DNA of 64,000 bases from Rhodovibrio salinarum DSM 9154. GTDB lineage: Bacteria; Pseudomonadota; Alphaproteobacteria; Kiloniellales; Rhodovibrionaceae. Both the position numbers and the translations under genes were made by a program. Below are positions 1 to 64,000 of this stretch, piece after piece; within the stretch, counting starts at the first letter, position 1, and each line of letters starts with the position of its first letter. Below the pieces are notes generated by a model. That model was not told where the DNA came from. It did no database searches and saw only the letters and a list, made by a program, of their open reading frames with translations. The stretch lies in assembly GCF_000515255.1 (NCBI RefSeq), contig NZ_KI911559.1, forward strand, positions 3,518,693-3,582,692, in the 5' to 3' direction.

Positions 1-249
1 ATAAGCGAGCCCGCCATCCGTCGCATGAACACGACGCTCGGCCGGAAAGGCGTTATCGTTGGACACGCGCAGGAAGCTGCAGGCCACCAGCGCTTCGACC
101 CGGCCGCGGATGACTTCGGTACAGGGACTGAACCAACCCCCGCTCAGCTGACGCATGTGGCAGGGAATCTCCCGGAGCCGCGGCGCCGCCTCGTCCGCCA
201 GGAAAACGATGGCGAAGTCGAGGATGTCGTTGGTCGACAGTCTCGCCAT
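1..249 (-). CDS. hypothetical protein, 3' end cut by window edge
   Basis: The reading frame opens with ATG at 249 behind a strong GGAGGTG ribosome site and runs without a stop to the window edge, giving at least 83 residues. The start reads MARLSTNDILDFAIVFLADE. No signal peptide, membrane segment or recognised motif is visible, and I do not recognise the family. It begins 13 bases after the stop of the next gene on the same strand, so the two are probably cotranscribed from the promoter near 865. The function is unknown. Confidence 0.6.
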   Translation of the reverse strand, partial: MARLSTNDILDFAIVFLADEAAPRLREIPCHMRQLSGGWFSPCTEVIRGRVEALVACSFLRVSNDNAFPAERRVHATDGGLAY

Positions 250-262
250 CTCGGCACCTCCT

Positions 263-781
263 TCAGTGAACCAATACGCTTGAGGGGACAGCGGCAGAGG
301 GCGCAGCGCGTCGATCCTCCGGATGACGGCGCTCCGTCACGCACGCTTGCGGCTCTACGAGATCGATCGGCAGTTCCGCCTGCGTCAGGGCGCTTGCGAA
401 CTTGGCCGCCGTCGGCGCGGCGTGGAGGCACGCCACCCGCGGCATGAAGCATCCGAGCAGCAGCCGCCCCGAGGCGGCGTCCTGACGCTGGAAAGCGGCC
501 AGGGCCGCGAGCAACAGACCCTCGTCCGGGGAAACCCGGCCGCATTTCAGGTCCCCGAGCTGAATCGGACGGGTGGCATTCTGGGCCAGCCACTTGAACA
601 GCACTTCAAAGTCGCGCATGGCCGAACGAATGCCGGCCAGTTCGAAGCCGTGACCAAGGTTCTCTTGCGGATCTTCGCCCTGTTTCAGGCAATAGACCCG
701 CTTGCGTAGGCACCAGAGCGCGAACATGCCGCCGCTCGACAGGTCCGCCGTCTCCCGGTTCTCGAAGGCCGTGCTGGTCAT
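263..781 (-). CDS. hypothetical protein, possibly iron-regulated
   Basis: This is a 172-residue protein starting MTSTAFENRETADL. I chose the ATG at 781 rather than the longer in-frame start at 880 because the extra N-terminus is poorly protein-like and covers the regulatory site at 865-879. The protein is soluble, with an alpha-helical looking middle (residues about 50-130) and a low-complexity Arg/Ala/Ser tail. No domain is recognised. It is followed after 13 bases by another unrecognised gene, and a Fur-like box lies 84 bases upstream, so an iron-response role is an inference only. Confidence 0.55.
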   Translation of the reverse strand: MTSTAFENRETADLSSGGMFALWCLRKRVYCLKQGEDPQENLGHGFELAGIRSAMRDFEVLFKWLAQNATRPIQLGDLKCGRVSPDEGLLLAALAAFQRQDAASGRLLLGCFMPRVACLHAAPTAAKFASALTQAELPIDLVEPQACVTERRHPEDRRAAPSAAVPSSVLVH

Positions 782-864
782 CTCGCTCTCGCACGCAGCT
801 GTTGCGGTCCGCGGCGGCACGACGCTTGGCAGGCCGATACCGCGCAGCCCCAGATTAGTGCAAC

Positions 865-879
865 TGCAAATCATTCGCA
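865..879 (-). promoter_or_regulatory. candidate Fur-type operator
   Basis: On the minus strand the 15-mer reads TGCGAATGATTTGCA, an inverted repeat with 10 of 14 matches to the 7-1-7 Fur consensus (TGATAAT-N-ATTATCA). It lies 84 bases before the ATG at 781, where a promoter would be expected. The rest of 782-1161 contains one terminator (960-991) and no gene that I can support. Confidence 0.35.
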
Positions 880-959
880 ATAAGGAAACGCACGCCGGCG
901 CGCTTGACCCTCACGTCCGCCCTATTCGCCATGCGGTGGCCGACAAGGCAGGCGGGCAG

Positions 960-991
960 AAAAAAGGCCCGACGGGCGAACGCGCCGGGCC
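960..991 (-). terminator. rho-independent terminator
   Basis: GGCCCG at 966-971 pairs with CGGGCC at 986-991, and the minus strand then runs into six T residues (960-965). It stands about 170 bases past the stop of the PhnM-like gene and is oriented to end that transcript. Confidence 0.7.
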
Positions 992-1161
992 CAGGATTTG
1001 CACATGAGAGAGCCCGACGACCTATCTGCCGGCAGGCTCACCGGGATGCTGACAAATCGCACCCGTTATTGCAACTGCTTCTCATGTGCATCTGCGCTTT
1101 TCAGCCGCACCCCGCCTTACAGCCAGCGGCCCGAACGAACGCGGGACCCAACAGATGCAGA

Positions 1162-2394
1162 TTACCCGCCGACCTCTGGGCTGGTGCGATGGACCATTCG
1201 GCCACCGGTCCAGGTCGCCGAGACCCGCGGCACGCCAGGCACACTATCGTCCACGGCCAGAAGGTCGGCACGCTGACCAACAGCGATCATCCCCCGATCA
1301 CTCAACCCGGCCGCACGCGCTGGACCGCCGGAGACCAAATCCCACGCTGCGGCGAAGTCGCAAACACCGCCCGCGACCAGCTGGAAGGCGGCGAGCAGCG
1401 GGGCGGGATAGTAATAGTCGGTGGTCAGCACATCGCACAGACCGGCACGCACGGCATCCTCCGCCGTCAGACGGGCATCATGGCTGCCGCCGCGCACCAC
1501 GTTCGGGCTGCCCAGGATCACGGAATCGCCGGTGGCGGCCGCCGCCTCGGCGGTTTCCAGATTGCAGGGAAACTCGCACAACCGCGCCCCCAAGGCGTGG
1601 AAGTGCGCGCAGGCTTCCGGAGTCTCATCGTCGTGGCTTGCGATCGGGACGTCGGCCGCGCGTGCCGCCGCACACACCCGGGCGACGCCATCCGGTACCT
1701 CCGATCCGCGCCGGGCGACCTGTTGGGCGAGTTCTTGGTACTGCTCGATCGAAAGGCCAGTACGCTCAGCATATTGCGCAAGCTTGTCCAACCGCTCAAG
1801 CCGGCCGACGATCATCTCCAGGTGGTCGTTCAGCGAGAGCAGATCGATCCGCCCGGCGTCCAGCCACGCGGCCACCTCGTCGACCGCGTCGACGTTGTGC
1901 AATTCGAAGCGCAGATGCACGCGCGGCTGACAGGCCAACTCGTGGCCCAGACGGTCCAATGCCGCCATCAATTCGACCACCGTGTCGCGCCCGCGCAGCC
2001 CCGGCTCCCAGCTGTAGGTCAAGCTGTGGAAGGCTGTCGTGATGCCGTTTGCGACCAGCTGCCGGTCGATCTCGGCCAGCGCCACCGCCATCGGGAACCG
2101 CACGCCGGAACGCGGCATCAATACGTGTTCGAACGCATCGCCATGCAGATCGACGATGCCCGGCAGCAACAGCCGACCGGCCAGGTCGATCCGGCGCGCT
2201 GTCGGCCTGCCCTCGTCCGCATGTACGGACGCGATCCGACCGTCGGCTAAGGTGACACACGCATCCTCGAGGGACCCGTCGGGCAGCAGGGTTCGCCCGC
2301 CGACCAGGGTCACCTCGGATGCCTGCAACACCGATTGCGATACGTCGTCTGCTTGAAGGCTGTTAGTCGCGGCGTCCTGACCCTTCGCATGCAT
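1162..2394 (-). CDS. PhnM-like amidohydrolase (divergent paralogue)
   Basis: This 410-residue protein belongs to the amidohydrolase family of PhnM, the enzyme that removes pyrophosphate from ribose-1-methylphosphonate triphosphate in the C-P lyase pathway. Family marks are the metal motif DLHGD near residue 84, IASHDDE in the middle, [10 protein letters not shown] and a late TDYYYPAP. It departs from orthodox PhnM where LMDHSPGQ is replaced by LNDHLEM. I used the ATG at 2394, preceded by AAGGGAA, rather than the TTG one codon earlier. It is divergent from a phnDCE-type transporter, and a second, orthodox phnM lies at 5359-6558. It may act on a different phosphonate intermediate; the exact substrate is not readable. 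Confidence 0.8.
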   Translation of the reverse strand: MHAKGQDAATNSLQADDVSQSVLQASEVTLVGGRTLLPDGSLEDACVTLADGRIASVHADEGRPTARRIDLAGRLLLPGIVDLHGDAFEHVLMPRSGVRFPMAVALAEIDRQLVANGITTAFHSLTYSWEPGLRGRDTVVELMAALDRLGHELACQPRVHLRFELHNVDAVDEVAAWLDAGRIDLLSLNDHLEMIVGRLERLDKLAQYAERTGLSIEQYQELAQQVARRGSEVPDGVARVCAAARAADVPIASHDDETPEACAHFHALGARLCEFPCNLETAEAAAATGDSVILGSPNVVRGGSHDARLTAEDAVRAGLCDVLTTDYYYPAPLLAAFQLVAGGVCDFAAAWDLVSGGPARAAGLSDRGMIAVGQRADLLAVDDSVPGVPRVSATWTGGRMVHRTSPEVGG

Positions 2395-2704
2395 CAAGCA
2401 ATTCCCTTCTCACGCCTTCTCGATGGGCTCGGGATTTCTATATTCTCCTTTGCGCGAAAGGTCATATTACAGTTATGTTGAATGTATTTTCTTATACTTA
2501 AATGATTAGACGATTTCGTCATTGGTATATTCATGTAGATTTAACGTTCCTGACACCGTTTCTTGGTCTTCCCGTCACGCCTCTTCGGCCATGGTCTGGG
2601 GTGCGCGACGCGGAGGTCGCGCCCCTGAAGACGGCGCCATAGCCATGCGCGCGGCCAGCCACGTGCAAAGCCGCGCGCTGACCAAAGAACGGGAGGATAC
2701 TCCG
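2395..2704. other. divergent intergenic region, AT-rich
   Basis: This stretch between the PhnM-like gene and phnD is conspicuously AT-rich at 2440-2550 compared with the surroundings. It holds a Pho-box candidate (2459-2476), and promoters for both directions are likely here. I see no gene in it: the in-frame extension of phnD back to 2522 lacks a ribosome site. Confidence 0.6.
2459..2476 (+). promoter_or_regulatory. candidate Pho box
   Basis: AGGTCAT and CAGTTAT are separated by ATTA, matching the two-repeat, 4-base-spacer layout of a PhoB site at 10 of 14 positions. It lies between two divergent phosphonate genes, which is the expected place for phosphate-starvation control. Confidence 0.4.
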
Positions 2705-3601
2705 ATGCGTTGGATCACCTATCTGTCGGCCGCGGCCGTCGCGCTCGGGCTCGCCGCGCCGACGACCACGCCGGCCGAGGCCGCCGACGACACGATCACC
2801 ATGACCGTAACCGACGTCTCCGGCCTGGAGCAGCTGCGCCGGGACTGGGACGCCTTCTCCAGCCTGCTCAAGGAGAAGACCGGCTACGAGGTTGAGTTCG
2901 CGCCGGTGACGAGCCGCACCGCATCGGTCGAACTGCTGAAGAGCGAAAAGGTCGATTTCATCCTGACCGGTCCGGCCGAGTTCGTAGTCATGAACAAGCT
3001 GACCGACGCCAAGCCGGTGCTGGGCTTCAGCCGGCCGGACTACTTCTCCGCCATCATCACGATGGCCGATAGCGGCATCACCTCGGTGCGCGACCTGAAA
3101 GGCAAGAAGGTCGCCGTGGGCGACGTCGGCTCGACCTCCTCGCACCTCGGCCCGTCGCAGCTGCTGATGGACTACGGCATTGACCCGATGGAGGACGTCG
3201 AGCTGGTGCACACCACCCAGAAGATCGGGCTGGAAAGCCTGCGCCGCGGCGACATCGCCGCCTGGGGCACCAACTACATGGACGACTACCTGCGCCTGCG
3301 CGCGAAGTCCGACCTGGCCCCGGGCGCCTTCCGTGTGATCGCGCGCGGCCCGGACCTGCCGAACGACGTCCTGCTCGCCGGCACCCATGTCGACGCGGAG
3401 ATGGTCGACGCCGTCCGCACGGCGATCACCGAGAACTCCGATGCCTTCGTCAAGGCCGTGGTGCAGGACGGCGGCGAAGAGAACAAGAAGTACGGCGGCA
3501 TGAAGTTCATCGCCAACGTGGACTCCAGCGACTACGAATACGTCCGCGAGGCGTATCGCACGATCGACCGGCCGAAGTTCGCCGAGTTCGTGGGCAACTG
3601 A
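2705..3601 (+). CDS. phnD: phosphonate/phosphite-type ABC transporter substrate-binding protein
   Basis: This 298-residue periplasmic binding protein of the PhnD/PtxB/HtxB group has a Sec signal peptide (residues 1 to about 28, ending PAEAADD). The ATG at 2705 follows GGGAGGATA. Recognisable stretches are VDFILTGPAEFV, where the ligand pocket lies in this family, and KGKKVAVGDVGSTSSHLGP. Its stop overlaps the start of the ATPase gene by one base (TGATG). A second, separate PhnD lies at 18155-19096 with low visible similarity, so the two transporters probably differ in ligand, for example phosphite or methylphosphonate versus aminoethylphosphonate. That split is inference. Confidence 0.85.
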   Translation: MRWITYLSAAAVALGLAAPTTTPAEAADDTITMTVTDVSGLEQLRRDWDAFSSLLKEKTGYEVEFAPVTSRTASVELLKSEKVDFILTGPAEFVVMNKLTDAKPVLGFSRPDYFSAIITMADSGITSVRDLKGKKVAVGDVGSTSSHLGPSQLLMDYGIDPMEDVELVHTTQKIGLESLRRGDIAAWGTNYMDDYLRLRAKSDLAPGAFRVIARGPDLPNDVLLAGTHVDAEMVDAVRTAITENSDAFVKAVVQDGGEENKKYGGMKFIANVDSSDYEYVREAYRTIDRPKFAEFVGN

Positions 3602-4476
3602 TGTCGGTTCAACCGGCCGAGACAGTGGCCGTCCCGGGTGCGCACGCACCGGGGGCGGCTGCTTCCGTGCCCCACGCCGAACGCGCGGCCCACCTGAACG
3701 TTCGCGGCCTGCGCAAGCGCTATGGCACGGACGAAGCCGACGTTCTGCAGAATGCCGGCTTCCTGCTGCACGAGGGCGAGAGCCTAGCCGTGATCGGCGC
3801 CAACGGCAGCGGCAAGTCAACCATGCTGCGCTGCTGCCTGCGCCTGATCGAGCCCGACGCGGGCGACATACACCTGCTTGGTCAGGATGTGATGGCCGCA
3901 CGCGGTCCCAACCTGCGTCGGCTGCGCGCGCAGGTCGGCTTCGTTTTCCAGCGGCACAATCTGGTCCCTCGTCTGTCGGTGCTGTCCAACGTGCTGCACG
4001 GCGCTCAGGCCCGATTGTCGAGCCCGCGCAACTGGTTCCAGGCAACCGCGCCCGCGCGGCTGCGCGTGGAGGCGCTGGCCTGTCTGGACCGCGTCGGCCT
4101 GGCGGACCTTGCGGGCCGGCGGGCGGACCGCCTGTCGGGCGGGCAGTCGCAGCGCGTCGCGATCGCACGCACGCTGATGCAGCGCCCGCGCCTGGTGTTC
4201 GCCGACGAGCCCGCCGCCTCGCTCGACCCCACGGCCGGGGAGGAGGTGATGGAGCTGTTCGCCCAATTGATGCGCGACGAGGGAATCGGCGTGCTGTTCA
4301 CCTGCCACGACCTCACCCACGCGCAGCGCTACGGCGACCGCGTGCTCGCGTTAAAGCGTGGACAGGTGATGTTCGACCGCCGGGTTGGGGAGGTCGACTT
4401 CGACCAACTGCGCGACCTCTACGCCCCGTCCCCATCCGCCGACCCGGCACAGCCGCAAGAGCCAAGACATGTCTGA
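3601..4476 (+). CDS. phnC: phosphonate-type ABC transporter ATP-binding protein
   Basis: This 291-residue ATPase couples ATP hydrolysis to uptake with the phnD and phnE products on either side. It has Walker A GANGSGKST (about residues 67-75), signature LSGGQSQRV, Walker B LVFADEPAASLD and the switch histidine in FTCHDLTHA. The N-terminus carries about 35 extra Ala/Pro-rich residues before the ABC domain. Start and stop overlap both neighbours (1 base with phnD, 8 bases with phnE), which indicates translational coupling. Confidence 0.88.
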   Translation: MSVQPAETVAVPGAHAPGAAASVPHAERAAHLNVRGLRKRYGTDEADVLQNAGFLLHEGESLAVIGANGSGKSTMLRCCLRLIEPDAGDIHLLGQDVMAARGPNLRRLRAQVGFVFQRHNLVPRLSVLSNVLHGAQARLSSPRNWFQATAPARLRVEALACLDRVGLADLAGRRADRLSGGQSQRVAIARTLMQRPRLVFADEPAASLDPTAGEEVMELFAQLMRDEGIGVLFTCHDLTHAQRYGDRVLALKRGQVMFDRRVGEVDFDQLRDLYAPSPSADPAQPQEPRHV

Positions 4477-5281
4477 CCCGACCCGCGAAACCCGGCATAC
4501 ACGCGACCTGCCCGACCGTCTGGCGCGTCCGGACGCGCTGTCGTTCACACTCTACGTCGCCGTCGCGGCGTTCGTGATCTGGTGCTTCCAGGCCGCCGAG
4601 ATGTCGGTCACCACCTTCGTCGAGGGCATCCCCTCGATGGGCCGGCTGGCCGGCGAGATGTTCCCACCAGCCTTCGGGCGTATGGAGTCGATCGGCGCCA
4701 CCATGCTGGAGACCTTCCAGATGGCCGTCGTCGGCACGGTCCTGGGCGTGGCGCTGTCGATCCCCTTCGCGGTCATGGCCGCGCGCAACCAGACGCCCAA
4801 TAAGGCGGTGTATTACCTGGCACGCGGGGTGATCACCTTCATGCGGACCGTGCCGGATCTGATCTGGGCGATCTTCTTCGTGATCACGGTCGGGCTCGGC
4901 CCGTTCGCCGGCGTGCTCGCGCTGACAGTCGACACGCTCGGCTTCTGCGGGCGCTTTTTCGCGGAAACGATGGAAGAAGCCGACCCCGGCCCCCAGGAAG
5001 CGCTGAGCGCACTCGGCGCCCGGCGCAGCGGCATCATCCTGGGCGCGGTGCTGCCGGCGGCGATGCCCTCGATGGTCGCCACCTCGCTGTTCGCGCTGGA
5101 GAAGGCGACCCGCTCCTCGGTCGTGCTGGGCCTGGTCGGCGCGGGGGGCATCGGCATCGAACTCAAGGCCGCGATGGACATGTTCGACTATAACGAAGCG
5201 GCGACGATCATCCTGTCGATCTTCGCCCTGGTGATCGTGGTCGAACGCACCAGCGCCGCCCTGCGCGCCCGGCTGATCTGA
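4469..5281 (+). CDS. phnE: phosphonate-type ABC transporter permease
   Basis: This 270-residue inner-membrane permease has about six hydrophobic segments and the typical PhnE permease signatures FMRTVPDLIWA, ALGARRSG and VLGLVGAGGIGIEL. The in-frame region upstream to 4385 is the phnC reading overlap, so I chose the ATG at 4469 (MSDPTRETR). It is the last gene of the phnDCE set and ends shortly before a GC-rich stem shared with the convergent phnM. Confidence 0.88.
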   Translation: MSDPTRETRHTRDLPDRLARPDALSFTLYVAVAAFVIWCFQAAEMSVTTFVEGIPSMGRLAGEMFPPAFGRMESIGATMLETFQMAVVGTVLGVALSIPFAVMAARNQTPNKAVYYLARGVITFMRTVPDLIWAIFFVITVGLGPFAGVLALTVDTLGFCGRFFAETMEEADPGPQEALSALGARRSGIILGAVLPAAMPSMVATSLFALEKATRSSVVLGLVGAGGIGIELKAAMDMFDYNEAATIILSIFALVIVVERTSAALRARLI

Positions 5282-5302
5282 AGGTCTGAATCAATACCGT
5301 AC

Positions 5303-5332
5303 GGCGGGGGTGGTCACGTTGGCGCCCCCGCC
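5303..5332. terminator. GC-rich stem between convergent genes
   Basis: GGCGGGGG (5303-5310) pairs perfectly with CCCCCGCC (5325-5332) in the 77-base gap between convergent phnE and phnM. There is no T run on either side, so it may end transcripts weakly in both directions or need Rho. Confidence 0.45.
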
Positions 5333-5358
5333 CTACAGGCCCATTGGGAACAGCGGGA

Positions 5359-6558
5359 TCAGGCGACCCGGCGGCCGGCGCGCCAGACGGTGCAGACGAC
5401 CGGGGCGTCGCCCTGGTCGCGTACGCGCAGCAGGTCCGCGCGCTGGCCGGCGGCGATCTCGCCGCGGTCGGTCAGACCGACCATGCGCGCCGGGTTACGG
5501 GTGACCAGCGCGAACACGTCCGACAGATCCCGCCCGGTCTGCCGATGCAGGACGAACACCGAATGCAGCAGGCTGACCGGCACATAGTCGCTGGAGAGGC
5601 AGTCCAGCACCCCGGCATCGACCAGTTCGTCGGCGGCAACGTTGCCAGAGTGGGAACCGCCGCGCACCACATTGGGCGCGCCGGCAACGGTGGCGATCCC
5701 CGCGCGATGTGCGGCCTTCCCGGCCGCCAGCGTGGTCGGAAACTCACAGACGCTCACACCGAGTTCTGCGGCTTCGGCGACGTGCTCTTCGGTCGTGTCG
5801 TCGTGGCTGGCAAGCGGGATGTAACGGTCGACGCAGAGCTTGGCGAGCGCCTTACGATTGTGCGTGCCGTGCCGGGCAGCGCGCTCCTGCAATTCCACGG
5901 CCAGCGTCGCCAGCTGCGCCTCGGTATAGCCGTGCTTGCCCTGGTAATAGGTTTTCCAGACATCGAGGTCCTGGAACTGCCGCTGACCGGGCGAATGATC
6001 CATCAGCGAGACGAGCCGCAGGCTGGGGTTCAAGGTGAACGGCTCGACGGTCTCCGCCAGGTTCGGCACCGGCAGCTCGGCGCGAAGGTGCAGCAGGTGT
6101 TCCGCGCGCAGTATGTTGCGCCGGCCGGCTTCCGCGATCGCGTCGACCAACTGGGCGGAATGGCCCGCCGCCCCGCCGACCTCGTCGTCATCCAGACGCA
6201 GCGCGTCGAGGATGGTGGTGATGCCGGCCCCGCAGATCTGCGCGTCGTGCGCCATGATCGCGGGCAGGAACGGCCAGCGCACCTTCGGCCGCGGTTGGAC
6301 GTGATGCTCCAGGTTGTCGGAATGCAGTTCGACCAACCCCGGGGTCAGCAGATCACCTTCCAGATCCACCGCGCCGGGCATACGGACGTCGCCTTCGCCG
6401 AACTCGGCGATGGTTCCTTCGCGGACCACGACGTGGCCATGCCACACGCCGGTCGGCCCGACCACGCGGGCGTTGGTCAGGATCAGTTCGTCGTTGCCGC
6501 CGCGCCCGGCGATGCCGGCCGGCGCGTTACGGTTCGCTGGGGCTTTGGGGACGGTCAT
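5359..6558 (-). CDS. phnM: alpha-D-ribose 1-methylphosphonate 5-triphosphate diphosphatase
   Basis: This 399-residue amidohydrolase closely follows the PhnM pattern: [11 protein letters not shown] with metal ligands near residues 79-81, [30 protein letters not shown] and [14 protein letters not shown]. It cleaves pyrophosphate from the triphosphate made by PhnGHIL, producing the PhnJ substrate. It is the last gene of the C-P lyase operon, overlapping phnL by 4 bases (ATGA), which fixes its start at 6558. Confidence 0.93.
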
Positions 6559-7283
6559 GCGGCCTCCGCCTTGCCGGGCAGATCGAAAATCCGGGTCGCG
6601 ACGGCTTCGCGCACGCCTGGATCGTGGAAGATGCCAACGATCGCCGCCCCGCGTTCGCGGGCTGCGTTGATCAACGCAACCACCACATCGCGGTTGGCCG
6701 CGTCGAGCGAGGCGGTCGGCTCGTCCAGCAGCAGGATCGGGAAGTCGCGCGCGAACGCGCGGGCGACGTTGACCCGCTGCTGCTCGCCGCCGGAGAAGGT
6801 CGCCGGCGGCAGATGCCACAGGTTCTCGGGGATGTTCAGACGGGCCAGCATCGCCCGCGCGCGGTCGCGGGCCTGGTCGGGCGGCATCCCGGCGTCGATC
6901 GCCGGCTGGGCGACCACCTGCTCGGCCGGCACACGCGGGATCGCACGCAGGAACTGGCTGACGTAGCCGAGGTGCGTGCGCCGCAACTCCAGGATCCGGC
7001 GCGCCGGCGCCCTGGCCACGTCAACCCAACCGTCGGCCCCACGCACCTGAATCGTTCCGGACTGTGCCAGGTAGTTGCCGTAAAGACAGCGCAGCAGCGA
7101 GGATTTGCCGGCCCCCGAGGGCCCGCGCAGCACCACGCACTCCCCAGCGGCAACCTGGAAGTCGGTTGCGTCCAGAACCGGCAGGCGCACCCCGCCTTGA
7201 TGGTGCAACGTGAACGCCTTGGACAGGCCGCGCACCTCGATCATCGGGCCGGCTGGCGCTTGAACAGTCGTGTCTTGGCTCAT
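6555..7283 (-). CDS. phnL: C-P lyase complex ABC-type protein PhnL
   Basis: This 242-residue ABC-fold ATPase belongs to the C-P lyase machinery, not to a transporter. Walker [10 protein letters not shown], signature FSGGEQQRV, Walker [13 protein letters not shown] and the PhnL-typical LGYVSQFLR are all present. PhnL is required with PhnGHI for the first step, in which adenine is displaced from ATP by the phosphonate. It lies between phnK and phnM and overlaps phnM by 4 bases. Confidence 0.93.
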
Positions 7284-7287
7284 GGGT

Positions 7288-8085
7288 CTACACCGGCAGG
7301 ATCGAGGAGACGAGAAGCTGCGAATAGGCCGCCTGCGGGTCGTCCAGCACCTGATCGGTCAGCCCGGTTTCGACCACCTTCCCGTGCTGCATCACCATCA
7401 ACCGGTGCGCCAGCAGGCGCGCCACACCGAGGTCGTGCGTCACCAGCACGACCGCCAGCCCCAACTCGGCGACCAGCCCGCGCAACAGGTCGAGCAGCCG
7501 CGCCTGGACCGACACGTCGAGACCGCCGGTCGGCTCGTCCATGAACACCAACCTCGGCTCCGACACCAGGTTGCGGGCGATCTGCAGGCGCTGCTGCATA
7601 CCCCCCGACAGCTTGGCCGGCGGATCGTCCAGGCGCGCCGTGTCGACCTCGACCCGCGCAAGCCAGTCGTGCGCGCTCTGCCGGATCGTGCCGTAGTGCC
7701 GCTGGCCGAGCGCCATCAACCGCTCGCCCACGTTGGCGCCGGCCGAAACGCCCATGCGCAGGCCGTCGCGCGGGTTCTGCTGCACCAGCCCCAGGTCGGT
7801 GCGGTGCAGCCGACGCCGCCGGCCTTCCGGCAGGGCGTGCAGATCCACGAGCGCGCCCCAGCGGTCGCGATACAGCACCGCACCGCTGTCCGGCGTCTCC
7901 TGCCCGGCGATCGTGCGCACCAGGGTCGTCTTGCCGGAACCGCTTTCGCCGACGATGCCCAGCACCTCGCCCGGAAACAGGTCGAAGGAGACGTCGTCGA
8001 CCGCCTGCACGCGCCCGAAACGCTTACCGACATGGTGCACCGACAGGATCGGCTCATCCGCGTTGCAGGCGTCGTGCGCGCTCAT
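7288..8085 (-). CDS. phnK: C-P lyase complex ABC-type protein PhnK
   Basis: This 265-residue ABC ATPase has Walker [10 protein letters not shown], the signature LSGGMQQRL, Walker [13 protein letters not shown] and [10 protein letters not shown], all as in PhnK. In the known C-P lyase complex PhnK docks on the PhnGHIJ core next to PhnJ. The start at 8085 is fixed by a 4-base ATGA overlap with the phnJ stop; the longer open frame upstream merely reads through phnJ out of frame. Confidence 0.93.
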
Positions 8086-8969
8086 GCCGTCTCTCCCGAA
8101 GCGCCGTCCTGGCGGCGCTGTGCGCAATAGTCGCTGTCGGAGCAGACGAAGCGCCGCCCCCCCTGATCGTCGGTCACGATCTCGTCGAGATAGCTGTCGG
8201 TGGCCCCGCACAGTGCACAGGGCGTGCTCCAATCCTCGACATCGAAGGGGTAGTCGTCGAAGTCGAGGCTGCGCACCTCCGTGTAGGGCGGCACCGCATA
8301 GATGCGCTTCTCCCGCCCGGCGCCGAACAGCTGCAGCGCCGGGTTGCGGTGCATCTTCGGGTTGTCGAACTTGGGGATCGGGCTGGGCGCCATGATGTAG
8401 CCATCCGCGACCTGGACCGGATAGTTGTAGGTCTTCGCGATTCGCCCGTGCTGGGCGATGTCCTCGTAGAGCGAAACCTGCATCAGGCCGTATTCGCCCA
8501 GCGCATGCAGCGTGCGCGTCTCCCGCTCGCGCGGTTCCAGCCAACGCAGCGGCTCCGGAATCGGCACCTGGTAGACCAGGATCTGCTGGTCGGTCAGCGG
8601 CGTTTCCGGAATCCGGTGGCGGGTCTGGATCACGCTCGCCTCCGTGGTCGCGGTGGTGGTCGCGACCCCGGCCGTGCGGGCGAAGAAGGAACGGATGTTG
8701 ACCGCGTTCGTGGTGTCGTCCGCCCCCTGGTCGATCACCTTCAGCGTATCGTCCGCGCCCAGGATACTGGCGGTGACCTGGATACCGCCGGTGCCCCAGC
8801 CGTAAGGCAGCGGCATCTCCCGACTGGCAAACGGCACCTGATAGCCCGGGATCGCGACGGCTTTGAGCAGGGCACGGCGGATCATCCGCTTGGTCTGCTC
8901 ATCGAGATAGGCGAAGTTGTAGCCTTCGACCGTCTGTTCGGTCGTGGCGGTTTCGGCATGCGCGGTCAT
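8082..8969 (-). CDS. phnJ: carbon-phosphorus lyase, radical SAM subunit
   Basis: This 295-residue protein is the catalytic subunit that breaks the C-P bond of ribose-1-phosphonate 5-phosphate by radical SAM chemistry. The iron-sulfur cysteines are clear: C251 and C254, then C276 after 21 residues, with C282 as the further conserved cysteine. The start MTAHAETATT follows the phnI stop with a 4-base overlap. Length and motifs match the family, with no sign of damage. Confidence 0.95.
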   Translation of the reverse strand: MTAHAETATTEQTVEGYNFAYLDEQTKRMIRRALLKAVAIPGYQVPFASREMPLPYGWGTGGIQVTASILGADDTLKVIDQGADDTTNAVNIRSFFARTAGVATTTATTEASVIQTRHRIPETPLTDQQILVYQVPIPEPLRWLEPRERETRTLHALGEYGLMQVSLYEDIAQHGRIAKTYNYPVQVADGYIMAPSPIPKFDNPKMHRNPALQLFGAGREKRIYAVPPYTEVRSLDFDDYPFDVEDWSTPCALCGATDSYLDEIVTDDQGGRRFVCSDSDYCAQRRQDGASGETA

Positions 8970-10066
8970 TCCGCCGCCTCCCGCGTCGCCTGCTTGTCGT
9001 GAAAGCGTCGTCGCAGCTCCCGCAGCATCACCAGTTCCGACTGGAAGTCGACGTAGTGCGGCAGCTTCAGGTGCTGGACGAAACCGGACGCCTCGACGTT
9101 GTCGCTGTGCGAGAGCACGAACTCCTGGTCCTGCGCCGGTGCGACCAGTTGCTCGCCGAGTTCCTGTGACCTGAGCGCCCGGTCGACCAACGACATCGAC
9201 ATCGCCTTGCGCTCGTTATGGCCGAAGGTCAGGCCGTAACCGCGCGTGAACTGCGGCGGGCTGCTTTCCGACCCCTTGAACTGGTTGATCATCTGACACT
9301 CGGTGAGGGTGATCTCCGCGATCTCGATCTCGAAGCCGAGCTCTTCCGGTATGAAACCGACCGCAACCTCACCCAGCCGGATCTCCCCGGCAAAAGGGTG
9401 TGCGTTGCCGTAACCGCGCTGGGTGGAATAAGCGAGCGAGAGCAGATAGCCCTCGTCGCCACGCGCCAGCATCTGCAGCCAGGTGTCACGGTCGGCGGGA
9501 TAGGTCACCGGTTCCCGGGTGATATCGGCCGGGCTCTCCGTACCGTCGTCGGCCGGAGATGGCTCGATCAAGCCGTCGCGGTCGAGGTGCTGCAGCACGC
9601 CCGGCATCTCCTCGGCAACCGGGTCCTGCGCGTCTTCCGGCGCCTGGGGAATCTGGCCATCGGCCAACAACTGGAAGTCCAGCAGGCGCTGGGTGTAATC
9701 GAAGCTGGGTCCGAGCACCTGCCCACCCGGCACGTCCTTGTACGTCGCGGAGATCCGACGGCGCACCGCCATCGCCTGGGTATCGACCGCGCGGGCGTAG
9801 CCGAAACGCGGCAGCGTGGTGCGATAGGCGCGCAGCAAGAACACCGCCTCCTGCACATCGCCGCAGGCCTGCTTCAGGGCGAGCGCGGCCAGCGCGCGGT
9901 CGTAGAGCGCGCCTTCCGCCATCACCCGGTCGACGGCCAGACCCAACTGCTCGCGGATCTGGTCGACGCCCAGGTCGGAGACCGTCCGGTCGCCGCGCCG
10001 CGTCTCGGCCAGCAACTGTAGGGAATTGGCGATCGCTTCCGCCCCGCCTTTAACGGCCACGTACAT
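8966..10066 (-). CDS. phnI: C-P lyase core subunit PhnI
   Basis: This 366-residue protein is the nucleosidase-like subunit of the PhnGHI core that joins the phosphonate to the ribose of ATP. It opens MYVAVKGGAEAI, as PhnI proteins do, and contains RGYGLTFGHNERKAMSM and FVQHLKLPHYVDFQSEL, which are hallmark stretches. A GGAGGGG ribosome site precedes the ATG at 10066. It sits 4 bases after phnH and overlaps phnJ by 4 bases. Confidence 0.94.
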   Translation of the reverse strand: MYVAVKGGAEAIANSLQLLAETRRGDRTVSDLGVDQIREQLGLAVDRVMAEGALYDRALAALALKQACGDVQEAVFLLRAYRTTLPRFGYARAVDTQAMAVRRRISATYKDVPGGQVLGPSFDYTQRLLDFQLLADGQIPQAPEDAQDPVAEEMPGVLQHLDRDGLIEPSPADDGTESPADITREPVTYPADRDTWLQMLARGDEGYLLSLAYSTQRGYGNAHPFAGEIRLGEVAVGFIPEELGFEIEIAEITLTECQMINQFKGSESSPPQFTRGYGLTFGHNERKAMSMSLVDRALRSQELGEQLVAPAQDQEFVLSHSDNVEASGFVQHLKLPHYVDFQSELVMLRELRRRFHDKQATREAAE

Positions 10067-10070
10067 CGCC

Positions 10071-10712
10071 TTACCCCTCCTGCGCGTCGGTAATGCGAGT
10101 GGTGCGCGGCAGCGCCGCCAGGCGGCTGCCGTGGGTCAGGATCAGGTCGACCCCACAGGGAAAGGCCGCCCCGTTGTCCCGCCAACGGTCGACGAAGTCG
10201 CCGGGCAGCCCCTCGGTCGCCAGCCTGGCCGTGTCCTCGATCCCCGGGCCCGCCAGCGTCCAGGCGTCGGGCCCCTCGGCCTCTAGGCGCGGCACCTCGA
10301 TAACCAGGGTGGCGCTGCGGTCCGGATAGCGATCGAGCCCCTGCGCACAAGCATCCAGCGCGGGCAAACCAGCAGCGTCCGTCAGGACGAAGGCCGCCTG
10401 CCCAACGTCGTCCAGCACCGGCGCGTTGCAGTGGAACTTCAGATAGCCAACCGCAGCCTCCGTCGCGATCGCCGGGGCCAGCCATAGCGGTGCGTCGGCA
10501 TCGGCCAACGTTAGGCAAACGGCAGCCATCGCCGGCGACAGGCCGGTTGGGGGCGCCAGCTCCTGACCGCAGGTCTGGAGCGTCCCCGGCCGGGCCATCG
10601 CTTGCAGGAGACCACGGAAGGCCTGCTGCGCGCCGTGAACAGGATCGGCGAAGCCAGGCTGCAGGCCGGCATCTCCGGTGATTTGGAACGCGGGCGCCAT
10701 GGTGTCAGTCAT
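10071..10712 (-). CDS. phnH: C-P lyase core subunit PhnH
   Basis: This 213-residue PhnH protein is a structural partner of PhnG, PhnI and PhnJ in the C-P lyase core. Family marks are the N-terminal GFADPVHGAQQAFRGLLQAM and PCGVDLILTHGSRLAALPRT near the end. The start overlaps the phnG stop by 8 bases. Confidence 0.93.
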   Translation of the reverse strand: MTDTMAPAFQITGDAGLQPGFADPVHGAQQAFRGLLQAMARPGTLQTCGQELAPPTGLSPAMAAVCLTLADADAPLWLAPAIATEAAVGYLKFHCNAPVLDDVGQAAFVLTDAAGLPALDACAQGLDRYPDRSATLVIEVPRLEAEGPDAWTLAGPGIEDTARLATEGLPGDFVDRWRDNGAAFPCGVDLILTHGSRLAALPRTTRITDAQEG

Positions 10713-11226
10713 CTCCGCGGGTAACGGTGGTGAAGTTGACCTTGGTGGCGCCCGCCTTGCGGGCCGCCGCGGCGCGACGGGCGGCGGCAGCGTCCAACAG
10801 CGGGCGGATCACGACGGCCTCCAGCCGGTCGGCCCAGGCCGGGTCCTGTAGCAACGCGTCCAGCACCGCAGCGCGCTCGGCGTGCGTCTTGTCGCGCCCC
10901 ATGACGTAGGCGTGTCCGGCGATGCCGTCGGCCGTCCCGTCGACGATCCGGACCGTGCAGCGGGTGATCGTGATCTCGCCCAGGTTGAAGCGGCGGCCAT
11001 CGCCACCGATCCGCCCGCGGGTCATCACCATCCCCGTCTCCGGTGCGCGCAGCCGCTGCCAGTCCGGCAACGCGGGCAGGTTTGACCAACAGCCGGCTAG
11101 TTGACCCGGATCGGCTTTCGCCAACGCCCCCATCCAACGCTGCCGACGGGCGACAGGATCGGACGACGGCACACCGGGGTCGGCTATGCCCGCATCGTGG
11201 GCATGGGTATCAGGAGACGCGCTCAC
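10705..11226 (-). CDS. phnG: C-P lyase core subunit PhnG
   Basis: This 173-residue protein is the first gene of the C-P lyase operon. It uses a GTG start (11226) and has about 25 residues before the usual PhnG beginning (RQRWMGALAKAD). The stretches FNLGEITITRC and GRDKTHAERAAVLDAL are typical. The C-terminus is Ala/Arg-rich. A PhnF-type operator candidate lies 21-48 bases upstream. Confidence 0.92.
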   Translation of the reverse strand: MSASPDTHAHDAGIADPGVPSSDPVARRQRWMGALAKADPGQLAGCWSNLPALPDWQRLRAPETGMVMTRGRIGGDGRRFNLGEITITRCTVRIVDGTADGIAGHAYVMGRDKTHAERAAVLDALLQDPAWADRLEAVVIRPLLDAAAARRAAAARKAGATKVNFTTVTRGDD

Positions 11227-11246
11227 GGGCTCGACAACTCGCAGAT

Positions 11247-11274
11247 TTGTCTAGATGTCTATATGACTAAATGC
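11247..11274 (-). promoter_or_regulatory. candidate PhnF (GntR) operator
   Basis: This AT-rich run in a GC-rich intergenic region contains TTGTCTAGATGTCTATATGAC. It holds a perfect TCTAGA palindrome beside the near-palindrome GTCTATATGAC. It lies just upstream of the phnG GTG start and 90 bases from phnF, the normal position for a PhnF-type repressor site. The exact bases contacted are not known. Confidence 0.45.
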
Positions 11275-11314
11275 TAGCCTGCGGCGAACCGGTCCGGGTG
11301 TAAAGACCGGGGGT

Positions 11315-11332
11315 ATGAAGCTTTCGTGAAGC
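11315..11332 (-). promoter_or_regulatory. weak Pho-box candidate before phnG
   Basis: The minus strand reads GCTTCAC-GAAA-GCTTCAT, a direct repeat with the 11-base period of a Pho box, but with only 8 of 14 consensus matches (the TCAC/TCAT cores). It lies about 90 bases upstream of phnG and 30 bases before phnF. Confidence 0.25.
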
Positions 11333-11363
11333 CTTTCCCATCAAGAACTTAACGGGGATCATC

Positions 11364-12089
11364 TTGGCCGATCTGGAACGCCGCGGCGGGCTTGCGATCT
11401 GGCGACAGATCGCCCAAGAGCTGGAGGCCCAAATCGACGCGGGCGCCCTGCGACCGGGCGCTCAACTGCCAACCGAGGCGGCGTTGGCCCAGCGCTATGG
11501 CGTCAACCGCCACACCGCGCGCCGGGCAGTAGCCGATCTCGAGGATCGCGGCCTGGTCACGGTCGCGCAGGGCCGCGGGACCTTCGTGTGCACCGAACTG
11601 ATCGACTACCGCCTATCCCGGCGTACCCGTTTTTCCGAGAATATCCGCCGCAACAAGCAAACGCCGGGCGGCAAGCTGCTCGCCGCTGCGGTAGTGCAAG
11701 CCGACCGGGCGATCGCCGAGCGTCTACAGATCCCGATTGGGGCCAACGTGCAGCGGTTGGACTCGCTGCGCACCGCCGACGGTGTCCCGATCAACCTGTC
11801 GCACCAACACTTCCCCGGCGATCGCTTTCCCGGACTGGCCGACGCGGTCGAACGCCACGGCGCGATCACGCCGGCACTCGCGGAGTACGGGGTGGGCGAT
11901 TACACCCGCCGGGAAACCCGCCTGTCCGCCCGTCCCGCCAGCCGACGCGAGGCGCGCCTGCTCGCGCTGGCCGAAGGCGCACCGGTACTGGTTGCGGAGA
12001 ATCTCAACGTCGACCCCGACGGCCGGCCGGTCGAGGTCAGCCAGACCCTTTACGCCGCCGACCGGGTGCAGCTGACGGTCGAGCCGTAG
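11364..12089 (+). CDS. phnF: GntR-family phosphonate operon regulator
   Basis: This 241-residue regulator has an N-terminal winged-helix domain (LPTEAALAQRYGVNRHTAR, about residues 34-52, then GRGTFV) and a C-terminal UTRA ligand domain (about residues 95-238). The start is a TTG at 11364; no ATG fits in frame at the right place. It is divergent from phnGHIJKLM and convergent with phnX, ending 3 bases before the phnX stop. PhnF proteins repress phn genes and respond to a phosphonate-related ligand or phosphate state. Confidence 0.88.
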   Translation: MADLERRGGLAIWRQIAQELEAQIDAGALRPGAQLPTEAALAQRYGVNRHTARRAVADLEDRGLVTVAQGRGTFVCTELIDYRLSRRTRFSENIRRNKQTPGGKLLAAAVVQADRAIAERLQIPIGANVQRLDSLRTADGVPINLSHQHFPGDRFPGLADAVERHGAITPALAEYGVGDYTRRETRLSARPASRREARLLALAEGAPVLVAENLNVDPDGRPVEVSQTLYAADRVQLTVEP

Positions 12090-12092
12090 CGC

Positions 12093-12920
12093 CTACGGCT
12101 GCGCGCCCCGTGCCAGGGCGACCTCGATCGCGTCGAGCGCCGCCGGCAGGTCCGCGATCGTGTCGACCACCTGGTGGGCACCCGCACGCGCCAGCCGGGT
12201 GGCAGCAACCTCACGCAGCGCCGCCTGCCGCTCGGTGGGCAGCCCCTGCCAGTCGGCCAACGACAGCCCAACCTCGTTGCCGGAGATGGCAAGCGAGACG
12301 GTCCACATCCCGGCGTTCAGCCCTTCCTCAACGTCGCTCACCGTGTCACCGACCTTGACGCAGGCGGCGGCCGGCCAGACGTCCAAGGCTTCCATCGCCC
12401 GCTGCGCCATGAACGGGGCCGGGCGGCCGCGTGCGACCTCGTCGACCGCGACGACGACATCCGGCACGTACCCTTCTGCCGCCGCGCTGTCGCGCACGCG
12501 GTCCATCATCTCGCGGGTGTAGCCGCTGGTGGAGCCAAGCGCGATACCGCGCCGGCGCAGTTCCGCCGCCGTTTCCACCGCGCCCGGAATCAGCGCCCTG
12601 TGAATCTCCAACGCCGCGAGCTGCTGTGGGACAAAGGCGTCGAACAGACGGTCAACGTCCGCGGCTTCGGGCGCGCGGCCGTGCACTGCTTCCCAGCGCT
12701 GGCCGATCGCGGAGGTCCCCAGCATCGCCTCGATGTGGTCGCGCTTGTGCCGGCCCATGAAAGCACGCGCTTCTTCCACCGAGACCGCGACGCCCGCATC
12801 CTCGAAGATACGCTGGAACACCGCTGCCGGTGCCAGGCAGCCGAAGTCCACCGTGGTGCCCGCCCAGTCAAGCACCACGGCACGCACGGGCCCGGTGTAG
12901 CGGCGTTGATAGGCGAACAT
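12093..12920 (-). CDS. phnX: phosphonoacetaldehyde hydrolase
   Basis: This 275-residue HAD-family enzyme hydrolyses phosphonoacetaldehyde to acetaldehyde and phosphate. The nucleophile motif DWAGTTVD has Asp18, the Schiff-base lysine is in FMGRHKRDH (K59), and GSTSGYTREMM and KVGDTVSDVEEG complete the active site. I placed the start at 12920 (MFAYQRRYTG); the open frame continues upstream without protein-like sequence. It is the last gene of the phnCDEE operon and takes the product expected from the neighbouring FAD oxidase. Confidence 0.93.
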   Translation of the reverse strand: MFAYQRRYTGPVRAVVLDWAGTTVDFGCLAPAAVFQRIFEDAGVAVSVEEARAFMGRHKRDHIEAMLGTSAIGQRWEAVHGRAPEAADVDRLFDAFVPQQLAALEIHRALIPGAVETAAELRRRGIALGSTSGYTREMMDRVRDSAAAEGYVPDVVVAVDEVARGRPAPFMAQRAMEALDVWPAAACVKVGDTVSDVEEGLNAGMWTVSLAISGNEVGLSLADWQGLPTERQAALREVAATRLARAGAHQVVDTIADLPAALDAIEVALARGAQP

Positions 12921-12967
12921 GGGGCCTCCCGTTGTCTCTTGGACTGCCCAGCGGCCGCGCCCTGCCC

Positions 12968-14134
12968 TCACACCGGCAGGGGGGACGCGCTGGGATCGCG
13001 ATCGAACAGCTCGCCAACGCTTTCCTCGGCGAGCGCGAAAGCGGTGGACATGCCGGTGCCGGAGGTGATCACCACCTGCCGAACGTCGGGGCGCGGCCGG
13101 TCGATCAGATTCTCCCGCCCGGCGCAGGCGGCGTAGACCCCGGTCCAGCGCTCGGTCACGCGGACATCGTCCAGCGCCAGCGTGGCGCGCGCGACGTTCA
13201 GGATCGCGTCGTCGACCTCCGCCGGCTGGAAGGGATCGGGCGCGTCCGCGTAGGCGTGGCTGTCGCCCAGGACCAGCGAGCCATCGGCGCTTTGCACCGC
13301 GATCAGGTGGATGCCGTGGGCAAGCGCATGGCCAGCACTCGGCTCCGCTTCCAACCGCTCGGTCAGATCGGCGGCCTCCGCTAAATCGGCATAGCCCGGG
13401 TAGCGGACCAGCGACAGGTCGCCCATCACCGCCGCCGTCTGCCGGTAGGTGCCGGGCAACGGGGCGGCACGCAGCATGTGCAGCTTGCACTTGGACAGGC
13501 CATAATCCGCCAGCCGCTCAGCGAACGGGCCGGTGGCATCGCTGCCGGGGCAAATCGCGATCGCACCGGCCTCCACCGGTCCAGCGCTGGTCTCGACCCG
13601 GGGCGGATCGACCGCGCGCACGTTGACGCCGAAGGCGAACGTGACGCCCAACGCCTCGGCCAGCCAATGCGTCAGACGCGCGATCGCCTGCCTCGCTTCT
13701 ACCCGGCGCTCGTGCGGACTTTCCAACACGCCTTGCAGCGCCTCAGGATTCAGATGCGGATAGCGCGCCAGCGCCGTGTCGGGATCGAGCAGCCGGCAAT
13801 CCGCGCCCATTTCCGTGGCGAGGAAACTCTCGACCACCGCCAGACCTTCTTCCGTCTGCACCGCGAGCGTCAGGCCGGAATGCAGGTTGGCGATCCCGGC
13901 CGGACCGGCAAGTTCGTCCCAGACGTCACGGCTGCGCAGCGCCCGACACCACTGCGCGCCGCGTTCCTGGCCGGTAACAGTGACGAAACCGAAGTTGCGG
14001 ATCGACGCGCCGACGTTGGCAGCCTCGCGGTCCAGCACGATCACCCGCTTGCCCAGCCGTCGCGCAGCCAGGGCATGCGCCAGCCCGACGATGCCCGCGC
14101 CGACGACTGCCAGGTCGTAGGGTCCCTGGCTCAT
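12968..14134 (-). CDS. FAD-dependent amine oxidase of phosphonatase clusters (TIGR03364-like)
   Basis: This 388-residue member of the DAO/glycine oxidase fold has the N-terminal dinucleotide motif VVGAGIVGLAHALAARRLGK (about residues 9-28), SIRNFGFVTVTGQ and a C-terminal VVITSGTGMSTAFALAEE. Members of this family are often found beside phnX and are thought to oxidise aminoethylphosphonate or its N-methyl form to phosphonoacetaldehyde. That would feed PhnX directly and make a transaminase (phnW) unnecessary; none is seen here. It overlaps the upstream hydrolase gene by 4 bases. The substrate is inferred from family and context. Confidence 0.82.
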   Translation of the reverse strand: MSQGPYDLAVVGAGIVGLAHALAARRLGKRVIVLDREAANVGASIRNFGFVTVTGQERGAQWCRALRSRDVWDELAGPAGIANLHSGLTLAVQTEEGLAVVESFLATEMGADCRLLDPDTALARYPHLNPEALQGVLESPHERRVEARQAIARLTHWLAEALGVTFAFGVNVRAVDPPRVETSAGPVEAGAIAICPGSDATGPFAERLADYGLSKCKLHMLRAAPLPGTYRQTAAVMGDLSLVRYPGYADLAEAADLTERLEAEPSAGHALAHGIHLIAVQSADGSLVLGDSHAYADAPDPFQPAEVDDAILNVARATLALDDVRVTERWTGVYAACAGRENLIDRPRPDVRQVVITSGTGMSTAFALAEESVGELFDRDPSASPLPV

Positions 14135-15708
14135 GCCGCGCCCTGCTCCCGTTGCGCCGCCCGGCGCGGACCGCGGTAGATCGTGGGCCCGCCCTCGCTC
14201 AACAGGGTGTTCGTCCAGGTTCGGTCGGCGTGCAGAAGGCGCTTGGATAACAGCGCCTGGGCGCAATCCCGCTCGATCGCCGCATAGGCTGGATCGCCTG
14301 CCAGGTTCCGGCTTTCGTGGGGATCGACCTCCAGGTCGAACAGCAGTGGCGGCAGACCAGCACAGTGCACGTATTTCCAGCGCGACCCGCGCAGCGCGGC
14401 AAGCGCGCATTCGTCCGGCGCCAGCCCCAGATGCCGTTCAGCTTCCAGCTTGGCCACATCGCGGAAATCGAACTCGAACATTGCCGTCTCGCGCCAACCG
14501 GCCGGCGTGCGCCCCTGCCGAACGAAAGGACGCAGGCTGCAGCCGTCACACACCTCAGGGACGACGCCGCCAAGGGTATCCAGGATCGTCGGCACGACGT
14601 CCACCGCCTCGGTGATCGCCGCGACCTCTGTACCGCGGGTGGTCTCCGCATCAGGGTCGCGAATGATCAACGGTACATGGAAAGCGCTGTCGAAATAGCC
14701 TTCCTTGCCGAACAGCCAACGTTCGCCAAGCAGCTCACCATGATCGCCGGTGACCACGACAAGGGTCTCGTCAAGCTCGCCGGTCGCCCGTAGTTGGTCG
14801 AGAATCCGGCCGAGGTGATGATCGACTTCCGCCAGCAGGCCGAAGTATGTCGCAATCATCTGGCGCAATTCGGCCGCGCCCAGCGCGCACAAAGTCGTAT
14901 CGTGGCCGGTGTAGATGTCGGGCGCATCGTGCTTGGCGTGCAACCAGTCGTGCAGCGGATGCGCCGCCCGCTCCGCAGGCAGGGACCGCGGGCGCGCGGG
15001 CAACGGCACGCTCTCAGGATCGATCAGGCTGGCCCAAGGCTCTGGCGCGATCAGCGGCGGATGCGGACGCAGGTAGCTGAGATGGATGAACCAGCCTTGA
15101 CCCGTCCGCGGCCCCAGCCACTCCAGCACGCGATCGGTCAGGAAGGCCGTATCGCTATCCTCCGCCGTGTAAATGGGGCGCGGCGGGTGCCGCTCCGGTC
15201 CCGCGAAGCCGGCACCGCCGTCGACCGGCCGGTAGATGTCCGACGGTCGCGCCGGCAGGTCGTAGCCTTTGGCCTGAAGGTGGGCGAGCCAGGGCCAGGA
15301 CACCTCGTTCATGGGGCAGCCGATATCGAAGCCTGGCAGCACCCCCGCATAGGATTGCAGCGCCGGGTCGCCTGCGGGCCGCGTGCGTGGGTCGGGCGTG
15401 GTGTCGGTGTACCCGAACAAGGTTGGCTGAAAACCGAGCCGGCGCGCCTCCAGCGCCAAGTTGGTGAACCGGCTGTCCAGCGGGACACCGTTGCGGACCG
15501 ACCGGTGAACCATGGCGTACAGGCCGGTCATCAAGGAGGCCCGTGCTGGACCACACGGGCTCGCCTGAGCGAAGTGGTTGCGGAAACTCACCCCCTCGCC
15601 CGCCAGCCGGTCCAGGTTAGGGGTGCGCGCACACGGGTGACCATGCGCCGCCAGCGCGTCCGCGCGCCACTGGTCCAGGGTCACGAACAGAACTTTTTTC
15701 ACACTCAC
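14131..15708 (-). CDS. phosphonate monoester hydrolase / sulfatase-family enzyme
   Basis: This 525-residue alkaline-phosphatase superfamily hydrolase has the formylglycine motif C-G-P-A-R (C52, within SPCGPARASLMTG) and metal ligands in TLDQWRAD and VVTGDHGELLGE. In this family the cysteine must be converted to formylglycine by a maturation enzyme that is not in the window. Phosphonate monoester hydrolases free phosphonates from their esters, which fits its place between a phosphonate importer and two phosphonate-degrading enzymes. A true sulfatase cannot be excluded. The start is GTG at 15708 with AGGCGAC upstream; GTG at 15702 is an alternative. Confidence 0.82.
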   Translation of the reverse strand: MSVKKVLFVTLDQWRADALAAHGHPCARTPNLDRLAGEGVSFRNHFAQASPCGPARASLMTGLYAMVHRSVRNGVPLDSRFTNLALEARRLGFQPTLFGYTDTTPDPRTRPAGDPALQSYAGVLPGFDIGCPMNEVSWPWLAHLQAKGYDLPARPSDIYRPVDGGAGFAGPERHPPRPIYTAEDSDTAFLTDRVLEWLGPRTGQGWFIHLSYLRPHPPLIAPEPWASLIDPESVPLPARPRSLPAERAAHPLHDWLHAKHDAPDIYTGHDTTLCALGAAELRQMIATYFGLLAEVDHHLGRILDQLRATGELDETLVVVTGDHGELLGERWLFGKEGYFDSAFHVPLIIRDPDAETTRGTEVAAITEAVDVVPTILDTLGGVVPEVCDGCSLRPFVRQGRTPAGWRETAMFEFDFRDVAKLEAERHLGLAPDECALAALRGSRWKYVHCAGLPPLLFDLEVDPHESRNLAGDPAYAAIERDCAQALLSKRLLHADRTWTNTLLSEGGPTIYRGPRRAAQREQGAA

Positions 15709-15718
15709 GTCGCCTGTC

Positions 15719-17101
15719 TCAGCTCCCTTCCGCCGACCCGATCAGGCGCTTGCGCAGCCAGCCCGAGACCGAGTCCATCGCGATCACGACCAGCACGATG
15801 ATCAGCACGATGTAGGCCGTGTTCTCCCAATCCTGACGGGTCTTGATCGTCTCCATCAGCTTCAGCCCGATGCCACCGGCGCCGAGCGCGCCGACGATGG
15901 TCGCCGAGCGGGTATTGGACTCGAAGAAGTAGAGGAGCTGCGAAACGAACACCGGCAGGATCTGCGGCAGCACGCCGAAGCGGTACTTCTGCAGCCGGCT
16001 GGCGCCGGTGGCCTGCACACCCTCCGGTTCCCGCCGGTCGATGTTCTCGATCGCCTCCGAGAACAGCTTCCCGAAGGTGCCGGTCTCGGTGAACATGAAG
16101 GCGAAGATGCCGGACAGCGGTCCGAGCCCGAAGGCGCGGATGAAGATCAGCGACCAGATCAGGTGGTCGACCGCGCGCAAACTGTCGAACAGCCGCTTGA
16201 CGCCGAAGCGCACGCCGCCCAGCGGATTGACGTTGTAAGCTGCGGCGAAGGACAGCGGCAGCGCAATCAGGGCGGCGCACAACGTCCCCACGATCGCCAT
16301 GACCAGCGTCTGCACCATGGCCCAGAAGATCACGCCATGTTGCCACTCCGGGTTCTCCCAGAACTCCGCCAGGATGAACTGCCAGTTCGGCATGTCGAAG
16401 GAGAGCTGTTCGTCGGAGAAGAAGGCCAGGTCGATCAACTCGCCCAGCGACTTGCCCTTCAGCTCGCTGTCGAAGGTGTAGAAGAAGTTCTCCCAGCCGA
16501 GGAAGTAGCGGTGGACCTCCACCTTCGACTTAGTGATCTGCACCCGCGCCCAGGTATCCAGCCGGCCATCGACCTTGGCCTCGCTGATCTGCAGCCAGTC
16601 CGGCACGTCGGCGGAGAGCACCTTGACGCCATCTTCGCGTGCACGCACCCGGATCGGCTCGCCACCGGCCGGGCGGATCGTCACCAGCCCCGGCTCCATC
16701 ACAACCGAGCCACTATCGCCCAGGTCGACCGTCTGGCTGGCACCGGACAGGCTCACCCACTCGGGCGGCGTATCGTACTCGTTGAAGCGGCTGCCCTCGA
16801 GCTGGACCGTGACCTCCTCGGGCGCGCCGACCTCCTTGGTCACGTGCACCTTGTGGGCATACATGTCGAGCGCGTAGAGGCCGATCAGATCGCCGCGTGC
16901 CTCCCGCACGACCCGCGGCACCTCGAAGTAGAAAACCGAGAACACGAGGTAGGCGATGGCCGCAACCACCGCGCCGATCGGGATCAGACGCTGGCGCCAG
17001 CTGGTCTGGATCGCATGCGGCTGACTGGCTTCAAGCGCGCGCAGCCGGTCCTGATCGGGTGCTCCCGGGGCGGCGTGCGCGCTGTTGGTGCTGACGGTCA
17101 T
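15719..17101 (-). CDS. phnE2: phosphonate ABC transporter permease with large insertion
   Basis: This 460-residue protein has one N-terminal membrane segment (about 41-62), a roughly 190-residue hydrophilic domain rich in beta-type sequence (about 65-255), then a normal PhnE permease core with SLRAVDHLIWSLIFIRAFG and ALGAGGIGLKLMET. The hydrophilic part should face the periplasm and may help receive the binding protein. The protein pairs with the shorter PhnE1 encoded just upstream (20-base gap) to form the channel. The ATG at 17101 starts MTVSTNSAHA. Confidence 0.9.
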   Translation of the reverse strand: MTVSTNSAHAAPGAPDQDRLRALEASQPHAIQTSWRQRLIPIGAVVAAIAYLVFSVFYFEVPRVVREARGDLIGLYALDMYAHKVHVTKEVGAPEEVTVQLEGSRFNEYDTPPEWVSLSGASQTVDLGDSGSVVMEPGLVTIRPAGGEPIRVRAREDGVKVLSADVPDWLQISEAKVDGRLDTWARVQITKSKVEVHRYFLGWENFFYTFDSELKGKSLGELIDLAFFSDEQLSFDMPNWQFILAEFWENPEWQHGVIFWAMVQTLVMAIVGTLCAALIALPLSFAAAYNVNPLGGVRFGVKRLFDSLRAVDHLIWSLIFIRAFGLGPLSGIFAFMFTETGTFGKLFSEAIENIDRREPEGVQATGASRLQKYRFGVLPQILPVFVSQLLYFFESNTRSATIVGALGAGGIGLKLMETIKTRQDWENTAYIVLIIVLVVIAMDSVSGWLRKRLIGSAEGS

Positions 17102-17121
17102 GGGAGACGTTTCCGCGCGGC

Positions 17122-18030
17122 CTAGATCACGCCCGCGCTGCCGGTAAGTTGCCGGCGCGCCCAGGTCGAGAAGTAATCGATGGCGATGATGGTTGCGATC
17201 AGCAGGAACATGATCGCGGCGACGTCGGCGCCGTGCTTCCAGCCGACGTTGGTCTTGAGCGCCTGCCCCAGGCCGCCGGCGCCGACGAAGCCGACGATCG
17301 CCGAAGCGCGCACGTTGATCTCCAGACGCAGCAGGCCATAGGACAGGAAGTTCGGCAGCACCGTCGGCAACACGCCGAAGCGCATCCGTTGGACCCAGCT
17401 GCCGCCGGCCGCCTGCAGGCCGTGCACCGGACGCATGTCGGCGTTCTCGTTCACCTCGGAAAACAGCTTGGCGAGCGCGCCGGTGGTATGAAAAGCGATC
17501 GCGAACACCGCGGCCAAGGCTTCCGGCCCGATCACCAGCACCGCGAACAGCGCCAGCACCAGTTCCGGCAGCGCGCGGGTGATGTCCATCACCCGGCGCA
17601 TCGCCCAGACCAAGGGTTTGCTGCCGACCAGATTGCGGCTGGCGACGAAGCTGAGCAGCCCGCCGCCGACGAAGCCGATCAGGGTCGACAGGATTGCGAT
17701 GTTGATCGTCTCGATCAGGGCAGGCACGTACTTCCAGACCACCGCGAACCAGCCCCAGCCGCGCGCCACCGCCTCGCCGATGATATCGGCGGGGTAGTCG
17801 AAGAAGGCGGTGATGCCGCCCCAGAAGGTGCCGCTATTGGCCTCTTCGGCCGTCTGGAAACCGCCGACGATGATCACCGTGCAGACCACAACCATCAGCA
17901 GGGTATAGAGGTTGCGGCGACGGACGACGCTGGCGTAGCTGGCCTCGATCTGATCGAGCCGCTGGTCGCTCAGCGTCCGCGCGGCGCTACCGGACAGCCC
18001 GCTGCCTGTCGCGGAGGAATCGCTGGCCAT
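17122..18030 (-). CDS. phnE1: phosphonate ABC transporter permease
   Basis: This 302-residue permease has about six membrane segments; MDITRALPELVLALFAVLVI and GFVGAGGLGQALKTN are the PhnE signatures. I chose the ATG at 18030 (MASDSSATGSG); the frame stays open upstream to 18282 through low-complexity Arg/Ser sequence that covers the attenuator-like stem. It works with PhnE2, PhnD and PhnC of the same operon. Confidence 0.9.
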   Translation of the reverse strand: MASDSSATGSGLSGSAARTLSDQRLDQIEASYASVVRRRNLYTLLMVVVCTVIIVGGFQTAEEANSGTFWGGITAFFDYPADIIGEAVARGWGWFAVVWKYVPALIETINIAILSTLIGFVGGGLLSFVASRNLVGSKPLVWAMRRVMDITRALPELVLALFAVLVIGPEALAAVFAIAFHTTGALAKLFSEVNENADMRPVHGLQAAGGSWVQRMRFGVLPTVLPNFLSYGLLRLEINVRASAIVGFVGAGGLGQALKTNVGWKHGADVAAIMFLLIATIIAIDYFSTWARRQLTGSAGVI

Positions 18031-18068
18031 TAATTGGTGGCTCCGGGTGCGCGGATATCGGCTATTCG

Positions 18069-18092
18069 AAAAAGGGCGCCGGGAAGCCGACG
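18069..18092 (-). terminator. intraoperonic terminator/attenuator between phnD and phnE1
   Basis: On the minus strand CGTCGG and CCGGCG (18092-18087 and 18082-18077; one G-T pair) close a 4-base loop, followed by CCC and five T residues (18073-18069). It lies in the 124-base gap after phnD. Partial termination here would keep binding-protein mRNA in excess over the permease genes, a common arrangement for ABC importers. Confidence 0.45.
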
Positions 18093-18154
18093 GGGCACGG
18101 GATCGGACCGCGTCCCGCCGCGCTGACCGGCGAGCGGCGTTCAGTCGAGACTGA

Positions 18155-19096
18155 TTAGTTCGCCTCGGCCTGCTCGATCTCCTTCCGCCGGGCGTTGACG
18201 ATGCCCTGGTAGAAGTCGTGGTTGACCTCGAAGAAGCCGGCGTAATTGCCGCCGAAGGTCTGGTAGAAGCACTCCGGGTCATCCCAGGGCATGGTCATCA
18301 GCGAGCCCTTCACGGCCACCTTGACCTGCTGCGGCAGGGTGGTGCGCAGCACCGCCGGGCCGTTCGGGATCAGGTCGGACATCCAAACCTGCTGGACCTC
18401 GGACATGTCGAGCATGCCCTTGTCGACCATCTTGCGCAGGTTGCCGGAGGTGAAACCGTTCTCCCATTCGCCAACGCCGGAGGTCCAGGTCACGGCGACG
18501 TCGACGTCGCCGTTCAGCAACGCCAGGACGTTCTGCTCGTGACCGCCGGAGAAGGTGGTCTTGGCGAAGTAGTCGTCCGGATTGATCCCCATCTCGTCGA
18601 ACGCGCTGACCGGGATCAGGTAGCCGGAGGTGGAGTTCGGATCGGCGTAGCCGAGCAGCTTGCCCTTGGCGTCCTCGATCGTCTCGATGCCGGAGCCCTT
18701 CCGGCTCAGCATGATCGAGTGGTAGCCCTTGGCGCCGTTGGTCTGGATGCGGCTCAGCACCGGCTCGACCGCGTCCGGGTCCTCGATGTGGATGCCGGCA
18801 TAGCCGCTGGAGCCCAGGAAGGCGTAATCCAGAGTGCCGCCGAGCAGGCCTTCCATCGTGCCGGCATAGTCGGACGATGGGAACAGCTTGGTGTCGACGC
18901 CCAGCAGGCTCTCGAACCGGTCCTCCATGCACTGGTACTTGCGCAGGCGGTCCTGCTCGTTCTCGCCGCCGATGATGCTGACGCGGAAGCTATCGATGCC
19001 GGCTTCGGGACGCTCCTGAGCCTGTGCCACGCTCGCGCCGGTTACACCGATGACGGCAGCCGCAGCGGCCAGGCTGATCTTCTTCCAGGCGTTCAT
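18155..19096 (-). CDS. phnD: phosphonate ABC transporter substrate-binding protein
   Basis: This 313-residue periplasmic protein has a Sec signal peptide cleaved near residue 26 (SVAQAQ). The PhnD family marks are RVSIIGGENEQDRL, DYAFLGSSGYAGI and YADPNSTSGYLIP. It feeds PhnE1/E2 and PhnC. Members next to phnGHIJKLM usually bind aminoethylphosphonate and related phosphonates. It is unlike the other binding protein at 2705-3601, which suggests separate ligands. Confidence 0.92.
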   Translation of the reverse strand: MNAWKKISLAAAAAVIGVTGASVAQAQERPEAGIDSFRVSIIGGENEQDRLRKYQCMEDRFESLLGVDTKLFPSSDYAGTMEGLLGGTLDYAFLGSSGYAGIHIEDPDAVEPVLSRIQTNGAKGYHSIMLSRKGSGIETIEDAKGKLLGYADPNSTSGYLIPVSAFDEMGINPDDYFAKTTFSGGHEQNVLALLNGDVDVAVTWTSGVGEWENGFTSGNLRKMVDKGMLDMSEVQQVWMSDLIPNGPAVLRTTLPQQVKVAVKGSLMTMPWDDPECFYQTFGGNYAGFFEVNHDFYQGIVNARRKEIEQAEAN

Positions 19097-19276
19097 ATGC
19101 CTCTCCTTGGGATGAAGCGGGGGGTACGTTCGTGGTTTTGGCGGGAAGGGTATTGTTATCGTCGCTGGGGGCGACGTGACGGGTCCGACGGCCGCGGCCG
19201 GCGCGGGCCCTCCTCCCGACCGGCGCCCCCTTTGTTCACGGCGTTCGCCGTCCCCGATTGCGGCTGGCGCGACAGT

Positions 19277-20137
19277 TCAGGCGGTGCCGAGCGCCGGCTC
19301 TCGCTCGAACGCCCCCGCGCGGCCGGGCTCTGCCTCTGGCATCGCGGTCCCTGGCATCGCGGTCCCTGGCATCGCGGTCGAGGTCGTGGCCTCGTCGAGC
19401 TCGCTGTCGGCGCCATAGATCTCGCGCACCTTGGCGTCGGTCAGTTCGGCGACCGGGCCATCGAACACCACGCGGCCATCAGCCATGCCGATCACCCGCT
19501 CGCAGTAGCTGCGGGCGGTATCCAAGGTGTGCAGGTTGCAAACGACCGTGATGCCGTCCTGGTCGTAGATACTGCGCAGCGCCTGCATCACGATCTGCGC
19601 GTTCAGCGGGTCCAGCGAGGCAATCGGCTCGTCCGCCAGCACCATGCGCGGGCGCTGCATCAGGGCACGGGCGATCGCGACGCGCTGCTGCTGTCCGCCG
19701 GACAGCGTCTCGGCGCGTTGCAGCGCGGTTTCGGCGATCCCCAGACGGTCGAGCGCCAGCAATGCCTCGCGCCGCTCGTCGGCGTCGAACAGCTTGAACA
19801 GGCTCTTCGGCGTCGCGGTGGTGTTCAGCCGGCCCAGCAACACGTTGGTCATCACATCCAGGCGCGGGACCAGGTTGAACTGCTGGAACACCATGGCGCA
19901 GTCGCGCTGCCAAGCGCGCTTGTCCCGACCGGTCAGACGGCTGACCTCAACGCCGTCGAACGTGATCGACCCTTCGGTGGCGTCGGTCAGGCGGTTGATG
20001 CAACGCAACAGGGTCGACTTGCCGGCACCGGAGCGTCCGATCACGCCGACCATACCGACACCATCGACCCGCAGACTGACATCGTCGACGGCGGTCACAT
20101 TGGCGTAGCGCTTGGTCAGATTGCGCACGTCCAGCAT
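19277..20137 (-). CDS. phnC: phosphonate ABC transporter ATP-binding protein
   Basis: This 286-residue ATPase opens [14 protein letters not shown] and has Walker [23 protein letters not shown], signature LSGGQQQRV and Walker [13 protein letters not shown]. The ribosome site GGGAGGGGG precedes the ATG at 20137. The last 30 or so residues are a low-complexity tail containing a triplicated T-A-M-P-(G/E) unit. It is the first gene of the phnCDE1E2 operon and lies behind a Pho-box candidate. Confidence 0.92.
19336..19380. repeat. three tandem 15-bp repeats inside phnC
   Basis: CTGGCATCGCGGTCC occurs at 19336-19350 and 19351-19365, and once more with a single change at 19366-19380. Being 15 bases long, the unit keeps the frame and encodes a repeated five-residue step in the C-terminal tail of PhnC. 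Copy number is likely to vary between strains without breaking the gene. Confidence 0.9.
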
Positions 20138-20298
20138 TTTCGGCCCCCTCCCTTGGTGGCGGCAACAACCGATCCCTCAGCAGCGGCCCCTGGCCGCGCC
20201 GGATACGGCAGCGTTTCGCGTTGAGATGAGGTGCTACAGCCCGGGTGCGACAGCCCGCTTGCGGTTCGGTTAACCTTCTTTGACAGCCCGCTAGCTGT

Positions 20299-20316
20299 GT
20301 TGCAGCGCGATGACAG
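20299..20316 (-). promoter_or_regulatory. Pho box upstream of the phnCDEE operon
   Basis: The minus strand reads CTGTCAT-CGCG-CTGCAAC, matching the PhoB consensus (two CTGTCAT/C repeats, 4-base spacer) at 12 of 14 positions. It lies 162 bases before phnC. Confidence 0.6.
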
Positions 20317-20369
20317 CGCTGCGGCCAAAACCGGACGAAAGTGGGCGCGGCAAACGGAAACATCGACGC

Positions 20370-20387
20370 CTGTCATCGAGGTTTCAC
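20370..20387 (+). promoter_or_regulatory. Pho box upstream of the acyltransferase gene
   Basis: CTGTCAT-CGAG-GTTTCAC matches the PhoB consensus at 12 of 14 positions and points to the hexapeptide transferase gene. It ends only 25 bases before the ATG at 20413, which leaves very little room for a -10 element and leader; this is the main reservation. Confidence 0.5.
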
Positions 20388-20412
20388 CGCCGGCGGGCTA
20401 GAGAGGCGGGCC

Positions 20413-21087
20413 ATGAACACACAATACGACGACCTGACCTACATCGCCGCGGCCGGTGATACGCAGGACCGGCAGCCGCCATTGCGCGGCGACGGCCCAT
20501 CGATCCATCCCGACGCGGTCGTGCGGGAGTCGCACATGGGGTCCTGGACCCTGGTCGCCGCGCGGACGCTCGTCTCCGAAACGCGGTTCGGCGCCTACAG
20601 CTACGTCATGGACAACGCCGCGATCGAGCGGGCAACCGTCGGCCCCTTCTGCTCGATCGCCGCGCACACCTGGATCAATCCCGGTAACCACCCGACTTGG
20701 CGCGCCTCGCAGCACCATTTCCAGTACCGCGCCGACCAGTATGGCCTGGGGGAGCGGGAAGAAGCGTTCTTCGACTGGCGGCGCGACCATCCGGTGACCC
20801 TGGGGCCCGACGTCTGGATGGGCTTCGGCGCGGTCGTGCTGCCGGGTGTCACGGTCGGCACCGGCGCGGTGCTCGCGGCGGGCGCGGTCGTGACCCGCGA
20901 CGTCGCGCCTTACCAGATCGTCGGCGGCACCCCTGCCAAGCCGATTGGCGAACGCTTTCCCGCCGACATCGCCGACGCCCTGCAGAGGATCGCGTGGTGG
21001 GACTGGCCGCACGAGCAGTTGAAGTCCGCCTTGCCCGACTTCCGCGCCCTCGACGTGCGTGCGTTCATCGCAAAGTACGGCGGGTAG
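20413..21087 (+). CDS. phn-locus hexapeptide-repeat acyltransferase
   Basis: This 224-residue left-handed beta-helix protein belongs to the DapH/LacA-type acetyltransferases (TIGR03308-like, phosphonate-associated). Hexapeptide turns are visible as [20 protein letters not shown] and [12 protein letters not shown], with [12 protein letters not shown] after them. The substrate in phosphonate metabolism is not settled; acetylation of an aminophosphonate or a pathway intermediate is plausible. GAGAGGCGGG precedes the ATG at 20413, while the frame upstream to 20341 covers the Pho box. It is divergent from phnC. Confidence 0.85.
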
Positions 21088-21425
21088 CGGCAGGCCTTCT
21101 CCGATGGCAAGGCCATCTATGGCGTTGAGACCGACTTGACGAGCGGCTTACAACTGCCCGATTCATAAGGCGATGTGGGTTCGGTGTAGGAAGATACGCC
21201 ACCACTACGCGCACGTGTATTGGCACGCCCATGAATGGCGTCCTACTAAGTCCACTTGCCTACTTTCGGAGCACTTGCGTCTATTCTTGACCAAGATGCT
21301 CAGTTTTTCCGCACGCCGCATACCGCATCGCAGCACACCTACACAGAATCCATAACCCAAGGTCTTGGCACACGCCTTGCGTCGACCCGATGGGTACAAA
21401 AACCACCCATCGGAGGCTTGGGACG
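21088..21425. other. intergenic region before the TRAP operon
   Basis: No gene is supported here. The stretch is less GC-rich than its surroundings. It contains a perfect 9-bp hairpin (21387-21413) that abuts the dctP ribosome site, and presumably the promoter of the TRAP operon. Confidence 0.5.
21387..21413 (+). promoter_or_regulatory. hairpin overlapping the dctP ribosome-binding site
   Basis: CCGATGGGT (21387-21395) pairs perfectly with ACCCATCGG (21405-21413) around a 9-base A-rich loop. Its 3' arm shares the first two bases of the GGAGG ribosome site at 21412-21416, nine bases before the dctP ATG. It could be an RNA structure that limits ribosome access, or a DNA operator. Confidence 0.4.
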
Positions 21426-22511
21426 ATGCAACGTCGGGACTTCTTGAAGAATTCGATCGCCGGCGGGGCGGCGGTCAGCGTCGCCGCGCCCGCCATCGTA
21501 CGGGCGCAGGAAAGCTTCACCTGGCGGATGACCAACGCCTATCCGCCGAACTCCCCGTTCTACGTCACCGGCCCCGGCAGCCCCGAGGACTTCTGCGCCA
21601 AGGTCGACGCGATGTCGGGCGGTCGGCTGAAGATCCAGCACTTCGCCGCCGGCGAGCTGATCCCGGCGATGGAGGGGTTCGACGCCGTCTCCCAGGGCAC
21701 CGTGCAGGCCAACGCCGCCAACGCCTACTTCTGGGCAGGCAAGAAGTTCGCCGCGCAGTATTTCACCACCGTGCCGTTCGGCCTCAACTTCCAGGGCATG
21801 AACGCCTGGCTGTACCACGGCGGCGGCCTGGAGCTGTGGCACGAGATCTACGAACCGTTCGGCGTGGTCGCCTTCCCGATGGGCAACACCGGCGTGCAGA
21901 TGACCGGGTGGTTCCGCGATCCGATCGAGAGCGTCGACGACTTCGACGGCCTGAAGATGCGCATCCCGGGCCTTGCGGGCCAGGTCTACAAGGAACTCGG
22001 CGTCGACGTCCGCCTGCTGCCCGGCGGCGAAATCTTCCCGGCGCTGGAGCGTGGGGTGATCGACGCGGCGGAGTTCGTCGGCCCTTACCAGGACCGCCGG
22101 ATCGGCCTGCAGAACGCAGCCAAGTACTACTACACGACCGGCTGGCACGAGCCGTCCAACGCCACCGAACTGCTGATCAACAAGGGCGCGTGGGACGAAC
22201 TGCCGGACGATCTCAAGGCGATCGTGCGCACCGCCGCGATGGCCTGCAACCTGGAGAGCCACGCCTGGTGCGAGGCGAACAACGCCGACGCGCTCAAAGA
22301 CCTGGTGGAGAACCACGGCACGGTCGCCCAGACGCTACCGGATGAGGTCGTGCTGCGGCTCAAGGAGATCACCGCCGACGTGCTCGCCAGCAAGGCGAGC
22401 GAGGACCCGGAGACCAAGAAGGTGCACGACGCCTTCATGGCGTTCCGGGATAAGCACCGCTCCTGGGCGGCGATCAGCGAGAAGCCGTACCACAACCTGA
22501 TCTCCAGCTGA
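21426..22511 (+). CDS. dctP: TRAP transporter solute-binding protein, DctP/TakP type
   Basis: This 361-residue periplasmic protein has a twin-arginine signal (MQRRDFLKNS, cleavage near residue 28 after IVRAQ). The TRAP binding-protein marks are NTGVQMTGWFRDPI and LKMRIPGLAGQVYKELG; an arginine in that stretch usually clamps the ligand carboxylate. The sequence resembles the subgroup that binds 2-oxo acids and similar monocarboxylates, but the ligand is not certain. It is followed after 13 bases by dctQ and then dctM. Confidence 0.88.
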   Translation: MQRRDFLKNSIAGGAAVSVAAPAIVRAQESFTWRMTNAYPPNSPFYVTGPGSPEDFCAKVDAMSGGRLKIQHFAAGELIPAMEGFDAVSQGTVQANAANAYFWAGKKFAAQYFTTVPFGLNFQGMNAWLYHGGGLELWHEIYEPFGVVAFPMGNTGVQMTGWFRDPIESVDDFDGLKMRIPGLAGQVYKELGVDVRLLPGGEIFPALERGVIDAAEFVGPYQDRRIGLQNAAKYYYTTGWHEPSNATELLINKGAWDELPDDLKAIVRTAAMACNLESHAWCEANNADALKDLVENHGTVAQTLPDEVVLRLKEITADVLASKASEDPETKKVHDAFMAFRDKHRSWAAISEKPYHNLISS

Positions 22512-22524
22512 CCGGCCGGTCACG

Positions 22525-23055
22525 ATGGGGACCGCCGCACGCACCGCCATCCGCGCCAGCCGGGTGCTGGGCCGGACGATCGACCATCTCGGCCAGGCGG
22601 TCGCCTGGCTGATGCTGGCGCTCGTCCTGCTGGTCGCGGGCAACGTGTTGGGCCGCTATCTGCTGGGCTTCTCCAGCGTGGCGGCGCAGGAGCTGGAGTG
22701 GCACCTGCTGGTCCCCATCGCCCTCTTGGGTATGGCCTACGGCATCCGCCGCGGCGGCCACGTGCGCGTCGACGTGTTCTACGAGCACTTCGGCGCGCGC
22801 AAGCAAGCGGCCGTGGACCTGCTGACGGCGGTGCTCACCGTCCTGTTGGCCGTCGTCGCGATCCAGCTTTCGATCCCCTACGTCGAGCAGGCCTACCGGA
22901 TCGGTGAAGGCTCGCCCGACCCCGGGGGCCTGGCGAACCGCTTTATCATCAAGGCCTGCCTGCCGCTCGGGTTCCTATTGCTCGCCTTGCAAGGCGTCGA
23001 ACTGGCGATCGAAAGCGCACTGCGCGTCGCCGGCCACAGGGTTGAGACGCGCTGA
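22525..23055 (+). CDS. dctQ: TRAP transporter small permease
   Basis: This 176-residue membrane protein has four hydrophobic segments. The motif ELEWHLLVPIALLGMAYGIR and the following GGHVRVDVF are typical of DctQ small subunits. It pairs with DctM to form the sodium-driven importer served by the upstream binding protein. Confidence 0.88.
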   Translation: MGTAARTAIRASRVLGRTIDHLGQAVAWLMLALVLLVAGNVLGRYLLGFSSVAAQELEWHLLVPIALLGMAYGIRRGGHVRVDVFYEHFGARKQAAVDLLTAVLTVLLAVVAIQLSIPYVEQAYRIGEGSPDPGGLANRFIIKACLPLGFLLLALQGVELAIESALRVAGHRVETR

Positions 23056-23104
23056 CCGGCCGGCCCTTTCGCTCCTTCTCCCCGCCAACCACACGCGGAC
23101 CTTC

Positions 23105-24430
23105 ATGCTCACCGGCGAGATCCTGTCGCTCCTGATGATCGGCGGCTTTTTCGGGCTGCTGCTGCTCGGCGTGCCGGTCGGCATCGGCATCGCGGTGTCG
23201 GGCCTGGTGTTCGGCTACATCGGCTTCGGCCCGATGCTGTTCGGCCTGGTGCCCTCACGGATCTACGGCGTGGTGACCAACTACACGCTGATGGCGCTGC
23301 CGCTGTTCGTCTTCATGGGCGTGATGCTCGAGAAGTCGCGGATGGCGGAGGAACTGCTCGACGTGATTGGGCACGCCATGGGCGGCCTGCGCGGCGGCAT
23401 GGGCTTGGCGATCATCGTGGTCGGGGTGCTGATGGGCGCGGCTTCCGGCATCGTCGGCGCGACCGTGGTCACCACCGGGCTGCTGGCGCTGGCCCCGCTG
23501 GTGCGCCGCGGCTACGACAAGCGGATCGCCTGCGGCACGATCTGCGCGTCCGGCACGCTGGGACAGATCATTCCGCCCAGCCTGGTGCTGATCCTGCTCG
23601 CCGACATCCTGGGCGAGAGTGTCGGTACGCTATTCGCCGCCGCGATGGTGCCGGGCCTGACGCTGGCGGTGATCTTCTGCGCCTTCCTCCTGATCATCGG
23701 GCTGCTGCGCCCGGAAAGCCTGCCGCCGATCCCCGCGGAAGAGCGCAACCAGCTCACCCGCGCGCAGCTATCGGTCAAGCTGTTCAAGGTCGTGCTGCCG
23801 CCGATGGCGCTGGTGATCGCCGTGCTCGGCTCGATCATCGCCGGCATCGCCGCGCCGACCGAAGCGGCCTCCATGGGCGCCTTCGGCAGTCTGCTGCTGG
23901 CGCTGGTGAGCGGCCGGCTGAATATGACGGTGATGCGGGAGGTCGTGCGCGCCTCGCTCACCACCTCCGCGATGGTCTATTTCATCCTGATCTGCGCCCA
24001 GCCGTTCGGCCTCGCCTTCCGGGGATTGGGCGGCGACGGCTTGGTGGAGAGCCTGTTCGCCGCCATTCCGGGCGGGGTCGAGGGGCAGCTGATCTTCATG
24101 ATGCTGCTGCTGTTCGTGCTCGGCTTCTTCCTGGAGTGGATCGAGATCACCTACATCGCCCTGCCCCTGTTCCTGCCGATCTTCCAGAACGCCGGGATTG
24201 ACATGGTCTGGCTCGGGGTGTTGGTGGCAATGAACCTGCAAACCTCCTTCCTGACGCCGCCCTTCGGGTGGGCGCTGTTCTTTCTGAAGGGCGTGGCACC
24301 GCCGGGCGTCACCACGGGCGACATTTACCGTGGCGTGCTGCCCTTCATCGGCCTGCAGATTCTGGGACTCGCCTGCCTGTTCTTCTTCCCCAGCCTGGCG
24401 ACCTGGTTGCCCGACGCGATCGGCTGGTAA
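23105..24430 (+). CDS. dctM: TRAP transporter large permease
   Basis: This 441-residue protein has about twelve hydrophobic segments and the DctM signatures LPLFVFMGVMLE, GAASGIVGATVVTTGLLALA and CGTICASGTLGQIIPPS. I used the ATG at 23105 (MLTGEILSLL); the frame upstream only reads through dctQ in another frame. It is the ion-coupled translocation subunit and the last member of the dctPQM set. Confidence 0.9.
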   Translation: MLTGEILSLLMIGGFFGLLLLGVPVGIGIAVSGLVFGYIGFGPMLFGLVPSRIYGVVTNYTLMALPLFVFMGVMLEKSRMAEELLDVIGHAMGGLRGGMGLAIIVVGVLMGAASGIVGATVVTTGLLALAPLVRRGYDKRIACGTICASGTLGQIIPPSLVLILLADILGESVGTLFAAAMVPGLTLAVIFCAFLLIIGLLRPESLPPIPAEERNQLTRAQLSVKLFKVVLPPMALVIAVLGSIIAGIAAPTEAASMGAFGSLLLALVSGRLNMTVMREVVRASLTTSAMVYFILICAQPFGLAFRGLGGDGLVESLFAAIPGGVEGQLIFMMLLLFVLGFFLEWIEITYIALPLFLPIFQNAGIDMVWLGVLVAMNLQTSFLTPPFGWALFFLKGVAPPGVTTGDIYRGVLPFIGLQILGLACLFFFPSLATWLPDAIGW

Positions 24431-24454
24431 CAGCTTCACAGGACCCTGAGACGC

Positions 24455-25273
24455 ATGGAACTCGGCTACCTCGCCGCCTTCGCCGGCGGCCTGCTGGCAA
24501 CCGGGGCGCTGGCCGGCATCCTTGCGGGCCTGCTGGGAGTGGGCGGCGGCATCGTGATCGTGCCCGTGCTCTACCAGGGCCTGACCTGGCTCGGCATCGA
24601 CGCCGACGTGCGCATGCACCTCACCGTCGGCACCTCGCTGCTGACCATCGTGGCGACCTCGCTTGCCTCCGCCCGGGCGCACCGGCGGCGCGGCTCACTC
24701 GATACCGACCTGTTGAAGACACTGGCGGGCGGGGTACTGCTGGGCGCGCTCGTAGGCGTCGTCGTAGGTACGCGCGTCACCGGCGAAGTCCTGACGGCCG
24801 TATTCGCGGTCGTGGCGCTGCTGGTCGCGCTCAACATGGCGCTGCGCCCCGGGAACACGCAAATTGCCCAGGAACTGCCACGCGGCGCGGCGCGCTGGGC
24901 CGTGGGCGGCGTGATCGGGGCCTTCTCCGTGGTCATGGGGATCGGCGGCGGCACGCTGTCGGTACCGATCCTGAGCGCCTTCGCCGTGCCGATCCGCCGG
25001 GCGGTCGGCACCGCCTCGGCGATCGGCTTCCTGATCGCGGTGCCGGGCGCGCTGGGCTTCGCGCTCTCGGGCTGGGGCACGCCGGACCTGCCGCCGGCCA
25101 GCATTGGCTACGTCAACCTGATCGGCTTTGCCCTGATCACCCCGATGTCGGTGCTGTGCGCGCCGCTGGGCGCCAAGCTGGCGCACACGCTGCCCCCGAA
25201 CGGCGTGCGCCTGGCGTTCGCCGCCTTCCTGCTGGCCACAGCCGTCCGGATGGGCTGGGGCGTGCTCGGCTAA
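24455..25273 (+). CDS. TauE/SafE-family anion permease
   Basis: This 272-residue membrane protein has two similar halves, each with the motif seen as LLGVGGGIVIVPVLYQGL (about 28-45) and MGIGGGTLSVPILSAFAVP (second half). Family members export or import sulfite, sulfonates or organic anions. It starts 24 bases after dctM and may belong to the same transcript. Its stop overlaps the convergent gamma-glutamyltransferase-family gene by 4 bases. The substrate is unknown. Confidence 0.85.
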   Translation: MELGYLAAFAGGLLATGALAGILAGLLGVGGGIVIVPVLYQGLTWLGIDADVRMHLTVGTSLLTIVATSLASARAHRRRGSLDTDLLKTLAGGVLLGALVGVVVGTRVTGEVLTAVFAVVALLVALNMALRPGNTQIAQELPRGAARWAVGGVIGAFSVVMGIGGGTLSVPILSAFAVPIRRAVGTASAIGFLIAVPGALGFALSGWGTPDLPPASIGYVNLIGFALITPMSVLCAPLGAKLAHTLPPNGVRLAFAAFLLATAVRMGWGVLG

Positions 25274-26844
25274 TAGGCCGCCACCCCGCCGTCGCTGCGC
25301 GGGTCGGTGGCGCCTTCCAACCGCCCGTCGGAATGGCGGACGACCGCGCCCGCGTGCCCCATCGTGCTGCTGAACGGCGCCAGCAGCTCGACCGCGTGGC
25401 CAGCCGCCCGCAGGTCAGCGACCACCTGCTCGTCGAACCGGCTTTCCAGCTTCAGCGTCGTGCTCTCCGCGCCCCAGGTCCGACCCAACAGCCAGCGCGG
25501 CGCGGTAACCGCCTGCTGCAGCCCCTGGCCGTAGCGGGCGTAGCGCGCGAACACCGCACCCATCGTCTGCGGCTGCCCCTCGCCACCCATGGTGCCGTAG
25601 ACCAGCCGCCGGCCATCGTCGAACTCGGCGTAGCCTGGCACCAGCGTGTGAAACGGCTTGCGCCCCGGGGCCAGGCGGTTCTTGTTCGCGGGATCGAGCG
25701 AGAAGCTGGCCCCCCGGTTTTGCAGCAGCACGCCGGTCGACGGCGACACCACGCCGCTGCCGAACTCCCAGTAGATCGACTGGATGAAGCTGACGGCCGT
25801 GCCCTCGGCGTCGACCGCGCCCATCCAGATGGTATCGCCGACCTGCCCCGGCCGTTCCCAAGGCAACGCCCGAGCCAGATCGATCTGCGCCGCCAGCCCA
25901 TCCAGACAGTCGGGAGCCAGGAAACCTTGCGCGGATTGGCGCATGATCGCTGGATCGCGCACCTCGGCGTTGCGAACCAGGAAGGCCTGCTTGGTCGCCT
26001 CCACCAGGCGATGGACGAAGGCGAAATCGTCCGCCGTCTCAGGGCGCACGCGATCGAACAGCCCCAGAATCATTAACTGCGCCAGGCCCTGGGTTGGCGG
26101 CGTCATGTTGTAGGCGGTGACCCCGTCGAGCCGGACTTGGAGCGGACTGCCCTGCTCGGCGGTGTAGCTGGCCAGGTCGTCGGCGCCGAGCGGGCTGCCC
26201 GCCATGGCCAGATCGGCCGCGAGATCGCGCGCCACCTGGCCACGGTAGAAGTCGTCCAACCCCGCAGCGGCCAGCCGCTCCAGCGTGCGCGCCAGGGCCG
26301 GCTGCCGGAACCAATCGCCAGGCGCCGGGACGTCGCCGTCCGGCAGGAACAGCTCAGCAAAGCCCGGGACGTCGCGCAGTTCGTCCAGCTTCGCCCGGCC
26401 AAATTCGGCCTGCCCCGTCGTGACCGGCACGCCGTCGCGGGCATAGCCGATCGCATCCGCCAGCAGACGCGCCAACGGCGTGCGCCCACCGGACAGGCTC
26501 AGCGCCGTCTGCCAACCGCCAACCGTGCCCGGAACGGTCAACGCTGCGCCCGGCCCGCGCGACGGGATCGCGGCCCGATCCGCGTAAGCCTCCGGCGTCG
26601 CGGCAGCCGCAGCCGGACCGCAGGCATCGATCGCCACCGGCGCCTGACCCGGACGCGAGACGATCCAGAAGCCATCGCCGCCGAGACCGTTCATGTGCGG
26701 GTAAGCCACCGCGATGGTCGCCGCCGCGGCCACCATCGCCTCGATCGCGTCGCCGCCGTCACGCAACACGGCAAGCCCGCTCTGCGCGGCCAAATGGTGC
26801 GGCGCGGTGACCATCCCGCGCGTCCCGGAAGGGGTGTTCAGCAT
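25270..26844 (-). CDS. gamma-glutamyltransferase-family Ntn hydrolase
   Basis: This 524-residue protein is a precursor that should cut itself before Thr338 (GDTIWMGAVDAEG) to expose the catalytic threonine, as in gamma-glutamyltransferases and HpxW-type oxamate amidohydrolases. Other marks are GLGGDGFWIV (about 53-62), PPTQGLAQL and VYGTMGGEGQPQ. FIQSIYWEFGSGVV after the threonine is more like the HpxW-type branch than classical Ggt. There is no signal peptide, so it acts in the cytoplasm, unlike classical periplasmic Ggt. It is the last gene of an operon with an amidase, an aminotransferase and a transporter; an amide-hydrolysing step is likely. Confidence 0.82.
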   Translation of the reverse strand: MLNTPSGTRGMVTAPHHLAAQSGLAVLRDGGDAIEAMVAAAATIAVAYPHMNGLGGDGFWIVSRPGQAPVAIDACGPAAAAATPEAYADRAAIPSRGPGAALTVPGTVGGWQTALSLSGGRTPLARLLADAIGYARDGVPVTTGQAEFGRAKLDELRDVPGFAELFLPDGDVPAPGDWFRQPALARTLERLAAAGLDDFYRGQVARDLAADLAMAGSPLGADDLASYTAEQGSPLQVRLDGVTAYNMTPPTQGLAQLMILGLFDRVRPETADDFAFVHRLVEATKQAFLVRNAEVRDPAIMRQSAQGFLAPDCLDGLAAQIDLARALPWERPGQVGDTIWMGAVDAEGTAVSFIQSIYWEFGSGVVSPSTGVLLQNRGASFSLDPANKNRLAPGRKPFHTLVPGYAEFDDGRRLVYGTMGGEGQPQTMGAVFARYARYGQGLQQAVTAPRWLLGRTWGAESTTLKLESRFDEQVVADLRAAGHAVELLAPFSSTMGHAGAVVRHSDGRLEGATDPRSDGGVAAY

Positions 26845-26998
26845 CGCCGCGCATCTCCAATCGGTTCAAAAGGCTTTGCCGGCATTCGAGCACTTCCGCA
26901 GCGCGGAAGCGAGCATCGCGCCGCCACGCCCTGGGAAAAGCGGCCAATGCGCGGCCCCAATCCCCCAAACGCCAAGGGGCCAAACGCCGAGAGAGGGT

Positions 26999-27778
26999 CT
27001 AGCCGTACAGCTCGGGACGGCGATCGCGCAGGTAGGGGTTGGTCGAACGGGCCCTGTCGATCTGCGAGCGCGACAGGTCCGCGAACAGCAAGTCGGGGTC
27101 GCCGCCGGCAGCAGTCAGAACGGTCCCGTCGGGGCCGCAGATCACGCTGCCGCCGACGTACGTCAGCGTCCCTTCCTGACCGCAGCGATTCGCGTACGCG
27201 AGATAGACGCCGTTCTCACATGCGCGCACCGGCACCAGGGTGCGCGCGACGAAATCGAACGGCTGGAACAGCGCGGTCGGCACCAGCACGGCATCCGCCC
27301 CTTGGAGGGCGGCGGCGCGCACCATTTCGGGAAACTCGACATCGTAGCAGATCAGAATCGCCAGACGCAGGCCGTCCAGCATGCAATGCGCCGCGCCCGA
27401 CGCGCCGGGGGCGAACTGGGCCCGCTCTGCCTCGCCGAACAGATGCGCCTTGCGGTAGCAGACGCGCGCAGCCCCATCCGGGGTGATCAGTTGCGCAGCG
27501 TTATAGATCGCGCCATCCGCCCGTTCGGGAAAGCCATAGAGGATCGCCAGATCGTGCTGGCAGGCAACCGCCGCGACCGCACGGGCGGCGTCGCCATCGG
27601 CCGGTTCCGCAAGCGCCGCCGTACGCCCGGCGATGTTGTAGCCGGTCAGCCACATCTCCGGCAGGACCAGCAGCCGTGCGCCTTGCGCGCGCGCCTGTCC
27701 GGCGATTTCCGGGAGCTGCGCCAAGGTCGCTTGCGGATCGCCCGAGACGCCAGCGGTTTGGGCGACGGCTAGGCGCAT
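26999..27778 (-). CDS. nitrilase-superfamily carbon-nitrogen hydrolase
   Basis: This 259-residue amidase-like enzyme has the Glu-Lys-Cys triad in LVLPEMWLTGYN (E41), VCYRKAHLFGE (K110) and LICYDVEFPE (C144). It hydrolyses an amide or carbamoyl bond in the cytoplasm. The start at 27778 overlaps the aminotransferase gene by 10 bases. A 154-base gap follows before the next gene, with a short GGCCCC/GGGGCC inverted repeat at 26953-26981. In combination with an aminotransferase, an omega-amidase-like step is one possibility. Confidence 0.87.
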   Translation of the reverse strand: MRLAVAQTAGVSGDPQATLAQLPEIAGQARAQGARLLVLPEMWLTGYNIAGRTAALAEPADGDAARAVAAVACQHDLAILYGFPERADGAIYNAAQLITPDGAARVCYRKAHLFGEAERAQFAPGASGAAHCMLDGLRLAILICYDVEFPEMVRAAALQGADAVLVPTALFQPFDFVARTLVPVRACENGVYLAYANRCGQEGTLTYVGGSVICGPDGTVLTAAGGDPDLLFADLSRSQIDRARSTNPYLRDRRPELYG

Positions 27779-28959
27779 GTCCGGGCCTCCGCGCTCTCCT
27801 GCAAGCGCGCGGTCAGATCCGGGAAAGCGTCCGCCTGGAGGTTCGCGAACGCCAGACGCAGGTAGGCGCCCTGCCCGGGCCCGAACATATCCCCCGGCAG
27901 CGCCAGAACGCCGTGCCGGCGCACCAGCGTGCGCGCCACCTCGTGCGCGTCCACACCGTCGAAGGGGTGGCGCAGATAGGCGAAATAGGCACCGGCGCTG
28001 ACCAGCGCGTAGCCGCATTCGGGACGCGCGGCAAACGCGGCGCGCAACGCATCGACGCGTTCTGCCATCTGCACACGCCGTCGGCGACGGTGCGCCTGCA
28101 AGTGCGACAGCGCATAGAGGCCAGCCGCCTGCGCCCCCACGGGCGGGCAAATCGCCACGCAGTCCGCCATCTTGGCCACCGCGCCCAACGTGTCGGGATG
28201 TGCCAGCATGGCGCCCAGCCGGTGCCCGGTCAGGCTGTAGGTCTTCGAAAAGCTGTACAACTGGATCAACGCCTTCGGCCAGTCGGACCGGGCCAGCAGG
28301 CCATGCGGCGCCCGGTCCGAGGGCAGGAAATCCTTGTAGGTCTCGTCGACGATCAGGGCGAGATCGTGGCGCTTGGCCAGTTCGAAGAACGCGTCGATCA
28401 CCTCGGGGGGATAGACCGCGCCCGTGGGATTGTTGGGCGTAACCAGAACGATCGCGCGACTGCCCGGGCCGATCAGCGCCTCCGCCTGTGCGGGATCGGG
28501 GCACGCGCCCGCATCCATGTCGCACGGCAGGTGGACCGGCCGGATCCCCTGCATCTCCAGCCACATTTGATGGTTGAAGTAATAGGGGACGGGCAGGATC
28601 ACCTCGTCGCCCGGCCCTGCAACCGCATCGACGGCGTAGCAGAAGGCCTGGTTGCAGCCGGCCGTGATGGCGACGTTTTCCGCTGCCACCTCGCCCGCGT
28701 ACTGGTCCGCCATGTGGCGGGCGACCGCCGCGCGCAGATCGGCACGTCCCAGGATCGGAGTGTAGCCATGGCCGGCCGGCTCGCTCACCGTCCGCGCCAG
28801 ATGTCGACGCAGCCCCTCCGGTGGCGGATCGGACGGGACCGCCTGGGCGAGGTCAAGCAGTGGACGGCCATCGTCCACCCGCTCGGCCAGCCACCCCTGC
28901 GCCTCGGCGATCGGCGGCGGCGTCACAGCATCCATGACGGGATTGAGCCGATAAGCCAT
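27769..28959 (-). CDS. PLP-dependent aminotransferase, class I/II
   Basis: This 396-residue fold-type I aminotransferase has TPNNPTGAVYPPEV (about 174-187), VDETYKDF and the PLP lysine in YSFSKTYSLTGHRLG (K239). It opens MAYRLNPVMDAV and is preceded after 6 bases by an ABC permease gene, so it belongs to the transport operon. The likely role is transamination of the imported amino compound; the donor is unknown. Confidence 0.87.
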   Translation of the reverse strand: MAYRLNPVMDAVTPPPIAEAQGWLAERVDDGRPLLDLAQAVPSDPPPEGLRRHLARTVSEPAGHGYTPILGRADLRAAVARHMADQYAGEVAAENVAITAGCNQAFCYAVDAVAGPGDEVILPVPYYFNHQMWLEMQGIRPVHLPCDMDAGACPDPAQAEALIGPGSRAIVLVTPNNPTGAVYPPEVIDAFFELAKRHDLALIVDETYKDFLPSDRAPHGLLARSDWPKALIQLYSFSKTYSLTGHRLGAMLAHPDTLGAVAKMADCVAICPPVGAQAAGLYALSHLQAHRRRRRVQMAERVDALRAAFAARPECGYALVSAGAYFAYLRHPFDGVDAHEVARTLVRRHGVLALPGDMFGPGQGAYLRLAFANLQADAFPDLTARLQESAEARTCA

Positions 28960-28965
28960 GCGCCC

Positions 28966-29760
28966 CTACTCCCCCGACCAGCGGCCGAGCAGCCGCGGCA
29001 GGTTGCCGAACCGACCGATCACCCCGAATACCACCACCGCCGTCACCACGAACAGCACGGCCACCGCCGCCATCACCGGCGAATAGCCGTAACGCAGGGC
29101 ATTGAAGATCTTGATCGGCAAGGTCTCCACCGTGAAGCCGGCGACCATATAGGCGATGATGTATTCGTTCAGCGAGAGGACGAAGGCGAACGCGTAGCCC
29201 GAGAGGATATAGGGGCGGATCAGCGGCAGCACGATCGTGAAGAAGATCGTGCGTTCGTCCGCCCCCATGGTCTCCGCCGCCTCAACCATTTCCGGGTCGA
29301 TTGCGTCCAGCCCGAGCGACACGGTCAGCACCGGCAGCGTCACCAGGAAAATCCCATGCGCGATCACGACGTTCTCGAACTGACCGTAGTTCCCCACGGC
29401 CGCCCAGAACACCATGAAACCAAGCGCGGTGATCACCGGCGGCAGCATGAACGGTGCCACGCCAAGGGTATAGAGCAGCTTGGCGAGCCGGAGACGGTAA
29501 CGCCACAGCACGTAAGCCAGCGGCAGCGCGACCGACACCGCCACCACGCCCGCGAGCAGCGCGATCGTCAGGCTGTTCAGGATCGGCCCGCGCCAGGCCG
29601 CCTCGGCAACCATGTCGCCGTACCACCTGAGCGAGACGCCGTCCGGCGGGAAGAACAGCCGCTTCTCCGCGTTCAGCGACACGCCCAGCACGACCACCAT
29701 CGGCGCGGCCAAAAACAGCGCGATCGCGGCCAGGAACAGGCGACGGGCCAATGTCGTCAT
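28966..29760 (-). CDS. polyamine/opine-type ABC transporter permease (PotC-like)
   Basis: This 264-residue inner-membrane permease has six predicted segments and the binding-protein-dependent transport motif EAAETMGADERTIFFTIVLP. NEYIIAYMVAGFTVETLPIKI is the usual PotC-type stretch. The start overlaps the preceding permease gene stop by 4 bases (ATGA). Confidence 0.88.
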   Translation of the reverse strand: MTTLARRLFLAAIALFLAAPMVVVLGVSLNAEKRLFFPPDGVSLRWYGDMVAEAAWRGPILNSLTIALLAGVVAVSVALPLAYVLWRYRLRLAKLLYTLGVAPFMLPPVITALGFMVFWAAVGNYGQFENVVIAHGIFLVTLPVLTVSLGLDAIDPEMVEAAETMGADERTIFFTIVLPLIRPYILSGYAFAFVLSLNEYIIAYMVAGFTVETLPIKIFNALRYGYSPVMAAVAVLFVVTAVVVFGVIGRFGNLPRLLGRWSGE

Positions 29761-30617
29761 GACGTGCGCCCCACGGATTGCCGGCCACCCAAGGCAAATG
29801 TCAGCACGATCAGCGTCAGGCTGGTCAGCAGCAGGAAGACCGCCAGTGCCGCCGCGAACGGGACGTTCGATTGATAGATCGCCTGGTCGGTGATCAGCAC
29901 CGACAGCGTCCAGTGCTGCGGCTGTCCCAGAATTTGCGGGATCAGGTAGATCCCCAGCGTGAAGACGAACACCAGGATCAGCGCCGCGACGATCGGTCGG
30001 CGCATCACCGGCACCAGCACATTGAAGAAGGCGCGCTGCGGGCTCGCGCCCATCGTGCGCGCGGCCTCCATCAATTCCGGGTCCAGGCGCGACATCTGCG
30101 GGTAGAGCATCAGCACCGTGTAGGGCAACGTCAGGTAGCCGTAACCGAACACCTCCGCGATGAAGCCCGGCGTGTAGGATTCCGGCTGGTCGAGCAGGCC
30201 TAGCCAGACGAACACGTTGGACACGCCGGCCGTCTTCGACAGCAGCACCGACCAGCTGAACGCGACGATCACCTCCGACAGCGACAGCACCGACAGCAGG
30301 AACACCAGCCAGAAGGTCTGCCAGCGCAGGCTGAGACGCGTCAGCAGATAGGTGAACGGGAACGCGAGCGAGACGCTGACGACCGCGACCAGCATGGACA
30401 GCGACAACGAGAACACGAGGTTGCTGAGGAACAGGTCGGAGAACAACCGGGCGTAGTTCGACAGCACGAACGCGGGCTCGTAGAACGCGTTCTCCACCCG
30501 CTGGAAGAAGCTGACGGCCAGCATGATGCCGAACGGGCCCAGGAAGAACACGCCCAGCATGGCCCCCGGATAGGCCAGCAGCAGATGGCGCGCACGCGCG
30601 GTGCCACGGGCGCTCAT
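29757..30617 (-). CDS. polyamine/opine-type ABC transporter permease (PotB-like)
   Basis: This 286-residue permease has six hydrophobic segments and the motif MEAARTMGASPQRAFFNVLV. I chose the ATG at 30617 (MSARGTAR) because it overlaps the ATPase stop by 4 bases; an ATG at 30635 is in frame but lies inside the ATPase gene. It forms the channel with the downstream PotC-like protein. Confidence 0.88.
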   Translation of the reverse strand: MSARGTARARHLLLAYPGAMLGVFFLGPFGIMLAVSFFQRVENAFYEPAFVLSNYARLFSDLFLSNLVFSLSLSMLVAVVSVSLAFPFTYLLTRLSLRWQTFWLVFLLSVLSLSEVIVAFSWSVLLSKTAGVSNVFVWLGLLDQPESYTPGFIAEVFGYGYLTLPYTVLMLYPQMSRLDPELMEAARTMGASPQRAFFNVLVPVMRRPIVAALILVFVFTLGIYLIPQILGQPQHWTLSVLITDQAIYQSNVPFAAALAVFLLLTSLTLIVLTFALGGRQSVGRTS

Positions 30618-31693
30618 GGGCCAAGCACCCGGCATGCGGCCGCGGGCAACTCGACCGCGACCCGGTCACCCTGCCCGACATCGGGCTTATCGCGCGGCGG
30701 CACGTGACTGCTCAGGCGCAGATCGCCGCAATCGATGTAGAGCTCGACGCTCTGTCCAACATCGCGGATGAACGCCACCGTGCCATCCAGACACCCAGCC
30801 CCGCGATCCGGCAGGCCCCCGTCGCCCGTGGGCGCATGCACGCGCACATCTTCCGGCCGGATCGAGACGCTGGCCGCGGCGCCCGGCGCCAGTCCGTCGG
30901 GCAACTCCGCCACCGCCAGGGTATGGCCGTGCGCGCGGACGTGATGCGAGTCCACGACCTCGCAGTCGATCAGGTTGCTGGTGCCGATGAAGTCGGCGAC
31001 GAACGCGTTCGCCGGACGCCGATAGATCTCCAGCGGCGTCCCCACCTGTTGCACCTCGCCGCCGTTCAGCACGACCACGCGGTCGGCCATGGTCATCGCT
31101 TCGCGCTGATCGTGGGTCACCAGGATCGTGGTAATGCCCAGGCGTTGCTGCAGCAGCTTGAACTCGACCTGCATCTCCTCGCGCAGCTTGGCGTCCAGGG
31201 CGGACAGCGGCTCGTCGAGCAGGAACAGGTCAGGCTCCAGCGCCAAGGCCCGCGCGATCGCGACGCGCTGACGCTGGCCGCCTGAAAGCTGGGAGATGTG
31301 CCGATCGGCCACATCCGGCATCTGCACGAGTTCCAGCAACTGCTGCGCCTTCTGCCGCCGCTCCGCCTTCGCGTGACCGCGCACACGTAGGGCGTAGCTG
31401 ACGTTCTCCGCCACACTGAGGTGAGGAAACAGGGCCAGCGACTGAAACACCATGCCGAGCTGGCGTTTGTGCGCAGGCTGGTCGGTGATGTCCTGCCCGC
31501 TAAGGCGGATGCGGCCCGAGGTGGGCGCTTCCAGGCCGGCGATCAGGCGCAGCAGCGTGGTCTTGCCGCAGCCTGAAGGGCCGAGGAAGCAAGTCATCTC
31601 CCCGCGGGGCAGGTGCAGATCGACCGACGCCAGCGCCGTGAAGTCGCCGAAGCGCTTGGTAACCGCTTCTAGGCTGAGCGCGTCGTTCGCCAA
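30614..31693 (-). CDS. polyamine/opine-type ABC transporter ATP-binding protein (PotA-like)
   Basis: This 359-residue ATPase has Walker A GPSGCGKTT, signature LSGGQRQRV, Walker B LFLLDEPLSALD and a C-terminal TOBE-type regulatory domain (about residues 240-355, ISIRPEDVRVH). It follows the binding-protein gene after 118 bases and is coupled by a 4-base overlap to the first permease. Confidence 0.9.
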   Translation of the reverse strand: MANDALSLEAVTKRFGDFTALASVDLHLPRGEMTCFLGPSGCGKTTLLRLIAGLEAPTSGRIRLSGQDITDQPAHKRQLGMVFQSLALFPHLSVAENVSYALRVRGHAKAERRQKAQQLLELVQMPDVADRHISQLSGGQRQRVAIARALALEPDLFLLDEPLSALDAKLREEMQVEFKLLQQRLGITTILVTHDQREAMTMADRVVVLNGGEVQQVGTPLEIYRRPANAFVADFIGTSNLIDCEVVDSHHVRAHGHTLAVAELPDGLAPGAAASVSIRPEDVRVHAPTGDGGLPDRGAGCLDGTVAFIRDVGQSVELYIDCGDLRLSSHVPPRDKPDVGQGDRVAVELPAAACRVLGP

Positions 31694-31811
31694 ATCGGTG
31701 CCTTCCGAATATACCTGGATCGCTGCACGCGGCCGGCCGGCGGCGGAGGCAAGCCCCGCCGCACGCGCCGCGCCCGCCCGTGCGTTTACGCCGACTAAGA
31801 CGACCGCGGAC

Positions 31812-32903
31812 TCAGCCCGTGATCATCGAAGTCCACTGGTCGGAGACCCAGTCTCCGCGATCGAGATACATTGCGTAGAAAGGCTGGATCGGCGTCCCTT
31901 CGCTCGCCACCGCGGCGAATTCCTGGTCGCTCAGATCCGTGTGCTTGCGCGGCATCGTTGGCGCGGTGCCGACCTTGCGGGCCAGCTTTGCCTGGATTTC
32001 CGGCTGGCACATGTAGTCGATGAAGACGTGCGCCTCGTCCAGCTTGTCCGACGCTTTCGAGACGCTCCAAGAGCCGGAATCCTGGACGCCGCCTTCCTTC
32101 GGGAAGGTGGAGCGCACCGGGAAGCCGTCCTGCGCGGCCAGCGTCGCGACGTCGTGGTAGTACTGGCCCATTGGGATCTCGCCACTCTGGAGCGCCTGCT
32201 GGAACTGCCCCTCGTCGCGATACCAAAGCTTCACGTTCGGCTTCACCTCGGCCAGCTTGTCCAGGACCTTCTTGATGCCCGCCTCGCTCTGCAGCGTCTT
32301 ATGACCGTCGAAGAAGGTAGCCGCGGTGATCTCCAGCAGGAAGGAGTTCGATGACAGCGCCAGCAGGCCTAGGCTGTCCTCCTTCTCCGGATCCCACAAA
32401 TCGGCCCAGCTGGTCGGCGCGTCCGGGTAGACGTCGGTGTTGGACACCAGTGTGATGTACCAACTGACCGCACCGATGCCGGAAATGCCGCCATCGTCGT
32501 AGGTGTGCACGAAACGGTCGAACAGGTAGTCACTGTTCTCCAGCTTGCTCTTGTCGAGCGGCGCCCACAGCCCGGCGTTCTGCCCCTTCATGCGCGGCAC
32601 CTGGGCCATCATCGACACATCGGCCGCGGCCTGGCCGGCCCGGGCGGCGTTCTGAAGCTGTACCAGCCACGCTTCGCCTGTCGGCTCGGCGATCGACTGG
32701 ACCTCGATCCCCGTTGCCTCTGTGAAGTCGGGGAAGATGTGCTTGTCGAAGGAATCCTTAAAGTAGCCGCCGTAAACGCCGATCTTCAGGCTACGCGCGG
32801 CGCGCGGCGCGCGCGGCAACACCGTGAAAGCGGCGCCGGCGGCTGCGGTGGCGCTGGCGCCGGCCAGAAAACGCCGGCGTGTCGTGGTGCGGAAATCGGT
32901 CAT
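31812..32903 (-). CDS. ABC transporter substrate-binding protein, PotD-like, Tat-exported
   Basis: This 363-residue periplasmic protein has a twin-arginine signal (TTRRRFLAGA) and an Ala-rich h-region. It belongs to the spermidine/putrescine-type (SBP family 1-like) binding proteins; GYFKDSFDKHIFPDFTEATG and TSWADLWDPEKE are typical. It is the first gene of the minus-strand operon that continues through ATPase, two permeases, aminotransferase, amidase and the Ntn hydrolase. It is divergent from a LysR gene that probably controls it. Confidence 0.87.
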   Translation of the reverse strand: MTDFRTTTRRRFLAGASATAAAGAAFTVLPRAPRAARSLKIGVYGGYFKDSFDKHIFPDFTEATGIEVQSIAEPTGEAWLVQLQNAARAGQAAADVSMMAQVPRMKGQNAGLWAPLDKSKLENSDYLFDRFVHTYDDGGISGIGAVSWYITLVSNTDVYPDAPTSWADLWDPEKEDSLGLLALSSNSFLLEITAATFFDGHKTLQSEAGIKKVLDKLAEVKPNVKLWYRDEGQFQQALQSGEIPMGQYYHDVATLAAQDGFPVRSTFPKEGGVQDSGSWSVSKASDKLDEAHVFIDYMCQPEIQAKLARKVGTAPTMPRKHTDLSDQEFAAVASEGTPIQPFYAMYLDRGDWVSDQWTSMITG

Positions 32904-33174
32904 GGTCGAAGTCTCCCTGTTCGCGACTGGAACGCCCCCCGTGTTTTCGCGCGGGTGCGCCCCTTTCTTGCTTGCCGGTCCCGGCATCTCCGGCCGCGAC
33001 CGCGTCTGGGGCGTCTTCCTCCAGCCATGCGCAGCGCCGTTCCCCGCAATCCCGCAAATGGGGCCCGCCGGCTGCTCTATTCTTGATTTCCGGGAAGTTT
33101 GAAAGCCGCCATGGTTTCTGTAAAGCTGGAAAAATCGAAGCCAACTTAGAAAATCATCTAACCAAAGAAATGCA

Positions 33175-34104
33175 ATGGCGACCTCGATTGGCGATGCGGA
33201 AATCCGTCTTCTGCGGGTCTTCGCCACAGTTGCGCGATTCCAGGGCCTGGCGGCAGCGCAGCACGAACTGAATCTGAGCCTGCCGACGATTTCCGCGCAC
33301 ATCGCCAAACTGGAGGAGCGCGTGGGCGTGCGCCTGTGCGAGCGCGGCCGACGCGGTTTCCGGCTGACCGAGGAAGGTCGGCGCGTGGTCGAGTTGTCCC
33401 AGGGCCTGCTGGGCGCGGTGGAAGACTTCGCAAGCGAGGTCGACGCGCTGAAGGATCGCCTGACCGGCAACCTGCGCATCGCGATCATCGACAACATCGC
33501 CAACAATCCCGGATGCGCGCTGCCACAGACGCTGGCGGAACTGGAACAACGCTGCGATGCGGTCGACGTGCACGTCGAGGTGATCGCGCCCAACCAACTG
33601 GAAAGTGCGATCAGCGAGGAACGATTTCATCTCGGCATCGGACCGGCGATGAAGGAGTTGCCCAGTCTGTCCTACGCCCCGCTGTTCACCGAACAGCAGC
33701 GTTTGTACTGCGGCCCCGGCCACCCGCTGTTCGACCGACCCGACGCCGAGGTCGGCGAGGCAGACCTCGCGGCCTGTCGCTACGCCGCCCACCTTTTCCC
33801 GATCCCGCAATTCCACGCCTGCGGGCGACCGCTGCCGGAAGCGGCGAAAAGCCAGTACATGGAAAGCATCGCCATGCTGGTGCGCTCGGGCGGCTATATT
33901 GGCTTCCTGCCCGTGCACTATGCGGAGGAGTGGGTGCGCAGTGGCGGGCTGCGGGCGCTCTGCCCGGACACCTACCGCTACACCAACACCTTCTACGCCA
34001 TCACACGCACCCACCGTCAAACGACCCGGCTGATGGCTTTGTTCGGGGAAATCCTACGCCGCCACCACACGGCATCCGCCGGACCGGTGACCAGGGCGCG
34101 TTAG
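33175..34104 (+). CDS. LysR-family transcriptional regulator
   Basis: This 309-residue regulator has an N-terminal winged helix-turn-helix (AAAQHELNLSLPTISAHIAK, about 24-43) and a C-terminal effector-binding domain. It lies divergent from the polyamine-type ABC operon with a 271-base shared region (32904-33174) that must hold both promoters and the LysR sites. By the usual LysR logic it should control the divergent operon in response to the imported compound. Confidence 0.88.
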   Translation: MATSIGDAEIRLLRVFATVARFQGLAAAQHELNLSLPTISAHIAKLEERVGVRLCERGRRGFRLTEEGRRVVELSQGLLGAVEDFASEVDALKDRLTGNLRIAIIDNIANNPGCALPQTLAELEQRCDAVDVHVEVIAPNQLESAISEERFHLGIGPAMKELPSLSYAPLFTEQQRLYCGPGHPLFDRPDAEVGEADLAACRYAAHLFPIPQFHACGRPLPEAAKSQYMESIAMLVRSGGYIGFLPVHYAEEWVRSGGLRALCPDTYRYTNTFYAITRTHRQTTRLMALFGEILRRHHTASAGPVTRAR

Positions 34105-34224
34105 TCAATCGGTTCGTCTGGCTTAGAACCCAAGTTCGACGCGTCGCCACTTGAAAGCCCCACCGCGAGGTCGCATCGTTCGCGGACGCCAGACACGGTG
34201 TTCGCTTTCGGGGGGAAGGGTGTG

Positions 34225-35208
34225 ATGGATCGTAACGGTGGTGGCGGGAGCGACCCCGCAGACGTGCAAGGCCAGGCCAAGGATGCGGCGTTCCGTCCGC
34301 GCTTTATGGAGGTCCCCACGTTCCTGCGCCTGCCCTTGGCGGAGACCGCCGCCGGGCTGGACATCGCCCTATCGGGGATTCCGTTCGACCTGGGGGTCAC
34401 CAACCGTCCCGGCACCCGCCACGGCCCGCGTCAGGTCCGGGACCTGTCCAGCCTGCAGCGCACGCGCCACCCCACCATGAACGTGGAGCCGGAGGCGCAG
34501 TGCCGGCTGGCCGATCTGGGCGACGTCAAGATCAACCCCTTCTCGATTGAAGACAGCGTGGCGCGCATCCAGGCGTTCTACGACGCCGTCCGTGGGCATG
34601 GCGCGCGGCCGCTAACGGTGGGCGGCGATCACCTAACCACCCTGCCTGTCCTGCGCGCGCTCAAGCCCGATGCGCCGATGGGTCTGATCCAGTTCGACGC
34701 GCACTGCGATACCGGCGGCCCCTACATGGGCCAGCCGCTGCACCATGGCGCAACCTTCAAACTGGCGGTCGAGGAAGGCCTGCTGGACCCCAAGCGCTGC
34801 GTCCAGATCGGCATACGCGGCTCGTTGAGCGAGGCCGGCCAGTGGCGTTTTTCCTACGACAGCGGCATGACCGTCGTGCCGATCGAGGCCTACTTCGACC
34901 GTGGCTGGCGTGATGTCATCCAGGAGGCGCGTGCGGTTGTCGGCGACGGGCCGGTCTACGTCAGCTTCGACGTCGACGGGCTCGACCCGATCTACACCCC
35001 CGGCACCGGAACCCCGGAGCCGGGCGGTCTGCCCATGCACGAAGCCCAGCGCATGATCCGCGCACTGCAAGGCCTGGATGTCGTGGGCGCCGATGTGGTC
35101 GAGGTATCCCCGCCGTTCGATCCGACCGGCAACACCGCGATGGTGGCCGGCACGATCCTGTTCGAGTTGCTATGCATCATGGCGGATCGCCTGAACCCTG
35201 CCCCCTGA
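34225..35208 (+). CDS. ureohydrolase (agmatinase/guanidinobutyrase-like)
   Basis: This 327-residue arginase-superfamily enzyme has all manganese ligands: GGDH (H136), DAHCDT (D158, H160, D162) and SFDVDGLDP (D249, D251). The family splits a guanidino group into urea plus an amine. TGTPEPGG matches the agmatinase/guanidinobutyrase/guanidinopropionase branch rather than arginase. I chose the ATG at 34225 because GGGGGGAAGGG stands directly before it; GTG at 34222 is possible. It is followed after 48 bases by a second guanidino-type enzyme. Confidence 0.88.
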   Translation: MDRNGGGGSDPADVQGQAKDAAFRPRFMEVPTFLRLPLAETAAGLDIALSGIPFDLGVTNRPGTRHGPRQVRDLSSLQRTRHPTMNVEPEAQCRLADLGDVKINPFSIEDSVARIQAFYDAVRGHGARPLTVGGDHLTTLPVLRALKPDAPMGLIQFDAHCDTGGPYMGQPLHHGATFKLAVEEGLLDPKRCVQIGIRGSLSEAGQWRFSYDSGMTVVPIEAYFDRGWRDVIQEARAVVGDGPVYVSFDVDGLDPIYTPGTGTPEPGGLPMHEAQRMIRALQGLDVVGADVVEVSPPFDPTGNTAMVAGTILFELLCIMADRLNPAP

Positions 35209-35256
35209 TGCCACCCGGCGCATCGCTTCCACGCAACCGAAACGAGACTCAATCCC

Positions 35257-36132
35257 GTGACGCCCTGGCGTATCGATAGCGAAACCGCACCGCTCACCGA
35301 CGTCCTGGTTTGCCCGCCCGAGCACTACGCCTGGCAGGCCGTGAACAGCGTCGCCCAGCGTACGTTGAGCGCGGGCACCCGCCAGCCGGAAACCGCTGAC
35401 TTCATGGCGCAGTACGGCGCGCTGACCCAGGCGCTTTCAGACAACGGCGTGCGCGTCCATGAACTGCCCGGACGGGAGCCGCACCTGCCCTACCAGACCT
35501 ATACCCGCGATAGTTCGCAGGTGACCCCGTGGGGACCGGTGATCACGCAGTGTTACCGCCGGCAGCGCCGGGGCGAGTACGCGGCCGTGATCGAGTTCTA
35601 TCGAGACACGGGCGGCGGGCTTTGGCGGTATTCGACCGCAGGGACGCTGGAAGGCGGCGACATCCACATCATCCGCCCCGGCCTGCTGCTGCTGGGCTAT
35701 TCCGGGGAACGCACCGACGAAGCGGGCGCGCGCCAGTTCGCAGGCTGGTTCGAGGACGCCGGCTGGGAGGTGCGTCTGCAGCCTTTTCCCAACCACTTCC
35801 TGCACCTGGACGTGCTGTTCTGCATGGTTGCCGACGGCTTGGCCGTGGGCTGCGTCGATGTGCTCGACGACGACCTGCTGGAATGGCTCGATGCCCGCGG
35901 CATCCGGCTGATCCCGGTGACCTACAAGGAGGTGATGCAGCTCTGCTGCAACGCCCTGGCACTTGGCAACGAGCGTGTCATCTCCGCCGCGCACGCCCAA
36001 CGGGTCAACGCCGCACTGCGCGCTGAAGGGCTGCAGGTCCACGAGGTGCCGCTCGATCTGTTCACCGCGGGCGGCGGCGGCGTACACTGCATGACGATGC
36101 CGCTGGCCCGCGAGCTAAGCGGGCGCGCTTAA
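35257..36132 (+). CDS. DDAH/arginine deiminase-like guanidino hydrolase
   Basis: This 291-residue protein of the guanidino-modifying alpha/beta-propeller family has EGGD (E132), the catalytic histidine in FLHLDVL (H183) and the nucleophile in GGGGVHCMTMP (C278), plus YTRDSS (D85). Dimethylarginine dimethylaminohydrolases of this size release dimethylamine or methylamine from methylated arginines; amidinotransferases are usually longer. The start is GTG at 35257. It is paired with the ureohydrolase and next to polyamine-type transporters, suggesting breakdown of a methylated or otherwise modified guanidino compound. The exact substrate is inference. Confidence 0.83.
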   Translation: MTPWRIDSETAPLTDVLVCPPEHYAWQAVNSVAQRTLSAGTRQPETADFMAQYGALTQALSDNGVRVHELPGREPHLPYQTYTRDSSQVTPWGPVITQCYRRQRRGEYAAVIEFYRDTGGGLWRYSTAGTLEGGDIHIIRPGLLLLGYSGERTDEAGARQFAGWFEDAGWEVRLQPFPNHFLHLDVLFCMVADGLAVGCVDVLDDDLLEWLDARGIRLIPVTYKEVMQLCCNALALGNERVISAAHAQRVNAALRAEGLQVHEVPLDLFTAGGGGVHCMTMPLARELSGRA

Positions 36133-36192
36133 TCGACCCAGCTGGAGTCCTCGCCACACGCGTCGGCGGCTGTGCCCGAAGCCTTGCGCGCG

Positions 36193-37002
36193 CTATATCC
36201 GCATCGCGAAGGCAGCCTCTTCCGGGCGCATTTCATTGGGGATGCGGCTGCGGATCGTCGGATCGATCCGCTCGTCGTCCACGTCGTAAAGGCCGCACTG
36301 GCCGAGGGCCCAGCGCAGATCAACCTCGCGGCCGAGCCGGTGCAGGATCACCCGGTAACAGGCGATGTCGCGCGCGGAACTGTTGGTGACCCCGACCGTC
36401 AGACCCGGCAGCAGCGAGGGCTGGTCGCGGTCGTAGGGGTAGAGCACGGTGAGCCAAAGCATCTTGCCGACCGTCGCCTCGCGTTCGAACATCACCACCC
36501 GCTCGCCGGAATGCATGAACAGGCCATTATATTTGCGGGTGCTGCGGTAGGGGTCGTGCGGATAGCGTTCGATGTTGCGGCTGAACACCATGCCGCCGTC
36601 CTCGAACACCTGCACCAGGCCGCGTAGGATCTTGCCGGGAAATTCCGCCGGGCAGAAGTAGTTGTGATAATAGCCCGTGTGCGTATGTAGCTGCTCGACG
36701 CTCTGCGGCGTCAGCAGCAGAATTTCCCGCGCACGGTCCGAGAGGTGCGTCAGCTGTTCGGTCAGCGGCCGCTTGATCGCGATGATCCGGCGAAACGAGG
36801 CATGGTCGAACAGCAGTTCGGACTCATCCAGGCCGAAATGGTCGGCAATCCGTCGCAGATTCTGTAACGACGGCTCCGAGCGCCCGGCCAGGTATTTGTT
36901 GAATTGCTGGCGGTTGATGCCGATGCGCCGGCAGACGTCGGATACCGATCGACTGTAGCTACACAGCAGCCTGAGGTTGTCGGAAAGATCCTGTATCGCC
37001 AT
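36193..37002 (-). CDS. XRE-type helix-turn-helix regulator with large C-terminal domain
   Basis: This 269-residue protein starts MAIQDLSDNLRLL at 37002 behind a good CAGGAG site; the in-frame start at 37035 lies inside the dyad and was rejected. The N-terminal HTH (RRIGINRQQFNKYLAGRSEP, about 26-45) is followed by a roughly 190-residue domain of unknown fold rich in aromatic residues, presumably the ligand-sensing part. It is divergent from the ABC operon at 37160, with a long dyad between them as the likely operator. Confidence 0.85.
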   Translation of the reverse strand: MAIQDLSDNLRLLCSYSRSVSDVCRRIGINRQQFNKYLAGRSEPSLQNLRRIADHFGLDESELLFDHASFRRIIAIKRPLTEQLTHLSDRAREILLLTPQSVEQLHTHTGYYHNYFCPAEFPGKILRGLVQVFEDGGMVFSRNIERYPHDPYRSTRKYNGLFMHSGERVVMFEREATVGKMLWLTVLYPYDRDQPSLLPGLTVGVTNSSARDIACYRVILHRLGREVDLRWALGQCGLYDVDDERIDPTIRSRIPNEMRPEEAAFAMRI

Positions 37003-37013
37003 GTACGCGCACT

Positions 37014-37056
37014 CCTGAAGCGAATTGAAGCGCACTGTCGCTCAACTCGCTTCAGG
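37014..37056. promoter_or_regulatory. 18-bp inverted repeat, likely operator
   Basis: The left arm at 37014-37032 begins CCTGAAGCGAATTGA and the right arm at 37039-37056 ends TCAACTCGCTTCAGG; they are complementary apart from one base change and one inserted base. It sits between the divergent XRE gene and the ABC-transporter operon. On the minus strand it also includes the CAGGAG ribosome site of the XRE gene, so binding or folding could affect both genes. Confidence 0.65.
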
Positions 37057-37159
37057 AACCAACCGTTCGGGTGCCTGACGCGACCTGCATCGCCTCGCTA
37101 CGCTTAGGCTCAACGAAGCGCACCAGATGCGCAGAACCGCTCAGCAGGGAGGCACTGAC

Positions 37160-38227
37160 ATGAGCACACCCCGGACCCCCGGGCGGTTGACCCGCCTGTC
37201 CGCTATCGCATGCGTCGCGGCCATCACATCGGTCGGCTGCTCGACGTCCCTGGCGGCTAAGGAACTCCGCATCCTGACCTGGGAAGGCCTGGCCGACGAC
37301 GCCTGGGTCGAGCCTTTCGAACAGGCTCACGACGTTGAGGTGAAGCGGACCTACGTCGGTTCCAACGACGAGTACATGGCCGCGCTCGCCGCCGGCGACA
37401 CGCAGTACGACACCGTGGTGATCGTCAGCTCGCTGGCGCAGGCGGCAATCAAGTCGGGCTTCGTCGAACCGGTCGACCTCGATCGCTTGCCCAATTTCGC
37501 GAAGATCTATCCCGAGTTCCGCGACAGGGACTTTCTCCAAGCCGACGGCGAGCAATACGGCGTGCCGACCTTCTGGGACATCCAGCCGGTCACGATCAAC
37601 GCCGACGAGGTCTCGGACTGCAGCTTCGACGTGCTGTTCGACCCGCAGTACAAGGGCCGGATCGCCATGTGGGACGACGTTTCCACGATCGGCGACGTCG
37701 CCAGCTACATGGGCTTCGACAACATCTGGACGCTAAGCGACGCGCAGCTTGAGCAGGTGAAGCAGAAGATGATCGAGCAGAAGCCGCTGGTGCGCCGCTA
37801 CTGGTCCACCGGGGGCGAGGTCATCGAACTGTTCGTCAGCGGCGAGGTGGTTGCCACCAACTCGTGGAGCTACGTCACCGAGGCGCTGCGCGACGAGGGA
37901 ATGAACGCCACCCAGTGCGCACCCGAGCGCCCGACGGCCTGGCTCGATTCCCACTTCATCGTCGAAGGCACCGAGCACCGGGAACTGGCGCACCAGTTCA
38001 TCAACTACATGCTGAGCGCGGACGTGCTGGCCCAGATCTACGAGGGCAGCGGCTTCGGCGTCACCAACGCCGAGGTGACCGACACGCGGCCGGCGGAGGC
38101 CTTCGAAGGGTCGGTGATGGCCGAGGATGCGGATTTCCGCGAGAGCATCCGCTTCTGGCAGGAAATCCCGCGCCGGGGCAAGTACCTCGAGGTCTGGAAC
38201 GAAGTCAAAGCGGCCTCCGCAGAATGA
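37160..38227 (+). CDS. ABC transporter substrate-binding protein, PotD/PotF-like
   Basis: This 355-residue periplasmic protein has an N-terminal signal segment and a cysteine (ITSVGCST) that resembles but does not fit a lipobox well. Polyamine-type binding-protein features are ELRILTWEGLADDAWVEPFE, VPTFWDIQPV and DVLFDPQYKGRIAMWDD. The ATG at 37160 follows CAGGGAGGCA. It is the first gene of the second polyamine-type transporter operon, and its stop overlaps the ATPase start by 4 bases. Confidence 0.87.
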   Translation: MSTPRTPGRLTRLSAIACVAAITSVGCSTSLAAKELRILTWEGLADDAWVEPFEQAHDVEVKRTYVGSNDEYMAALAAGDTQYDTVVIVSSLAQAAIKSGFVEPVDLDRLPNFAKIYPEFRDRDFLQADGEQYGVPTFWDIQPVTINADEVSDCSFDVLFDPQYKGRIAMWDDVSTIGDVASYMGFDNIWTLSDAQLEQVKQKMIEQKPLVRRYWSTGGEVIELFVSGEVVATNSWSYVTEALRDEGMNATQCAPERPTAWLDSHFIVEGTEHRELAHQFINYMLSADVLAQIYEGSGFGVTNAEVTDTRPAEAFEGSVMAEDADFRESIRFWQEIPRRGKYLEVWNEVKAASAE

Positions 38228-39327
38228 CGAACGATGCCGTCGTCCGCCTGACGGGCGTCCACAAACGCTTTGGGGATTTCGTCGCGCTGGAGAAGCTGGA
38301 TCTGGAGATCCAGCGCGGCGAATTCCTGACGCTGCTCGGCGAGAGCGGGTGCGGCAAGACCACCACCTTGCGGATCGTCAGTGGCTTCGAGGAGCCGACG
38401 GAGGGGGCGGTCTATCTGAACGGCGAGCTCGCGAACGGCGTCCCGCCGCATCGGCGCCGGGTGAACACCGTGTTCCAGAACTACGCGCTGTTCCCGCACA
38501 TGAGCGTGGGCGACAACGTCGGTTACGGCCTGCGGTTCGACGGGGTCGGACGTCGCGAACGCCGGCGGCGTGCGGCGGAGATGCTGGCGCGCGTTGGGCT
38601 GGAGGACAAGATCGACAACGCGCCCGACGCCCTCTCCGGCGGCCAGATGCAGCGCGCCGCGCTGGCCCGGGCGTTGATCAAGGAGCCGGAGGTGCTGCTG
38701 CTCGACGAGCCGCTGTCGGCGCTCGACGCGAAGCTGCGCAAGGAACTGCAGCTGGAGCTCAAGCGGGTGCAGCGGCAGACCGGAATCACCTTCATCTACG
38801 TCACGCATGACCAGGAAGAGGCGCTGGTCATGAGCGACCGGATCGCGGTCATGGAGAGCGGCAAGATCCGTCAGCTCGGCAGTCCGGATGACATCTTCGA
38901 ACGCCCGCACTCACGCTTCGTCGCCGAGTTCGTCGGTGCCTCCAACAAGCTGGACGGCGTCGTCCGGGAAACCGCCGGAAACACTGTCCAGGTGGCCCTG
39001 CCGAGCGGCGAGCGGCTGTCCGCCATGGCGCCACCGACCGGCACCCTCGACGTCGGAACCGCCGTGCGGCTGGTCATCCGCACCCAACAGCTGCGGATCG
39101 AGGACGACGCGGTTGCGCCGGCCGAGAACCTGCTGAACGCCACGCTGGCCGACGTCATCTACCTGGGGGTCGACCGCAAGCTGGAACTGCATCTCGCGGA
39201 TGGCCAGCGTATCGAGCTGGAGGAGCGCGGCGACCGGCTGCCGGCCGATCTGTCGGAACGCATCGGCCGCTCGATCCGGCTGCAGGTGCCGCAAGACGCC
39301 GTGCACGCCTTCCCGAGCGGGGCCTAG
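38224..39327 (+). CDS. polyamine-type ABC transporter ATP-binding protein
   Basis: This 367-residue ATPase has Walker A GESGCGKTT, VFQNYALFPHMSV, signature LSGGQMQRA, Walker B VLLLDEPLSALD and a C-terminal TOBE domain (about 270-360). A 4-base overlap couples it to the binding-protein gene, and it lies 2 bases before the first permease gene. Confidence 0.91.
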   Translation: MTNDAVVRLTGVHKRFGDFVALEKLDLEIQRGEFLTLLGESGCGKTTTLRIVSGFEEPTEGAVYLNGELANGVPPHRRRVNTVFQNYALFPHMSVGDNVGYGLRFDGVGRRERRRRAAEMLARVGLEDKIDNAPDALSGGQMQRAALARALIKEPEVLLLDEPLSALDAKLRKELQLELKRVQRQTGITFIYVTHDQEEALVMSDRIAVMESGKIRQLGSPDDIFERPHSRFVAEFVGASNKLDGVVRETAGNTVQVALPSGERLSAMAPPTGTLDVGTAVRLVIRTQQLRIEDDAVAPAENLLNATLADVIYLGVDRKLELHLADGQRIELEERGDRLPADLSERIGRSIRLQVPQDAVHAFPSGA

Positions 39328-39329
39328 CG

Positions 39330-40196
39330 ATGAGGGTCTGGGGTTGGGTGCACCGCCATCGCATCGAGGCGCTCTGCCTGCTGGGCGCCGTCGCCTATCT
39401 CGCGATCTTCATCGTGCTGCCCTACGCGAACGTCGTGGTGTTCAGCTTCTGGGAAAAAGAGCTCTATTCGATCCAGCCGGCCTTCTCGCTGGACAATTTC
39501 GCCCGCGCGCTCGGCAACGACCTCTATCTCAGCGTGATCCTGAACTCGCTCCAGGTGGCGGCGGCCGTCACGCTGGCCTCCTCCCTGCTCGGCTATCTGC
39601 TGGCTTACTACCTGGCTGTGCATGCCCACCACTGGCGCAACCTGCTGTTCTTCCTGCTGATCGTGCCGCTATGGACCAGCTTCCTGCTGCGCGCCTACAT
39701 CTGGAAGATCATCCTTGGCCGCAACGGCATCCTGAACTCGCTGCTGATGGAGGCGGGGCTGCTCGACCAGCCGGCCTCCTTCCTGCTCTACAATAAGTTC
39801 TCGATCGCGCTGGCGCTCACCTACATCTTCCTGCCGTTCGTGGCGCTTCCGGTCTACGCGGCGCTGGAGAAGATCCCCCAGCGCTACCTGGAGGCCAGCG
39901 CCGACCTGGGCGCGCCGGCGTTCGCCACCTTCCGCCATGTCGTCTTCCCGCTGACGCTGCCGGGACTGATCGCCGGCGCGACGGTGGTCTTCTGCCTGGC
40001 GTTCGGCGATTTCATCACCCCGGCCCTGCTGGGCGGCAGCGGGGACATCATGATCGCGAACGTAATCATCTCGCAGTTCGGCGCCGCCTACGACTGGCCG
40101 TTCGGCAGCGCGCTGGCGTTGCTGGTCGTCGCGATCGTGCTGGCGATCGTCGGGCTTTCCACGCGCCTCGCCAAGCTTGATGGGGGGCGCGCATGA
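39330..40196 (+). CDS. polyamine-type ABC transporter permease (PotB-like)
   Basis: This 288-residue permease has six hydrophobic segments and the motif EASADLGAPAFATFRHVVFP. LIVPLWTSFLLRAYIWKIIL is the common PotB-type stretch. It overlaps the next permease gene by 4 bases. Confidence 0.9.
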   Translation: MRVWGWVHRHRIEALCLLGAVAYLAIFIVLPYANVVVFSFWEKELYSIQPAFSLDNFARALGNDLYLSVILNSLQVAAAVTLASSLLGYLLAYYLAVHAHHWRNLLFFLLIVPLWTSFLLRAYIWKIILGRNGILNSLLMEAGLLDQPASFLLYNKFSIALALTYIFLPFVALPVYAALEKIPQRYLEASADLGAPAFATFRHVVFPLTLPGLIAGATVVFCLAFGDFITPALLGGSGDIMIANVIISQFGAAYDWPFGSALALLVVAIVLAIVGLSTRLAKLDGGRA

Positions 40197-40984
40197 CCGG
40201 GCGACAACCAACGGGCGGACGCGTCTTCGCCGGCCTGGCCGCCGCGATTTTCCTGTTCCTCTACCTGCCGCTCGCGGTGCTGTTCGCCTTCTCCTTCCAG
40301 GAGAGCCGGGTGCTGTCGTGGCCGATCGAGGACTGGTCGCTGCGCTGGTACGCCTTGCTGCTGGAGGATAGCGAACTGCAAGGCGCGCTGCTGAACAGCG
40401 CGATCGTGGCCAGCGTCTGCGTCGTCGGCACGACCTTGCTGGGCGTGCCGCTCGCCCTGGTGTTGCGGCGCCTGGGCGGCCGGCTCGGGGCGCTACTTGA
40501 ACGCACTTTCCTGCTGCCGCTGATCATCCCGCAATTGATCACCGGCCTGGCGCTGCTGCTGGTGCTGAACCGGAGCGGCATCGGGCTGTCGCTGGGGACC
40601 GTGATCCTCGGCCAGACGATCGTCTGGACGCCGATCGTGATGACCCAGGTCTACGCCCGCCTGCAGCGGGTCGACGCCAACCTGGAGCAGGCCAGCATGG
40701 ACCTCGGCGCCAACCGGCTGCAGACCTTCTTCCTGATCACGCTGCCGAACATCCGCACCGCGGTGGTCGGCAGTGCGCTGCTCGTCTTCACGCTGTCGTT
40801 CGACGAGCTGCCCGTCACCTTCTTCCTCACCGGCGCGCAGAACACCCTGCCGATGCACATCTGGTCGATGCTGCGCATCGGCATCACGCCGGAAATCAAC
40901 GCCATCGCCAGCCTGACCGTCGGGGTCTCGATCGTGCTGATCCTGATCGGCCTTCGCCTGCTGGCGCGCAACCGGGAGACCTGA
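40193..40984 (+). CDS. polyamine-type ABC transporter permease (PotC-like)
   Basis: This 263-residue permease has six membrane segments; QASMDLGANRLQTFFLITLP is the conserved cytoplasmic loop and SFDELPVTFFLTG the usual PotC-type stretch. It completes the transporter and is followed after 4 bases by the isochorismatase-fold hydrolase. Confidence 0.9.
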   Translation: MTGRQPTGGRVFAGLAAAIFLFLYLPLAVLFAFSFQESRVLSWPIEDWSLRWYALLLEDSELQGALLNSAIVASVCVVGTTLLGVPLALVLRRLGGRLGALLERTFLLPLIIPQLITGLALLLVLNRSGIGLSLGTVILGQTIVWTPIVMTQVYARLQRVDANLEQASMDLGANRLQTFFLITLPNIRTAVVGSALLVFTLSFDELPVTFFLTGAQNTLPMHIWSMLRIGITPEINAIASLTVGVSIVLILIGLRLLARNRET

Positions 40985-40988
40985 GCTC

Positions 40989-41699
40989 ATGCACGATGGC
41001 GTCAAGCAGTTCACCGACATGGTGCCCAAGGTCGACCTGTCCGACCGGGATGCCCTGGCGCTGCTGCTCGTCGACCTGCAGTACCACGACGCCTCGCCCG
41101 ACCATGGCCTGACGCGGGCGTGGGAGCGCGCGGCCCCCGGGTCGATGCGCTACTACGCCGAGCGGCTGGAGACCACCGCCGTGCCGGCGGCCACCAAGCT
41201 GCTCGAAGCCTTCCGCCGGGAACGGTTGCAGGTCATACACCTCGTGCTCGGGTCCGACTACCGGGACCTGCGGGACTGTCCGCCGCGCTTCCGCGCCTGG
41301 ACCCGCAACCTGGAAGCCGCCACCGGGGTCGCGGACGTCTGGTGGTCCGGCAACCCGAACTTCCGCATCCTGGACCCGCTGACGCCGGCGGCGGACGAGA
41401 CGGTCGTGCAGAAGACCACCAACGGGGCGTTCAACGGCAGCTCGCTCGACAGCGTGCTGAGCCGGATGGGGATCACCACGCTGGTGATCGCCGGGGTGGT
41501 GACCAGCGCCTGTGTCGAGACCACCGCACGCGATGCCGCCGACCGCGGCTACCACTGCGTGCTGGTGTCGGAGGCAATGGCCGACTACGACCCGCAGATG
41601 CACGCCGCCACCTTGCGCGCCTTCGCGCTCAATTTCGGCCGTGTGGCCGAGACCGCAGACGAGGTGACGGCGGCGGTTCGGCAGAGGGAAGCGATCTAA
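40989..41699 (+). CDS. isochorismatase-fold cysteine amidohydrolase
   Basis: This 236-residue enzyme has the Asp-Lys-Cys triad: LLLVDLQ (D29), VVQKTTNGAF (K142) and VTSACVETTARDA (C175). Relatives hydrolyse amide or ureido bonds (N-carbamoylsarcosine, ureidoacrylate, biuret, nicotinamide). It is the last gene of the second polyamine-type ABC operon, so it probably acts on the imported compound or its carbamoyl derivative. The substrate is not determinable from the sequence. Confidence 0.85.
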   Translation: MHDGVKQFTDMVPKVDLSDRDALALLLVDLQYHDASPDHGLTRAWERAAPGSMRYYAERLETTAVPAATKLLEAFRRERLQVIHLVLGSDYRDLRDCPPRFRAWTRNLEAATGVADVWWSGNPNFRILDPLTPAADETVVQKTTNGAFNGSSLDSVLSRMGITTLVIAGVVTSACVETTARDAADRGYHCVLVSEAMADYDPQMHAATLRAFALNFGRVAETADEVTAAVRQREAI

Positions 41700-41927
41700 A
41701 ACAAGGCCGGGATGGTTCACGCTGAAGATAAATTAACCATCAGCGATTGAGCCGGCCGGCGGTTGGGTGGGTTGCCTGGAAAGCCCCCATGCAATTCAAA
41801 GAATACACGTATGCTCTCATCACATGATATTTCACTTTATATTTATACCGCGACCCAAGTATTAGGCATCTGGGGCGCTGGCGACCGGCCCCCGAATCCG
41901 ATCAATCCTGTATTCTCTGGAGAGACG

Positions 41928-43283
41928 ATGCCTAAGAAATTGCTGCTGGCCGGCGCGGCCGCCTTATTAATCGCTGGCGGTGCTGGCGGCTATCTGGTGT
42001 ACACCAACCAGGCACGCGCCGAGGTCCGCGCTGCGCTGGACCGCTACCAAGCGCAGCTGCCGGAGGGTCAGATGTTCCGGTACGCGCACGTCGATGTCGG
42101 GCTATCGGGCGCAACGCTGAGCGATGTCGAGCACAGCTGGCAGACCCCGTCCGGGACCGTGACGCTGGACGCCGAGGAAGTGACCGTCAGCGATCCGGTC
42201 ACCGAGGAGAACGGCCGCCTGGTCCGTCTTGGCTCGGTGTCCTGGCGCAACGCCGTCTTGATCGACGGCACGGGACTCCGAATCGAGACGGCCACGGGCT
42301 CTGCCGAAGATGTCATCCAGCCAGATACGCTCCGCCCCGGTCATCTGCCCGTCAGCGCGCTGTCGTTCAGCGACATGACCTTGAGCCGGGAAAACGACGA
42401 CCAACGACTGACGGTCGCCAGCTTCGAGGCGAGCGGCGTTGCCGAGCAGGTCGTCGAGAGCGCAGAGGCGACGGATATCCGCGGCAATTTCGATGAGTCG
42501 TTCAGCATCGGCGAAGTCACCGCCTCCGCGATCGACTTCACCGAGCTCGGCAAGCTCGGGCAGAACCCGTCGCTTGCGGAGGTCACCACTGCGCTTTCCG
42601 AACGCAGCGCCGGCACCCTCACCTTAAACGACGTGTCGTTCACCAAGCACGAACGCGGAACGAAGCAAACGGCGACCTTCGATAGCCTCAAGCTGAGTCA
42701 CGAAGCCTCCGACACCGGTGGCATCCTGCTGTCGATCGAAAACCGCGGCTTCACCCTGCCCGTCGCCCCAGACCAAGGATTGGCGGAACTCGATATCGAC
42801 CAGATCACGGGCGACTTCTCGGCCGCCTACAACTATGACCCCGAAACCGGCGACCTCGCGGTGCGCGATTTCAACCTCGCGGTCAAAGAGCTGGGGACCC
42901 TCTCGGGCACGATCGAGGTGAGCGATATGCCCGACCTGCGGACGCTGGACCAGCGCCGGGGCGGCCCCGACTGGAGCGCCTCGCTGCGCGAGGCCAACCT
43001 GAGCTGGACCGACGCGGGCCTGCTTCAGAAGACCTATGCCCGGGTGGCCGAGGAGCGCAACGTTGACGTCGAGACCATCCGGCAGGAGGCCGTCCAAGAC
43101 GTCGACCGGATGCTCGACCCGAAGACCGCCGATCCGATGCGCACCTTCCTGCGCGATGGCGGCACGCTCGAAATCACCGCCCAGCCGCCGAAGCCGGTGC
43201 CCTTCCAGGGCATCGTCATGTCCGCGATGATGCGCCCGCAAGCCTTGCAGAAGGGCCTCAATCTACAGGTGTCGGCGCACTGA
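41928..43283 (+). CDS. membrane-anchored protein of unknown function
   Basis: This 451-residue protein has an N-terminal hydrophobic segment (residues 4 to about 24, LLLAGAAALLIAGG) and then a long hydrophilic part with alternating beta-type sequence throughout. Short patterns such as LSFSDMTLSREN, LTLNDVSFTKHE and LREANLSWTD recur and resemble the repeated strands of AsmA/DUF945/DUF2125-like periplasmic proteins; this is a resemblance only. The start at 41928 follows TGGAGAGACG. A perfect terminator follows 33 bases after the stop, so the gene is probably monocistronic. The upstream gap (41700-41927) is AT-rich and holds its promoter. Confidence 0.75.
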   Translation: MPKKLLLAGAAALLIAGGAGGYLVYTNQARAEVRAALDRYQAQLPEGQMFRYAHVDVGLSGATLSDVEHSWQTPSGTVTLDAEEVTVSDPVTEENGRLVRLGSVSWRNAVLIDGTGLRIETATGSAEDVIQPDTLRPGHLPVSALSFSDMTLSRENDDQRLTVASFEASGVAEQVVESAEATDIRGNFDESFSIGEVTASAIDFTELGKLGQNPSLAEVTTALSERSAGTLTLNDVSFTKHERGTKQTATFDSLKLSHEASDTGGILLSIENRGFTLPVAPDQGLAELDIDQITGDFSAAYNYDPETGDLAVRDFNLAVKELGTLSGTIEVSDMPDLRTLDQRRGGPDWSASLREANLSWTDAGLLQKTYARVAEERNVDVETIRQEAVQDVDRMLDPKTADPMRTFLRDGGTLEITAQPPKPVPFQGIVMSAMMRPQALQKGLNLQVSAH

Positions 43284-43315
43284 TACCTGAGACGCCCCGC
43301 CTCTGAAACACGCCT

Positions 43316-43348
43316 AAAGCGCCCGGTGGTCCCCCGCCGGGCGCTTTT
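43316..43348 (+). terminator. rho-independent terminator
   Basis: AAAGCGCCCGG (43316-43326) pairs perfectly with CCGGGCGCTTT (43337-43347), followed by one more T. It ends the 41928-43283 transcript and, with A residues on the other side, could work in both directions. Confidence 0.85.
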
Positions 43349-43572
43349 CGGTGGTCCCGCCGATCAGACAGCCACGTGCCGGCAAAGCCTCCGCCGTGAC
43401 GCTGGAGGGAATGGCTGCACGAAACAGGGTCATGCAGGTCGTAGCCGCGATCCCTACCATTCTGAGGCCGAGAATCTGTTCGGCCGCGTCATGCAGCATC
43501 AGCGCGCGAAGCCCTGCGGTGACGTCGAGCTCGCTCTGATCGAAGATCGAAAACATTCCGCACCTAACCTAA

Positions 43573-43722
43573 TGGTGCAAAGGTAGCAGCGAGATCGAGG
43601 TCGCCGGCGAGCCCTACGCGGCCCAAGAGTTCGCGCAAATCAACATCGTGACCATGTCCGAGCACCTCAGCGCCAGCCGTCTATTCGAGATCCGGCGTCT
43701 GCGGGAGCCCGCGGTCGACTAG
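43573..43722 (+). pseudogene. C-terminal remnant of an unidentified protein
   Basis: A 49-codon open stretch between TAA (43570-43572) and TAG (43720-43722) reads as a convincing protein tail (YAAQEFAQINIVTMSEHLSA and then RLFEIRRLREPAVD) but has no upstream start or body. The QINIVTMSEHL part faintly resembles the tail of some DNA methyltransferases. It lies at the edge of the lower-GC patch, so a decayed mobile or restriction gene is plausible. The rest of 43349-43803 holds no supported gene. Confidence 0.35.
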
Positions 43723-43759
43723 CGCGCGCCGGCGCATGCCCTTCCCCGGCGACGCATAA

Positions 43760-43791
43760 GACCCCGTCAGGCTGCTCAACCTGGCGGGGTC
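43760..43791 (-). terminator. stem-loop downstream of the small island gene
   Basis: GACCCCGTCAGG (43760-43771) pairs with CCTGGCGGGGTC (43780-43791) with one G-T pair and an 8-base loop. It stands 12 bases past the stop at 43804. The T run on the minus strand is poor (CTTATG), so termination strength is uncertain. Confidence 0.5.
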
Positions 43792-43803
43792 CTTGCGTTG
43801 GCC

Positions 43804-44142
43804 CTAATCGTCGCCGGCTTTATCAGCCAAGAGACGCCTCACTTCATCATCATCAAGTGAAACCACATTTTCTTGAATGTCTTTCAATCTGTCTTGAAAA
43901 AACTTCGCCAAACTCACAAAAGAGTCTAATGACATCGCAAGACGACATGCCACCTCACGACGCTGACCTTCTGTGTCGCTAAACCCCACAGTGTACAAAT
44001 TCAACTTTACGCCGTTAGGCCCTGCCATAAAGCCGTGAACACCCTCAATGTAGTATTCTGGGTCGCCGCCCGGATGTCCGTAAAGCCTAATCGTCTCTCC
44101 GTTTTCTGAGGTTTTCTCATATATAAGCCGATCTGATACCAT
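43804..44142 (-). CDS. small protein of unknown function in the island
   Basis: This 112-residue soluble protein starts MVSDRLIYEKTSENGETIRL. Its base composition is clearly lower in GC than the neighbouring chromosome. The central GVKLNLYTVGF and later RLAMSLDSFVSLAKFFQDRL vaguely follow the layout of DUF3467-type proteins (a beta hairpin, then a helix). It lies 26 bases after the antitoxin-like gene and may be a third member of that transcript. The function is unknown. Confidence 0.6.
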   Translation of the reverse strand: MVSDRLIYEKTSENGETIRLYGHPGGDPEYYIEGVHGFMAGPNGVKLNLYTVGFSDTEGQRREVACRLAMSLDSFVSLAKFFQDRLKDIQENVVSLDDDEVRRLLADKAGDD

Positions 44143-44168
44143 TGCTAAATCGCCCCTACTTAATCTGC

Positions 44169-44576
44169 TCAGGTTGACGCGTCGATTTTGACAAATCTCT
44201 TTTCACTACCCTGCGATGAAGTATTCGCTGTAAGATTCGCGGTTTGCCTCTGAGCAGATGGGACCGTCGGTTGCTTGGAGTTAGCGTTCTCTCGCGCCAA
44301 ATCCTCGCATGGCGTAAGGACCAAATTAGGTCGGAAATTCATTGCACGAGCCATGTCAGATACAACTTCCAGCGTTAAATTACTGTTTCCATTCAGCCGC
44401 TGCGAGATTACTGATTTATTCAAGCCTAACCGATCAGCTAACTCGGTCTTAGTCAGCCCCTCTCTGCTTTCAGCCCTCTTCTGAAACGCGCATACTAACT
44501 GCCGATGCGCATCCATGAGAAAGCGCTGACGCCAAGTCGCGTAGTCTCCGCTATCAGACCTGGACAAGCGAGGCAT
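44169..44576 (-). CDS. XRE-family antitoxin-like DNA-binding protein
   Basis: This 135-residue protein starts at ATG 44576, behind GGGAGAACGACT; the start at 44606 lies further inside the upstream gene. The HTH (LTKTELADRLGLNKSVISQR, then LNGNSNLTLEVVSDM) is in the first half, and the C-terminal third is Ser/Thr/Asn/Gln-rich and probably disordered. It overlaps the toxin-like gene by 23 bases. Toxin first, antitoxin second is the HigBA order; the antitoxin would neutralise the toxin and repress the promoter at 45019-45045. Confidence 0.75.
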   Translation of the reverse strand: MPRLSRSDSGDYATWRQRFLMDAHRQLVCAFQKRAESREGLTKTELADRLGLNKSVISQRLNGNSNLTLEVVSDMARAMNFRPNLVLTPCEDLARENANSKQPTVPSAQRQTANLTANTSSQGSEKRFVKIDAST

Positions 44577-45045
44577 AGTCGTTCTCCCGGGTGACCTTCG
44601 GTTCATCGAGATTAAGGTTGCTCCGATACCTTAGAATAAATTCAATTTCGTCTTTGCAGCCTGCCGATACGTCATTTTTGAATTTCGCTAAGACAATCAG
44701 AATGATCTTTGGCTGAACAAACCAACCAAAAAGGCGAACGCTATGACGTTCTGGCTTCGTTTTTAGTTCCCATATGCCGTTTTTCTTGGGCGCCAACCGT
44801 CGTACGTGCGCTCCCTCAAAGAGTAACGAGCCTGCAGACCATTCATCTAACAACGCCCTAACGTTCTGGAACGAGTGCTCGTTCGGTCCGTCTTTTCCAA
44901 GTTCCTGGGACGAGAAACACCACTCGTAGGCGGATGGGTCCATGTATGCGATCCGGTGTATCTGTTCATCCGGATCCAACCTGGGCTCAAACCGCTCTAG
45001 CGTGCCCTCGTCCCATAGATCATAGAGTGTTGGCACAAGTGTCAA
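44554..45045 (-). CDS. HigB/RelE-like toxin candidate with N-terminal extension
   Basis: The open frame is up to 163 residues. The second half (about 80-145) looks like the Gp49/HigB RelE-type fold: RRLAPKKNGIWELKTKPERH, VRLFGWFVQPKIILIVLAKF and FKNDVSAGCKDEIEF, with the lysine/arginine-rich positions expected of ribosome-dependent mRNA interferases. The nominal start is a TTG at 45045 that coincides with a TTGACA -35 element, so the real start is probably downstream, for example ATG 44943 (about 129 residues). The first part is not recognised. Paired with an XRE gene, it fits a type II toxin-antitoxin module. Confidence 0.6.
   Translation of the reverse strand: MTLVPTLYDLWDEGTLERFEPRLDPDEQIHRIAYMDPSAYEWCFSSQELGKDGPNEHSFQNVRALLDEWSAGSLLFEGAHVRRLAPKKNGIWELKTKPERHSVRLFGWFVQPKIILIVLAKFKNDVSAGCKDEIEFILRYRSNLNLDEPKVTRENDYASLVQV
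45019..45045 (-). promoter_or_regulatory. sigma-70 type promoter of the toxin-antitoxin unit
   Basis: The minus strand has TTGACA (45045-45040) and TATGAT (45024-45019) with a 15-base spacer, close to consensus except for the short spacing. If used, transcription begins near 45012, inside the longest open frame, which argues for a later toxin start. Confidence 0.45.
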
Positions 45046-45084
45046 CCGCCAAAGTTGAAGTTTGGTAAAAACGCAACTGTCAAA

Positions 45085-45384
45085 TTATAGTCGGCGTTCA
45101 CGCGCCAACCAGTCCGGCAGCCTCACCCAGATCACCCCGGCGCCGACCAGCGCAGCCATGAAAAGCACGGCGTTGATGGCCTCGCTCCCCGTGACCTGCA
45201 TGAGCGCGTACACAGCTGCGAACCATGCCACGTACACCCCAGCATCACCCATATCGCCGCTTGCTGGCTCAGCCCCATGTCGTCCCCCCGCCGAACTCAT
45301 TTCGTCCGACAAAGCTACCACCTCAACGCCTAGCTCGCGACCATCGTTCGCGCTGCGCCGGACCGGACAAGCCCGTAAGCTCAA
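45085..45384 (-). CDS. possible small membrane protein
   Basis: This open frame encodes up to 99 residues. The C-terminal 50 contain two hydrophobic segments (VYVAWFAAVYALMQVTG, then AVLFMAALVGAGVIWV) and end in a basic tail. The N-terminal half is weak, and an internal ATG (MSSAGGRHG) may be the real start. It lies between the toxin-antitoxin unit and the tRNA gene on the same strand. The family is not recognised; the call rests on the paired hydrophobic segments alone. Confidence 0.4.
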   Translation of the reverse strand: MSLRACPVRRSANDGRELGVEVVALSDEMSSAGGRHGAEPASGDMGDAGVYVAWFAAVYALMQVTGSEAINAVLFMAALVGAGVIWVRLPDWLARERRL

Positions 45385-45450
45385 GCACCGCGCTGGTACC
45401 CACGGCGCCCGCGGAAACTCAAAATTTAGCAGTTTTCCGGGAAGTAAGCG

Positions 45451-45526
45451 TGGCGTCCCCTAGGGGATTCGAACCCCTGTTACTGCCGTGAGAGGGCAGC
45501 GTCCTAGGCCACTAGACGAAGGGGAC
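45451..45526 (-). tRNA. tRNA-Glu (anticodon CTC)
   Basis: The minus strand reads GTCCCCTTCGTCTAGTGG at the 5' end, an anticodon arm CTGCC-CTCTCAC-GGCAG with anticodon CTC, a T arm with GGTTCGAATCC, and an acceptor closing with AGGGGAC, then G and an encoded CCA. The 76-base cloverleaf is complete. Its 3' end faces the lower-GC patch, a common integration site for islands. Confidence 0.97.
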
Positions 45527-45703
45527 ACCGGGCGAACGACCACCAACGGGCGGGCTCGTGTCTAGCTGGGCCGTCTCATAACGAAAAGCCCGGGGGCTTT
45601 GCAAGATGTATCTGCAAGCGGGCGACAGTTTGTCCGCGCGCTGGCCGGATTGGCCGGCGCACCCACGGCGTCCGGCCTCGGCTGTGCGGGCGCCAGCGCG
45701 CGC

Positions 45704-46762
45704 TTAGGCCGCCTGGGCGGCGTGCCGGCCGGCGGCGTTGAGCAGGGCGTCGACGTGGCCGGGCTCGCTGTTCCAGGACACGACGAGCCGTGCGGTCACA
45801 CGCGCGCTGCCCGAGTCGCCGCCCCCCCAGTAATAGAAGGTGAACCCCTCCGCGCTCAGCGCGTCCGCGACGCTCACGGGCAGCTCGCAGAACACCTCGT
45901 TCGCCTGCACCGGGTGGACCAGCGCGCAGCCCGGCAAAGCGTCCAGGCCGTCGCCCAAGCGGCGCGCCAGATCGTTGGCGTGGCCGGCGTTGAGCAGCCA
46001 GACGTCGTCGGCCAGGTAGGCCTCCAGCTGGGCGGAGATGTAGCGCATCTTGGAGAACAGATGCCCGGCCCGCTTGCGCCGGTATTCAAAGCCACGCGCC
46101 AGCTCGGGATCGAAGAACACGGCCGCTTCCGCCGCCAGGGCGCCGTTCTTGGTCGCGCCGAACGAGAGCACGTCGACGCCCGCCTTCCAGGTCAGCTCGG
46201 CCGGCGTGCAGCCGAGCGTGACCAGCGCGTTGGCGAAGCGGGCGCCGTCCATCTGCACCTTCAGGCCGTGGGCGTGCGCCACCCGCGCCAGCGCGGCAAC
46301 CTCGTCGGGCGTGTAGACCGTCCCCGCCTCCGTCGCCTGGGTCAGCGCCAGCACGTGTGGCTGCACCGCATGCACGAAGCCCGGGGTGTAGTCGGCGAGC
46401 GCTGCTTCCACCGCTTCGGGCGTCAGCTTGCCGTGTTCGCCCGCCAGCGGGATCAGCTTGGCGCCGTCGGCGAACATCTCCGGGGCGCCGCACTCGTCGG
46501 TGTTGATATGGCTCTCGCGGTGGCAATAGACCGCGCCCCAGGGCGGCGTCAGGCAGGCCAGCGTGAGTGCGTTCGTCGCCGTACCGGTCGCGACCGGGTA
46601 GGCCAGCAGGTGCGCATGCTCGAACACCGCGCGCAGGCGCGCTTGCGCGCGGTCGGTGACGGGATCGTGGCCGTAGGACATCGCCGAACCGGCATCCGCC
46701 TGGCTCAACGCCTGCAGCACCTTGGGGTGCGCACCGGAGGTGTTGTCGCTGGCGAAGTTCAT
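45704..46762 (-). CDS. ltaE: low-specificity L-threonine aldolase
   Basis: This 352-residue PLP enzyme splits threonine or allo-threonine to glycine and acetaldehyde. It has FASDNTSGAHPKVLQAL at the N-terminus, QMDGARFANALV and the PLP lysine in SFGATKNGA (K205). The ATG at 46762 overlaps the stop of the DUF6476-type gene by 4 bases; the longer frame upstream is that gene in another frame. The acetaldehyde product matches that of PhnX, but no functional link is implied. Confidence 0.88.
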   Translation of the reverse strand: MNFASDNTSGAHPKVLQALSQADAGSAMSYGHDPVTDRAQARLRAVFEHAHLLAYPVATGTATNALTLACLTPPWGAVYCHRESHINTDECGAPEMFADGAKLIPLAGEHGKLTPEAVEAALADYTPGFVHAVQPHVLALTQATEAGTVYTPDEVAALARVAHAHGLKVQMDGARFANALVTLGCTPAELTWKAGVDVLSFGATKNGALAAEAAVFFDPELARGFEYRRKRAGHLFSKMRYISAQLEAYLADDVWLLNAGHANDLARRLGDGLDALPGCALVHPVQANEVFCELPVSVADALSAEGFTFYYWGGGDSGSARVTARLVVSWNSEPGHVDALLNAAGRHAAQAA

Positions 46763-47151
46763 TGCGCGTCCTCTCGCTTTCCACCGGGGCGGATCCGACC
46801 CAATACCTGGCCGGCGACCGGGTCGACCACGACCAGCTGGTCGCAGCCATCCTGGCTGGGCCCGTCCAACCGGATCGCCAGCGTGCCGCCGCTTGGCACC
46901 GCGTCCACGATCCGGCAACTGGCGGCCATGTCCAGGTTCAGGTCACCGAATGCCTGCGTGCCCGCAGCCGAAGCCGGCCGCGGGGTCATCCCGCTGCCAC
47001 CGGCCGGCGCGGCCGTCTCCTCGGCACTCTCGGGCCCGGTCAGGCGCATGGCGATCGTGACCACCACGACCGTAAGCCCGACCGCGATCAGCACGCCCAT
47101 GCCGATGACCAGCCCCTTGAGCGCGCGCATGTTGGTATCTTGCTTCGCCAT
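46759..47151 (-). CDS. DUF6476-type small membrane protein
   Basis: This 130-residue protein has one hydrophobic segment (residues about 12-36, GLVIGMGVLIAVGLTVVVVT), a Pro/Ala-rich linker and a compact periplasmic part with two cysteines (ASCRIVDAV and DGCDQLVVV). Such a gene beside rluD is typical of alphaproteobacteria. The ATG at 47151 starts MAKQDTNMRAL. It is divergent from rluD and coupled to the threonine aldolase gene by a 4-base overlap. The role is unknown. Confidence 0.75.
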   Translation of the reverse strand: MAKQDTNMRALKGLVIGMGVLIAVGLTVVVVTIAMRLTGPESAEETAAPAGGSGMTPRPASAAGTQAFGDLNLDMAASCRIVDAVPSGGTLAIRLDGPSQDGCDQLVVVDPVAGQVLGRIRPGGKREDAQ

Positions 47152-47256
47152 GATTCCCGTGGCTGTACCTGGATAGGGCGTGAATGCCTGTTGCGTGATC
47201 GCCTGGAACAGCGGACAGTCCGCGCCCAATCCCTTGGACCCGTGAAGCCGACCGCA

Positions 47257-48315
47257 ATGACCGCCCCTCACCCTGCCGATTTCGACGCGCCAGCCGACGA
47301 CACTGCAGAGCACGGCCCAGAATCTCCGGACGCGCCGGCGGCGCCCAGTGCGGTGCACAGCGTCGAGGTCGATCCGGAAGCGGACGGCCAGCGCATCGAT
47401 CGGGTGCTGACGGCCGCCCTGCCCCAGCTGTCGCGCAGCCGGCTGCAGGCGCTGATCCAGGCGGGATGCGTCAGCGCCGATGCGCGGACGATAGCCGAGC
47501 CCAAAACCCGCGTAAAGGCGGGCCAGCGGCTGGCCGTGACCGTCCCCCCGGCCGCGCCGGCGGCGCCGGAGGGTGAGGCCATCCCGCTCGACGTCGTCTA
47601 CGAGGACGCCGCCCTGATCGTGGTCGACAAGCCTGCGGGCCTGGTCGTGCACCCCGCGCCCGGCAACGAGACCGGCACGCTGGTCAACGCCCTGATCGCG
47701 CACTGCGGCGATAGCCTGCAAGGAATCGGCGGCGAGCGGCGCCCCGGCATCGTGCACCGGCTGGATAAGGACACCAGCGGCCTGATGGTCGCCGCCAAGA
47801 CGGACGTCGCGCACCAGGCCCTGGTGGCGCAGTTCGCCGAACGCGAGATCGACCGCGCCTACCGCGCGCTGTGCTGGGGCGTACCCGATCCGGTGCGCGG
47901 CCGCCTGACCGGCGACATCGGCCGATCACCGCAGAACCGGAAGAAGATGGCCGTGGTCGAACGCGGCGGCCGGCCCGCGGCCACGCAGTACCAGGTGCTC
48001 CGCACGCTGGCCCGCGGGGCGGTTGCCGAGCTGACGTGCAAACTGGAAACCGGGCGCACCCATCAGGTCCGCGTGCACCTGGCAGAAGCCGGGCACGCCC
48101 TGCTGGGCGACCCGACCTATGGCCGCCAGCGCACCCGGGTGCTGCGTGAGTTGCCAGAGGCGGCGCAGCAGGCCGTACGAGGTTTCACCCGGCAGGCATT
48201 GCACGCCGAACGGCTGGGCTTCGCGCATCCGGACGACGGACGCTGGTGTGCCTTCGAGCGGTCGGTGCCCGAAGACTTGCAGCAAGTGATCGACGCCCTG
48301 TCCCGCGTGACTTGA
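47257..48315 (+). CDS. rluD: 23S rRNA pseudouridine synthase RluD
   Basis: This 352-residue enzyme has an N-terminal S4 domain (QRIDRVLTAALPQLSRSRLQ, about 45-64) and the catalytic Asp170 in GIVHRLDKDTSG. Later landmarks are LETGRTHQVRVHL and GDPTYG. RluD modifies helix 69 of 23S rRNA. The first 32 residues are an acidic, Ala/Pro-rich extension. The ATG at 47257 was used; GTG at 47242 is a possible earlier start. The rluD-rpoH order is conserved in alphaproteobacteria. Confidence 0.92.
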   Translation: MTAPHPADFDAPADDTAEHGPESPDAPAAPSAVHSVEVDPEADGQRIDRVLTAALPQLSRSRLQALIQAGCVSADARTIAEPKTRVKAGQRLAVTVPPAAPAAPEGEAIPLDVVYEDAALIVVDKPAGLVVHPAPGNETGTLVNALIAHCGDSLQGIGGERRPGIVHRLDKDTSGLMVAAKTDVAHQALVAQFAEREIDRAYRALCWGVPDPVRGRLTGDIGRSPQNRKKMAVVERGGRPAATQYQVLRTLARGAVAELTCKLETGRTHQVRVHLAEAGHALLGDPTYGRQRTRVLRELPEAAQQAVRGFTRQALHAERLGFAHPDDGRWCAFERSVPEDLQQVIDALSRVT

Positions 48316-48740
48316 AAGACGCGGCAGAGATTCACATATCTTGTATCCAATGCGTGGAAACACTCGGCGACGCAGGGACATTGACGCCGCGCTTTTTCCC
48401 AAAACAGCAATGCCATCAAACCCACACGACACCTAGGCGCGCACGTTGGCTCTGAGTCAACGCTGTGTTGAGCTGCATGTTCTGGACCTTGCCCGGCCAT
48501 GGGTCGTTAATTGGGGTATAATGGTCTTATAGAGCGCCGCCCTTGGCTGCCTGCGCCAGCGCGCTACGCTTGGCGAACGGCAGTCTGGAGCGAACTACGG
48601 CTCCTAGCCGGCCATGGCCTGAGATACCAGTAGGTATTCCACGGTCAGGTCTGCGCCGGTCAACCTGCGGCGTCCGATGGCCTGTGGCCCAGGGCGTCGC
48701 GGACGATACTTGGACGAACGCGTGGAGGATCAGTCGGACG
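48316..48740 (+). other. rluD-rpoH intergenic region with rpoH promoter
   Basis: The 425 bases hold no gene; the frame extending rpoH upstream to 48543 lacks a ribosome site and reads poorly. A perfect TATAAT lies at 48518-48523, but the best TTGCCC is 22 bases upstream, too far for a standard -35. If transcription starts near 48530, rpoH has a leader of about 210 bases, long enough to form temperature- or factor-sensitive structure. Confidence 0.55.
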
Positions 48741-49655
48741 ATGGCGCAACCCCAGCTTCCCACCGTTCCCAGCGAAGGCAACCTGTCGCGGTATCTCCAG
48801 GAGATCCGCAAGTTCCCGATGCTGGAGCAGAACGAAGAGTACATGCTGGCCAAGCGCTGGCGTGAGGACAACGATACCGAGGCCGCGCACAAGCTGGTGA
48901 CCAGCCACCTGCGTCTGGTCGCCAAGATCGCCATGGGCTACCGCGGCTACGGCCTGCCGCTCTCCGAGCTGATCTCGGAAGGCAACGTGGGCATGATGCA
49001 GGCGGTCAAGCGCTTCGACCCGGAGCGCGGCTTCCGGCTGGCGACCTACGCCATGTGGTGGATCCGCGCGGCGATCCAGGAGTACATCCTGCACTCCTGG
49101 TCGCTGGTGAAGATGGGCACCACGGCGGCGCAGAAGAAGCTGTTCTTCAACCTGCGCAAGCTGAAGGGCCAGATGCAGGCGATCGACGAGGGCGACCTCA
49201 ATCCCGAACAGGTCGAGACGATCTCCGAACGCCTGAACGTGCCGGAAAACGACGTCATCAACATGAACCGGCGCCTGGGCAGCCCGGACCATTCGCTGAA
49301 CGCACCGCTGCGGCAAGACGGTGACGGCGAGTGGCAGGACTGGCTGGTCGATGACGGCGAGAACCAGGAAAGCCGGCTCGCCGACAGCGAGGAGATGACC
49401 CAGCGGCGGCAACTGCTGCAGGAGGCGATGGGCGCCCTGAACGAGCGCGAACGCCACATCCTGAACGAACGCCGCCTGAAGGAGAACCCGACCACGCTGG
49501 AGGACCTGAGCCAGGAGTACGGCATCAGCCGCGAGCGCGTGCGCCAGATCGAGGTGCGCGCCTTCGAGAAGCTGCAGAAGGCGATGCGCAACGCCGCCAA
49601 GGAAGGCCGCCTGCAAAACGCCCCGCAAGCAGAGGCGCAGCAGGCCGCGCGCTAG
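48741..49655 (+). CDS. rpoH: heat-shock sigma factor RpoH (sigma-32)
   Basis: This 304-residue sigma factor directs transcription of chaperone and protease genes. Region 2 has AKIAMGYRGYGLPLSELI and YAMWWIRAAIQEYILHSWSL; the RpoH box QKKLFFNLRKLKG, which marks the family, is at about 133-145; region 4 has LSQEYGISRERVRQIEVRAF. The ATG at 48741 follows GGAGGATCAG at a rather long distance. It is followed by a strong terminator, so it appears monocistronic. Confidence 0.95.
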   Translation: MAQPQLPTVPSEGNLSRYLQEIRKFPMLEQNEEYMLAKRWREDNDTEAAHKLVTSHLRLVAKIAMGYRGYGLPLSELISEGNVGMMQAVKRFDPERGFRLATYAMWWIRAAIQEYILHSWSLVKMGTTAAQKKLFFNLRKLKGQMQAIDEGDLNPEQVETISERLNVPENDVINMNRRLGSPDHSLNAPLRQDGDGEWQDWLVDDGENQESRLADSEEMTQRRQLLQEAMGALNERERHILNERRLKENPTTLEDLSQEYGISRERVRQIEVRAFEKLQKAMRNAAKEGRLQNAPQAEAQQAAR

Positions 49656-49686
49656 CCGCAGCCGACGCTAAGCACGCAACACGCTG

Positions 49687-49724
49687 AAAGAGGGCCGGCT
49701 GTCACACGATGGCCGGCCCTCTTT
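49687..49724 (+). terminator. rho-independent terminator of rpoH
   Basis: AAAGAGGGCCGGC (49687-49699) pairs perfectly with GCCGGCCCTCTTT (49712-49724) around a 12-base loop, 31 bases after the rpoH stop. Confidence 0.88.
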
Positions 49725-49843
49725 GTATCGTCCCCTCCGCCGCCGACCACGCAGTCGTGATCCCCTGTGTTTTGGCTAACCCCTCGCGTGCGGACATATA
49801 GATGGGCAGCTTCGCGTTCACGGCTTGCAGGGAGGCTCCCGCC

Positions 49844-50338
49844 ATGATCCGCGTTTCCACCCGTGTCCGTCTGACACTGGCCGCACTCGTACTGACGGTC
49901 GTCGCCGCCTTGAGCCTGATCGGCGGCGCGCGCGCCTTCTTCGGCTCCGACGACAAGACCGCCTATTTCGCGGAAGACGGGATCGCCATCCGCGGCTACG
50001 ATCCAGTCGCCTACTTCGACCAGGGCGCGCCGGTTAAGGGCAGCGCCGAACACAGCCTGACGTGGCAGGGCGTCACCTGGCAGTTCGCCAGTGCCGCGCA
50101 CCGGCAAGCCTTCCAGGACACTCCCGAGAAGTACGCCCCGGCCTACGGCGGCTATTGCGCCTATGCGGTCGCCAAGGACCAGCTCGCCTCGATCGATCCG
50201 ACCGCCTGGCGAATCGTCGATGGCAAGCTGTACCTCAACTACTCAGCTTCCATCCAAGATACCTGGGAAGAGGACATTCCAGGCTATATCAAGCAGGCGG
50301 AGATCAACTGGCCCGACCTCGACCCAGCGCGGCAGTAA
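49844..50338 (+). CDS. YHS-domain secreted protein
   Basis: This 164-residue protein has a hydrophobic N-terminal signal or anchor (about 8-31). The YHS domain follows: IRGYDPVAYFDQGAPVKGS, WQFASAAHRQAFQ and KYAPAYGGYCAYAV. YHS domains are small, often metal-binding modules. The ATG at 49844 has GGGAGG just upstream, better than the in-frame ATG at 49802. It sits alone between rpoH and the convergent chemoreceptor gene. Confidence 0.82.
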   Translation: MIRVSTRVRLTLAALVLTVVAALSLIGGARAFFGSDDKTAYFAEDGIAIRGYDPVAYFDQGAPVKGSAEHSLTWQGVTWQFASAAHRQAFQDTPEKYAPAYGGYCAYAVAKDQLASIDPTAWRIVDGKLYLNYSASIQDTWEEDIPGYIKQAEINWPDLDPARQ

Positions 50339-50442
50339 ACTACTTGAGCCATCGCGCGGTCCCCGAACCGACCCCGATAGGCGATCCATGCCCCAGAGGT
50401 CAGTTCGGTCGATACAGTTCGCTGCGTAACCTATCGCAAGCT

Positions 50443-51933
50443 TTACCGGTTGGTCGAAAGGCTGCGGTACAGCTCGGTGCCCTCGACGGCAAGTTGACTG
50501 GCCTCGGCCACGGCACTGGAGATCGCATCCAGCTTATCGTTGGTGTCGGAGGTCGCCTGGGTCGCCTCGTTCACGCTGCTGGCCATCTCCCGGGAACTCG
50601 CGCTCTGCTCCTCGACACTGCCGGCCACGCTGGAAATGCTTTCCTCCACCGTGCCGACGGCCTTGCGGATCGCCTCCAGCCGCTCGACCACGTTGTTGGT
50701 GGTCGTCTGAGCCCGCGCGATCTCCTTGGAGATCTGGTCGGTTGCCTGCGCCGACTGGCCGGCCAGTTGCTTGACTTCCTGTGCCACCACGGCGAAGCCC
50801 TTGCCCGCCGCGCCAGCCCGCGCCGCCTCGATGGTCGCGTTCAGCGCCAGCAGGTTGGTCTGCTCGGAGATATCCCGGATCAACTCGACGATATTGTTCA
50901 TATCCTCCGCAGCCGTGGCGAGCTCGCTGGTCAAGGCGTCGGCACGCACCGTCTCCTCGCGCGCGCCTTCGACCTGCTCACGGGACTGCTGCATACTATC
51001 CGAAATCGATTCTGCCGAGCGCTGAAACTCTTCCGCCGCCGCGGCGACCGTCTGCATTGTTTCCAGACTGCGGGCCGAGGTGCCGGCGGCATCCGTCGCC
51101 TGGCTGTTAGCAGATTCGATTGCACGGACGATTTTCGACAGGTTCTGATCGACCTGCTGGCCGACTTCGCGCGCCCGCTCCCATCCGGTCACCTTCTCGG
51201 TGACATCAACGCCATATTTGATGACTTTGATAACCGCGCCATCAGGATCGAAAATCGGGTTATAGCTCGCCTCCAACCACAACGAACTGCCATCCTTTCG
51301 GATTCGCTGGAACTGACCGCTTTGAATTTTGCCAGCCGCCAGCGACTTCCAGAACCGGCGATAGTCCTCACTCTGGGCCTCTTTCTGCGTCACGAAAATC
51401 TTGTGATGCTGACCGACGAGCTCCTTTAATGTATAATCGCAAGCCTTCAGGAAATTGTCGTTGGCCCAAAGTATTTGACCATCAGTTGCAAAATGAATCA
51501 CCGCTTGCGAGCGGTTAATCGCCGCGATTTGCCCCTGCAGTTCGGCATATTCGAGCGTTGTGTCGGTCACGTCCGTGGCGAATTTGACGACCTCGATCGG
51601 TGTCTTGCCGTCCCGGCCGAAAATGGGGTTATAGGAGGCCTGCAGCCATACCAAGCCTCCCGTCTTGGACACGCGCTTGAAGAGGCCCGACTGGAACTCG
51701 CCGCGCGCCAATCTACGCCAGAACTGCCGGTAGTCGTCGCTTTTCGCCAGCGCTTCGGGGACGAACATGCGGTGGTGATGTCCCACCACCTCCGCACGGC
51801 TATAGCCGACGACGTCGAGAAAGCGCTGGTTCGCCTCCTTGATCGTGCCATCGGGTTCGAAGCGGATGATCGCCTGCGAGCGATCAAGCGCGTCGACAAT
51901 CGCCTTGGACTGGCTGTTAGCGCGCGAAAACAT
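50443..51933 (-). CDS. soluble methyl-accepting chemotaxis protein with two PAS domains
   Basis: This 496-residue protein has no membrane segment. Two PAS domains (about 15-123 and 137-245) are close copies of each other: each has DRSQAxI or NRSQAVI at its start, ASYNPIF near its end and DVT at its close. The C-terminal signalling domain carries the hairpin tip IRDISEQTNLLALNATIEAA. It should sense a cytoplasmic signal, perhaps redox or a small ligand, and pass it to CheA. I chose the ATG at 51933 (MFSRANSQSK); ATG 51954 is an alternative without a ribosome site. No che genes are nearby. Confidence 0.88.
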   Translation of the reverse strand: MFSRANSQSKAIVDALDRSQAIIRFEPDGTIKEANQRFLDVVGYSRAEVVGHHHRMFVPEALAKSDDYRQFWRRLARGEFQSGLFKRVSKTGGLVWLQASYNPIFGRDGKTPIEVVKFATDVTDTTLEYAELQGQIAAINRSQAVIHFATDGQILWANDNFLKACDYTLKELVGQHHKIFVTQKEAQSEDYRRFWKSLAAGKIQSGQFQRIRKDGSSLWLEASYNPIFDPDGAVIKVIKYGVDVTEKVTGWERAREVGQQVDQNLSKIVRAIESANSQATDAAGTSARSLETMQTVAAAAEEFQRSAESISDSMQQSREQVEGAREETVRADALTSELATAAEDMNNIVELIRDISEQTNLLALNATIEAARAGAAGKGFAVVAQEVKQLAGQSAQATDQISKEIARAQTTTNNVVERLEAIRKAVGTVEESISSVAGSVEEQSASSREMASSVNEATQATSDTNDKLDAISSAVAEASQLAVEGTELYRSLSTNR

Positions 51934-52262
51934 GAACAGGTGCCATTCCTTCATAAGCTGTACGCCGAACCGCGTCGGCCATCTAAACGATCCGGAGACC
52001 GCGACCGGCAACGCACGCAGGGCGCGCACCCAGGGCTTCCTGCTCAAAATATTGTGGCTGGAAAGTTTATTTGCCCTTAATGCGGCGCAGAATTCAGAAA
52101 AATGGTAAATTGGGCACCTTATGCCCCTGTCCCAACGTTTCTGACCGGGCGCGCCCGGAGGCATGGGCACATCTCCCCAAAAGGACACCCGGCTCCAGTT
52201 TAGGCGACCTTGCGGCGTTAATGGACGGCGGAGAAAACGCCAACAACCCGATTCGGGTCCGT
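51934..52262. other. intergenic region upstream of the chemoreceptor gene
   Basis: No gene is supported. An AT-rich stretch at about 52045-52115 probably holds the chemoreceptor promoter on the minus strand. I saw no clear terminator for the LysE gene, which ends at 52263. Confidence 0.5.
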
Positions 52263-52904
52263 CTAAAACCCCCGGCTCCACAACAGCGTGCCGGCGATCG
52301 TCCAGAGCACCAAACCGATCACCAGATCGATCCCCCGCCAGACCTTCGGCCGGGCCAGCACGGGCGAAAGCCATGCCGCGCCTGCCCCGAGGCCGACGAA
52401 CCATACCGCCGAGGCCAGGATGGCGCCGCCGGTGAACACCACGCGCTGGTCGGTGGGGAACTGACCGGCGAGGCCGCCCAGCAGCACAACGGTGTCCAAC
52501 CAGGCGTGCGGGTTCAGGATCGAGAAGCCGAGCGTGGCCGTCACGATCGCCCGGGTACTGAGGGCGTCTGGCGCATCCGCCGTGTTCAGGGTTTGAGGCT
52601 TCAGCGCGTTTTTGAGCGTCAGCCCGCCGTAGACAATCAGGAAGGTAGCACCGCCGTAGACTGCAAGTTTGGTGAGGATCGGCGAACTCGCGACCAACGA
52701 TCCCACCCCCACCGCGCCCAGCATGATCAGCGCAGAATCGCACAGTGTGCAAAGGACCACGACCAGCGCCACGTGGTGCCGGCGCAACCCCTGGCGTAGC
52801 AGGAAGGCATTCTGCGCCCCAATCGCGACGATCAGGCCAAGGCCAATGCCAAAGCCTTGCCATCCGGCACCCAGTAGCGGGAGCAGGTCGCTCAAGACGC
52901 TCAC
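52263..52904 (-). CDS. LysE/ArgO-family amino acid exporter
   Basis: This 213-residue membrane protein has about six hydrophobic segments. LIVAIGAQNAFLLRQGLRR near the N-terminus and LGFSILNPHAWLDTVVLLGG are the LysE/ArgO signatures. The family exports lysine, arginine or analogues such as canavanine. No ArgP/LysG-type regulator is adjacent. Export of excess basic amino acid would fit the guanidino genes 17 kb away, but that link is speculative. Confidence 0.88.
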   Translation of the reverse strand: MSVLSDLLPLLGAGWQGFGIGLGLIVAIGAQNAFLLRQGLRRHHVALVVVLCTLCDSALIMLGAVGVGSLVASSPILTKLAVYGGATFLIVYGGLTLKNALKPQTLNTADAPDALSTRAIVTATLGFSILNPHAWLDTVVLLGGLAGQFPTDQRVVFTGGAILASAVWFVGLGAGAAWLSPVLARPKVWRGIDLVIGLVLWTIAGTLLWSRGF

Positions 52905-53076
52905 CTCCTCAAGGAAGCCCGACCGGGCGCGATATCATCCAACAGACGTCCAACCTTGGACCAGATCGCGACATCAGGCACCGAACGCGCGACCGTGGGC
53001 GCTGTAACACGCCAAACGGGCTCGCGCCAGAATTGCGAGCCATACGTCAATCAAAAGAGCGGTCTAGCGGCGCCCG

Positions 53077-53613
53077 TCAGCCCGCTGTGGCAGGCGCCGC
53101 ATCGTGCTCGTCCAGGCCCGCCGCCTTGACGTCGGCCGCAACCTCCGGCCCCCAGTCCTTCTCCAGCGCTTCCTGCTTCTTCTGCAGTTGCCGGATACGC
53201 CGGGCGGTTGTCCGGGCGTGATAGGCGCGCAGCACCGGCGGCAACAAAGCAAACAGCAACCACCCAACCGCAGCCGCGCCATAGGCGGCAAGCCAGGTGA
53301 CGGGATCCGACATCACCCATTGCGCGGAAGCGACGTCATGCCCCCTGTTCCAGACCTCGAGCACGGCGGGCAGACTGCCGGCCAGGTTCAGCAGGCAGAC
53401 CGAGGTTGCCAGCGCCCGACCCGGCTGACGGTCGACCAGCCAGGCGGCCAGGGTCGGCATCATGCAGACCACCAGCACCAGCGTCGTCGGCAGCAAGACG
53501 GCCGCCGCTGGCAACAACAGCACAATCAACGACAGCGAACGCCAGAGACGCCGCCCGCCCGGGTGCGCGGACGCCTGCCGTGCGGCCGACTTGGCAGCTG
53601 GCCGGCGGCTCAT
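53077..53613 (-). CDS. membrane protein of unknown function, paired with the pseudokinase
   Basis: This 178-residue protein has a basic N-terminus, two adjacent hydrophobic segments (about 26-60), another near 66-88, one near 105-128, and a C-terminal charged helix (RIRQLQKKQEALEKDW) that could form a coiled coil. No family is recognised. It follows the pseudokinase gene after 16 bases on the same strand, so the two products, both membrane-bound, probably work together. Confidence 0.7.
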   Translation of the reverse strand: MSRRPAAKSAARQASAHPGGRRLWRSLSLIVLLLPAAAVLLPTTLVLVVCMMPTLAAWLVDRQPGRALATSVCLLNLAGSLPAVLEVWNRGHDVASAQWVMSDPVTWLAAYGAAAVGWLLFALLPPVLRAYHARTTARRIRQLQKKQEALEKDWGPEVAADVKAAGLDEHDAAPATAG

Positions 53614-53629
53614 GGGTAAACCTCCCTCA

Positions 53630-55762
53630 TCATAGGGCGTAGACGATCGAGACCAGCATCACGATCAGCCCCGAGGTGATCGCCGAAACGGCGGTGGCGA
53701 CCGACCGCGTGGACCGGGCAACGTTGGCGGCGCTGGTCAGTCCGCCTTCCTCCAGCCAGGCGATATCGCGGGCAAGCTGACCGTACTGGGCCTTGGCGTG
53801 CTGAAAGGCCTCCTTGTCGCGCCGACGCAGCTCCGGGTCGGCAGCGGCCGCGCGCAATTCCGCCAGCGAGCCGGATTTCACCGCCCGTTCGATCCGGCGC
53901 TTCACCTTCTCCCGGACCTGCCGGTTGTGCAGCGAGTCGGTCAGCGGGGATAGCTGGCGGGCCACCCATTCGCACAGGGCGGGCAGTTGGTCCGGCCCGT
54001 AGCGCCGCTGAAGATCGGCCAGCAAAGCAACCACGGCCTGCGCACGGTTGGCAGCGCTCGGATCGCCCAGTCCCTGGATCAAGCGATCGGGCGCCGGCTT
54101 CATGTTGGCCCCACAGAAAGCGGCGACGTGCCGATCGACCGGGGAGGCATCGGGAACATCCTGCTCGGCCCGGCGCTCCAGGGCGGGAAGCAGTTCTCCC
54201 ACCTCGCAGACATAGGATTCAGCTAGCAGCGGCGACTGACACGGCCACCCCGGATTGTATTCGTACAGCACGCGTTCCATGCCATAGCCCGGCTGGTCGC
54301 GTTCGATGTACCAGAGCATCCGCTCGAACTGCTGCAACACCTGGGGGTGATCCGGGCGCTGCTGTGGTTGCGCCTCCAGCCAACGCTCCGGCAACTTGCT
54401 GCGCAGCACCTCGATGAAGGCGGTGCGTCGGTCGCGGTTCTCGAAGCCGAGCGCGAACGCCTGAGCAATGGCGTCGACCCGGGCAGCGAAGCCGCGCAGG
54501 CGGATCGGCCCGGCCGGGTCGAGGGTGACGAGCGCGCGCGCGAGCGAGCGGTCGTCGCCGCCGTCGCCGAACTGCGTACTCGCCAAAGCCGCCGCGAGGG
54601 CCTTGCTCTGCTTCTCATCCGGCAGGCTGCGCTCAGCCCAGCGCACCAAATCACCGGAGGAGAGGACCCGCAGCGCTTCGGTCCAGTTGTTGGCCAGGGC
54701 ATGAGCCAGCGACGGCGCGGTCCAGTAATCCCGGCCTTGGAACGTGAAAGCCCGGCGCGCCTTGGTCGGCAAGGAGGCCTGCTTGGGGCTCTGCCGGCGA
54801 CCGTTCAGCCAGGTTTCCAGTTGCTGCAACGTCCAGCGTTCGTCGACCCGGTCGCAGAGCAAGCCACGCAGCGGCTCCATCAGGGTCAGCGAGACACGTG
54901 CCTGCCCCATCAGGGCGGCATAGCTGCCCTTGGCAATCTTTTGAGCGACGATCGTCGCCGGATCGGCCTTCGAGAAGGGATCGTTGCCGCGCAGAATCAG
55001 CGCCATCAGGACGCCAAGCGCATAGAGATCGTCGGTGATCGTACCAGCCCCCCGCCCCACCGCCAGGGCCTGACCACCATCGATCGGCTCATACACTGCG
55101 GGCTGGGTCATGCCGGCGGGCGCGCTCGCGCATTCGCCCAGCATACAGGGGCCATTGCCGGCGTCCGCACAGTAGACATTCGCGGCGGAGATCGCCCGGT
55201 GGGTCAAGCCGCGGGCATAGACTTCCCGCAACGTACGGTACGCTGGGCGCAGCACGCGCTCGACCAACTGGTCCTCGCGCATCGTCGGGATTTCATCACC
55301 ACTGGGGGCCAGCACCGGGTCAACCGGGCGATCGTAGCAGATGGCGTAGCGCCGTTCGCCGCCCCCCCACACGACCGGGCCCCAGTCGATCGGGATCATC
55401 AAGGCCACGCCGCGCACCTTGGCCAGACCGTGCAACGCTTCCAGGCGCGGCGGCACCTTGGGGTCGCAGATCAGCACGAACACCTGCTCGGTCGGCGTTC
55501 GGCTGTCACTCGCCGCGAAAGCTTGCGCGGTCGGCCGGTCCAGCTCCGGCAGCCGGGTGGTCAGGTCGATCGTGATGTGCTTGCCGAGATGCGTCTCGCG
55601 CGGGCCACCTTTCGTGGCGCCGGACTCCGGGCGCGCCTTTTCGGCCTTGGGCTTGTCCGCCTTGGGCTGCTCGCGCTTGGGCGACTCAGCCGCGGCGTCC
55701 GTGGTGCCGTCAGTGGCTGCAGCCCCCGTGCCCGCCGTTTCTTTGGTTGCCGCCTCGCTCAT
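53630..55762 (-). CDS. membrane-anchored protein-kinase-like protein, probably a pseudokinase
   Basis: This 710-residue protein has a charged, Lys/Glu/Ala-rich N-terminus (1-60), a protein-kinase-like domain (about 90-315), a long alpha-helical region (about 320-680) and a single C-terminal membrane segment (about 688-709). In the kinase part the catalytic loop reads THRAISAANVY (188-198), with Ala where catalytic Asp should be, and GEC (209-211) stands in the DFG position; DDLYALGVLMALIL (helix F) is well kept. No clear VAIK lysine is seen. It is therefore likely catalytically dead or unusual. The ATG at 55762 (MSEAATKETA) was used. Its partner is probably the next gene. Confidence 0.72.
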   Translation of the reverse strand: MSEAATKETAGTGAAATDGTTDAAAESPKREQPKADKPKAEKARPESGATKGGPRETHLGKHITIDLTTRLPELDRPTAQAFAASDSRTPTEQVFVLICDPKVPPRLEALHGLAKVRGVALMIPIDWGPVVWGGGERRYAICYDRPVDPVLAPSGDEIPTMREDQLVERVLRPAYRTLREVYARGLTHRAISAANVYCADAGNGPCMLGECASAPAGMTQPAVYEPIDGGQALAVGRGAGTITDDLYALGVLMALILRGNDPFSKADPATIVAQKIAKGSYAALMGQARVSLTLMEPLRGLLCDRVDERWTLQQLETWLNGRRQSPKQASLPTKARRAFTFQGRDYWTAPSLAHALANNWTEALRVLSSGDLVRWAERSLPDEKQSKALAAALASTQFGDGGDDRSLARALVTLDPAGPIRLRGFAARVDAIAQAFALGFENRDRRTAFIEVLRSKLPERWLEAQPQQRPDHPQVLQQFERMLWYIERDQPGYGMERVLYEYNPGWPCQSPLLAESYVCEVGELLPALERRAEQDVPDASPVDRHVAAFCGANMKPAPDRLIQGLGDPSAANRAQAVVALLADLQRRYGPDQLPALCEWVARQLSPLTDSLHNRQVREKVKRRIERAVKSGSLAELRAAAADPELRRRDKEAFQHAKAQYGQLARDIAWLEEGGLTSAANVARSTRSVATAVSAITSGLIVMLVSIVYAL

Positions 55763-55886
55763 CCGCTTGCCCGTTCCCAAAACGCATGACGGGCGACAGC
55801 AGGTCACCCGTGCGCTACTCCGCTGGGCGCATGGAAGCAGGGGAACGAAAAGATATTGTTAACGGCACCATTGCACGGGTCGCGTG

Positions 55887-55918
55887 TGGTCGGGCCGGGT
55901 AACACATCGGCCCGACCA
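55887..55918 (-). terminator. stem-loop after the ABC1 gene
   Basis: TGGTCGGGCCG (55887-55897) pairs perfectly with CGGCCCGACCA (55908-55918) around a 10-base loop, starting 3 bases past the ABC1 stop. No T run follows, so it may protect the mRNA end or need Rho to terminate. Confidence 0.55.
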
Positions 55919-55920
55919 GC

Positions 55921-57414
55921 TCACACGGGCCGCTCCAACCCCACGCGATCCAGGGCCATGGCCTGACGTTCGGCGAGCCGGTCGACGTCGAAGTCCTGGA
56001 TCAGCTCCTGGAACAGGCGGTGCCAATTCACTTCCGCCTTCAGATGCATGAACACCGATCCCAGGCCGATCGCCGCGCGGTCCATCAGGACGAACTCGCG
56101 CGGCGGGCGCACGCCGCCGAGGCGCTTGAGCTCGCGGTGGACCTTGTTGACCAGTTCGGCGCCCTCCTTGATCGAGTCCCCCTTCTGGATCGGCTGCACC
56201 CGGTCCTCCAGCAGCGGCCCGTAGAGGTAGCGCGCCCACATGTTGAGCGTCTCCAGCACGTCATCGTTCAGATCGGAGAAGCCCCAGCATGTGTAGGCCT
56301 CGCGCGCCAACGCGTCGTCGTTCCGCTGCAATGCGTGGTAGAGGTCGATCACCCCCTTCACGAAGGTCGGCGAGAACACGCGGATGCAGCCGAAGTCCAT
56401 CAGGTTGATCGACTGGTCTTCCGGGCGGACGGTGTAGTTGCCCAGGTGCGGGTCGCCGTGGATCACACCATAGTAATAGAACGGCACGTACCACGCCCGG
56501 AACATGTTGTAGGCGACGCGGTCGCGCTGCGCCTGATCGGCGTGGTCGCGGATGAAATCCATCAGCCGCGCCCCCTCGACCCAGGTCATCGACAGGAGTC
56601 GCTTGGACGACAGTTCCGGCACCGGCTCCGGCACCTGTACGCCCGACTCCTCGTTCAGCATGTCTCGGTAGAGCGCCATGTTGCGGCGCTCGCGGTCGTA
56701 GTCGGTCTCCTCGCGCAGACGCGCGGAGAGCTCCTGATAAATCTCGCTGGTGTCGATCGCGTTGTCGTAGCGCCTGTAGATCGACAGCACCCAACGCAAC
56801 TGGGTCAGGTCCGCTTCCACGGTCGACTGCATGTCGGGGTACTGCAGCTTGCACGCCAATTGACGGCCTTGCTGGTCGACCGCGCGATGCACCTGCCCCA
56901 ACGAGGCGGCGGCGACCGCTTCGTGGCTGAACTCCTGAAACTGCTTGCGCCAGCCGGGGCCGAGCTCGCTGGTCATCCGGCGCTTGACGAACGGCCAGCC
57001 CATGGCCGGCGCGTTGGACTGCAGCTGCTGCAGCTCCTGGGCGTATTCCTTGGGCAGCGCCTCGGGAATGGTGGCCAGGATCTGCGCTGCTTTCATCAAC
57101 GGACCCTTGATGCCGCCCAGCGCCTGGCGCAGCTCGCCGGAATGCTTGAGGGAGTCGAGTTCCCGTCCCAGGAAGCGCTTGCCCGCCATCTGCGTGACCA
57201 CGCCGGCCATCGACGTCCCAACCTGGGCGTAGCGCTGCACACGCCGGCCGAACCGGCCCTCCTCGTAGTCGCGCCCGCTTTCCCGCCGCGCCGCGCTCTC
57301 CGCGTCGTCGTAGTGGGACGCGTCATACAAGCCCTCGGCCGGCGTCTCGGATGCACGGCCGGACGTTTCGGTATCCGTGTGGGTTGGGCGGGTATCGCCG
57401 CGGCTGTCGGCCAT
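55921..57414 (-). CDS. ABC1/UbiB (AarF)-family kinase-like protein
   Basis: This 497-residue protein has the ABC1 layout: a K-x-x-Q motif (KAAQ, K108), the Ala-rich loop AAASLGQVHRA (168-178), LACKLQYPD (K189), VIHGDPHLGNY and NLMDFG. The family, which includes UbiB, supports ubiquinone synthesis or lipid handling. Here the usual K-x-G-Q is K-A-A-Q, as in a branch often written MKVAQLLATIPDALP; this protein has MKAAQILATIPEALP. The first 60 residues are charged and low-complexity. The ATG at 57414 was chosen. It could belong to the same neighbourhood function as the pseudokinase, 160 bases away. Confidence 0.85.
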   Translation of the reverse strand: MADSRGDTRPTHTDTETSGRASETPAEGLYDASHYDDAESAARRESGRDYEEGRFGRRVQRYAQVGTSMAGVVTQMAGKRFLGRELDSLKHSGELRQALGGIKGPLMKAAQILATIPEALPKEYAQELQQLQSNAPAMGWPFVKRRMTSELGPGWRKQFQEFSHEAVAAASLGQVHRAVDQQGRQLACKLQYPDMQSTVEADLTQLRWVLSIYRRYDNAIDTSEIYQELSARLREETDYDRERRNMALYRDMLNEESGVQVPEPVPELSSKRLLSMTWVEGARLMDFIRDHADQAQRDRVAYNMFRAWYVPFYYYGVIHGDPHLGNYTVRPEDQSINLMDFGCIRVFSPTFVKGVIDLYHALQRNDDALAREAYTCWGFSDLNDDVLETLNMWARYLYGPLLEDRVQPIQKGDSIKEGAELVNKVHRELKRLGGVRPPREFVLMDRAAIGLGSVFMHLKAEVNWHRLFQELIQDFDVDRLAERQAMALDRVGLERPV

Positions 57415-57552
57415 CGCTGGTCTTTCCCTTTTGCGCCCTGGTAAATTGGCTGGCCAGGGCCGCTTGTCCAGTCGTCCCACTGCGGGCGCGCGCCCAGACG
57501 CAGATCCTACCGCTGCCAACCACGACCAACACCGAGCGTCCAAGCGACAGCC

Positions 57553-58203
57553 ATGCTGCTGCCCTACACCATCGAGGTCTTTTTCGCGGCGATGACGCGC
57601 TACAACGCCGACCACGCAGTCTTGGTGGCGTTGCTGGCCGTGCTCAGCGCAGTGGCATTTGGGCTGGCCGTCCAGGGCACACGCGGGGTCTGGCAGGACC
57701 GCTGCGTCGGCGCCCCCCTGGCCGCGGGGGCGCTGATGAGCGGCTGGGCGCATCAGGGCGGGATGATGGCGGACCTGAACTTCATGGCCGCCGTTTATGC
57801 CCCGGTGTGGATCGCCCAGGCGGCGCTGCTGGCCGCCGCGCTGATTTTCCGGCCGCAGTTGCAGTTCACCGGGCCGGCCGACGTCGCGCGCGTTGGCGGG
57901 CTCGCGATCGCTGCACTCGGCCTATTCGGGCACCCGCTAACGCTGCTGGCGCTCGGCACCGCGCCCGGCAGCCTACCGCTTGCCGGCAGTGCACCGGACG
58001 CCACGACGATGCTCACGGCCGGGCTGCTCGCCGCCGCGCATGGACCCCGCTGGCTGCGACTCTGCCTGCTGCTGGTGCCGCTCGCCTGGGGCGGGGTCGC
58101 GGGGACCAGCGCCTATCTGCTCGCGTTCCCGCTGGACTATGCCGTGCCGGCGGCAGCGCTGGCGGCCGTCGCACTCACCCTGGCGGGACGCCGTCGCGGC
58201 TAG
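57553..58203 (+). CDS. DUF6064-type integral membrane protein
   Basis: This 216-residue protein has about six hydrophobic segments and opens MLLPYTIEVFFAAMTRYNAD, the usual beginning of DUF6064 proteins. No catalytic motif is visible and the function is unknown. It is divergent from the ABC1 gene, and its stop overlaps the convergent SDR gene by 4 bases. Confidence 0.72.
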   Translation: MLLPYTIEVFFAAMTRYNADHAVLVALLAVLSAVAFGLAVQGTRGVWQDRCVGAPLAAGALMSGWAHQGGMMADLNFMAAVYAPVWIAQAALLAAALIFRPQLQFTGPADVARVGGLAIAALGLFGHPLTLLALGTAPGSLPLAGSAPDATTMLTAGLLAAAHGPRWLRLCLLLVPLAWGGVAGTSAYLLAFPLDYAVPAAALAAVALTLAGRRRG

Positions 58204-58949
58204 ACGCAGCGTCCGCCGTCGACCGGCAGCACGGTGCCGGTGATGAAGTCGGCCTCGTCGCTTGCGAGATACAGCGTGGCCTTGGCGATATCCTCCGGCC
58301 GCGACAGCCGGCCCATCGGCACGGTGGCTTCGAATTTCTTGCGGTTTTCCGGCGTGTCGGGAACGCCCATGAAGGATTCCAGCAGCCCCGTCTCGCCCAT
58401 CACCGGCGCAAGCGCGTTCACCCGGATGCCATCGGGCGCCAGTTCGACCGCCATCGACTGGCTCAGCAGGTTCACCGCGCCCTTGGAGGCGTTGTACCAG
58501 GTCAGCCCGGGACGCGGGCGCACCCCGGCGGTGGAGCCAACATTGACGATGACGCCGAAGCCGCGTTCGCGCATCTTCGGCACCACGGCCATGGTCATCA
58601 GGTAGATCGACTTCACGTTGACGTCGAACACCTTGTCGAATTCGGCCTCGCCGACCTGGAGCATCGGCTGGTTCTTGTGGGTGTAGCCGGCGTTGTTGAC
58701 CACCGTGTCGACCGGCCCGAAGGCGGCCTCCGTCTCCGCGACCATGCGTTCGATATCGGTCTGCTTGGTGACGTCGCCCTGAACCGCGATGGCGCTTGCG
58801 CCGATCTCGCCGGCGACGCGTTCGGCCGTCTCGCCGTTCAGGTCGGCGACGCAGACCTTCGCGCCTTCCTGGGCGAACAGCTTGGCGATCGCCGCGCCGA
58901 AACCGCTGCCCGCCCCGGTCACGATGGCGATCCTGTTGGCTAGCCGCAT
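58200..58949 (-). CDS. short-chain dehydrogenase/reductase
   Basis: This 249-residue classical SDR has TGAGSGFG (11-18) for cofactor binding, NNAG (85-88), and the active-site residues S139, Y152 and K156 (WYNASKGAV). VADLNGE after the second strand favours NAD over NADP. Glucose/3-oxoacyl-type reductases look like this; the substrate is unknown. It lies upstream of nothing obvious: the liv operon on the same strand starts elsewhere. Confidence 0.87.
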   Translation of the reverse strand: MRLANRIAIVTGAGSGFGAAIAKLFAQEGAKVCVADLNGETAERVAGEIGASAIAVQGDVTKQTDIERMVAETEAAFGPVDTVVNNAGYTHKNQPMLQVGEAEFDKVFDVNVKSIYLMTMAVVPKMRERGFGVIVNVGSTAGVRPRPGLTWYNASKGAVNLLSQSMAVELAPDGIRVNALAPVMGETGLLESFMGVPDTPENRKKFEATVPMGRLSRPEDIAKATLYLASDEADFITGTVLPVDGGRCV

Positions 58950-59014
58950 GATGCGTTGCTCCCCTGTCTTGCTGTTGTCGGATCTTGTTATTGGGTTCGG
59001 ACCTTAGGACGCTA

Positions 59015-59743
59015 TCAGCTTGCCGCTTCAGTGCCGAGATAAAGCGCGCCGATATCCTGGCGGTCGCACAGGGCCGCCGCCCCGTCTTGCAGGCGCACGC
59101 GGCCACTATCCAGCAGCACGCCGCGGTCGACGTAGCCGAGCGCCTGCTTGGCGTTCTGCTCCACCATCACCACCGCCGTGCCGGTCTCCCGCAGCCCGGC
59201 CACCATCTCGAAGATGCGCGTGACCAGCGCGGGCGCGATCCCGGCCGACGGCTCGTCCAGCAGCATGACCGACGGCTCCGGCATCAGCGCGCGGGCGAGC
59301 GCCAGCATCTGCCGCTCGCCGCCCGACAGCGTGCCGGCGCGCTGGTCCAGGCGCTCAGCCAGGCGCGGGAACAAATCACCCAATTCGGCGATCCGGGCCC
59401 GCCGACGACGGGCACTCAGCCGCACGCCACCGATCTCCAGATTCTCGCGCACGCTCATCGAGGTGAAGACGTTGGCAACCTGCGGCACATAGCCAAGGCC
59501 GGCAGCAGCCAGCGCCTCCGGCTTGCGACCCGTCACCTCGCGTCCATCGAGCCAAACCTTGCCGGCGGAGGGTGCGACCTGCCCGGCAAGCGCCTTGATC
59601 AACGTCGACTTGCCGGCCCCGTTCGGACCGAACACCAGGATCTGTTCGCCCCGGTCGACCCGCAGGTCGATCCCGAACAGGATCTGCAGCTCGCCGTACC
59701 CAGCCTCCAGCCCGGCGACGTGCAGCAACGGCGCGTCCGTCAT
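59015..59743 (-). CDS. livF: branched-chain amino acid type ABC transporter ATP-binding protein LivF
   Basis: This 242-residue ATPase has Walker A GPNGAGKST, YVPQVANVFTSMSV, signature LSGGERQML, Walker B VMLLDEPSAGIAP and the switch EQNAKQAL. The start at 59743 overlaps the LivM-LivG fusion gene by 4 bases. It forms the ATPase pair with the LivG half of that fusion. Transporters of this family also carry urea, amides and aromatic acids, so the ligand is open. Confidence 0.9.
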   Translation of the reverse strand: MTDAPLLHVAGLEAGYGELQILFGIDLRVDRGEQILVFGPNGAGKSTLIKALAGQVAPSAGKVWLDGREVTGRKPEALAAAGLGYVPQVANVFTSMSVRENLEIGGVRLSARRRRARIAELGDLFPRLAERLDQRAGTLSGGERQMLALARALMPEPSVMLLDEPSAGIAPALVTRIFEMVAGLRETGTAVVMVEQNAKQALGYVDRGVLLDSGRVRLQDGAAALCDRQDIGALYLGTEAAS

Positions 59744-61545
59744 GCCGTCTGGCTCCCGCCCAGATAGGCCTCGATCACGGCCGGGTTTTGCTGCACCTGC
59801 GCCGGGGTGCCCTGGGCCAGCACGCGGCCCTGGTGCATCACGATCACCTGGTCGCACCAGCGCATGACCAGATCCATCTCGTGCTCCACGATCAGGAAGG
59901 AGGTGCCCTGGCGGTTCAACTCGCCGATCTGCGCGAAGATCTCGCCCGCCAACGTCCGGTTCACCCCCGCCGCCGGCTCGTCGAGCAGCATCAGGTTCGG
60001 CCGGCGGATCATCTGCCGGCCAAGGTCGAGCAGCTTGCGCTGGCCGCCCGACAGGTGCGCGGCAGGTTCGTCGCGCAGCCGGGCGAGGTTCAGGAAGGCC
60101 AGCACCGCCTCCGCCCGGCCGGCGATCTCCTGCTCCAGCGCCCGGCGGCCGGCGATCCGCAGCCAGGCGGTCGCCAGGCTCTCGCTGCGCGCATCGGCGC
60201 CGGCGACCATCAGGTTTTCCCAGACGGTCAGGTGCGCGAACAGGCGCGGGTTCTGAAAGGTGCGCGCGAGACCGGCGTGCGCCACCGCCTCCGGGACCAG
60301 CCCGGTGACCGACCGGCCGTCGAGCTCGACACGTCCGGCATCCGGGCGCTGGACGCCGCTGATCAGGTCGATCATCGTCGACTTGCCAGCCCCGTTGGGT
60401 CCGATCAGGCCGGTGATCCGCCCGCGCGCGAGCTCGAAGCTGGCACCGTCGACCGCCGTCAGGCCGCCGAAGCGCTTGTACAGGTCACTCACGCGCAGGA
60501 TCGGTGCCGTATCGCTGGCGTCCTGGACCGGTTCGGCTGGCGCGGCGGCCAGCGCCGGCACCGTTCCGTTGAAAGCCGGTGCCTTTCGCGGCTTGTCCGG
60601 CCAGACCCCGCGCGGGAAATAGCGCACCACCAGGATCAGCAGCAGACCAATCAGGACGAAACGCAGGGACGGCACGAAACTGGGATTGCCGGCCGCCAGC
60701 TCGCTCAACCCCGGCACCGCGTCCAGGAAACGCGTGCCCTCCCGGATCGCGATCAGCAGGAAGGCGCCGACCAGTACGCCCAGGTGGTTGCCGGTGCCGC
60801 CTAGCAGCATCGCCAGCCAGATCTGGAAGGTCACGATCGGCACGAACTGGCCGACGTGCACCACCCCCAGCGAGTGCGTCCAAAGGCTGCCGGCCAAGCC
60901 GCCCAGCGCACCGCCGATCACCAGTGCCTGCAGCTTGGTCCGCGCCGTGCGCTTGCCAAGCGTGCGGGCCGCCAGTTCATCATCGCGAATCGCGCGCAGC
61001 AGCCGCCCGAACGGCAGCTCGCCGGCGTGCCGAACGGCCCAAACCAACGCGCCCACGATCACGATGCAGCCCAGCAAGTAGGCGTACGCGTACAGCTCGC
61101 CCGGCACGTAGGTACCGAGGCCCGGCTGCGGCACCTCGGTGATGCCGAATTCGCCGCGGGTCAGCCAGGTCTCGTTCGACAGGGCGTAGCGCACAACCTC
61201 CGCCATCGCGAACGTCGCGACCGCGAGATAGTGCGTACGCAATCGAACCGCCGTCACGCCGATCAGGAGCGCAAGCCCCCCGCCGATTACCCCGGCCAGC
61301 ACGAACCCGGCAAGCCACGGCAGGTCGAGCCCGATGGCGTACTGCGCCCCCGCCTCTGCGTAAGCCGTGGACCCCGGCGGCGGCAGGGTCGCAAGCGCGC
61401 TGGTGAACGCCCCGACGGCGAAGAAGGCGACGTAGCCGAAGTTGAGCACCCCGGCGAAGCCGAACTGCACGTTCAGCCCGACCGCGAGCAGACCGTAGAT
61501 CAGCCCCAGGGTGATCAGCGAAGTGGCGAAGGCGAGCAGGTCCAT
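59740..61545 (-). CDS. livMG: fused ABC transporter permease and ATPase (LivM-LivG)
   Basis: This 601-residue protein joins a LivM permease (about 1-312, NFGYVAFFAVGAFTSA and LAMLLGGTGNHLGVLVGAF) through a Pro/Ala-rich linker of about 35 residues to a LivG ATPase (about 348-601). The ATPase has Walker A GPNGAGKST at 382-390, signature LSGGQRKLL, Walker B LMLLDEPAAGVN and the switch EHEMDLVM. Both halves look complete. It is followed by livF (4-base overlap) and preceded by livH (4-base gap). Confidence 0.92.
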   Translation of the reverse strand: MDLLAFATSLITLGLIYGLLAVGLNVQFGFAGVLNFGYVAFFAVGAFTSALATLPPPGSTAYAEAGAQYAIGLDLPWLAGFVLAGVIGGGLALLIGVTAVRLRTHYLAVATFAMAEVVRYALSNETWLTRGEFGITEVPQPGLGTYVPGELYAYAYLLGCIVIVGALVWAVRHAGELPFGRLLRAIRDDELAARTLGKRTARTKLQALVIGGALGGLAGSLWTHSLGVVHVGQFVPIVTFQIWLAMLLGGTGNHLGVLVGAFLLIAIREGTRFLDAVPGLSELAAGNPSFVPSLRFVLIGLLLILVVRYFPRGVWPDKPRKAPAFNGTVPALAAAPAEPVQDASDTAPILRVSDLYKRFGGLTAVDGASFELARGRITGLIGPNGAGKSTMIDLISGVQRPDAGRVELDGRSVTGLVPEAVAHAGLARTFQNPRLFAHLTVWENLMVAGADARSESLATAWLRIAGRRALEQEIAGRAEAVLAFLNLARLRDEPAAHLSGGQRKLLDLGRQMIRRPNLMLLDEPAAGVNRTLAGEIFAQIGELNRQGTSFLIVEHEMDLVMRWCDQVIVMHQGRVLAQGTPAQVQQNPAVIEAYLGGSQTA

Positions 61546-61549
61546 GGCC

Positions 61550-62416
61550 TCAGGCCCGCCCGCCCATCAGGCCGCGCGGCCGCGCCAGCAGCACCGCGAT
61601 CAGCAGCACGAACGCGAAGGCGTAGGCATAGTCGGCGGAGACATAGGACGCCCCCAGCTCGACCCCGAGGCCAACAATCAGCCCGCCCAGCATCGCGCCG
61701 TAAGGGCTGCCGATCCCACCCAGCAACACGGCGGCAAACACCACCAGCAGGAAGCGCCAGCCCATGTCGGGATCGAGCGTGACCTGCGTCACCGCCAGCA
61801 GGATGCCGCCAAGCGCGCCGATTGCCGCCGACAGAAACCAGGTCGCGGCCAGCACGCGCGGCGCGGCGACCCCGGCGGACCGGGCGAGCGCGGCATCGTC
61901 CGCCACCGCCCGCATGGTCTTGCCCAGCATGGTCCGGCTCAACAGCAGATGCACCAGCGCCATGGCAAGCAGCGCGAGTGCGATGGTCACCACCTGTTCC
62001 TTGGGCACGAACACCCCCGCGACATCCCAGGGGCGCAGCAACGGTAGCGGGAAGCGCAGCGGGTTGGCCCCGGCCAGCATACGCACCGCATTGTGCAGCA
62101 CGAACGCCACCCCGACGCTGGTCACCAGCAGGGGCAACAAACCGCGCTGCATCAGCGGATCGAACGCCAGCCGGGCGATCAGCACACCGGCCGCCCCCAC
62201 CGCGACCACGCTGACCAGCCCGGCCAGCGGCAAAGCCAACCCGGCCCCGACCAGCGCCAGCGTGGCGTAGGCGCCCAGGGTCAGAAACTCGCCATAGGCG
62301 AAGTTGATGAACCTGGTCACGCCATAGGACAGCGTGAGCCCGACCGCACTGACCGCGATCGTTCCGCCCAGCGCCAGGCCATAGACCAGCGTCTGCAGGA
62401 AGGCGTTCAGGTCCAT
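61550..62416 (-). CDS. livH: branched-chain amino acid type ABC transporter permease LivH
   Basis: This 288-residue membrane protein has about eight hydrophobic segments. TLSYGVTRFINFAYGEFLTL, MRAVADDAALARSAGV and AVLLGGIGSPYGAMLGGLIV are the LivH signatures. It forms the channel with the LivM half of the next gene product. Confidence 0.9.
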   Translation of the reverse strand: MDLNAFLQTLVYGLALGGTIAVSAVGLTLSYGVTRFINFAYGEFLTLGAYATLALVGAGLALPLAGLVSVVAVGAAGVLIARLAFDPLMQRGLLPLLVTSVGVAFVLHNAVRMLAGANPLRFPLPLLRPWDVAGVFVPKEQVVTIALALLAMALVHLLLSRTMLGKTMRAVADDAALARSAGVAAPRVLAATWFLSAAIGALGGILLAVTQVTLDPDMGWRFLLVVFAAVLLGGIGSPYGAMLGGLIVGLGVELGASYVSADYAYAFAFVLLIAVLLARPRGLMGGRA

Positions 62417-62460
62417 TCCGGAATCCGCGAGAAGAGACGGCCGGCTAGAGACGAAGGGCG

Positions 62461-63771
62461 TCAGTCCAGCGCATCGGCGGCGATGGTGGAGACGGTGGTC
62501 CAGCTGCCGTTCTGCACCTGGCGGATGCCGAAGGGGGCGGTGATGTTGCCCCAGGCGTCGAAGTCGATCGGACCGACGAGACCGTCGTAATTCACCTCGC
62601 CACCGTCCCGCAGCACCTGGGCACCTTCGGTATAGCCATGAACGACGGTCTTGCCGTCACCCGGGTTGGCAACCTTGTCGATGTTCGCCGCGATCGTGGT
62701 TCGGCTGATCTCGCCATCCTTCAAATGCGCGCGCAGCATGGCGAGCGCGACCACGTTCATCGCGTCGAAGGTGTTGGTGGCGAAAATCTGCGGGTCCTTG
62801 CCGGTGGCTTCCTGGAACCGCTGCTCGAAGGCGCGGTTGCGCTCGGCGCTTTCCTCCGAGGCGACCTCCTCCAGACCGTAGATACCTTCAACCAACTGCG
62901 CCCCGGCAAGCTCGATGAAGTCGGCGTTGGTCTGGTCCTGGGTCACAAACCAGCGGCCCTGATAGCCCGCCTGAAAGGCGTTCGACATGATCCGCGCGGA
63001 ATCCTCCGGCGTGCCGACCAGAACGATCGCGTCCGGCTCGTTGGCCAGCGCGCTACGGACTTCGCTGCGGTAGCTGGGCTTGCCGGGGGTATAGGTGATC
63101 GTCTCCGCCAGCGGCGTCCCGTGGCCCTCGAACGCCCGCACGATCGGCTCCTTGAAGGAGATCATCGCCGGGGCGTTGCCGACCAGCAGCACCGGCTTGT
63201 GCGCCGGCGCGTCGTCCACCAGGTATTGCGCATCCGTCGCCGCGCGCGCGATCGCGCGGCCACCCAGGCTGTCGGAAGGAACTGTACGAAAGCAGACATC
63301 TTCGCACGCCCGGTCGAGCGCGGTCGTCCCGGCGGTGGGCGAGACCATCGGCACGTCGTTCTGCAGGATTGGCTGGCGCGCACCGGCGAAGGACAGCGAT
63401 GTCGGGCCGACGATTGCCAGGACGTTGTCGACGTTGACCAGCTTCTGCGCGGCGGTGGTGCCGGCGTCGACCACCCCCTCGGTATCGCCCTGGGTAAAGA
63501 CGATCTTACGCCCGCCGATACCACCCGACTGGTTCACCTCGTCGGCGATCATCTGCGCGACCGGCTGAACGTTGCTGCCGACCCAGGCGTACTGCCCGGT
63601 GAACGGCAGCAGCAAACCGACGTTGAGATCGCCGTCCTGGGCGTGCGCTTGCGGGGTCAACGCCCCAAGCGTACCGGCGGCAACCAGACTGGCGAGCCCA
63701 GCGAACGCGCCAGCCCGTTTCCAAGCACGCCCAAACGCGCGTGCACGTCCCTGCGTCGACGACCGCATCAT
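62461..63771 (-). CDS. LivJ-type ABC transporter substrate-binding protein
   Basis: This 436-residue periplasmic protein of the Leu/Ile/Val-binding fold has a long N-terminus with a basic region and a signal peptide cleaved near residue 45 (PQAHAQDG). LNVGLLLPFTGQYAWVGSN opens the mature part, then AIVGPTSLSFAGARQPILQN and VPMVSPTAGTTALDR, where ligand contacts usually lie. The 427-class length suggests an amide, urea or aromatic ligand as readily as branched-chain amino acids. The start at 63771 has a second ATG directly after it. It is the first gene of the liv operon. Confidence 0.87.
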   Translation of the reverse strand: MMRSSTQGRARAFGRAWKRAGAFAGLASLVAAGTLGALTPQAHAQDGDLNVGLLLPFTGQYAWVGSNVQPVAQMIADEVNQSGGIGGRKIVFTQGDTEGVVDAGTTAAQKLVNVDNVLAIVGPTSLSFAGARQPILQNDVPMVSPTAGTTALDRACEDVCFRTVPSDSLGGRAIARAATDAQYLVDDAPAHKPVLLVGNAPAMISFKEPIVRAFEGHGTPLAETITYTPGKPSYRSEVRSALANEPDAIVLVGTPEDSARIMSNAFQAGYQGRWFVTQDQTNADFIELAGAQLVEGIYGLEEVASEESAERNRAFEQRFQEATGKDPQIFATNTFDAMNVVALAMLRAHLKDGEISRTTIAANIDKVANPGDGKTVVHGYTEGAQVLRDGGEVNYDGLVGPIDFDAWGNITAPFGIRQVQNGSWTTVSTIAADALD

Positions 63772-63886
63772 CGAAAGCCTCCCCCGTTATGGTTTCTTCT
63801 TACGCGTGCCTTATGGCTTGGAAGGCACTCTAGCCGGCGGGGGAGGCGTTGAGAAGCCAGCGAGCGCTATGTGCGCGCTTCCAGAA

Positions 63887-64000
63887 TCAGGCGACGAGAA
63901 CCGAGAACAGGAAACCGCCAAAAACCAGCAGTATTAGGCCGGCCAGCACGATGTAGACGCCGAAGATCAGCGCGAGCATCGGCATCGCCAGCGCCTTTTC
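63887..64000 (-). CDS. C-terminus of a small membrane protein, cut by window edge
   Basis: The last 37 codons of a minus-strand gene end with TGA at 63887-63889. They encode one clear membrane segment (LIFGVYIVLAGLILLVFGGF) and finish SVLVA. No family can be named from this piece. The gap 63772-63886 must hold the liv operon promoter on the minus strand. Confidence 0.5.
   Translation of the reverse strand, partial: EKALAMPMLALIFGVYIVLAGLILLVFGGFLFSVLVA

Follow-up and report, generated by a model that had tools for sequence, protein, structure and literature searches.

A conserved membrane-anchored pseudokinase and its small membrane partner in Alphaproteobacteria

We report that two adjacent genes of Rhodovibrio salinarum DSM 9154 encode a pseudokinase with a C-terminal membrane anchor (P1) and a small membrane protein (P2), and that the pair represents a widespread conserved family, whose two members together resemble a signalling or scaffold complex not described before. 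The genes are located in the window, i.e., the whole stretch of 64,000 nucleotides analysed here (contig NZ_KI911559.1, positions 3,518,693 to 3,582,692). P1 has the fold of a kinase and lacks the HRD Asp, the beta-3 Lys and the DFG Asp (an acid is kept at residue 210), and is as such a pseudokinase by definition; the loss of catalytic residues is common to the whole P1 family. Moreover, the P1-P2 pair is maintained by selection and is not decaying. P1 and P2 probably constitute a non-catalytic docking or ligand-sensing complex of the inner membrane, with a putative P1-P2 contact, a putative ligand and a putative client.

Methods

Fold comparisons were made with AlphaFold2 models, VIA-align and Foldseek. 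Residues are given in protein numbering; model numbering is one lower because Met1 of the window proteins was omitted from A1, A2 and both models. A1 comprised 83 of the 85 P1 copies (L104 and L116 omitted), A3 comprised 82 of the 83 copies in A1 (L085 also omitted), and A2 the window P2 together with 69 of the 76 listed P2 references. The P2 matches L113 and L121 (long overlapping frames) were excluded from the reference list and from the distance correlation. The class, order and phylum searches were performed on samples; the class search for P1 scored at most two candidates per genome, and the class P1 copy numbers are therefore lower bounds.

Results

Organization of the P1-P2 locus

The P1 gene is an ORF on the minus strand (53630-55762; 710 aa), for which an AlphaFold2 model, VIA-align matches and relatives were obtained, and the P2 gene (53077-53613, minus strand; 178 aa; AlphaFold2 model) is located downstream of it. 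The P1 stop is separated from the P2 start by 16 bp, which include the ribosome-binding-like site GGGAGG (53621-53626, minus strand), as read directly from the sequence. Scans returned no promoter site (0.4 expected) and two terminator sites (1.6 expected). An operon that also includes the ABC1 atypical kinase gene just upstream is unsupported, as the R. sodomensis stretch (L002) showed no such gene.

P1 has a kinase fold and lacks catalytic residues

The kinase fold proposed for P1 in the initial annotation, which was made from the sequence alone, is confirmed by the model (pLDDT 91.7, pTM 0.85), where the domain covers residues 52-322 (54797-55609, minus strand). The top structural match according to VIA-align was WNK3 (5o21; Z 23.6, rmsd 2.6, 251 residues aligned, model 51-320), tied with rows within Z 1, all of which are kinases, and the P1 family profile matches PDB kinases with an E-value of 6.5e-14. 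The single P1 sequence gave a match to PF00069 below the curated cut-off (E 0.014, 15.2 bits vs 31.7), and its score against the MAD6 anti-phage defence kinase (NCBIfam NF047741) was 21.8 bits at a curated cut-off of 460.

The degraded catalytic loop reads HRAISAAN (residues 188-195; 55178-55201, minus strand; counts over 85 copies), in which HRAI (residues 188-191; window 55201-55190) takes the place of the HRDL of kinases. Hence, Ala190 replaces the catalytic Asp, as first noticed, and Asp is present at this position in one of the 85 family copies; Asn195 is kept (N in 82/85). The helix-F region is retained as claimed (DDLYALGV), with Asp at residue 245 in 84/85 copies. The DFG segment corresponds to LGEC (residues 208-211), where GEC (residues 209-211; 55130-55138, minus strand) is aligned to GDF in a register set by profile alignment with intact relatives and with PDB kinases. 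The DFG Asp was likewise reported lost, and this Asp is indeed absent (Glu210), but the acid is conserved: E in 51, D in 29, Q in four and P in one of the 85 copies, i.e., acidic in 80. This conservation raises the possibility that a metal or ligand site made up of Asn195 and Glu/Asp210 may persist.

Alignment to the intact relatives places Leu97 at the beta-3 Lys position. Lys was found in none of the 85 copies at positions 96, 97 and 99, and in one at position 98, and there was no Lys-dominated conserved position in the N-lobe among these copies, and in this lobe no sign of relocated active residues. The only position before Arg106 (conserved in 82/85 copies) with at least 60 percent Lys and Arg is 62 (R in 58 and K in 6 of 85), which is a His in the window protein.

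The helical-repeat domain and membrane anchor of P1

The long helical region described earlier is present, but it is actually a helical-repeat domain linked to the kinase domain and with invariant residues of its own (residues 327-676; 53735-54784, minus strand), as judged from the model, the conservation and the repeats common to intact kinase relatives. Tyr500 and Cys508 are invariant (85/85 each) and belong to the motif ERxLYExNxxxPCxS (residues 496-510; 54233-54277, minus strand), where E496, R497 and S510 are each conserved in 83 of the 85 copies, while a conserved DRH is found at residues 543-545 (54128-54136, minus strand; D543 in 84/85 and H545 in 83/85). At least 95 percent of the 85 copies agree at 27 positions, 13 of which map to this domain. 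Pfam searches with 82 repeat-domain stretches revealed no family common to more than three members. A PDB profile match to designed armadillo proteins (E 8e-6) was taken as an artefact because it covered only 24 residues and no stretch passed alone.

The anticipated membrane anchor corresponds to a predicted C-terminal helix (residues 678-709; 53636-53731, minus strand). In support of this tail anchor, 84 of the 85 copies have a hydrophobic 19-residue stretch (mean KD ≥1.2) within the last 45 residues; 22 copies have an additional stretch of ≥1.6 elsewhere.

The membrane protein P2

P2 is predicted to have four membrane-length helical segments, the last of which would continue into a long, cytosolic-looking C-terminal helix. 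The AlphaFold2 helices (model numbering) span 18-38, 40-49, 51-59, 66-88, 93-100, 103-153 and 156-169, and the hydropathy drops beyond about residue 121. The charged C-terminal part (residues 129-154; 53152-53229, minus strand), coiled-coil-like by eye, is covered by the single model helix 103-153. Foldseek gave no match for P2 at E 0.001 or better, the VIA-align Z was at most 7.8, in the tool's warning range, and Pfam searches with 70 P2 proteins gave no family common to more than three members. Two genomes (G074 and G206) each have one P1 alongside four P2 copies, and P2 may therefore have P1-independent roles; the extra copies in G074 have no common neighbour among the ten flanking genes scanned.

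Co-occurrence and selection

A survey of the class supports the suggested two-gene unit. Among the 385 genomes sampled (own genome included) 131 have both genes, none P1 alone, three P2 alone and 251 neither, such that P2 is present in 131/131 P1 genomes, although these counts are non-independent since the genomes share descent. The pair spans 71 family-level groups of this sample, and in the order sample P1 is present in 50 of 61 genomes and P2 in the same 50 (own genome counted). P2 is positioned beside P1 on the same strand for 79 of the 85 copies; in the remaining six, either the contig ends at the locus (three) or P2 is on a different contig (three). A few genomes retain both genes though unlinked, and whole P1-P2 pairs have been duplicated in tandem at three loci (L080, L086 and L128).

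With purA accounted for, the P1 distances still correlate with the P2 distances (partial r 0.40, reached by 0 of 500 permutations; 49 loci), a moderate correlation that is partly due to shared ancestry. Relative to R. sodomensis, dN/dS is 0.141/0.742 for P1 and 0.139/0.766 for P2 (about 0.19), and the pair is also present in genomes of 1.4-2 Mb that are nearly complete, e.g. G106, G325 and G167. P1 is carried on five Azospirillum plasmid records. A phage origin is unsupported, with no match at E 1e-5 among 50,697 phage records.

Genomic neighbourhood

Recurrent neighbours of the pair are serC, serA, hisZ, purA, rpoH and rluD (the less common ones only partly identified). Of the 79 loci whose flank is long enough, 54 have purA upstream, and it lies within 400 bp in 50 of 55 purA loci, while a convergent rpoH is present downstream in 43/77; 13 of 82 loci have neither despite available flank. 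The order in Azospirillum thermophilum is hisZ-purA-P1-P2-rpoH. In the window purA is not beside the pair, and in A. ramasamyi the pair is located elsewhere, away from these neighbours. The purA region was inspected in eight genomes of the same order without P1: purA and rpoH are adjacent in three (L164, L165 and L167), with hisZ-purA adjoining rpoH-rluD, they are separated by other ORFs in L166, L169 and L170, and no rpoH was seen in the stretch examined for L168 and L171. The ORF following purA in some non-carriers did not match the P1 or P2 profile. The first three relatives have lost P1 and P2 jointly, leaving purA and rpoH adjacent.

Intact relatives and Hanks kinases

Outside the class, the nearest relatives identified (L190, L191 and L192) are intact kinases, with 119, 121 and 101 bits against the P1 profile (whole-genome E 1.7e-31, 1.8e-31 and 2.1e-29); two of them are also retrieved by the repeat domain alone (E 6.5e-6 and 4.1e-5; 4,511 ORFs). 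As in P1 their kinase domain is followed by related helical repeats, whereas HRDIKPGN, DFG and the beta-3 Lys are kept. P2 had no match in the 5.5-9 kb stretches around them. Within the window's class, a search of 220 genomes, run without a positive control, gave no intact relative at E 1e-20. Since the nearest out-of-class relatives are intact, P1 appears to derive from an ancestral kinase that became non-catalytic.

In the window genome no Hanks kinase exceeds the Pfam cut-off and there is no other PF00069 match up to E 1, which makes regulation of an active sister kinase unlikely here. Among 47 tested carriers with a completeness of 90 percent or more, 28 have no Hanks kinase at E 1e-10 or better and 19 have one. 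Two Azospirillum records annotate the pair as 'serine/threonine protein kinase' and 'hypothetical protein', which is misleading.

Discussion

On the reading that we favour, the P1-P2 complex would have been mostly vertically inherited through much of Alphaproteobacteria. P1 would be suspended in the cytoplasm by its C-terminal membrane helix, and its kinase fold, having lost phosphotransfer, would serve for docking or for sensing a ligand; Asn195 and Glu/Asp210, both retained, may bind a metal or nucleotide there in a non-catalytic manner. The (nearly) invariant ERxLY...PCxS and DRH residues belong to the helical-repeat domain, which might hold a client protein, and P2 would pair with the P1 membrane helix, stabilise P1 and contribute a helical arm. 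That most of the sampled class genomes have neither gene, and that some carriers do have a Hanks kinase (19/47), speaks against this complex. A more specific version, which we regard as tentative, is that a complete kinase-plus-repeat protein of an ancestral membrane complex in Alphaproteobacteria became a non-phosphorylating sensor; it would read a small ligand, which might be a purine nucleotide, in the old ATP/metal pocket and relay the state by way of the repeat domain and P2 to a client bound to the membrane. On this version P1 might be the sole Hanks-type kinase fold of the cell in many species, and would then signal without any such protein kinase.

The conserved neighbours could instead mean that the pair serves them and tunes either the RpoH heat-shock response or the synthesis of purines, histidine and serine, e.g. 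by sensing nucleotides beside PurA, in keeping with the frequent purA and rpoH linkage and the A. thermophilum gene order. We consider this improbable: three pair-less genomes of the same order keep hisZ-purA next to rpoH-rluD, the pair is away from purA in the window and in A. ramasamyi, some loci have neither gene, and the common position may merely reflect an ancestral gene order. That P1 is a decaying kinase gene and P2 a chance neighbour would fit the lost catalytic residues, but the low dN/dS of both genes and the residue conservation reject it, as do the near-perfect co-occurrence and the retention in small genomes, leaving it a negligible chance.

The conserved Asn195, acid at 210 and Arg106 are what a repurposed enzyme might keep, with P2 as its membrane anchor, and known pseudokinases have gained new activities, at least as outlined in a 2025 review, such as AMPylation by SelO and glutamylation by SidJ (PMC12599244). 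Both of these keep the nucleotide-binding Lys according to the review's table, whereas in P1 it is missing from the beta-3 position throughout (one residue on, Lys occurs once), and an ATP-dependent transfer of this kind is in our view unlikely. WNK kinases have a relocated lysine, and the top match to WNK3, though tied with other kinases, could hint at a protein kinase that is still active with unusual catalytic residues. However, the only Lys/Arg-rich position before Arg106 is 62 and the catalytic Asp is almost never present, so we hold this to be very unlikely. A non-catalytic docking or sensing complex thus has our preference, and the pair offers a clean case of what a kinase fold does without phosphorylating or regulating a sister kinase, since it is widespread, under selection, retained in some nearly complete genomes below 2 Mb, provided with a dedicated membrane partner and, in 28 of the 47 tested carriers, found without a Hanks kinase at E 1e-10 or better.

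Comparison with known pseudokinases

The initial annotation took the pair for an undescribed system; in agreement, no described family was found, and literature searches, mostly at the level of abstract openings, gave no description of a P1-P2 pair. According to the review, a role is known for few bacterial pseudokinases, and P1 matches none of its seven families as far as its descriptions set them apart (PMC12599244). In the GLW pseudokinases (classification of O'Boyle et al.) GLW replaces HRD, which is seen in 0/85 P1 copies, and their LLL of the beta-3 segment in 1/85; DYD, the DFG-segment motif of the DYD family, is likewise found in 0/85. CP1 (proteobacteria) and DLHK (Pseudomonas) share degraded kinase motifs with P1 but are described in the review as having no transmembrane regions; moreover, CP1 is linked to COG3899 and DLHK retains the HRD Asp (PMC12599244). 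ActPs3 (mycobacterial MviN) is, like P1, a conserved bacterial family with fully degraded kinase motifs, yet by the review's description mainly actinobacterial and with the motifs VALT and Lsidhpsr. EssB was not among the best 50 VIA-align matches listed for P1, and EssB/YukC, as portrayed in the review, differs in its catalytic-loop remnants, its occurrence in Firmicutes and its type VII secretion context (PMC12599244), where P1 has metabolic, sigma-factor and rRNA-modification genes as recurrent neighbours. Both are nevertheless membrane-anchored pseudokinases, and for EssB/YukC the reported role is that of a scaffold.

Gene organisation and predicted structures

The gene for P1, a membrane-anchored protein of 710 amino acids, lies on the minus strand at 53630-55762 (TGA stop codon at 53630-53632) and is followed after 16 bp by the gene for P2, a small membrane protein of 178 amino acids (53077-53613, minus strand); the gap contains a GGGAGG site. 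P1 is present in one copy in the single-contig 4.18 Mb genome. The nearest named relative found is the alphaproteobacterium Rhodovibrio sodomensis (best segment 77 percent identical), and dN/dS between these two species is 0.19 (P1) and 0.18 (P2).

The AlphaFold2 model of P1, computed from 83 aligned sequences (pLDDT 91.7, pTM 0.85), begins with approximately 50 low-confidence residues, continues with a kinase fold and a 19-helix domain, and closes with a 32-residue helix. Using VIA-align, the kinase part superimposes on WNK3 with Z 23.6 and rmsd 2.6 over 251 residues. Other WNK entries differ from WNK3 by at most 1 in Z, and PknA scores 22.3; PknA is the top Foldseek match (E 3.4e-8). The family profile matches PDB kinases with E 6.5e-14; the single P1 protein reaches only E 0.014 against PF00069. 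For P2 the model (pLDDT 90.4) predicts helices at 18-38, 40-49, 51-59, 66-88, 93-100, 103-153 and 156-169 (model numbering, one less than in the protein), and the charges suggest that both its N and C termini are cytoplasmic. No recurring Pfam family and no significant fold match were found for P2.

Conserved residues in P1

Residues were counted in 85 P1 copies from 82 loci. The Asp of the HRD motif is replaced by Ala in 42, Ser in 12, Asn in 10, Gly in 9 and Arg in 5 copies, and one has Asp; the beta-3 Lys has also been lost in the family. The Asn of HRDxxxxN is retained in 82 of the 85 copies. With the register of the DFG segment set by profile alignments to intact relatives and PDB kinases, in which GEC stands opposite GDF or TDF, the acid position is Glu in 51, Asp in 29, Gln in 4 and Pro in one. 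Given these counts phosphotransfer should be lost, but P1 could still have a site for a metal or ligand. Positions conserved in at least 95 percent of the copies number 27, and 13 of these fall after residue 370, i.e. in the repeat domain, where Tyr500 and Cys508 are invariant.

P1 and P2 as a unit

In the sample of the order, P1 was detected in 50 of 61 genomes and P2 in the same 50 (lists compared by eye). Among 385 genomes of the class Alphaproteobacteria, P1 was present in 131 and P2 in 134 (both 131, P1 alone 0, P2 alone 3, neither 251), counts for which a significance test would overstate the case because the genomes share descent; the carriers are spread over 71 family numbers. A P1 profile search of the three P2-only genomes gave no match; one of them has a weak P2 match (E 2.9e-5) and the other two are 84 and 75 percent complete. 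P2 shares the strand of P1 in 79 of the 85 copies and almost always comes immediately after it (two of the 79 were read in overlapping long frames). For the remaining six, three stop at contig edges (L070, L085 and L104) and three have P2 on a different contig (L116, L127 and L129). The L127 genome is rated 100 percent complete in 6 contigs, so the pair is split there, with both genes nonetheless kept.

Three loci (L080, L086 and L128) carry tandem duplications of the entire pair, and P1 and P2 show correlated pairwise distances even after purA is accounted for (partial r 0.40 over 49 loci, reached by 0 of 500 permutations). Counting against a strict pairing, genomes G074 and G206 each combine a single P1 with four copies of P2. 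Three extra P2 copies without P1 in G074 (L184, L185 and L186) are located beside unrelated genes, which encode a Ysc84 protein, a hybrid histidine kinase and a DUF3224 protein. Another genome, G187, carries four diverged P1 copies, each on a separate contig (L187-L189).

Gene neighbourhood

The common gene order is serC, serA, hisZ, purA, P1, P2 and then convergent rpoH and rluD. Neighbours were named from representative sequences and compared with Pfam, which agrees for serA, purA, hisZ (histidyl-tRNA-synthetase-like), rpoH (sigma factor) and rluD (pseudouridine synthase); the serC representative had no Pfam family at E 1e-15 and its name rests on the Azospirillum annotation. Counting for each gene only loci with enough flank, purA is upstream of P1 in 54/79 loci (at most 400 bp away in 50 of 55 purA loci), hisZ in 42/74, serA in 25/67 and serC in 11/32, and downstream we find rpoH in 43/77 and rluD in 42/73; purA and rpoH are both missing from 13 of 82 loci. 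In Azospirillum thermophilum the order is adenylosuccinate synthase, WP_109331946.1 (P1, annotated "serine/threonine protein kinase"), WP_245986950.1 (P2, "hypothetical protein") and rpoH, and A. ramasamyi has kept the pair next to other genes.

In the window, the pair still has pseudouridine synthase and rpoH-like genes nearby, but three genes (YHS-domain protein, PAS chemoreceptor and LysE-type exporter; 49802-52904) separate P2 from the rpoH-like gene; relatives often lack any gene at this place. A LysE gene is also located 3' of P2 in the R. sodomensis stretch. Immediately upstream of P1 is an ABC1/UbiB-type atypical kinase gene (55921-57573, minus strand; PF03109, E 6e-56), probably a chance neighbour since the R. 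sodomensis stretch showed no such gene.

Eight genomes of the same order without P1 were checked at the purA region. In three, hisZ-purA lies directly against rpoH-rluD (purA-rpoH spacing 3 bp in L167, 72 bp in L165 and 325 bp in L164), as if P1 and P2 had dropped out jointly; three have different ORFs between purA and rpoH, and two have no rpoH in the stretch. Because purA and rpoH persist unchanged in the three genomes where the pair was lost, they may be merely its ancestral address. Another ORF just after purA in L172, L174 and L177, from genomes without the pair, begins with MADY in the latter two, and it had no Pfam match and no match to the P1 or P2 profile.

Origin of P1

Relatives outside the class were sought with the P1 profile in a sample of 398 genomes of the phylum, and the top matches were L190, L191 and L192 (107, 108 and 103 bits; next 69). 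All three match Pkinase clearly (E 5e-36 to 1e-39), their HRD and DFG motifs are intact, and their kinase and helical repeats follow each other in the same order as in P1. When just the repeat domain of P1 was used as query against 4,511 ORFs, most of them spurious or unrelated frames, it matched only two of the three (E 6.5e-6 and 4.1e-5); in the phylum sample this domain is present in 16 of the 398 genomes, all 16 in the same class. Judged from the sequences, P1 would have arisen in Alphaproteobacteria from an intact kinase with repeats, with catalysis lost early. The three intact kinases outside the class, with their related helical repeats, possibly represent an undescribed kinase architecture of their own. 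L192 adjoins a sulfatase-modifying-factor-like (FGE) gene.

Possible function and relation to known pseudokinases

The inactive kinase fold, the conserved repeat domain and tail anchor, and the constant small membrane partner together argue that P1-P2 is probably a membrane-bound docking or sensing complex, in keeping with the initial annotation of the pair as a possible membrane scaffold or sensor. Beyond the observed anatomy, conservation, co-occurrence and loss patterns, P1 would contact P2, and the complex would have a ligand and a client. Alternatively, P1 might regulate an active Hanks kinase. Such a kinase (E 1e-10 or better) is present in 19 of 47 chosen carriers, and P1 might have this role in some species. 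None at that level was found in 28, and in the window's own genome no protein exceeded the PF00069 cut-off, the sole match up to E 1 being P1 itself; P1 therefore cannot in general be a regulator of this kind.

Our literature searches found no published description of the P1-P2 pair. Among 42 bSTK families comprising >300,000 sequences, a 2025 review names seven bacterial pseudokinase families, five wholly and two largely pseudokinase (PMC12599244). The GLW family has GLW for HRD and the DYD family has DYD in the DFG segment, whereas neither motif occurs in any of the 85 P1 copies (0/85 each); CP1 and DLHK are without membrane regions, and members of the ActPs families come mainly from actinobacteria (PMC12599244). 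Going by the family descriptions in that paper, none of the seven fits P1, and on this comparison with the seven families P1 is apparently a pseudokinase whose family, like its partner, is undescribed.
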